A stretch of DNA of 23,772 bases from a virus, in IMG/VR virus record IMGVR_UViG_3300042321_001819, positions 1 to 23,772 of that record. One strand, written 5' to 3'. Numbering within the stretch: the first letter of the stretch is position 1; each line of letters starts with the position of its first letter. This document shows positions 1 through 23,772 of this stretch, piece by piece. The translations under genes and the position numbers were made by a program. The notes under the pieces are model-generated. The model saw only the letters and a program-made list of their open reading frames with translations, made no database searches and had not been told where the DNA came from.

Positions 1-825
1 ATTGCGCAGATTTATTTAAAACAAGTACTGACGCCATACCTTGCTGATAAATACGCAAAAATTGGAACAGTCTTTGGCCAGTTTGTTAACCCAGAAGAGT
101 TTGCCGATGAGTTTGTAAATAAACTAGACCCGTTAAAAAATAAAGAACAAACAGAGAAGGTCTTAAAGCTTTATGGCCTGGATCCAAATACAGAAGATCT
201 TACGCAATTAAAGAAGATGATCTCTGATAGCATCCGCAGTTCGGATGCCCTGGACATTAGAGAGCAAATTAAAAAACTTAACCAGGAAAGTGAAACTCCA
301 ACACAAGAGCTGTTGGGCGTTGAGTACATTCAGCGTGCTTCTGATAAAAGGGAAGAAGCCAAGAGAGTTGATGACGCTTTGTTTAGTCGTTTTAAATCGG
401 CGGGGTACCAGGGAAGCCAAGAAGAGTTTTACGGTGACTTTATGCCTGATGCCACAGAAGAAGACAAGAAAATTTTCCAAACTGTTTATAGTGGCAAGGC
501 GCCCAGTGAGCTTTATAAATTCAAGCCAACAGGAGATCCTTTTTCGGATATTGGTCAATTGGAAAGTTTATCTTCATTTGGAGAAGAAGAAGAACCCAAG
601 AAGGTAACGCCTAAGACTACAGCACCAAAAAGCAAATACTTTTCTTTCTTCCCAGAGGAAGATACAGAAGAAGAGGAAGAACCGAGTTCTCCAGTTAAAA
701 TTAAGAAAGGTAGTGATATCCTTTCGGAATTCAAGTCACGTTTAAATCTTTCTCCTACCGCAGGTAAGAAGAGTCCATCTGATTTGTCCGATCCTTTTTC
801 TAGTTCTTTCTTTGGTTCTTTCTAA
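1..825 (+). CDS. C-terminal part of a large phage protein, probably virion-associated (5' end outside window)
   Basis: The frame is open from the first base of the window to a TAA at 823-825, so only the last 274 residues are seen. An internal Met lies at 217, but coding clearly continues upstream of it with no stop. The first ~150 residues are helical and charged. The last ~90 are low-complexity, with acidic runs (EEEEPKK, DTEEEEEP), Ser/Pro/Lys stretches and a Ser/Phe-rich end (FSSSFFGSF). Tails like this are common on large structural or internal virion proteins of cyanophages. The following genes (small basic proteins, lysozyme) fit a virion and lysis region, so a tail or internal virion protein is the best guess. 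I recognise no family. The stop overlaps the next start by one base (TAATG), which implies translational coupling. Confidence 0.8.
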   Translation: MAQIYLKQVLTPYLADKYAKIGTVFGQFVNPEEFADEFVNKLDPLKNKEQTEKVLKLYGLDPNTEDLTQLKKMISDSIRSSDALDIREQIKKLNQESETPTQELLGVEYIQRASDKREEAKRVDDALFSRFKSAGYQGSQEEFYGDFMPDATEEDKKIFQTVYSGKAPSELYKFKPTGDPFSDIGQLESLSSFGEEEEPKKVTPKTTAPKSKYFSFFPEEDTEEEEEPSSPVKIKKGSDILSEFKSRLNLSPTAGKKSPSDLSDPFSSSFFGSF

Positions 826-1112
826 TGGCTGATAAACGTAAGAAAGCGGCTAGTGCCGCAAACAGATTTCAGAAAGATAAGATGGCCTGTAATAAGCCAC
901 AACGTGCACCGGCAGGAGATAAGCACAAGTACGTGGTAAAAGCGTGCCAAGGGGGCAAGGAGGGTATTGTCCGTTTTGGTGCCAGAGGTTACGAAGATTA
1001 CACGCAGCACAAGGACGAGGGAAGACGTGCTAACTTTAAGGCCAGGCACAACTGTTCCGAGAAGAAGGACAAACTGACTCCCGGATGGTGGAGCTGCCAT
1101 TATTCGTGGTAG
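825..1112 (+). CDS. Small Cys-rich basic phage protein of unknown function
   Basis: This encodes 95 residues. The ATG overlaps the preceding TAA by one base, which fixes the start. The N-terminus is Lys/Arg/Ala-rich. A compact core from about residue 33 contains KYVVKAC, a VRFGARGYEDYTQHKDEGRRANFKARH stretch (positions 48-74) and a closing Trp/Cys segment (GWWSCHYSW). Cysteines in the core and C-terminus could bind a metal. The pattern (KYVVKA...VRFG.RGYED...ARH.C...WS) resembles a small family of unknown function shared by phages and some large viruses; I am recalling that similarity and did not search for it. Its place directly behind a probable structural gene suggests a virion or DNA-associated role, but the function is unknown. 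Confidence 0.75.
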   Translation: MADKRKKAASAANRFQKDKMACNKPQRAPAGDKHKYVVKACQGGKEGIVRFGARGYEDYTQHKDEGRRANFKARHNCSEKKDKLTPGWWSCHYSW

Positions 1113-1138
1113 ACTTTAACTGGTAGTGAAAGTTTTGG

Positions 1139-1582
1139 ATGGCTAAAAATAAATATATTGTGGCTTTGTGCAAGGACTGCTTTAAACCTTGTAACAAAAG
1201 AAAAGATTCTTTGAAAACATGGCAAGGCCGTTGCCGTTCTTGCGCCAGGAAACATGTACACGCGTGTACTGATTTCACTATTAACGCAACAAAAAAAGCA
1301 AATACAATACATGGAGATGCCAAAAACAAGTACAGTAAAGGCCATTGGTTATATGGACGATGGTTAAAAATGCGTCGTCGTTGCAAAGAGTATCCTACGT
1401 ACATTGCCAAAGGCATTCAAGTATGTGATGAGTGGCTTTTAAGTTACCCAGCGTTTAAAAAGTGGGCGGAAGAAAACGGAGCAGAACAAGACCTGGAGCT
1501 GGACCGCACCGATAATTATGGCGATTATTGCCCAAGCAATTGCCGTTGGGTCACGCATCAGGTAAACTGCCAGAACAAGTGA
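1139..1582 (+). CDS. HNH-type homing endonuclease with N-terminal zinc ribbon
   Basis: This encodes 147 residues. Residues 1-45 hold a CxxC...CxxC zinc-ribbon pattern (CKDC, CRSC). Residues ~65-147 match the free-standing phage HNH-like family whose usual form is LYxxWxxMxxRC...KGIxVCDEW...FxxWAEENG...LDRxDNxGxYxPxNCRWVT. Here that reads LYGRWLKMRRRC, KGIQVCDEW, FKKWAEENGAE, LELDRTDNYGDYCPSNCRWVT, so all family landmarks are present. Such proteins are taken to be site-specific DNA endonucleases that spread their own gene. The gene sits between structural and lysis genes on the same strand, with 26 bases before it and 34 after. It is one of several homing-type genes in the window. Confidence 0.8.
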   Translation: MAKNKYIVALCKDCFKPCNKRKDSLKTWQGRCRSCARKHVHACTDFTINATKKANTIHGDAKNKYSKGHWLYGRWLKMRRRCKEYPTYIAKGIQVCDEWLLSYPAFKKWAEENGAEQDLELDRTDNYGDYCPSNCRWVTHQVNCQNK

Positions 1583-1616
1583 GGTTTCACTTGTGTAATT
1601 ACAACTGGTGACAACT

Positions 1617-1742
1617 ATGGCAAAACCCAAGTCAAGCTCCTCGATCAAAATTGAATCAAAGCCCAAAAAAACACGGCAAGGACAGGGTTTAAATTCCCTT
1701 CCTAACCATGGCCGCAAGAAGACTCGCGGACAAGGTAAGTAA
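1617..1742 (+). CDS. 41-residue Lys/Arg-rich protein ending in an RGQGK motif
   Basis: ATG at 1617, TAA at 1740-1742. The protein is strongly basic: MAKPKSSSSIKI, then KPKKTRQGQG, ending RKKTRGQGK. Short basic peptides with a TRQGQG...RGQGK pattern recur in cyanophage structural regions, as I recall; I know of no assigned function. The charge suggests nucleic-acid contact or packaging in the virion. It lies between the HNH gene and the lysozyme gene on the same strand and reads cleanly from start to stop, which supports it as a real gene despite its size. Confidence 0.65.
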   Translation: MAKPKSSSSIKIESKPKKTRQGQGLNSLPNHGRKKTRGQGK

Positions 1743-1754
1743 TTTGTGTATATT

Positions 1755-1777
1755 GGGGGTAATGCTTCATTGCCCCC
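1755..1777 (+). promoter_or_regulatory. Strong hairpin ending one base before the lysozyme start codon
   Basis: GGGGGTAATG (1755-1764) can pair with CATTGCCCCC (1768-1777) around a CTT loop: ten pairs, one of them G-U. The ATG begins at 1778. The only purine-rich stretch upstream of the start is inside the 5' arm, so folding would hide the initiation region. No T-run follows, so it does not look like a terminator. A -10-like TATATT lies at 1749-1754, just before the stem. Confidence 0.6.
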
Positions 1778-2452
1778 ATGACTGATTACACGTCTGCAAT
1801 TAACTTAATTTGCAAGCATGAGGGTTTTAACGAGAAAGCCTACGCTGATCCAAGCACAGGTGGGGAACCTTACACCATTGGATATGGCACACAGTTTTAT
1901 CCAGATGGTTCACCTGTAAAACGCGGCCATCGATGCAGTAAAGAGAAGGCGCTTGAATATTTGTTTCACGAAGTAGACGTAATCGATACTCAATTATCAA
2001 AACTCAACATTGGCATTAGTGATTCTGCTAGACAGGCGTTGATTTCTTTCATTCATTCTGTGGGATGGGACTCCTTTTTCTACAGCAGCATTGTCGATAA
2101 CTTGGAACATGAAGACCTGCAAGAAGTAACTGAAGAAATGACAAGGTGGGTTTTTGATGTGGACCATCAAGTCATTGGGAGCCTGCTTGATCGGCGCCGT
2201 GAAGAAACAAATCTTTTGTTAAAAGATACCGATGCATTTGTGCAGCCGTGCGCACGTCTTTTGTTGTCTGCATTCAGGGTTTACTCTGGGGCTCAGCATG
2301 AGATACAAGCTATTAAGCACCTGGAAGAGAGCTTGAATCCTTATGTATTGTCCCGCTTTGCAAATGAGTTTAGGGTCAGCGAAAAACCCTGGGACACATT
2401 CCGTGCTGACGAGTACGACCCCGATGATTTCAACACTGTCTTTGACAGGTAG
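1778..2452 (+). CDS. T4-type lysozyme (GH24 muramidase), endolysin or virion lysozyme
   Basis: This encodes 224 residues. The N-terminal ~165 residues fit glycoside hydrolase family 24, which cleaves the MurNAc-GlcNAc bond of peptidoglycan. The catalytic triad is visible: Glu15 in KHEGF, Asp24 in AYADP, and Thr33 in YTIGYG. The later family landmarks SARQALISFIHSVGW and LLDRRREETNLL are also present. It exceeds T4 lysozyme (164 residues) by about 60 residues at the C-terminus; that extension resembles nothing I know. No signal peptide is visible, so it would need a holin if it acts as an endolysin. It follows virion genes, so it could instead be a virion lysozyme used at entry. A second lysin lies at 11562-12674. 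The start codon directly follows a hairpin, which suggests translational control. Confidence 0.9.
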   Translation: MTDYTSAINLICKHEGFNEKAYADPSTGGEPYTIGYGTQFYPDGSPVKRGHRCSKEKALEYLFHEVDVIDTQLSKLNIGISDSARQALISFIHSVGWDSFFYSSIVDNLEHEDLQEVTEEMTRWVFDVDHQVIGSLLDRRREETNLLLKDTDAFVQPCARLLLSAFRVYSGAQHEIQAIKHLEESLNPYVLSRFANEFRVSEKPWDTFRADEYDPDDFNTVFDR

Positions 2453-2488
2453 AATTAGAATAGTTGCATTAAAAACGTGCAAAGCGGA

Positions 2489-2779
2489 ATGGAGCGTTCA
2501 GTAGAGCCACGGGAATTTGAACTTCCTCTAGAGCTTCAATTCTCGATGCGCAAAGCTGAGCTTGCGGCCCAAGAAATGACCTGGGACGACCTCTACGCAG
2601 CTCTGTTGAACCTCTACCATCAACGCCTGATGGAGTGGTATGCAGTCAAAGAAATCATGGCGTCTGAAAATATTGAGATTGACTTCGATATTCCAACAGA
2701 CCTGGAGCTAGCAGAACTCGCCGCCGCATGTATATACGACGACGAGGATGAGGATGAAGACGATCTTCAACCGTTCTGA
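2489..2779 (+). CDS. nblA: NblA-like phycobilisome-degradation adaptor
   Basis: This encodes 96 residues from ATG 2489; a GTG at 2477 would add four. Neither start has a clear ribosome site. Residues ~9-57 line up without gaps with the NblA family core: ELPLELQFSMR matches the family's ELxLEQxFxLR, and MTWDDLYAALLNLYHQRLM matches (L/M)SxEQAxxxLVxLYxQxM, followed by a helix like the family's MYKELLK. NblA is a helical adaptor of about 60 residues that binds phycobiliproteins and delivers phycobilisomes to Clp protease. Some freshwater cyanophages carry nblA. This copy is longer, with a ~40-residue tail ending in an acidic run (YDDEDEDEDDLQPF) that typical NblA lacks. The family call is from remembered motifs. 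The stop overlaps the convergent DUF3310 gene end by 13 bases. Confidence 0.6.
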   Translation: MERSVEPREFELPLELQFSMRKAELAAQEMTWDDLYAALLNLYHQRLMEWYAVKEIMASENIEIDFDIPTDLELAELAAACIYDDEDEDEDDLQPF

Positions 2780-3261
2780 GTTTCGTTTACGGTGATTAGC
2801 CGGTCCAAGTACCACTGTGCTTTCTTAAGGTCTTGCACACCGCCTTTGTTGCGCCAACGCCACGTGTACTTGACGCAATTGCCACGCAGATAACCCTGGA
2901 ACTCCTCTGCGGTTAGTTGCGCTTCAATCGCATCGATGCATTCAATAGAACCATCTGCGTAATGAGACGGATGGTTGACAAGATCCTCCTGGACCACTGG
3001 AGCAGTTTCTTTGGTGGCCCAGGGAACTGGGCAAATACCATCCTTGCACTCAGTCAAGTCGCTGATTATCGGCGCAAACCACGGCGAAGACGAGACTGTT
3101 CCATCAGTTCCTCGTTCGGTGCCCCCAGATCCAGCACTAACGCTTTGGGTTTCGGCGAGGCTCCCATCTCCAGACCTTGTTCCATTGTCGGAATATATCC
3201 CGTTGCTCCAGGCCGTCCCCCCTCGAGAGCCAAGTTTGTCCGTTCCCTTCCGTCCTGACAT
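2767..3261 (-). CDS. DUF3310 family protein
   Basis: This encodes 164 residues. The C-terminal ~70 residues match DUF3310, a small domain common in phages: VNHPSHYADGSIECIDAIE, then a helix, YLRGNCVKYTWRWRNKGG, and DLKKAQWYLDRLI. The function is unproven; it is sometimes labelled nucleotide-kinase-like without evidence. The N-terminal ~95 residues are Gly/Ser/Thr-rich and look unstructured. Positions 3066-3261 are also read in another frame on the same strand by an ORF starting at 3407, so the true N-terminus is uncertain: the protein may start at 3261, or the domain may be reached by frameshifting from the upstream ORF. Confidence 0.8.
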   Translation of the reverse strand: MSGRKGTDKLGSRGGTAWSNGIYSDNGTRSGDGSLAETQSVSAGSGGTERGTDGTVSSSPWFAPIISDLTECKDGICPVPWATKETAPVVQEDLVNHPSHYADGSIECIDAIEAQLTAEEFQGYLRGNCVKYTWRWRNKGGVQDLKKAQWYLDRLITVNETQNG

Positions 3262-3407
3262 AAGGTCAACCCTCTGTTGTACTGATCCATTAATGGTACA
3301 TCAGCTTTTTCGTTGGCGAGAGGTGCGCCAAAATCTTCTTCGTTAAGACAACGACAATTCAGTTCATCCTGAACAAAACTATCCAAAAATCCCGCCGCGC
3401 CGTGCAT
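3066..3407 (-). CDS. Overlapping ORF upstream of DUF3310; possible frameshift partner
   Basis: This encodes 113 residues starting MHGAAGFLDSF. It is read in a different frame of the same strand and overlaps the N-terminal 196 bases of the DUF3310 ORF. Its composition is ordinary (no low-complexity runs), and it accounts for the otherwise empty 3262-3407 stretch. In this frame the sequence G GGG GGA (minus strand, 3222 down to 3216) has the X XXY YYZ form of a -1 slippery site, and a -1 shift leads straight into the DUF3310 frame. It may be a separate gene, the N-terminal part of a longer DUF3310 protein, or chance. I recognise no domain. Confidence 0.35.
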   Translation of the reverse strand: MHGAAGFLDSFVQDELNCRCLNEEDFGAPLANEKADVPLMDQYNRGLTLCQDGRERTNLALEGGRPGATGYIPTMEQGLEMGASPKPKALVLDLGAPNEELMEQSRLRRGLRR

Positions 3408-3436
3408 GACTATTAAGTGGCTTGATTTACTGTTTT

Positions 3437-3442
3437 TATAAT
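3437..3442 (+). promoter_or_regulatory. Consensus -10 hexamer just upstream of the 3449 gene
   Basis: TATAAT at 3437-3442 inside an AT-rich stretch. A start seven or so bases downstream would fall on the ATG at 3449, so the transcript could be leaderless. No good -35 hexamer lies 16-18 bases upstream. Confidence 0.4.
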
Positions 3443-3448
3443 ATTATC

Positions 3449-3829
3449 ATGGCAAGATTCTTCGACGCTACATACGACCCACGCAACGATTCTGGTACGT
3501 CTGGAGCTGAAGTTTCCGACCTAAATCCAGAACAGGCGTATGATACTGACCTGCGTCGAGTTGCTTCAGACGCAAGAGCATCTGCAGAAAGTCTTAATGA
3601 TTCGCAGGATCGTATTGCAAAGTTTCTTCGAGCCTCCAAAAGTGCCGGAAAGTTTCAGCAAACACGCATGCTAAGGGACACCACCATGGATGGAAAGACC
3701 CCAAGGTCGGAGGCGACTATTGGAGGAGTCACCATCCCAAACCTTGGGGACCGCATTGGGGAAGCTGGTGGCACCAACTACGCAAGGAAACCTGGGCGTA
3801 GTGGCGGCACCTTCTATGGTTTTGGTTAA
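3449..3829 (+). CDS. Phage protein of unknown function (127 residues, Gly-rich end)
   Basis: ATG at 3449 (MARFFDATYDP). An upstream in-frame start at 3422 lies inside the promoter-like AT-rich stretch and is less likely. Residues ~30-75 are helical and charged (YDTDLRRVASDARASAESLNDSQDRIAKFLR could form a coiled coil). The end is Gly/Thr-rich (GGVTIPNLGDRIGEAGGTNY, then SGGTFYGFG). It could be a small virion component, but I recognise no family. It is a lone plus-strand gene between two minus-strand genes, and its stop overlaps the dCTP deaminase stop by four bases in convergent orientation. Confidence 0.65.
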   Translation: MARFFDATYDPRNDSGTSGAEVSDLNPEQAYDTDLRRVASDARASAESLNDSQDRIAKFLRASKSAGKFQQTRMLRDTTMDGKTPRSEATIGGVTIPNLGDRIGEAGGTNYARKPGRSGGTFYGFG

Positions 3830-4413
3830 ACCTGGCTGTAGACCACCTCATAGGGCTGGTTCTGGTACTTACCCTTACGATCTTGGTAGCTCACGTGGCA
3901 GGGCTCACCACGATAGAAAAGGAGCTGCGTAATGCCTTCGTTGGCATAGATGCGATTAAACAGTCCCGTGCAGTTGCTGATCTCAAGGGTTAGGTGACCT
4001 TCCCAGGCAGCTTCGGCAGGTGTAATGTTTACCAAGATTCCTGATCGTGCGTACGTAGATTTGCCAACCGCAACTACAGTCACGTCACGTGGAAGTTTGA
4101 TGTGTTCCATGGCAACGCCAAGGCAGTAGCCATAGGGAGGAAGTAGGAAATACTCACCCTTTTCGTCTTCCAGTAACTCGGCTGGCTTCAGGATGTTTTC
4201 ATCAAAGGCCTTGGGGTCACAATCTCCAGCCTGGATCTTACCAAAAATTAAACATTGCTTTGGCGATAGGCGAATGTCATAGCCGTATGAACTGAGACCA
4301 TAACTGAGCAGGCGCCGTCCATCTTCTTTATTGATCAGACGATCAACAAAAGGAGAGATCATCTCTTCTTTTTCAGCCAGCTTTTTGATTTCCCAGTCGG
4401 CTAGTACGCTCAT
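3826..4413 (-). CDS. dcd: dCTP deaminase
   Basis: This encodes 195 residues, the usual length for the family. The enzyme converts dCTP to dUTP plus ammonia, feeding thymidylate synthesis for phage DNA. Conserved landmarks appear in order: SSYGYDIRLS (~41-50), GKSTYARSGILVNITPAE (117-134), WEGHLTLEISN (137-147, with the expected catalytic glutamate at Glu144 and the conserved arginine at Arg123), and NEGITQLLFYRGE (158-170). No key residue is missing. It is the last gene of a minus-strand run starting at 6324, 32 bases after the methyltransferase. Just upstream of its start, CTGATTAT occurs twice about 14 bases apart on the minus strand, which could be a small operator. Confidence 0.93.
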   Translation of the reverse strand: MSVLADWEIKKLAEKEEMISPFVDRLINKEDGRRLLSYGLSSYGYDIRLSPKQCLIFGKIQAGDCDPKAFDENILKPAELLEDEKGEYFLLPPYGYCLGVAMEHIKLPRDVTVVAVGKSTYARSGILVNITPAEAAWEGHLTLEISNCTGLFNRIYANEGITQLLFYRGEPCHVSYQDRKGKYQNQPYEVVYSQV

Positions 4414-4445
4414 AAGACCGTTGATTCGATAATCAGTCTACATAA

Positions 4446-5039
4446 TCAGGTGATGATCCGCCCTTTCTCCGAATAAATGTCAATAAAATTTTGGGTGTAG
4501 TTGTCCAGGCCATCGCTTGGCTGTAGGTAGACAATAAAAGAACTGCACGTATTTTTAGCTTCGACTCGGCCGTCCTCAAAGTAATGTCGCCGAAGCATGG
4601 GTGTGTTTTTTAAAAAGCAGATAGGAAAATCAAAGATGTCTTGAGCGTAACGAATCATGTCAGGACAGTTGCCAAAGTACAAGCCTTGTTTGACTTCACC
4701 TGACAGCCACTTTCTTTTTAGAGTTCGCCACCACAGTGCGTACCCTGAAATTAAAGTGTGCGACAAGCCGCGAGTACGCTTCCACCTCTGGGACTTAATG
4801 TCCCAAAAGTACGTGTAGTTTGGAGGGAAGACGTAAACATTTCCAAACCAGTCCTGTTCATTTAATGCGTCATCCTCTGGTGTATAGAAGTGTTCAGCGT
4901 TGACATAGCTATTTGCTACAGCAGAACTTGCCGGGTCAAGGTCGATGCCTCCCATCAGCATGTGTGCAGAATTGATCAGGTCGGCACCAGAGATCCACTC
5001 GAATGTATCGGTGTGCGCATTACCACGAAAAGACGGCAT
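4446..5039 (-). CDS. Dam-family (phage-type) DNA N6-adenine methyltransferase, atypical catalytic motif
   Basis: This encodes 197 residues from the ATG at 5039, which overlaps the preceding stop by one base (TAATG) and has GAGAAG just upstream; an ATG at 5060 is also in frame. The family signature GGIDLDPASSAVANSYVNA (30-48) followed by HFYTPEDDALN and W.GNVYV is clear and typical of phage Dam-type enzymes. The position where these usually have NPPY reads FPPNY (71-75), so the canonical [N/D]PP[Y/F] motif is shifted or altered. Downstream, GYALWWRTLKRKWLSGEVKQG and FPICFLKNTP match the rest of the fold. It may methylate phage DNA against restriction, or it may be a divergent member with changed activity. 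Confidence 0.75.
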   Translation of the reverse strand: MPSFRGNAHTDTFEWISGADLINSAHMLMGGIDLDPASSAVANSYVNAEHFYTPEDDALNEQDWFGNVYVFPPNYTYFWDIKSQRWKRTRGLSHTLISGYALWWRTLKRKWLSGEVKQGLYFGNCPDMIRYAQDIFDFPICFLKNTPMLRRHYFEDGRVEAKNTCSSFIVYLQPSDGLDNYTQNFIDIYSEKGRIIT

Positions 5040-5425
5040 TACTTCTCGCTCACCTGGCAATAATCAATCTCAAGATAACGCATCCCATCGTTATCGTTAA
5101 CAAGATATCCAGCTTTCTCCTGCGGATTAATTTTTTGCGCCGCCGCAAGTATGCGTCTAAACGTTTCTGCGAGGTCACCATTGTCTTCTCGTTCGCAACT
5201 TTCCTGTGCTGAGTGCAATTCTTTCAGCGTCATAAAGAACATTGAGCGTTCTTTGTTGGTGGGTTGAAACACCATGATGCCAGGCCCTTCTGCATCCCAT
5301 AGCTTGCAGTAATGTTGCCCCATGTCACCAAGAATCAACTTGATGGTGGCATCAAGCATCCTGGTTTTAGTCGTATCTAGATCCCCCTGGAGCGCAGAGG
5401 CAATTAATTTTTCACGCCTGTTCAT
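5039..5425 (-). CDS. Hypothetical phage protein in the HTH-methyltransferase-dcd operon
   Basis: This encodes 128 residues starting MNRREKLIASALQGDL. It is mostly helical by inspection, with LDATIKLILGDMGQHYC and a central ERSMFFMTLKELHSAQ segment, and no membrane segment. I recognise no domain. It overlaps the upstream gene by 14 bases and touches the methyltransferase start through TAATG, so it is co-translated with both. The function is unknown. Confidence 0.75.
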   Translation of the reverse strand: MNRREKLIASALQGDLDTTKTRMLDATIKLILGDMGQHYCKLWDAEGPGIMVFQPTNKERSMFFMTLKELHSAQESCEREDNGDLAETFRRILAAAQKINPQEKAGYLVNDNDGMRYLEIDYCQVSEK

Positions 5426-5882
5426 TTTTTAAGAGTCCTTGACGAATCAGTATTTGTTTCATCTTAGGAAGTGGCTTGTAGATTACGACAAGTTTTCCTA
5501 AATTGCCTCGTTTTTTTATGAGTTTTTGATTCTCGTCTTTTAGCTTGTCAAATTCTCCTGCCCGAATTAAGTACTCGGCTACGCAACGCAAACGTCGCTT
5601 GAGAGACAAGTCAGCCTCTGGAAATTTACCACAGATTGTGTCTGGTGCCATATCGGCAAATGCAATACGCAAGCGATTAGCCAGAGTCACATTGAAATGT
5701 GGGTCCTCCTTCTCGAATTCTTTTATGTTGTACAAGTACCTGCGCAGGACATCAGTATCAAAAGACCCTTCGGGAGGCAAGAACATTTCCACTTGATCTG
5801 CAAGACCCTTAGGAAGAAGTTCCTTGTAATTTTCAGTGGTAACCAAATCAATCTCGATAGCATGGAAGCGATTATTCGCCAT
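5412..5882 (-). CDS. Hypothetical phage protein
   Basis: This encodes 156 residues from the ATG at 5882 (MANNRFHAIEIDLV). The frame extends to 5996, but that extra part would lie wholly inside the upstream gene. The chosen start has a purine-rich GGGGAAG just upstream and gives an 11-base overlap. The protein is charged and probably helical, with LRRYLYNIKEFEKEDPHFNV, then VTLANRLRIAFADMAPDTI and a Lys-rich C-terminal half (KDENQKLIKKRGNLGK). I recognise no family. The operon position beside an HTH protein and a methyltransferase hints at a DNA-related or regulatory role. Confidence 0.7.
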   Translation of the reverse strand: MANNRFHAIEIDLVTTENYKELLPKGLADQVEMFLPPEGSFDTDVLRRYLYNIKEFEKEDPHFNVTLANRLRIAFADMAPDTICGKFPEADLSLKRRLRCVAEYLIRAGEFDKLKDENQKLIKKRGNLGKLVVIYKPLPKMKQILIRQGLLKNEQA

Positions 5883-6324
5883 CTTCCCCCCTGGGCACAG
5901 AGCGGTTAGGCACATATTTTTGCTTGTCTTCCTGAACATCTTTGTACTTTGTCCTGGCTCTGAAAGACAAAAGAGATACGTCGTTATTTTTGGCAAACGA
6001 AGCGATCAGCCGATTCCAGGGTATTCGGATTGTATCTTTTTTCTTGATGTCAGGAGAAATGTTGACGTAATGAATGTTCTGGGTCCAGCCTTTGGACGGA
6101 TCTTTTTTTCCGATCAAGATCCAATTGCGAATAGTTTGATCTGAAACATTAAGCCTTTGGGCACACTCTTCTGTTGAGATGTACTCATCTGCGTACGCCT
6201 CTGGCCCGACTTGGTCAGTTTCGTTGTTTTTGTACCTGCTACTCCACATGGCACCCAGGATGTTTTTGATGCCTTTGAGTTCGTACGCAATGTCTTCGAG
6301 ACCTTTGCGAATACCGTATGCCAT
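5872..6324 (-). CDS. Helix-turn-helix DNA-binding protein, first gene of the minus-strand operon
   Basis: This encodes 150 residues from ATG 6324 (MAYGIRKGLEDIAYELKG). The frame runs on to 6474, but that extension would cross the plus-strand gene at 6379, so 6324 is preferred. Residues ~47-70 form a MerR/excisionase-type HTH: YISTEECAQRLNVSDQTIRNW, with the usual Ser-Thr-x-Glu-Cys/Ala-Ala start and a following beta-hairpin-like stretch (HYVNISPDIKKKDTIRIPW). It probably binds DNA near its own promoter. A 9-bp perfect inverted repeat sits immediately upstream between this gene and the divergent gene at 6379 and is an obvious candidate operator. Confidence 0.75.
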   Translation of the reverse strand: MAYGIRKGLEDIAYELKGIKNILGAMWSSRYKNNETDQVGPEAYADEYISTEECAQRLNVSDQTIRNWILIGKKDPSKGWTQNIHYVNISPDIKKKDTIRIPWNRLIASFAKNNDVSLLSFRARTKYKDVQEDKQKYVPNRSVPRGEDGE

Positions 6325-6341
6325 AAAGCAGTTTCTTTGTT

Positions 6342-6368
6342 TAGATGCTAGTCTTTTTTTAGCATCTA
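6342..6368. repeat. 9-bp perfect inverted repeat in a divergent promoter region
   Basis: TAGATGCTA (6342-6350) and TAGCATCTA (6360-6368) are exact reverse complements separated by nine bases rich in T. They occupy most of the 54-base gap between divergently read genes starting at 6324 (minus) and 6379 (plus). It could be an operator for the adjacent HTH protein or a 5'-UTR hairpin. Confidence 0.6.
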
Positions 6369-6378
6369 TGCGTGTTTT

Positions 6379-6702
6379 ATGGAAGATCAAATTCCCGTTA
6401 GTCAAGTTCCTGCAAGCATCCCGTCCGAACCGCCGAGTCCCCCGCAGGTGCCAGGGGGAAGGATCAGTCCTCAAGACCTGGAACTAATGAAGGCTCGTGC
6501 CAGGGAACTTGCCGTTCAGCAAACGTTGATGCAACAAACAGCAGCAGCCCAGGCCCCTCGTGTGGTCTATGTGCGTCGTAATCTTACGGTGGCTGAGCTT
6601 ATTTTGATTGTTGCGTTGTCCTGTGGAATTGTGACGGTTGTTCAAGCCGGTTGGAATTTTGTATCAAGTTCACTACCTAGGGTGGAAATCAAGGTCAAGT
6701 GA
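6379..6702 (+). CDS. Small single-span membrane protein
   Basis: This encodes 107 residues. The N-terminal third is Pro/Gln/Ser-rich and unstructured (VPASIPSEPPSPPQVPGG). A helical Gln/Ala-rich part (LMKARARELAVQQTLMQQTAAAQ) follows. One hydrophobic helix lies at about residues 72-94 (ELILIVALSCGIVTVV), then a short charged end. The layout suggests a membrane-anchored protein with its long N-terminal part in the cytoplasm. It lies just before the fibre genes and could be a holin, spanin-like or structural protein, but no motif decides this. The function is unknown. Confidence 0.7.
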   Translation: MEDQIPVSQVPASIPSEPPSPPQVPGGRISPQDLELMKARARELAVQQTLMQQTAAAQAPRVVYVRRNLTVAELILIVALSCGIVTVVQAGWNFVSSSLPRVEIKVK

Positions 6703-6719
6703 ATTAAACACACCCGAAC

Positions 6720-6725
6720 TATAAT
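6720..6725 (+). promoter_or_regulatory. Consensus -10 hexamer upstream of the first fibre gene
   Basis: TATAAT at 6720-6725, 28 bases before the GTG at 6754, in the short gap after the membrane-protein gene. No clear -35 hexamer is seen, so a phage-modified or activator-dependent promoter is possible. Confidence 0.35.
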
Positions 6726-6753
6726 CTTTATATAAGGGATTCTAGTTTAATAC

Positions 6754-8730
6754 GTGGCTAATCGTCGTATTTCTGAACTTCCGCTCCTAGCTGGGGCGGA
6801 CGTAGATGAGCAGGATCTGCTGACGATGGTCCACGTATTCGAAGTGGACCCTACCCTTAAAAACAAAAAGATCACAATCTCTGGTTTTGGAGATTACCTC
6901 TCAACTAAATACGTAACAACCACTGGTGGCACAGTAACCGGCAACGTCTTAGTACAAGGGAACTTAACTGTAACTGGCGTTACTGTTGTCAATGCATTCA
7001 CTAGTAGTGGCCTTGGAACGTTTAGCGGCGTCCTAGTTCAAAACAATTTGACCACAAGTGGCACGATCAGCGGTCAAACAATTACAGGTGAGGCACTTCA
7101 ATCTGTAACAATTAACTCAGCAACCGGTACATTCACTACGGTTAGCGGGGCGACCTCAAACTTTGTAAGTGGGAATTTCAGTACCCGACTCTCGGGTGCA
7201 ACCATTACCGGCAACACGCTTCAAGCAACGTCCGGACAATTTAATTACCTGAGTGGCGCCACAATTACAGGTGGTTTGGTCCAGGGTGTAAGTGGTATTT
7301 TTGGCACGCTTGCTACGCCTGTTCTTGATGTAAGTGGCAACTTGTCCGTTGCGAGTGGACTGACCGTTACAGGTCTCGCTCAATTTGCATCAGGCGTACA
7401 AGTCACTGGTACGTTATCAGGAACAACCGTCACTGGGACAACGGCACGTTTTACTAGTGTCACTGGTGTAACTGGTGTATTTACAACTACGTTGTCCGGT
7501 GCATCCATTACGGGGACAACTGTTAACGCAACGCTAATTACAGGTGTATCCGGAACATTTACATCAAGGGTATCAGGAGCAACCGTAACCGGTAACATAG
7601 GTTCTTTTGGCTCAGTCAGTGGCGTTTCCGGTGTATTCTCTCAGGTTCTTTCTGGTGCTGTAATCACAGGAGACGCCGGTCAATTCACAGTCATCACCGG
7701 TGTTTCTGGTGTTTATACCAATTTATCTGGTGCCACAGTCACTGGTGATACTGTTTTAGCTGCAACTGTATCGGGTGTTTCCGGTGTATTTACTAGCCGT
7801 ATTTCAGGTACTACCGTTACCGGCACCACCGCAGCTTTTACAACCATTACAGGTGTCTCTGGTGTATTCACTACTCAGGTATCAGGAGCAACCATTACTG
7901 GTACTAGTGGTCAGTTCACAAATGTAACTGCAGGCACTGGGGTATTTACTCTTGTTTCTGGCACTACTGTCACGGGTAATACTGGTACGTTCACCAACCT
8001 CACTGGTATTGCAGGGGTCTTTACCACCAGTGTTTCAGGTGCAACTGTAATAGGTACAACTGTTACCGGTGCGACAGGCATCTTTACTTATGTAACTGGT
8101 ACCACGATTACCGGCATCACAATCAATGCTGCTACTGGTGTATTCACCACTCTTCAAGCAACAAACCTTAGTTTTACTAACACCACAATCTCGGGTGATT
8201 TAAACGTTGTTGGCTCTGGTTTTATTGGTTCAGGTTTATCTGTAACGGGTACGATCAGCGGGCAAACAGTAACTGGTGCAACGGCAGCCTTTACTTCAGT
8301 CACTGGAGTGTCCGGTGTTTTTACCACGCGTTTATCGGGTGCAACCATTACGGGTAACACTGGGTTATTTGCGAGTGTAACAGGTGTTTCTGGTGTATAC
8401 ACTTATCTTTCGGGTGCAACCGTTACAGGTGATACTGCCAGATTTAGTAGTGCAACTGGGATTAGTGGCACTTTTACAACACATTTGTCGGGTGCAACCA
8501 TTACCGGTAACACGGGACAGTTCAGCAACGTCACAGGTGTTTCCGGCACGTTTACCAGCACCCTTTCAGGTGCAAACATTTCTGGAACCAACGCAACTAT
8601 CACCAACATCACAGGCGGTACACTTGCAATTACAACTCCGTCTGGCACTACTCCCGCTATTGTCTGTTCAGGTGTTGTATCTGGCAGTGCCAGTGGTTTT
8701 ATAATCAAAGGCCCCTTGATTATTCTTTGA
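6754..8730 (+). CDS. Repeat-rich tail fibre / receptor-binding type protein
   Basis: This encodes 658 residues starting at GTG 6754 (ANRRISELPLLAGADV), a start typical of phage fibre and adhesin proteins, with ISELP then VDEQDLLTMVH. From about residue 60 to the end it is built of many imperfect repeats of ~22-26 residues around SGATITGNTG(Q/L)F and VTGVSGVF(T/S). They are rich in Gly, Thr, Ser and Val, as in beta-helical or beta-prism fibre shafts. I see no catalytic domain and no S74 chaperone; the end is short (FIIKGPLIIL). It probably trimerises to form a fibre shaft, possibly with a partner tip protein such as the next gene. The DNA repeats are similar enough to allow recombination and length change. 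Confidence 0.8.
   Translation: MANRRISELPLLAGADVDEQDLLTMVHVFEVDPTLKNKKITISGFGDYLSTKYVTTTGGTVTGNVLVQGNLTVTGVTVVNAFTSSGLGTFSGVLVQNNLTTSGTISGQTITGEALQSVTINSATGTFTTVSGATSNFVSGNFSTRLSGATITGNTLQATSGQFNYLSGATITGGLVQGVSGIFGTLATPVLDVSGNLSVASGLTVTGLAQFASGVQVTGTLSGTTVTGTTARFTSVTGVTGVFTTTLSGASITGTTVNATLITGVSGTFTSRVSGATVTGNIGSFGSVSGVSGVFSQVLSGAVITGDAGQFTVITGVSGVYTNLSGATVTGDTVLAATVSGVSGVFTSRISGTTVTGTTAAFTTITGVSGVFTTQVSGATITGTSGQFTNVTAGTGVFTLVSGTTVTGNTGTFTNLTGIAGVFTTSVSGATVIGTTVTGATGIFTYVTGTTITGITINAATGVFTTLQATNLSFTNTTISGDLNVVGSGFIGSGLSVTGTISGQTVTGATAAFTSVTGVSGVFTTRLSGATITGNTGLFASVTGVSGVYTYLSGATVTGDTARFSSATGISGTFTTHLSGATITGNTGQFSNVTGVSGTFTSTLSGANISGTNATITNITGGTLAITTPSGTTPAIVCSGVVSGSASGFIIKGPLIIL
6915..8610 (+). 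repeat. Tandem imperfect DNA repeats within the fibre gene
   Basis: A recurring unit of roughly 66-78 bases encodes the SGATITG / VTGVSGVF periods. Near-identical words recur, for example GGTGCAACCATTAC at about 7196, 8339 and 8493, and variants of ACAGGTGTTTCCGGTGTATT. Units vary in length, and silent differences show they are diverged copies. Confidence 0.75.
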
Positions 8731-8777
8731 ATATAAGTTTTAAAAAGCTAGAATCGTAAAAAGGATCTGTTAAAACA

Positions 8778-10934
8778 ATGCCATACGGAGAACTTAGGGT
8801 TGATACCATTACCTTTACCAACGCGGGCGTCGATAAAAGCATTACCGTTTCTGGGTTGTTTGCGTCTACCTCCGGTAATTTAACTGTTACTGGAACTATT
8901 TCAGGTACCACATTCACCGGAACAACCGCAAGTTTTACAAGCGGTAACGTCACCACATTTAGCGGTGGTACCTGCACTATTACTTCGGGCGTGTTTGCCT
9001 CTGGTACGGCAACCAACCCGTCAATTAGTTTTATTGCAGACTCAAATACAGGTTTTTATTCCCCCGGCGCAGATCAAGTTGCCATCTCAACTAGTGGCAC
9101 GGGGCGACTATTTGTAGATGCAAGTGGGAACATTTCTAATACAGCAGGGTTTAACCCTTACGCAACAACCAATCGTGGTTCTTTAACTGTTAACGGAACA
9201 ACTGATTCAATTTTTAGCTTAGGCATCAACGGTGTTGCCGCTGGTTATTTATATGCGGATTCTGTTGGCTCAACGATAGGTGCACCTGCTACTAAAAACA
9301 TTATTTTTAATATTAACGGTGAGAGAGCCCGCATCGACAGCGCCGGTAGGTTGTTGGTTGGTCAGGCAACAACAGGGTTGCAAGCCGCTCGGTCATTTTC
9401 TTGGCAAGGTTCTGGCGAAGGAACTTTCTATATAAGCCATTCTACTAGTGACGGCAATGGCGATCCATTTGTTAAGTTTGGATACAATGCAGGTCAAATT
9501 GGATCAATTATCCAAGCTGGCAATACGGGTATTGGTATATATAGTAATGACTATTTTACTCTTGGCTCTAATAACACAGAACGCGTACGCATCGACAGCT
9601 CCGGCAACGTGGGGATTGGGACTAGTAGTCCTGCCTACGCACTAGACGTTGACAGCGCCGTCGCACAAGTTGGCAACTCAACTGATGCTTTTATTCAATA
9701 CAAATCAAGTGCGGGAAACTGGCACGTTGGTGCAGGTAACGTTGGCGCTTATGTTTTTTATACCGGTACATATGGAAGCGGCACTGAGCGCCTCCGCATC
9801 GACAGCTCCGGCCGCGTGGGGATTGGTACCACCGGGCCGACCAGAAAGTTAGTTATCAGCAACAGTGGAGTTGAAGGGCTTGAAATTGGTCCCGGTGAAT
9901 CCTCGAACTTAAATCAGCAGGTTCACTACAACCGTGCTACAGCAACTTATGTGACCAGCAGGGTTGACGCTGCATCACATCAGTTCTGGACTGCAACATC
10001 CCAAGCAGTAACCATCGACAGCTCCGGCAGGCTGTTGGTGGGGACTTCTACTTACGACGGCAACGCCAGAGCCGTTATTCAAGGTAATACGTCAGGTGGT
10101 ACTACCGGAGCACTTTCAATTAGATACAACGCCGCACGGCCTACTGGTGCAGATACGGCTATAGGCGCCATACGTTTTGAAAGCACAAACCAGACATCCA
10201 GTAATTATCATTACGCATCTATCGAGTGTTATTCCGACGGAGCCAGCAGTTCGGATACAGATATTCCAGGCCGTCTAGTCTTCAGTACCACCGACGACGG
10301 AGCGAGCAGCCCGACGGAGCGGATGAGGATTACGAGTGGTGGATATATAAAGGCTAGTAATACTGGGTCGTACACCGATGCTGGTGGAGGAAGCCGCGCA
10401 ACAAACGCGCAACATTTTTTTAGGAGTGATCAAAACGGATTAACAATACAAGCAACTAATACAAATATAAACACTGCTGTTGAAGGATTTACGTCCGATT
10501 TTGCTACTGGTGCAACTGGTAATCATTTTATTGGAGCTATTAATCTAGTTAGAGTATTTATTGTTGCTGCAAATGGAAACGTTACAAATACCAATAATAG
10601 TTACGGTGCGATTTCTGACGTTAAATTAAAAGCAAACATTGTTGATGCCAACTCCCAGTGGGATGATTTAAAAGCACTTCAAGTTCGTAACTATAATTTA
10701 AAAGAAGGCCAGACACACACGCAGATCGGCCTTATTGCCCAAGAAGCCGAGCTTGTTTCACCTGGCTTAGTTAGCGAGTCACCCGACCTTGACGCAGAAG
10801 GAAACGAACTGGGCACCGTCACCAAGTCGGTCAACTACTCGGTGCTCTACATGAAGGCCATCAAAGCGCTGCAGGAAGCAATGGAGCGCATCGAAACCCT
10901 CGAGGCCAAAGTTGCAGCCCTTGAAGCGTCGTAG
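8778..10934 (+). CDS. Tail fibre/spike with C-terminal S74 intramolecular chaperone
   Basis: This encodes 718 residues. An AAGGA lies 12 bases before the ATG. Residues ~15-80 use the same TVTGTISGTTFTG-type repeats as the preceding fibre. The middle contains the RxRIDSSGxxxxG modules common in fibres with this chaperone: ERVRIDSSGNVGIGTSSP, ERLRIDSSGRVGIGTTGP, and DSSGRLLVGTST. Residues 611-718 are a peptidase S74 (endosialidase chaperone) domain: AISDVKLKANI with the self-cleaving Ser613 and Lys618 dyad, IGLIAQEAELV, NYSVLYMKAIKALQ, and a closing coiled coil (MERIETLEAKVAALEAS). In this family the domain drives trimer folding and then cuts itself off. It is probably a receptor-binding protein. 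Confidence 0.88.
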   Translation: MPYGELRVDTITFTNAGVDKSITVSGLFASTSGNLTVTGTISGTTFTGTTASFTSGNVTTFSGGTCTITSGVFASGTATNPSISFIADSNTGFYSPGADQVAISTSGTGRLFVDASGNISNTAGFNPYATTNRGSLTVNGTTDSIFSLGINGVAAGYLYADSVGSTIGAPATKNIIFNINGERARIDSAGRLLVGQATTGLQAARSFSWQGSGEGTFYISHSTSDGNGDPFVKFGYNAGQIGSIIQAGNTGIGIYSNDYFTLGSNNTERVRIDSSGNVGIGTSSPAYALDVDSAVAQVGNSTDAFIQYKSSAGNWHVGAGNVGAYVFYTGTYGSGTERLRIDSSGRVGIGTTGPTRKLVISNSGVEGLEIGPGESSNLNQQVHYNRATATYVTSRVDAASHQFWTATSQAVTIDSSGRLLVGTSTYDGNARAVIQGNTSGGTTGALSIRYNAARPTGADTAIGAIRFESTNQTSSNYHYASIECYSDGASSSDTDIPGRLVFSTTDDGASSPTERMRITSGGYIKASNTGSYTDAGGGSRATNAQHFFRSDQNGLTIQATNTNINTAVEGFTSDFATGATGNHFIGAINLVRVFIVAANGNVTNTNNSYGAISDVKLKANIVDANSQWDDLKALQVRNYNLKEGQTHTQIGLIAQEAELVSPGLVSESPDLDAEGNELGTVTKSVNYSVLYMKAIKALQEAMERIETLEAKVAALEAS

Positions 10935-10983
10935 TCACCTGTTAATTATTCCCCCCTGGTAAAATAAAAGAAAACTATTTGTT

Positions 10984-11307
10984 ATGGCTAACACTGTTTG
11001 GGATATTGTTAACATGGAACGTCATCTTCCCGATGGCGAAACTTGTCCTGATGGCGCCATCTACACTGTCCACTGGACTGCATCCCTGGAAGAAGACGGT
11101 GAAACTGCAGGTGCATATGGCAGCATTGGCCTTGGTGAGCCCAACCCCTCCTCCTTTGTTCCTTTTAATCAACTGACCAAAGAAGAAGTTGTTAATTGGG
11201 TATTGTCTGCCCTTGGTGTCGATCAAGTTGTTTCTATTGAAGAAGCGCTTCACAACCAAATTCAACAACGGCTGCATCCTACCTCTGCTACTGGTGTTCC
11301 TTGGTGA
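10984..11307 (+). CDS. Small phage protein found beside fibre genes, function unknown
   Basis: This encodes 107 residues. MANTVWDIVNMERHLPDG opens the protein, then DGAIYTVHWTAS, GAYGSIGLGEPNPSSFVPF, LTKEEVVNWVLSALG and an end in ATGVPW. The pattern (beta-strand pair with YTVHW, then AYGSIGL, then a helix and a GVPW end) recalls a small protein often seen next to tail-fibre genes in cyanophages, from memory. It may be a fibre accessory or assembly factor. It starts 49 bases after the S74 fibre gene, with an AT-rich TAAAAT upstream. Confidence 0.75.
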   Translation: MANTVWDIVNMERHLPDGETCPDGAIYTVHWTASLEEDGETAGAYGSIGLGEPNPSSFVPFNQLTKEEVVNWVLSALGVDQVVSIEEALHNQIQQRLHPTSATGVPW

Positions 11308-11342
11308 TTACTTGCTATACTTTTTGAAGTCACTTGTTTAAC

Positions 11343-11519
11343 ATGACTTGCAAAAAGTCCGAGCTTGTCTCTGCAATTAATTCCTTTGGCTCTGCCCGTG
11401 CTACAGGCGATGGTAACCTCATTGCTTTTGCCGGTAACTTAATTGGCCAACTCCTGGATACCCTTGAGTTTGAGCCAGAAACACCCGAAGAAACCACTGA
11501 GACTGAAGTCGTAGAGTGA
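11343..11519 (+). CDS. Small acidic-tailed hypothetical protein
   Basis: This encodes 58 residues from ATG 11343 (MTCKKSELVSAIN); a TTG at 11334 is also in frame. The first ~45 residues look helical (LVSAINSFGSARATGDGNLIAFAGNLIGQLLDTL, positions 8-41). The rest is an acidic Glu/Thr tail (PEETTETEVVE). A -10-like TATACT lies at about 11316. It sits between the fibre accessory gene and the lysin. I recognise no family. Confidence 0.6.
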   Translation: MTCKKSELVSAINSFGSARATGDGNLIAFAGNLIGQLLDTLEFEPETPEETTETEVVE

Positions 11520-11561
11520 TTTGGTACACCTGATTTAGAGTTAGTAAAAAGCTCTAGGTCG

Positions 11562-12674
11562 ATGTCTATAAAACTTGTTGAAGCGGCTCGGTACTTCAAA
11601 GAACAACCCCATCAAATTGATGCATGGAATTGGCTCCAGACTCAGATACCCTCTGAGACCCTGGAGTCTTTTGCTATCAAATACCGCACAGCGCCAAAAC
11701 CTGTGGAAACCTACCCCAATACTTGGGAAGGCGTGATGAAAGCAGGTAAGGACGCTGGTGCAAAATACCCTGAATGCGTTGCAGCCCAATGGGCACTTGA
11801 ATCAAATTGGGGTAAAGACACCTCAGGTACTCATAATTACTACGGCCTCAAGGGGTCTGGCACTACGGTCAACACCCAAGAATTCATCAACGGTCAATGG
11901 GTAACAATTAAAGCTGGATTCATTGATTTCCCCGACCTTTACACCTGCACTTGTTATCTGGTTGACCGTTGGTACAAAGACTACGGCACATACAAAGGTG
12001 TAAACCGTGCAACAAGTAGAAACAACTGCGCACAGCTATTAGTCACCGAAGGGTACGCTACAGATCCTGGCTACAGCACCAAGTTGATCCAGATCATGGA
12101 TAAGCAACTTGGCACACCAGGGGGCAATACTGCTGACGCAACTACATCTAAAACACTGGCTGTACCTTACTTTTACCAGCTTGACAATCAGTCTGGTACG
12201 GGATATCGCGAGTGTTTTTCTTCGAGTTGTGCCATGGTTGCGGCTTATTACAACTTGGTAAAATCGGATGACGAATACAATAAAATCCGCGCCAAATACG
12301 GAGACACGACTAACAAAGATGCTCAGCTCGCAGCCCTGCGTTCCCTGGGACTCAAGGCGACATTCATCACCAACGGTAATGCCGCCCTACTAGAAAATGA
12401 AATTCGCAACGGCAGGCCAGTAGCTGTTGGTTGGTTGCACCAGGGGAGCATCAACTACCCAACTGGTGGTGGACATTGGACTTGTTGCATTGGGTTTACG
12501 CCAGATACATTTGTACACAACGATTCAAATGGAGAAGCTGATATGTTAAACGGTGGTTACGTCAGTAATTCTGCTGCGCGTGGTAAAGGTGTGAAGTACA
12601 GCAGGAAAAACTGGTTGCGCCGCTGGGAATGCGACGGTAATAATACAGGTTGGGCAATTCTTGTATCAAAGTGA
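11562..12674 (+). CDS. Two-domain lysin: glucosaminidase (FlgJ/GH73-like) plus C39-like cysteine peptidase
   Basis: This encodes 370 residues. After a ~45-residue helical leader, residues ~55-183 match bacterial/phage glucosaminidase: ECVAAQWALESNWGKDTSG with the expected catalytic Glu80, NYYGLKG, and an end YSTKLIQIMDK. Residues ~198-370 match a C39-like (papain-fold) peptidase: VPYFYQLDN, GYRECFSSSCAMVAAYY (nucleophile likely Cys218 or Cys223), GGHWTCCIGF (His305) and VHNDSNG (Asn320/Asp321). The first domain would cut glycan strands and the second the peptide cross-links. No signal peptide is visible. Its place after the fibre genes fits either an endolysin or a tail-associated lysin. A T4-type lysozyme is also encoded at 1778. 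Confidence 0.85.
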   Translation: MSIKLVEAARYFKEQPHQIDAWNWLQTQIPSETLESFAIKYRTAPKPVETYPNTWEGVMKAGKDAGAKYPECVAAQWALESNWGKDTSGTHNYYGLKGSGTTVNTQEFINGQWVTIKAGFIDFPDLYTCTCYLVDRWYKDYGTYKGVNRATSRNNCAQLLVTEGYATDPGYSTKLIQIMDKQLGTPGGNTADATTSKTLAVPYFYQLDNQSGTGYRECFSSSCAMVAAYYNLVKSDDEYNKIRAKYGDTTNKDAQLAALRSLGLKATFITNGNAALLENEIRNGRPVAVGWLHQGSINYPTGGGHWTCCIGFTPDTFVHNDSNGEADMLNGGYVSNSAARGKGVKYSRKNWLRRWECDGNNTGWAILVSK

Positions 12675-12832
12675 AACGTAATAAAGATTTAAAGATCCGC
12701 GTGAATATTTGTTGGGAGGTTGGCGACGAAAAAAAGTGCGCAACCCTCAGTAAAGAAGAGGCTTACGCAACAAGAAAATGGGTTGAAGACAACGATGGTG
12801 TTGTGTTCTGGAGTCAGGTATTACCTGATTGA
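12671..12832 (+). CDS. 53-residue basic hypothetical protein coupled to the lysin
   Basis: GTG at 12671 overlaps the lysin stop as GTGA, which argues for translational coupling. A TTG at 12650 in frame would lie inside the lysin. The product starts with a Lys/Arg-rich stretch (KRNKDLKIRVNICWEVG) and ends WVEDNDGVVFWSQVLPD. No domain is recognised. Its stop abuts, with no gap, the stop of the convergent gene at 12833. Confidence 0.6.
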   Translation: MKRNKDLKIRVNICWEVGDEKKCATLSKEEAYATRKWVEDNDGVVFWSQVLPD

Positions 12833-12997
12833 TCAGCGTTGCTTGGCGCGACCGATCACCAGGCCGCCAATTTCAATCAAGCGGTAAACTTTACGCAAGA
12901 ACTGGTCGTCGCGCGGAGTCGAGGTCAGTGCGCATACAGCGGAGCATGCCGCGTGAATGGCAAGAGCCACTTCAAGGTACTGGTTAAGGTGTGCCAT
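12833..12997 (-). CDS. 54-residue protein, possibly lysis-associated
   Basis: ATG at 12997, stop TGA at 12835-12833. The product begins MAHLNQYLEVALAIHAACSA, continues VCALTSTPRDDQF, and ends in a second mildly hydrophobic helix, VYRLIEIGGLVIGRAKQ. The shape (two helices around a TPxxDD turn, ending IGxAK) recalls a small protein widespread in cyanophages and sometimes labelled as a holin; I cannot confirm that. The helices are only moderately hydrophobic. It stands opposite the lysin gene, end to end. Confidence 0.6.
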   Translation of the reverse strand: MAHLNQYLEVALAIHAACSAVCALTSTPRDDQFLRKVYRLIEIGGLVIGRAKQR

Positions 12998-13025
12998 AGG
13001 TTTATCTTGTTTCTTTTATTCTAAT

Positions 13026-13442
13026 TTACTTACAGTATAAAAAATATTTGAATTCGGCATTAGCAACCCACGCTTTATCTTCATGTTTTGTAAACCATTT
13101 TTGCCAGATTTTAAACTGTTTATCGGAAACGCATGATTCACATACAAACGTAAGGAGATCGTTCTGGGGAATAATATTGACCCATTTACGAAGTTGACGA
13201 ACGGCAATAGCTTGAGTACGTGGACCTACCTTGCCTGTTAAGGTTTTGCTTAATTGAGCCGCTCGTTTATTGTTTCTTTTACTTAACCAATCATTTAATT
13301 GTCTTTTTGATTTGCTTACCGCAAGTGACACTAGCCATACGTAGTTTTTGCCAGTTTTATACCAGGGCAGCAGACGCATTTTTAAATACTGCCCATTTTC
13401 TAAACAGATGGTTAAAACTTGCTTGCAGCGTTTAGTTTTCAT
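13026..13442 (-). CDS. Basic hypothetical phage protein
   Basis: This encodes 138 residues from ATG 13442 (MKTKRCKQVLTI). The frame extends to 13490, but that would run further into the preceding small gene. The protein is rich in Lys, Arg and Trp, with a central SKRQLNDWLSKRNNKRAAQL stretch and a C-terminal FKIWQKWFTKHEDKAWV. It has one pair of nearby cysteines (CESC), too few to call a zinc site. The basic, aromatic composition suggests nucleic-acid binding, but I recognise no domain. It overlaps the upstream 37-residue gene by 11 bases. Confidence 0.6.
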   Translation of the reverse strand: MKTKRCKQVLTICLENGQYLKMRLLPWYKTGKNYVWLVSLAVSKSKRQLNDWLSKRNNKRAAQLSKTLTGKVGPRTQAIAVRQLRKWVNIIPQNDLLTFVCESCVSDKQFKIWQKWFTKHEDKAWVANAEFKYFLYCK

Positions 13443-13545
13443 AGATGCGACACTCTCGCGCCCATGGATTGTCCTGGCAATAAGCAGCAAATGCTTTGGT
13501 GGGATTGTGTTTTTTCTTTAGTAGATGCAAGATAAATTTAAACAT
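13432..13545 (-). CDS. 37-residue protein with a CxxNPWAxEC motif
   Basis: ATG at 13545 gives MFKFILHLLKKKHNPTKAF then AAYCQDNPWARECRIYEN. A longer start at 13623 would overlap the structural gene. Small peptides ending in a C..NPWA.EC.(I/V)Y(E/D) pattern are, from memory, a recurring cyanophage feature of unknown role; the two Cys may form a disulfide. It starts four bases after the end of the 308-residue gene and overlaps the next by 11 bases, so it looks like part of that unit. Confidence 0.6.
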   Translation of the reverse strand: MFKFILHLLKKKHNPTKAFAAYCQDNPWARECRIYEN

Positions 13546-13549
13546 ATTG

Positions 13550-14476
13550 TTACGGGCGGTCGATAAGAGGGAGGAAAATTTCAGGTAGATGTGCATCTGG
13601 ATCTCTTTCACGTTTCCATGCATCGGACCATTCCGTTAACGAATGTTCATGTTCTACATCCATAGTGTAGCTGTCACTTGGCTCCAATTCAAATTTATCA
13701 TCAGTGTCTGGTGACACAAACCCAATAAACCAAGTTGAAGTGGTTGGTACTGTTACGGTTACGCCACTGTTAATAGATGCTGCACTAAACGTATATGCAT
13801 TAAGGCCTACTGGAATTGAGTAATTAACGTTAAAAATTGGTCCAATAACAATTGTATTGGAAAAGTCAAGTGTTGTTTCAGCAACCAAGAAACTTCCATC
13901 TAGATCTTCCAGCAGGATAAAGGAGTCAAGCGCAGGAAATTCAACAACTAACCCCAAGGTGTAATCAAGCGGTTCATTTCTGGTACTGGAAACACAGATT
14001 AAATAACTGCCTGCTTCCAAAATAAAATACAGGTCATTTCCTTTATTTACCGTATACGAATTGAAGTTATTTGCCAGGTCCGAGCCGGCTCCCATCACAT
14101 GGCCAAGATACGGATAAAAAACTTCACTATCTCCAACAGTAGTAGAAACACTATCCGCTTGAAAGATCATGCGTCCTTCAATTGGATTTTTGTTTAAATC
14201 AAAGGCAGATACTTCAATATAGTTTGGGCGCGGACCACCTTTGCGAGTGATGATCCAGGCAGGACTGGTGATATTGATTTGGAACCAATGGTTCATGGTG
14301 CCGCCACCAAAACCACCATTTGAATATTGGTTTGTATCTGCGCGCCCTACAACTTTATTCTCGGGACCCAAAGAACCACGCAGCTCTCGCAGTGATGTTT
14401 CACTAAAGGTTCCAAGGACTAAAGGGTTTTCTTTTGTTCGTTGACGTTGAGAAGTGCTAGTTGAATAGCGTGACAT
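13550..14476 (-). CDS. Probable beta-rich virion structural protein
   Basis: This encodes 308 residues starting MSRYSTSTSQRQRTKENP. The N-terminal ~50 residues are polar. Most of the rest alternates hydrophobic and polar residues with many Thr, Ser, Asn and Val, as expected for beta-sandwich virion proteins: WFQINITSPAWIITRKGG, YTLGLVVEFPALDSFILLEDL, SGVTVTVPTTSTWFIGFVS. The end is acidic with Trp (EHEHSLTEWSDAWKRERDP). I recognise no family. A tail, base or decoration role is inferred from composition and from the neighbouring phage genes only. Confidence 0.6.
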   Translation of the reverse strand: MSRYSTSTSQRQRTKENPLVLGTFSETSLRELRGSLGPENKVVGRADTNQYSNGGFGGGTMNHWFQINITSPAWIITRKGGPRPNYIEVSAFDLNKNPIEGRMIFQADSVSTTVGDSEVFYPYLGHVMGAGSDLANNFNSYTVNKGNDLYFILEAGSYLICVSSTRNEPLDYTLGLVVEFPALDSFILLEDLDGSFLVAETTLDFSNTIVIGPIFNVNYSIPVGLNAYTFSAASINSGVTVTVPTTSTWFIGFVSPDTDDKFELEPSDSYTMDVEHEHSLTEWSDAWKRERDPDAHLPEIFLPLIDRP

Positions 14477-14504
14477 TATTTATTTGTTACCTTATCTTTC
14501 TATT

Positions 14505-15158
14505 TTACTCTTCGGTTTCTTTTAACAGCTCTGGCTTGGTAATTGAAAATTTGTATTGTTTTTTGAGAAACATGCCAAGGGTGCCAGCTTCTTGTTGTTG
14601 TGCATAAAACACAAGTTTGTTGGCTTTGAACTCGGTCTCAAAAGGAGCGATCACTTGTGGTGCAGTGGTGCGATTAAAACTTGACACCATATGCAATGGG
14701 TTAAAGCATTGTTTGTTTCCACATGTTCGAGTGACGCTAAGCGTGCCCACATCGCCCCAGGCGCATTGATACACAGCCTTGTGCAGTGTTACGTTTTCGG
14801 CAGCTTGCTTGCTGTACGCAGCCCGATAAGAGGGCATGCACACGCGTTTCAGTTCCTTGTGCGTTGATCTTTTGGGCAGCCAGCAGTCACTGGTATTGCC
14901 TATCTCAATTGAGTCCCAGATTGTGGCGTACTTGTGTTTGTAGCGGGCGTCAAGGTAGTTGAGGTCAAAGCCACAGATGTTTGAAACAATCTTGTGGACG
15001 CACTCATAGCACCAATGTTGGTCTTGTTTGCGAATGGTGTGACCATGTGCGCAGGGATAGCCGACGTAGTAGCCAGCTTGCTCCAGGTCATCCTCCGATA
15101 GCTTGGTTAAGTCTCCTAAGTATTGAAAGGAGACTACCGCTTCAATTACCTTTGCCAT
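14505..15158 (-). CDS. HNH-type protein with N-terminal zinc knuckle, key His replaced
   Basis: This encodes 217 residues from ATG 15158 (MAKVIEAVVSFQYLG). The frame is open further upstream, but that part overlaps the preceding gene. Residues ~36-56 give a zinc-binding pattern (CAHGH...CYEC). Residues ~140-175 resemble the HNH_3 family: LHKAVYQCAWGD, then CGNKQCFNPLHMV, which corresponds to the family's xHxCxNxxCxNPxHL. The position usually held by the catalytic His before the first Cys appears to read Arg (TRTCGN), so activity is doubtful. It overlaps the upstream HNH-type gene by 17 bases. Homing-endonuclease descent is likely. Confidence 0.65.
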   Translation of the reverse strand: MAKVIEAVVSFQYLGDLTKLSEDDLEQAGYYVGYPCAHGHTIRKQDQHWCYECVHKIVSNICGFDLNYLDARYKHKYATIWDSIEIGNTSDCWLPKRSTHKELKRVCMPSYRAAYSKQAAENVTLHKAVYQCAWGDVGTLSVTRTCGNKQCFNPLHMVSSFNRTTAPQVIAPFETEFKANKLVFYAQQQEAGTLGMFLKKQYKFSITKPELLKETEE

Positions 15159-15531
15159 TTTGAGGATTGGTGTTGGGGTTGAAATCTGAGCGTGTGGTGC
15201 GTGGCTTGGCGGCTTTTGGCTTCTTCCTGGCAAAAAGGAAAAGAAGTTTCCGGTTGTCCTTCTCTGGGTTGTCATCACCATGAATGACATCCATGTTGCC
15301 GGGGTCCTTGCCCGTGCGTAGGTAGTACACGATGCGGTGAGCGTGGAACTGGTCGCCATTCATGCGAATGACGTAGTACTGGCCCGTGCCGTTCCACTTG
15401 CCAGCCATATCACCAGCCTTATGGCGGCCCGTTGTCTCCCGCCATTCCAGGGCACTGGGGTACTTGAGGGACAACTTGAGCTTGGCTCTGAGGTACCAGA
15501 GGGGTAGGAGAGGTTTGTACGCCCTTGGCAT
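15142..15531 (-). CDS. Small HNH-type endonuclease (paralogue of 15981-16292)
   Basis: This encodes 129 residues from ATG 15531 (MPRAYKPLLPLWYL), chosen because the paralogue downstream begins at the same point (MARSYKEMLPLWYV); the frame continues to 15582. The core HAHRIVYYLRTGKDPG then VIHGDDNPEKDNRKLL matches HNH_3-type nucleases (HRLV...TG.DP...V.H.D.N..DNR), with the central His present. A ~25-residue basic, Pro-rich tail (KPKAAKPRTTRSDFNP) follows, which the paralogue lacks. Its 3' end overlaps the next gene by 17 bases. By my count the paired copies share 66 of 103 aligned positions. Confidence 0.7.
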   Translation of the reverse strand: MPRAYKPLLPLWYLRAKLKLSLKYPSALEWRETTGRHKAGDMAGKWNGTGQYYVIRMNGDQFHAHRIVYYLRTGKDPGNMDVIHGDDNPEKDNRKLLFLFARKKPKAAKPRTTRSDFNPNTNPQNGKGN

Positions 15532-15602
15532 GGACTCCATAATCGGATAACCAATCATACATGTCCTGAATGGGTCCGTCAAGGAGCAGGGAGATAGGGT
15601 GA

Positions 15603-15821
15603 ATTTTTCCGACTATACCCCTATTTTATCTTTTATATAACCAGCATTACATTTTGGTCCATTTTGTAATTAGCCTTTGTCCAAATGCTTTGTATAATCG
15701 GAATCTCAGCCTTGTCTCAAAGCTGTCTCACTGAGCATGTATAGTCGGAAAGCATTACATTTTCACCCAAAATGTAATGTTGGCCATATAAAGGTTGAAG
15801 TGGGGGCATAGTCGGAAAAAT
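15603..15821. repeat. 14-bp perfect inverted repeats flanking ~190 bp
   Basis: ATTTTTCCGACTAT at 15603-15616 and ATAGTCGGAAAAAT at 15808-15821 are exact reverse complements. The homology may continue weakly into CCC-rich flanks on both sides. Two further forward copies of the core lie between them. Confidence 0.65.
15753..15779. repeat. 11-bp perfect hairpin
   Basis: CATTACATTTT (15753-15763) pairs with AAAATGTAATG (15769-15779) around a CACCC loop. It directly follows one TATAGTCGGAAA copy. It is AT-rich with no T-run, so it is not an intrinsic terminator. Confidence 0.65.
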
Positions 15822-15848
15822 AACCCACCCTTTGCCCTTTCAACCGTC

Positions 15849-15873
15849 TTTATGCGTACTCACTCCGCATAAA
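15849..15873. repeat. 8-bp perfect hairpin
   Basis: TTTATGCG (15849-15856) and CGCATAAA (15866-15873) are exact reverse complements with a nine-base loop. It lies in the non-coding island downstream of the motif cluster. Confidence 0.5.
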
Positions 15874-15934
15874 AACACCATCCCCTGGTACAAACCAACT
15901 ACTTTACTTCCGTTTCTCGGTCTTATTGCCCAAT

Positions 15935-15960
15935 AAAAAGCCCCCGCTGGTGCAGGGGCT
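15935..15960 (-). terminator. Intrinsic terminator after the 15981-16292 gene
   Basis: On the minus strand AGCCCC (from 15960) and GGGGCT (to 15939) form a GC-rich stem with inner GC pairs, followed by TTTTT ATT. It begins 20 bases past the stop at 15981, as expected for the end of that minus-strand gene. Confidence 0.8.
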
Positions 15961-15980
15961 CTTGTCTCACTTGTATCAAA

Positions 15981-16292
15981 TCACTTGCGCTGGTACAAAG
16001 CCAGCTCCTTTCTGTTGTCGCGTTCGGGGTTGCTGTTGGCGTAGATGACATCTTTGCTGCCGGGATCCTTGCCTGTTCTCAGGAAGTACACCAAGCGATG
16101 CGCGTGGTACTGATCGCCGTTCATTCGGACTAGGTAGTAATTTCCTGGTTTGATCAGCTTGCCAGCCATCTCTCCTTTTGTATGCCAGCCAGTTGTTTCA
16201 AGCCATTCCAAACCACTGGGGTAGCGGTCAGAAAGTTTGATTTTTGTTTGAACGTACCAGAGGGGTAGCATCTCCTTGTAAGAACGTGCCAT
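15981..16292 (-). CDS. Small HNH-type protein, central His replaced by Tyr
   Basis: This encodes 103 residues from ATG 16292 (MARSYKEMLPLWYV). It is a paralogue of the gene at 15142-15531, aligning end to end without gaps and lacking the paralogue's basic tail. The framework HAHRLVYFLRTGKDPG and NPERDNRKEL is intact, but the expected VIH of the HNH core reads VIY, followed by ANSN instead of GDDN. This change should abolish nuclease activity if the family assignment is right, so it may be a decaying or repurposed copy. A good intrinsic terminator follows within 25 bases. Confidence 0.65.
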   Translation of the reverse strand: MARSYKEMLPLWYVQTKIKLSDRYPSGLEWLETTGWHTKGEMAGKLIKPGNYYLVRMNGDQYHAHRLVYFLRTGKDPGSKDVIYANSNPERDNRKELALYQRK

Positions 16293-16387
16293 GGGCAGGG
16301 CAGTGGTGCCAAGGGATGTTAGCACTTGAATAGTCGACTAAACCCAGCCGCTAACCTTGGCCCCATCAAAGTGGTTTTTTGCCAATG

Positions 16388-16412
16388 AAAAACCCCCGCC
16401 GAAGCGAGGGTT
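16388..16412 (-). terminator. Intrinsic terminator after the glycosyltransferase gene
   Basis: On the minus strand AACCC-T-CGC, a TTCG tetraloop, then GCG-G-GGGTT and TTTTT. The stem has one mismatch. It begins 15 bases past the stop at 16427 and would end glycosyltransferase transcription before the HNH-type gene. Confidence 0.8.
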
Positions 16413-16426
16413 GATCTCCACCATGG

Positions 16427-17710
16427 TCAGGCTACCGCACCTATCAGACGTTTCTTGCGTTTTTCTTTTTTCTTCTCCTTCTTGCTTACCGGTTCTTCCG
16501 CCTGAGTCGAGTGCGCATCCCCATAGGAGCCCTCTAGGACCTCCTGGAACAGCCCTGCAAACTGAGGTGCGATGTTGTCCCAGTCGTAGCAGGGGGAGGT
16601 GGCACGCTCGTAGCAGAGGCGTGCAGTCTCATCAAGCTTCTCACGGTTCTCATAGAGATCTGTCAAGATTTCAGCGAGGTGATCAGCGGATGGGCAGGGC
16701 ATTTCCCGTGCGTAGTTCGTATCCACATCTACGTGGTCACAACGGATAAGGCGACCAGCACCCTCAAAGATCTCCTTAGTACTGGTATGGTCAGGCACCA
16801 CCTGAGCAACACGGCAGCCCGCATGCTCATGGTTGACCAGTCCGTGGCCCTCACCCTTGCAAGTGTTGACGCCTACGTCAGCTGCGTTATAGATCGCATT
16901 CAGGAAGTCCACCTCCACATTTGGCGGTCCCTCGGATTGCGCAGTAAGGATGATGCGTCCATTGGGATCCAACCCTTCCCGACCCATTGCCCTGGCAAAC
17001 AGTGGCATCAAGTCCCAACCTTGATCCTTGAGTCCCATGTGTAGATACAGTTGCGTATCCGGCTTGTCCTTCGCAAACTTGGCAAAAGCTTCAACCGTAA
17101 TGTCGATGCGTTTGCGGAACTGGTTGCGGTTACCGTTGAACACCACAAAGATGTCATCCGACAGGCCAAGCCGCTTACGAGCCTCACTCTTATCCATGGG
17201 ATAGAACTGACCCTTGGTGATACCGTGAGGAATCACAGCGATAGGCTTCTGGTAACCAGCAGCCACCACTTCTTTTGCACCAAATTCCGTATAGCAGATG
17301 GACGCATCCCACTCATTCATGGTGTCAAGGATGCACCCAGTCCAGCCGTAGCTGTCCATGGGGTAGTAACCAATAAATTTGAAGGCGCCAGTCTGGTGAA
17401 TGTCCTGGATCTGACGATACAACTCATTCAGAATCCACAGATCATTCATGATGAAGATGAGATCTGGCTTCTCTTTCTCTACAATCTCTCGAATGCGTTG
17501 CTCACCAAAGGGTGCGGTCTGATGTCGAGTAGACGAGGGATAAATCAGGTACTTATCACAGAGTGAATGTGGGTCACCCCACCAGTTATTGCCGAGCACT
17601 ACAACTTCATAGTCATCGCAAAGACGCTCAAGCACATTTTCCGTGACACGAGCAAACCCGGTTTTGGCGATGATGTCACCGGACCAGAGCAGTTTAGGAC
17701 GTTTGGTCAT
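16427..17710 (-). CDS. GT-B fold glycosyltransferase (GT4-like)
   Basis: This encodes 427 residues. The N-terminal domain opens with PKLLWSGDIIAKTGFARV and has the Gly-rich contact loop of GT-B enzymes. The linker AVIPHGITKGQFYP is typical of GT4-type transferases. The C-terminal domain contains VVFNGNRNQFRKRID (start of the nucleotide-sugar-binding half) and GVNTCKGEGHGLVNHEHAGCRVAQ, which corresponds to the family's EGFGLxxxEAxAxG donor-binding motif. A Lys-rich tail (SKKEKKKEKRKKR) closes the protein. It transfers a sugar from a nucleotide donor; the acceptor could be host surface polysaccharide, a virion protein or modified DNA, and nothing here decides which. It has its own terminator downstream and a palindrome over its probable start region. 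Confidence 0.88.
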   Translation of the reverse strand: MTKRPKLLWSGDIIAKTGFARVTENVLERLCDDYEVVVLGNNWWGDPHSLCDKYLIYPSSTRHQTAPFGEQRIREIVEKEKPDLIFIMNDLWILNELYRQIQDIHQTGAFKFIGYYPMDSYGWTGCILDTMNEWDASICYTEFGAKEVVAAGYQKPIAVIPHGITKGQFYPMDKSEARKRLGLSDDIFVVFNGNRNQFRKRIDITVEAFAKFAKDKPDTQLYLHMGLKDQGWDLMPLFARAMGREGLDPNGRIILTAQSEGPPNVEVDFLNAIYNAADVGVNTCKGEGHGLVNHEHAGCRVAQVVPDHTSTKEIFEGAGRLIRCDHVDVDTNYAREMPCPSADHLAEILTDLYENREKLDETARLCYERATSPCYDWDNIAPQFAGLFQEVLEGSYGDAHSTQAEEPVSKKEKKKEKRKKRLIGAVA

Positions 17711-17712
17711 TT

Positions 17713-17730
17713 AACAAGAAGTTTCTTGTT
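17713..17730. promoter_or_regulatory. 8-bp palindrome over the glycosyltransferase leader
   Basis: AACAAGAA (17713-17720), GT, TTCTTGTT (17723-17730), immediately upstream of the minus-strand ATG at 17710. A -10-like TATAGT reads on the minus strand at 17738-17733, so the palindrome would cover the transcription start and leader. Operator or RNA hairpin are both possible. The rest of 17731-17891 holds no gene I can see. Confidence 0.45.
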
Positions 17731-17891
17731 TAACTATACCTAATTAAGTAAAAAATTTAGCGATAGCCCGTGAAGGACGCCCACAGGTTCAGGCCTTTGT
17801 GCAGTAAACTTATGGAAGCGTCGCCTTTGTAGTGCCAAAACCTTTTCTTTCAGTTGTTTTTATTTCGGAAATCCAATGCCGGGAAGGTCGT

Positions 17892-18374
17892 ATGTCCGAG
17901 CATCCGTTATATGACACATGGCGCGGGATGCTTGAGCGTTGCAAAAACAAGAACTCGCCTGCATACGCTAGGTACGGCGGCAAGGGAATTAGAGTTCACG
18001 AAGAATGGGCAAGCAAAGAACGTCACCCACTGTTCAAAAGATGGAGTAAGGGTTTTTGTTCTTTTTTAGAATACATTGAATTGCATTTGGGATTTAAGCC
18101 AGAGGGGTTTTCGCTAGACCGTGTGAACTCTATGCAAGGTTATGCACCAGGTAATTTGAGATGGGCAAACGCGTCTTTGCAAAAGAAGAATCAAAAAGTT
18201 GCAAACAAAACAGGATACAAATACGTTTACCCCGTTGCGGGGTCAAGCAAGTGGCAAGGTGAGTACAAGCATGGTAAAAAACGTTTTTACGTGGGTGTGT
18301 TTGACACCAAAGAAGAGGCTCATTTAGCTGTTTTAGTCCACCGACTTGAGCACATGTGGCCTACGCATCTCTAA
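17892..18374 (+). CDS. HNH homing endonuclease with C-terminal AP2 DNA-binding domain
   Basis: This encodes 160 residues from ATG 17892, chosen because GGGAAGG lies five bases upstream; a GTG at 17832 is in frame but has no such site. Residues ~4-105 show the free-standing phage HNH-like pattern: HPLYDTWRGMLERC, YARYGGKGIRVHEEW, SLDRVNSMQGYAPGNLRWA. Residues ~108-158 form an AP2-type domain: GYKYVYPVAGSSKWQGEY, then KKRFYVGVFDTKEEAHLA. This architecture is a known mobile homing endonuclease type. It lies on the strand opposite its neighbours and overlaps the 3' end of speD by 14 bases. Confidence 0.85.
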   Translation: MSEHPLYDTWRGMLERCKNKNSPAYARYGGKGIRVHEEWASKERHPLFKRWSKGFCSFLEYIELHLGFKPEGFSLDRVNSMQGYAPGNLRWANASLQKKNQKVANKTGYKYVYPVAGSSKWQGEYKHGKKRFYVGVFDTKEEAHLAVLVHRLEHMWPTHL

Positions 18375-18714
18375 AAACTTTTCGTTGAATTTCTTTTTGT
18401 TCACATGTTTGAGCCCTGAGTTTTGTTTTTAAAAACTCGGCAGCGCGGTGAGTTTGTGTTTTATCTCCACAAGTATAAAGATCAACTGCTGCATAACCTT
18501 CGCAAGGCCAAGTGTGGATACTTGCGTGGGACTCTGCCAATAATGCAAGCAGTGTCACGCCTTGCGGCTCAAATTTTTCACCAATAATCCGTAGGATATT
18601 GGCTTTAGCCATAACAAGAGAAGCCTCAAGCAATCGCTGAAGCTCCTCGTAGTCATTCAAAACCTCTGGGTCACACCCATAGAGATCTAAAATTAAGTGG
18701 CGACCGTTGCTCAC
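18361..18714 (-). CDS. speD: S-adenosylmethionine decarboxylase (pyruvoyl enzyme)
   Basis: This encodes 117 residues, the size of the bacterial class 1b enzyme. It decarboxylates SAM to supply aminopropyl groups for spermidine. HLILDLYGCD (6-15) is the family start. LLAESHASIHTWP (58-70) carries the self-cleavage site Glu61-Ser62, whose Ser becomes the pyruvoyl group, and His67. AAVDLYTCGD (75-84) carries the catalytic Cys82. The WPE that usually follows reads WPCEG, a minor change. Its start overlaps the primase-helicase stop by four bases, so the two are co-translated. Cyanophages often carry speD, presumably to raise polyamines. The C-terminal ~15 residues lie within the overlap with the convergent HNH-AP2 gene and end KVFRDA. 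Confidence 0.92.
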   Translation of the reverse strand: MSNGRHLILDLYGCDPEVLNDYEELQRLLEASLVMAKANILRIIGEKFEPQGVTLLALLAESHASIHTWPCEGYAAVDLYTCGDKTQTHRAAEFLKTKLRAQTCEQKEIQRKVFRDA

Positions 18715-21338
18715 ATTTCTTCTGCAGCAACTTCCATTGTCTCATTAGTAGGTACATCTAGGGTAGATCCGTAGAAATCCCGATACTTTTCACGGTCGGA
18801 AGACACTTCCACAATTGACGGGTAAGCGTCATACTTTTGATTGGACTCCCGTACGGCGGCATTAAATACCCGCATACCTTTGGTGTTCTTGGTGGCATAG
18901 ACATTTAGCTTGAGCTGGTGCTTGCAGATGTCAAGGAACAGGGGTTCAAACCGACCACGTGACATGATGCCAACGTTGCAGCTACGGCAGAACTCTGCAT
19001 AACTTGCATACATCCACTGGTTCCAGTTCATGTATGCACCTGAGCTTCCACCCGGCAGCGGTTTACAAAAACCAACGGGAGCAGATGCACCTGGGTCAAA
19101 TACGACCTTGTGATCCAGCCAATCTAACAGTGGGTTGGAACGCAGGCTTTGCTGCTTCTCATACCGCTGGAAGAAATCAACTTTCTTGCCGGTCTCCATT
19201 AGGTATGTCCGCATTTCTTCTGCAGACATATCCAATAGCCAGTTCACCAAACCGGGCAGCATAGGTGCAAACACACCTTGCGGCATACCCTTGGCATCAA
19301 ACTTGATCAGTTCTTTTTGCTCTGCTTGTCCACCTTCAAATGGACGATCAAACGGAACGGTAAGACGGCGACGAGCAAGACCAGAAGTGTAGTCAGTGGA
19401 CTGAATAGCTTCGTTGGCCGTAATCATGACGACCCCATGGTACTGGAAGGGATCTTGACTTTCGGTCTGATACTTGCGTTCAGAACGAATCCAGTCATTA
19501 CCAGTGATGGCCTTCAGTTTTGATACCGACCCACCCCAACGGTCTGCATCCTGGAACAGCAGAAGCTTTTTACCCATGTAGCTAGCTGCCTCAAACCTGT
19601 TCTTCTCCAGATTCTCAAAGTCTGTTGAGTAGGTGTTTTGCTTACCGACCAGTGCTACAGCTAGGTTTGCGTAGGTGGATTTACCTGATTTACCTGGACC
19701 CACAATCTCAATAAACTTCTGGATCTCGTAGCAACCCAGGAGTGTGGCACGCAACCATGCACGTAGAACCTGAGCACGTTGCCAGCTACCGTGTTGAGTG
19801 TGCTTCAGCCAGATAACAATTTCTTCACAAGTGGCAGATGCGTCATAGTTGTACGGCATCTGTTGGATCATGTGAAGCTCCCTATCAAAAGGAAGTAGTT
19901 CACGTGTATCAATATTAAGGACACCATTGGTGAACAGCAGGTACTCACCACCTTCATACCAATTGTCAAATGCCAACTCAGCCTGCAGCTGAGCAAAGAC
20001 ATCATTCATGAGGTTCGTGCTAAACCCCTTGGGGAGGAAGTCACCCAACTCTTTGAGCTTGCCCCTTATATCACCAAGTACATCGATCTTGGTCAGCGGT
20101 GACCAAAGGCCTTTCTTTTTGTCCTTCTCATATAAGAAGAACTGACCATGGGGTTGACTGTACAGCAGATTGCCCCTATACAGTTGGAGCAATACATCCG
20201 TGACCTTGTCCGATGAAGGGTTCCGTCCTTTGGAGTCTTCTCCTTCTTTGTTTACCTGTGTTGCCGGCACACGCTTCGTCTTCTTTTCAAAAACAGGCGC
20301 CTGCTCTAATGTGGTTCCCTGACTCATCTCTAGATCCTGTTCTAATTCTTCCAGCAATTTCGACACATGTTCTAATGTCGCATCATCGACATTCATCGCC
20401 CTGTGATCCTGGGGCGGCTGCCAACCGTTCTCCTTCGCAATGTGAACAAGAGAACCAATCCCACGACCACCACCACGACTGAAGGACAGCCAGCGGCGGT
20501 GACATTCACCTTCCTTGTACTTCTCCGATTGCTTGGACCAGTTATCCCATTCATCTAACAGGGATTCGTCCAGCGAATGAAGCGACTGACCGACTGTGAT
20601 CCAAATGTCATAGTCGTCAGTTGCTTCCGGAGGCAGTGCCCACATTGCCTCCCTTGCCAACTTCATGTCCCGATCAAGATCGATCTGAACATTGACTGCA
20701 AAACTTGGACCAACAAGCCGAGTAGTTTCCTTGGCAGGAACCCCTTGCTTTACGTTTTTGTTGATGATGGCATTCAGCAGCCATTCCGGAAACTCAGGCA
20801 GTTCCTGGACCCACTCAAAACCACAGTCCTCACCCGTAAAGTAACCATCGGTTTCAGGGTGCAGACCCATTAGCACACCCTGGTGCCGCTTCCAAAGAAT
20901 CTCAAGTTTTTCTTTGTTCTCTTCTCCGTGCCAAGTGTATTTGTTTCTGACGAAATGCTTGTGATTTTCCCGTTTCAAGCGGTAAAGCTTGCGTTCACGC
21001 CCGATTTTGCCACTGAAAACGGTCAGCGTTTGGGGCAATGCTTCATTAAGAGGCAAGCCAGAGATTTGTTCAATAAGTGGATAGATGCTCGGTCCATCAA
21101 CATCAACCCAGACCAGGCCATAAGGATAGTTGTAAACAGGGCCGCCAAGCAAACCGACAGCTTTGCATTTGCCGGTAAGGATTTCCTCCTCAATTTCCTG
21201 TGCACTAAATGGCTTGTTCTGCCAACCTGATACATATGGATCTTTGTTCGCGCCAAGCGGCGTGAGCGGCCAATCCTTGGGGATGTAGTCAAGACGTACC
21301 TCGCCGGGCTTCAGTGTCAATTGTTGTTTGCTTGTCAT
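18711..21338 (-). CDS. Primase-polymerase with SF3 helicase (PrimPol/PriCT-2/D5-like replicase)
   Basis: This encodes 875 residues. Residues ~15-190 form an archaeo-eukaryotic-type PrimPol domain with the metal-binding acidic pair Asp79/Asp81 (VWVDVDG), an FSGK-type second motif (108-111) and a later GLHPETDGYF segment. Residues ~225-305 match PriCT-2 (DYDIWITVGQSLHSL, then RRWLSFSRGGG). A charged linker precedes a ~480-residue helicase part with Walker A GPGKSGKST (547-555), Walker B KLLLFQDAD (591-599), the SF3 motif VVMITAN (636-642) and an Arg-rich GLARRRLTVPF. It would lay primers and unwind DNA at phage forks. It heads speD, and two small genes precede it on the same strand. Confidence 0.9.
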   Translation of the reverse strand: MTSKQQLTLKPGEVRLDYIPKDWPLTPLGANKDPYVSGWQNKPFSAQEIEEEILTGKCKAVGLLGGPVYNYPYGLVWVDVDGPSIYPLIEQISGLPLNEALPQTLTVFSGKIGRERKLYRLKRENHKHFVRNKYTWHGEENKEKLEILWKRHQGVLMGLHPETDGYFTGEDCGFEWVQELPEFPEWLLNAIINKNVKQGVPAKETTRLVGPSFAVNVQIDLDRDMKLAREAMWALPPEATDDYDIWITVGQSLHSLDESLLDEWDNWSKQSEKYKEGECHRRWLSFSRGGGRGIGSLVHIAKENGWQPPQDHRAMNVDDATLEHVSKLLEELEQDLEMSQGTTLEQAPVFEKKTKRVPATQVNKEGEDSKGRNPSSDKVTDVLLQLYRGNLLYSQPHGQFFLYEKDKKKGLWSPLTKIDVLGDIRGKLKELGDFLPKGFSTNLMNDVFAQLQAELAFDNWYEGGEYLLFTNGVLNIDTRELLPFDRELHMIQQMPYNYDASATCEEIVIWLKHTQHGSWQRAQVLRAWLRATLLGCYEIQKFIEIVGPGKSGKSTYANLAVALVGKQNTYSTDFENLEKNRFEAASYMGKKLLLFQDADRWGGSVSKLKAITGNDWIRSERKYQTESQDPFQYHGVVMITANEAIQSTDYTSGLARRRLTVPFDRPFEGGQAEQKELIKFDAKGMPQGVFAPMLPGLVNWLLDMSAEEMRTYLMETGKKVDFFQRYEKQQSLRSNPLLDWLDHKVVFDPGASAPVGFCKPLPGGSSGAYMNWNQWMYASYAEFCRSCNVGIMSRGRFEPLFLDICKHQLKLNVYATKNTKGMRVFNAAVRESNQKYDAYPSIVEVSSDREKYRDFYGSTLDVPTNETMEVAAEEM

Positions 21339-21520
21339 GCTTCTGTTTGCTGCTTGATCTCCACTTTAAAGTCCCGCTCAGGGAATACTGCGTCCTTCAC
21401 CAACGTATACGCATGAAGATGCATGTAAGTAGGCAAGAGAAAACAATCCCCATCCATCGCATTCATCATGCGATTTTGGAGTGCGTTTATCCACTCGCCT
21501 ACGGAAACCGGGATTTCCAT
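21335..21520 (-). CDS. 61-residue hypothetical protein coupled to the primase-helicase
   Basis: ATG at 21520; the TGA stop overlaps the primase-helicase ATG (ATGA), which supports a real gene and translational coupling. The product MEIPVSVGEWINALQNRMM, then MDGDCFLLPTYMHLHAYTL, shows no known domain or membrane segment. No good ribosome site is seen. It may be a replication accessory peptide; this is only positional inference. Confidence 0.6.
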   Translation of the reverse strand: MEIPVSVGEWINALQNRMMNAMDGDCFLLPTYMHLHAYTLVKDAVFPERDFKVEIKQQTEA

Positions 21521-21594
21521 AGGAGGCTTGACTTGTGTGTCTTCTTATCCTACGGCCGCCAATCCAAGAGGGCCATCAAGATTTTGTTAAATCA

Positions 21595-21777
21595 CTAAGT
21601 CTTATTGGACTCATACGAAAAATTCCACGGGTTCTTTTTATCGACCTCATCCCATTCGTCCATCAGTCTGTTGTAAACATCTACAGGATCCTGCCTAGTC
21701 TTAATGCAAGACGAAGTTGCGACAGACCAGGCAATACGCTTGCGTCTCTCCATGGGATCATCAGTATTCCAGGGCAT
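21595..21777 (-). CDS. 60-residue hypothetical protein
   Basis: ATG at 21777 (MPWNTDDPMERRKRIAW); a second ATG at 21753 is possible. The product is helical and charged, ending DVYNRLMDEWDEVDKKNPW and a short polar tail. I recognise no family. It is the first gene of the minus-strand run that leads into the primase-helicase, with 74 bases to the next gene, and it is read divergently from the GIY-YIG gene across a 49-base gap. Confidence 0.5.
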   Translation of the reverse strand: MPWNTDDPMERRKRIAWSVATSSCIKTRQDPVDVYNRLMDEWDEVDKKNPWNFSYESNKT

Positions 21778-21807
21778 AACACTGCTGCTTATGTGTTAAT
21801 ATCATAC

Positions 21808-21819
21808 ACAGCTAGCTGT
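21808..21819. promoter_or_regulatory. 12-bp perfect palindrome between divergent genes
   Basis: ACAGCTAGCTGT at 21808-21819 reads the same on both strands. It lies in the 49-base gap between a minus-strand gene starting at 21777 and the GIY-YIG gene starting at 21827, a position fitting an operator. Confidence 0.45.
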
Positions 21820-21826
21820 TGTATTT

Positions 21827-22543
21827 GTGTATCATTACACTTATATGAGTATTGATTCCACCGATGGCCGCATGTATATTGGCAGTCGAACATCGAAAAA
21901 CAAACCCGAAGAAGACGTTAATTATTTTGGAAGTTTTTGCGACAAAACTTTTAAACCAGATACGAAGAAAATTTTAAAAATATTTAAAACTCGTGCAGAA
22001 GCTTTTAAGCATGAAGCATATTTGCATTTTGTATTAGATGTTGCTGTAAATCCAATCTTTGCAAATAGGTCAAGAGTGACCACTACAGGTTTTACATGGC
22101 TTGGACAAAAACATTCTCCTGAAACAATTAAAAAAATTCGACAAACAACAAAAGAAAATATGACACCAGAACGAAAAGAAAAACTTAAAGAAGCAAGCAA
22201 AAATAAAAAACTAAGCAAAGAACATATTGAAAAACTTCGTCAATCAAACTTAGGCTTAAAACGAAGTTTTGAAACATGTGAAAAAATTAGATCAAAAGCA
22301 CTTGGCAGACAAGTATCCAGTGCAGCACGCAAAAAAATCAGCGTAAGCAACAAAGGCAAGTGGATCAATAGAAAAGATCAAAGCAAACCAATAACATTAA
22401 AAAATAAAAATACCGGACAAGTTTTATGTTTTGTTTCACAAAAAGAAGCTGTTCGTTCTCTTGGTTTACATCAAGCAGCATTGAACAGAGTGGCAACAGG
22501 CAAGCAGCACTCCACTAATGGATGGATTCTTTTTGTAAATTAA
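21827..22543 (+). CDS. GIY-YIG homing endonuclease with NUMOD3 repeats
   Basis: This encodes 238 residues from GTG 21827; the family begins right at this point (MYHYTYMS), and a later ATG at 21845 would cut into the domain. Residues 1-80 form the GIY-YIG nuclease: YTYMS for the GIY half, MYIGSR with catalytic Arg21, and a conserved Glu63 (KHEAYLH). Three to four NUMOD3-type DNA-binding repeats follow: HSPETIKKIRQ, LSKEHIEKLRQSNLG, SFETCEKIRSKALG, SSAARKKISVSNKGK. The end (SQKEAVRSLGLHQAALNRVATG) is a NUMOD1/IENR1-like helix-turn-helix. It is more AT-rich and Lys-rich than its neighbours, a sign of recent arrival. It overlaps the exonuclease stop by four bases on the opposite strand. Confidence 0.88.
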   Translation: MYHYTYMSIDSTDGRMYIGSRTSKNKPEEDVNYFGSFCDKTFKPDTKKILKIFKTRAEAFKHEAYLHFVLDVAVNPIFANRSRVTTTGFTWLGQKHSPETIKKIRQTTKENMTPERKEKLKEASKNKKLSKEHIEKLRQSNLGLKRSFETCEKIRSKALGRQVSSAARKKISVSNKGKWINRKDQSKPITLKNKNTGQVLCFVSQKEAVRSLGLHQAALNRVATGKQHSTNGWILFVN

Positions 22544-23394
22544 ATTAAATCTGCATCATAAACTCCACAGCGTTCTATTTGCGAGTAATATTCGGAAACC
22601 AACTTTAACCAATCAGTTTCAAGAGAGTCTAAAAATTTCCTGGAAATTTTAAATACTTGAGTTCTAATAGGAGTAGAAACAATAATGGCACCTTGTTGCA
22701 CACGCATTCCCAAGCTTTGTTCAATTGCAATTGAATACGCACAAATTTGTTTACATGCTTTTTTAAACTTAAGGTGTCCCCCAAGCAAGTCCCTCCATTC
22801 AGGAGAACCTTTTTCCAAGTCTTTTGGCCACTTGCGACTGTAAGGTTTGACACTGGTCTTAAGGTCGGCAAGCGTCAGCTTGTTCCCTACAACACCAATA
22901 ATATCAGGTGAACCAACCCATGCCCTGCCCTCATCATCATGTGCCCAAACCCTACCAACACCGTCGTCTGACAATGCAAACTGATGCTTGTCTAGTAAAG
23001 GAGTTTCAGCCCACAGTACCTCGTCAAACTGATCAAGAATCCCTGGCATACCCGACCAAAAATCTTGGTAGTCAGGCGGGATCTTAGGGTTTTTATCCCC
23101 TTTCAGGTAGCACTCCATGCCATAGTGGATAGCTGTACCACGTTCGGCAGCAGCTTCTTTTACACCTGGATTGTTCTTACTCCACATCTCCAGCTTCCGT
23201 TTGTTTGCTTCGGAGGCTGTTTCACTAAGAATAGTTGTTACACTGGGCGCCGGCCCTGTTACAAACGGGGTATGGTAGTGTCGCTTTCCGTTAATTGTAA
23301 TACGGGCGGGGCGGCTGTTCAGCTCCCGCATCAACTCTGGTTGCTCTTGATATTTCAGCGACCATGGATCGCTTGACTCAATTCTAGCAACCAT
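22540..23394 (-). CDS. PD-(D/E)XK exonuclease (RecB/Cas4-like phage nuclease)
   Basis: This encodes 284 residues. The nuclease core is visible: AAERGTAIHYGMECYL (RGxxxH motif, common in Cas4/RecB-like enzymes), then WVGSPDIIG with the acidic residue and LTLADLKTSV with the DxK catalytic pair, then QICAYSIAIEQ (the conserved QxxxY helix). Together these are the PD-(D/E)XK exonuclease signature. Phage members of this type degrade host DNA or process ends for recombination and replication. The length is within the usual range. It is read toward the GIY-YIG gene; its start at 23394 faces a divergent pair of photosynthesis-related genes across ~50 bases that probably hold promoters for both. Confidence 0.85.
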   Translation of the reverse strand: MVARIESSDPWSLKYQEQPELMRELNSRPARITINGKRHYHTPFVTGPAPSVTTILSETASEANKRKLEMWSKNNPGVKEAAAERGTAIHYGMECYLKGDKNPKIPPDYQDFWSGMPGILDQFDEVLWAETPLLDKHQFALSDDGVGRVWAHDDEGRAWVGSPDIIGVVGNKLTLADLKTSVKPYSRKWPKDLEKGSPEWRDLLGGHLKFKKACKQICAYSIAIEQSLGMRVQQGAIIVSTPIRTQVFKISRKFLDSLETDWLKLVSEYYSQIERCGVYDADLI

Positions 23395-23446
23395 TGAAGG
23401 TTTTGTATATTGCTGTTATCCTAACGTATATGCCTAGCAATTGACA

Positions 23447-23551
23447 ATGGAAAACCAAAGGCGAACAATTATGTGGCTAATTGCCGCTATTGTTCTTGTC
23501 GTAGGGCTTGACGCCTACCTGTTTGCTGCCGAAGTTTTTAGAAACCAATGA
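23447..23551 (+). CDS. 34-residue single-span membrane peptide
   Basis: ATG at 23447; the TGA overlaps the next ATG (ATGA). The product is a short basic start (MENQRRTIMW), a hydrophobic helix (LIAAIVLVVGLDAYLFAA) and a short polar end (EVFRNQ). It resembles in size and shape the low-molecular-weight membrane subunits of photosystems, but I cannot match it to any named one. Tight coupling to the HLIP gene suggests the two act together in the thylakoid membrane. No ribosome site is apparent. Confidence 0.6.
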   Translation: MENQRRTIMWLIAAIVLVVGLDAYLFAAEVFRNQ

Positions 23552-23772
23552 ACAAAGCAGTGCTTTGGATTCAAGGTTGGTACAACTGCCTGTCCTGGAT
23601 CGTCCAAGAAATTGTCAGCCGCTACTGCCCAGACCTCAACATCGCAACCTTGCCGACCCACCCTGAGGATTACCTCTGGTACGCCGAGCGTTTTAATGGT
23701 CGCGCCGCCATGCTTGCTGTAATTTTCATCCTGCAATGGGAGTTTGTGACCCACAAATCCATCTGGGAGTTT
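23548..23772 (+). CDS. hli: High-light-inducible protein (HLIP), cut by the window edge
   Basis: 75 residues are visible from ATG 23548, with no stop before the edge. After a ~45-residue N-terminal part (MNKAVLWIQGWYNCLSWIV then CPDLNIATLPTHPED) comes the chlorophyll a/b-binding-type motif AERFNGRAAMLAV, with the charged Glu-Asn-Arg of the ExxNGRxAM signature, and a hydrophobic helix (MLAVIFILQWEFV). HLIPs bind chlorophyll and carotenoid and protect photosystem II and its assembly under light stress. Cyanophages commonly carry hli genes. The N-terminal part is longer than in the shortest phage HLIPs. It is coupled to the upstream peptide gene by ATGA. Confidence 0.85.
   Translation, partial: MNKAVLWIQGWYNCLSWIVQEIVSRYCPDLNIATLPTHPEDYLWYAERFNGRAAMLAVIFILQWEFVTHKSIWEF

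Follow-up and report, generated by a model that had tools for sequence, protein, structure and literature searches.

The plasmid pRN1 requires, 3′ of its orf904 gene, a 100-nt stem-loop whose structure is conserved while its sequence is not, and the part of the report used here (PMC4234260) describes a stem-loop that is needed and still works when displaced, with specific binding to it not found. In the same source, a stem-loop 3′ of the replication protein of BIP-1 was proposed as the origin (Berkner 2014, PMC4234260). The Rep origins of SaPI and SCCmec are described, in the portion of the literature consulted (PMC7581432), as iteron sets lying directly downstream of the gene for a self-loading helicase, the C-terminal domain of which recognizes these repeats. 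The origins of phage P4 are iteron arrays, and its crr is a direct repeat located just beyond the terminator after alpha. The P4 primase domain is of the Toprim type (Berkner 2014, PMC4234260). How PrimPol/SF3 initiators locate their start site is the question that the DNA island analysed here addresses. In the open-licence papers searched, a set outside which the S-EIV1 genome paper falls, no origin of S-EIV1-like cyanophages was described.

The window, a 23,772-base IMG/VR virus record, comes from an S-EIV1-like cyanophage, of which it is a fragment. When its PrimPol was used as a query, a single phage record, Synechococcus phage S-EIV1 (79,178 bp), had a place that covered 80% or more of the protein, with 58.5% identity across 98% of the PrimPol length. 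No near relatives of the window were found when the annotated phage collection was searched at the DNA level, and isolate relatives were reached via protein comparison. Read leftward from the right of the island, the gene order is exonuclease, PrimPol-helicase, SpeD, glycosyltransferase (GT), island, HNH1, HNH2b and geneX, the last being the name given here to the conserved gene beyond HNH2b. The PrimPol gene (18711-21338, minus strand), encoding the proposed initiator with PrimPol, PriCT_2, D5_N, SF3 helicase and C-terminal winged helix (residues 735-860), lies about 2.9 kb from the island, with SpeD and GT (16427-17710, minus strand) between. An intrinsic terminator of the preceding right-hand gene (15931-15960, minus strand) insulates the island against leftward transcription from upstream, and strong equivalents separated the GT stop codon from the left arm of the island in 38 of 40 non-redundant relatives. 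Two endonuclease-like genes inside the replication module (17832-18374, with a weak AP2-type match, and 21827-22543, with a NUMOD3/I-HmuI-type match) are on the plus strand, opposite to the module genes.

The sequence-only reading had placed a non-coding island at 15583-15980, with HNH-type genes on both sides. No listed open reading frame of at least 50 aa was found inside the island, and since the left HNH gene has its conserved start codon, an ATG, at 15531, the non-coding gap is probably 15532-15980. Downstream of the island, HNH1 (15142-15582, minus strand, with the start codon just given) may be transcribed from a promoter within the adjacent arm, and it is followed by the HNH-type endonuclease gene HNH2b (14505-15359, minus strand), which was matched in all 13 whole genomes. 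The HNH assignment on the right needs correcting: the neighbour there (15981-16325, minus strand), an additional HNH1 paralogue lying between the island and the GT terminator, gave only a weak HNH match (PHROG 99) and no Pfam match, and this gene is missing at that place in three relatives (L009, L010, and L034). HNH1 and HNH2b are separate overlapping frames in the window, and in L004, L006, L007, L027, L028, and G016 they are fused into one open reading frame of about 345 to 364 aa.

Within the island, the segments 15603-15616 and 15808-15821 were exact 14-bp reverse complements, as noticed earlier, and they proved to be the outer tips of two imperfect inverted arms of 68 nt each, 78% complementary and 83 nt apart, which together with the spacer span 211 bp. 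Arm A (15603-15670, minus strand), the putative half-origin next to HNH1, consists of an outer word, a variable spacer, an AT-rich block and an inner dyad; arm B (15754-15821, plus strand) is its inverted partner, and both have homologous arms in relatives. With up to one mismatch allowed, the word TATARTCGGAA occurred four times in the 23,772 bases, and the extra copies seen before were indeed clustered, all four lying within the 211 bp: TATAGTCGGAA at 15607-15617 (minus strand), TATAATCGGAA at 15693-15703 (plus strand) in the spacer between the arms, TATAGTCGGAA again at 15740-15750 (plus strand) in the spacer beside arm B, and CATAGTCGGAA, with one mismatch, at 15807-15817 (plus strand). 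With up to two mismatches, 11 copies were found against 8.15 expected in the whole window, which is the chance level, and the signal is therefore the clustering of the motif and not its total count.

The AT-rich block of arm A (TTATATAACCA, 15633-15643) is a candidate melting segment, and the corresponding block of arm B (15781-15791) reads TTATATGGCCA on the minus strand. The inner block of arm A, CATTACATTTTGG...TGTAAT, occupies 15645-15670, and that of arm B (15753-15779) is an exact 11-bp dyad, CATTACATTTT/AAAATGTAATG. Both hairpins of the earlier reading were recovered, the 11-bp one being exact (15753-15763/15769-15779) and the 8-bp one lying at 15849-15856/15866-15873. Identity between arms A and B was 18/19 in the outer word, 6/11 in the spacer, 9/11 in the AT-rich block and 13/13 in the inner CATTACATTTTGG. 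As a single strand, the island folds at −47.1 kcal/mol versus −21.95 kcal/mol for shuffles (z −7.3). In the comparison of relatives, AT content averaged 63% in the arms versus 53% in the upstream gene.

Relatives were gathered with three kinds of scan: GT gave 106 relatives, of which 80 loci were kept, geneX gave 76 loci, and a single DNA pattern gave 3. After GT in the GT loci comes an HNH gene, and the gap between the two carries the repeat. We scored 86 island regions, not all of them independent and including the window and S-EIV1, against 344 control windows of equal length taken from these loci (maximum score 29, mean 18.1). At 68 of the 86 loci, the inverted repeat between the GT terminator and the HNH operon was stronger than any control window. 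One locus (G021) equaled the control maximum of 29, and the remaining 17 scored 16 to 28, with no repeat above background; either the symmetry there has decayed to isolated half-sites or the rule fails. Among 12 whole IMG/VR genomes, the sole repeat scoring at least 42 sat at the island site in nine, and no repeat reached 42 in G012, G021, or G023; inspection by eye of G012 and G023 revealed paired half-sites kept without a continuous repeat. S-EIV1 has a single repeat scoring at least 38 (score 41), at 7842-7955, the same address. Neither of the outcomes that the sequence-only reading had named as speaking against a functional site, namely, no conservation in relatives and a motif scattered through genes, was found.

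Arm lengths among the relatives ranged from about 50 to 100 nt, with the blocks arranged around a spacer of 15 to 270 nt. Arm sequences differed between lineages (e.g., TTCCGACTATACC, AAAATTCAGGATAAG, GATGAATACNG, and ACGACACCTCCAT), and the two arms within one phage agreed with each other. In 39 of 40 arm pairs analysed, identity was clustered in blocks (combined p 9e-10; 11 pairs individually below 0.05), and because of this clustering two inverted half-sites may by themselves account for the stem-loop appearance, with no functional hairpin behind it. Across 13 groups of closer relatives, complementarity survived a double change 69 times and was lost 18 times, with about one-third preserved expected by chance; in the same groups, where cells are not independent, pairs were broken by a single change in 204 cases and restored in 101. 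The preserved double changes count in favour of an origin, and the pair-breaking, single-sided changes, which are common, count against it. In L007, one arm is present after position 7281 in two direct copies and one inverted copy, suggesting a recent arm duplication. A second conserved box, GTCTCA/TGAGAC, often as a dyad, was observed near the island, no more than 500 nt away, in 13 of 14 sequences, G006 being the exception, with 39 occurrences in total versus about 5 expected from the genome-wide density.

Pfam detected Prim-Pol (PF09250, E 1.8e-8), PriCT_2, D5_N, and DUF5906 domains in the window's PrimPol. Residues 12-197 form an archaeal-plasmid-type PrimPol domain with pRN1 ORF904 as the best structural match (Z 10.3, rmsd 3.6, 167 residues), and an SF3 helicase is present in the same protein (D5_N plus DUF5906), with a profile match to the SaPI5 primase-helicase 7ola (E 2.3e-14), which residues 366-493 also matched structurally. 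The AF2 model of the whole protein was of low confidence (pLDDT 59); residues 733-839 in it matched the P4 origin-binding domain. Since this global model was poor, the C-terminal domain (735-875) was modelled alone. The resulting model (pLDDT 84.8) contained the winged helix and matched the P4 origin-binding domain 1ka8 with Z 9.4 and rmsd 2.5 over 87 residues, the next match having Z 7.5. Thus, as modelled, the C-terminal part of PrimPol folds like the origin-binding domain of phage P4.

We then compared island similarity with the identities of PrimPol, GT, SpeD, HNH2b, geneX, and the exonuclease. Fifty-eight of the 86 loci had a repeat score of at least 29, a PrimPol of at least 650 aa, and both HNH2b and geneX, so loci with no detectable repeat were left out, and removal of near-duplicates gave 40 non-redundant phages. 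The rank correlation of island similarity with PrimPol identity was 0.40 (jackknife range 0.388-0.454), versus 0.14 for geneX, 0.14 for the exonuclease, 0.10 for HNH2b, 0.08 for SpeD, and −0.03 for GT, which served as the control gene. The PrimPol correlation was 0.41 given GT (p 0.002, 499 permutations) and 0.357 given all five other genes (p 0.001, 999 permutations), whereas each other gene given PrimPol fell between −0.09 and 0.05 (p ≥0.30, 499 permutations). Because GT and SpeD lie between PrimPol and the island and would otherwise correlate as well, this covariation goes beyond mere linkage. Within PrimPol, the signal peaked at residues 361-480, 511-570, and 751-840 and was weakest at 1-60 and 211-270; residues 1-300 added nothing once 361-480 were given (0.01).

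In 31 pairs with GT at least 88% identical, the correlation with the island was 0.91 for PrimPol residues 751-870, 0.89 for 361-480, and 0.63 for 1-300, versus 0.83 for HNH2b, 0.44 for geneX, 0.23 for SpeD, 0.14 for the exonuclease, and −0.01 for GT. The HNH2b value fell from 0.83 to 0.19 given the winged helix, which itself stayed at 0.70 given HNH2b. The mosaic phage L004 is 98% identical to the window in GT, 97 to 99% in PrimPol residues 1-150, 84% up to residue 300, and 44 to 71% beyond, and its island is unrelated to that of the window; L005, L009, and L010, which share PrimPol with the window almost throughout, also share the island type. As judged from these comparisons of sequences, the island changes in step with the DNA-binding end of PrimPol, across an unchanged intervening gene.

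Taken together, we consider it highly probable that the island is the cis-acting site recognized by the PrimPol/SF3-helicase of the phage itself, and most likely the replication origin. A conserved, genome-unique inverted repeat at a fixed address, the agreement of both arms within each phage, the covariation and the origin-binding-type fold were observed; direct binding, double-ring loading, melting, priming and the start of replication at the island are steps that we infer. Two of the options in the sequence-only reading, an origin for the PrimPol-helicase and a protein-binding array, are supported and turn out to be one and the same thing. In the proposed mechanism, a short spacer carrying two further copies of the word would be flanked by two inverted half-origins, each combining the word itself (here TATAGTCGGAA) with an AT-rich block and an inner dyad. 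The half-origin sites would be read by the C-terminal winged helix, probably together with the pre-helicase (D5_N) region, and one helicase ring would be loaded per half, in opposite directions; the AT-rich part would then melt, and the PrimPol domain would prime both forks. TATARTCGGAA would serve as the initiator word, and the covariation supports a predicted binding of its copies by the helicase C-terminal domain. An initiator-origin pair, comprising a PrimPol-SF3 helicase with a predicted P4-type origin-binding domain and a two-armed site, is the simplest account of these data.

The cumulative GC skew that the sequence-only reading had recommended plotting gave a divided answer. Averaged over 13 genomes, skew was about 0 to +0.07 in the 1.5 kb left of the island and about −0.1 for 7 kb to the right, and the step was abrupt at the island though the genes immediately on either side share a strand. 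This step is a cumulative maximum, and the right-hand genes run towards the island, which a simple bidirectional origin would not predict; since the sign of the step and the gene direction are ambiguous, the skew was not counted as support. The distance of about 2.9 kb to PrimPol, with two genes in between, also speaks against an origin.

The island could instead be a promoter or operator, with the HNH-side arm as a promoter, the mirrored arm as a second operator or divergent promoter, and a regulator, possibly PrimPol, as the binder. TATAGT is found about 40 nt (L030) and about 25 nt (L023) before the HNH start, in many phages only a few bases separate the end of the right arm from the next gene, and in S-EIV1 the arm motif is repeated beside TATAAT just before the gene; the arm beside the HNH gene may also contain the HNH promoter. 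However, a −10-like site lies outside the repeat in S-EIV1 and G013, and a promoter scan of the region gave four promoter-like sites versus 2.5 expected, the chance level. The dispersed family of phage promoters suggested earlier did not materialize, since arm 14-mers, summed over 10 genomes, occurred elsewhere 883 times versus 887 for reversed controls; as the arm words are not in excess elsewhere, a promoter family or general operator is argued against, and this candidate, for which the motif would recur upstream of many genes, was rejected. The downstream gene HNH2b also lacks covariation with the island once PrimPol is accounted for, and PrimPol would still be needed as the regulator. We regard this explanation as unlikely. 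That the neighbouring HNH endonucleases recognize the island or home to it, another suggestion of the sequence-only reading, is in our view very unlikely, even though the 86 located loci have an HNH-type gene after the island, L004, L006, and L007 differ in the island and the HNH genes alike, and HNH2b tracks the island among close relatives. That tracking is a point against the origin reading, reduced by conditioning on the winged helix as given above. Over the 40 phages, the HNH2b correlation dropped to −0.05 given PrimPol (p 0.71) in a test that covered HNH2b, and a homing site is not supported as the main explanation; no HNH1-type gene was matched in S-EIV1, G015, L012, L013, L016, and L017, six phages in which the repeat is retained.

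That the inverted repeats differ in sequence between phages might also be expected of a packaging or recombination site, or of a miniature inverted-repeat mobile element, but such readings are extremely improbable given a site that keeps one address in relatives and is single-copy per genome. Four assemblies self-close (123- to 127-bp end repeats) with their ends away from the island, the terminase is far from the island in S-EIV1, and the island covaries with PrimPol. The miniature mobile element that had been proposed is not supported, there being one copy at one address in the nine whole IMG/VR genomes showing the repeat. The least credible reading, to which we give almost no weight, is a structured RNA; the strong folding of the island strand relative to shuffles and the tendency of double changes to preserve complementarity would suit it, but the strong terminators between the upstream gene and the repeat, the block-wise clustering of arm identity and the covariation with a DNA-binding replication protein do not, and Rfam at gathering thresholds gave no match.

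With the replication origin as the preferred reading, the locus can be set against the known systems. According to the parts of the reports on the pRN family that were used (Berkner 2014, PMC4234260; Joshua 2013, PMC3869888), these plasmids share with it a PrimPol, an SF3 helicase and a C-terminal winged-helix protein, as well as an inverted repeat downstream of the replication gene, past the terminator, whose structure is kept while the sequence changes. The differences are that two genes (SpeD and GT) intervene here, that the arms are built of blocks around a spacer, and that sequence turnover is tied to the initiator. The island and its PrimPol have the testable features of the pRN1/BIP-1 kind, including a large inverted repeat that lies downstream of the replication gene and keeps its structure but not its sequence, and a requirement in cis is predicted. 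The iteron-type feature, several short word copies, is also present, as four TATARTCGGAA lie in 211 bp with none elsewhere in the window. Like SaPI/SCCmec, the phage would pair a self-loading helicase with sites recognized by its C-terminal domain, although those origins are iteron sets. The modelled likeness to the P4 origin-binding domain extends to position, the island lying beyond the GT terminator as crr lies beyond that of alpha; P4 differs in its iterons and direct repeat, and a scan of P4 for inverted repeats found nothing. By analogy, the island likely works as the pRN1/BIP-1 and SaPI/P4 origins do.

The candidate origin of BIP-1/BPP-1 (Berkner 2014) likewise goes with a protein that has Prim-Pol, PriCT_2, and SF3 parts. 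In our scan of BPP-1, the strongest inverted repeat of the genome lay just 3′ of the PrimPol gene, at 26607-26710 (score 56, the next being 32). Its arms consist of a tandem pair of short words plus a T-rich block, the words differ from those of the island, and no annotated replication-module gene lies between PrimPol and the repeat. Among 65 BPP-1-family PrimPol loci with enough flank (six others were too short), 63 had their top repeat on the 3′ side of the gene, no more than 700 nt away. Each phage (L237-L307) has its own word, commonly as a tandem pair per arm, such as GCGACGTTT, GGAACGTTT, GCGTCGTTT, and GTGGCGTT, among others; the repeat just 3′ of the primase in L240 is an example of an inverted pair of tandem words. 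Judged by their sequences, these repeats look like a word-coded origin family. Covariation in this family was spread over PrimPol (windows 0.18-0.45), and the domain focus was not reproduced.

Among relatives of the primase of Streptomyces phage Abt2graduatex2, the top repeat lay within 700 nt 5′ of the gene at nine of 10 loci with enough flank (one other was too short). Abt2graduatex2 itself carries, directly 5′ of the primase (L232:14411-14706), an inverted repeat with 119-nt arms and a score of 138 (next 33), and L308-L318 show the same arrangement with different sequence. Across 12 distant SF3 phage records outside the clade, scanned in whole or in part, the picture for generality was mixed. 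One outstanding repeat (score at least 50) was present in five, namely, BPP-1, ctSAF950 (L230:18280-18517), Abt2graduatex2, Morganella phage Henu15 (L235:20774-21045, with TGTTGCAG words), and Vibrio phage 1.056.O (L236:3200-3487, between divergent genes); three of these repeats were within about 1.1 kb of the primase/helicase gene, and those of Henu15 and 1.056.O were about 4.7 kb and about 10 kb away. No repeat scoring at least 50 was found in P4, LR797314, Vibrio 1.103.O, Sasha, PTXU04, Sycamore, or LincolnB, the last of which has three weaker repeats within about 330 nt of the primase. In S-CBS4, a record outside these 12 of which the first 20 kb were scanned, no repeat scored 28 or more.

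We tentatively advance a broader proposal, judging it slightly more prone to fail than to hold: PrimPol-SF3 phages would share a kind of origin in which two inverted half-origins are written in a private word read only by their own initiator. Word and initiator C terminus would move between phages together, as a matched set, even where the gene between them stays intact. A change of word would set replication compatibility or incompatibility, and the "stem-loops" of pRN1 and BIP-1 would not be hairpins but sites at which two helicase rings land head to head. Natural exchange between these phages acts as an experiment, in which the site and the DNA-binding parts of the initiator change together and the gene between them stays constant. 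The comparison thereby offers natural pairs of initiator and putative origin by the dozen, together with a route to origins in uncultured phages and with candidate origins in three groups, namely, the S-EIV1-like cyanophages, the BPP-1-like phages and a group of Streptomyces phages.
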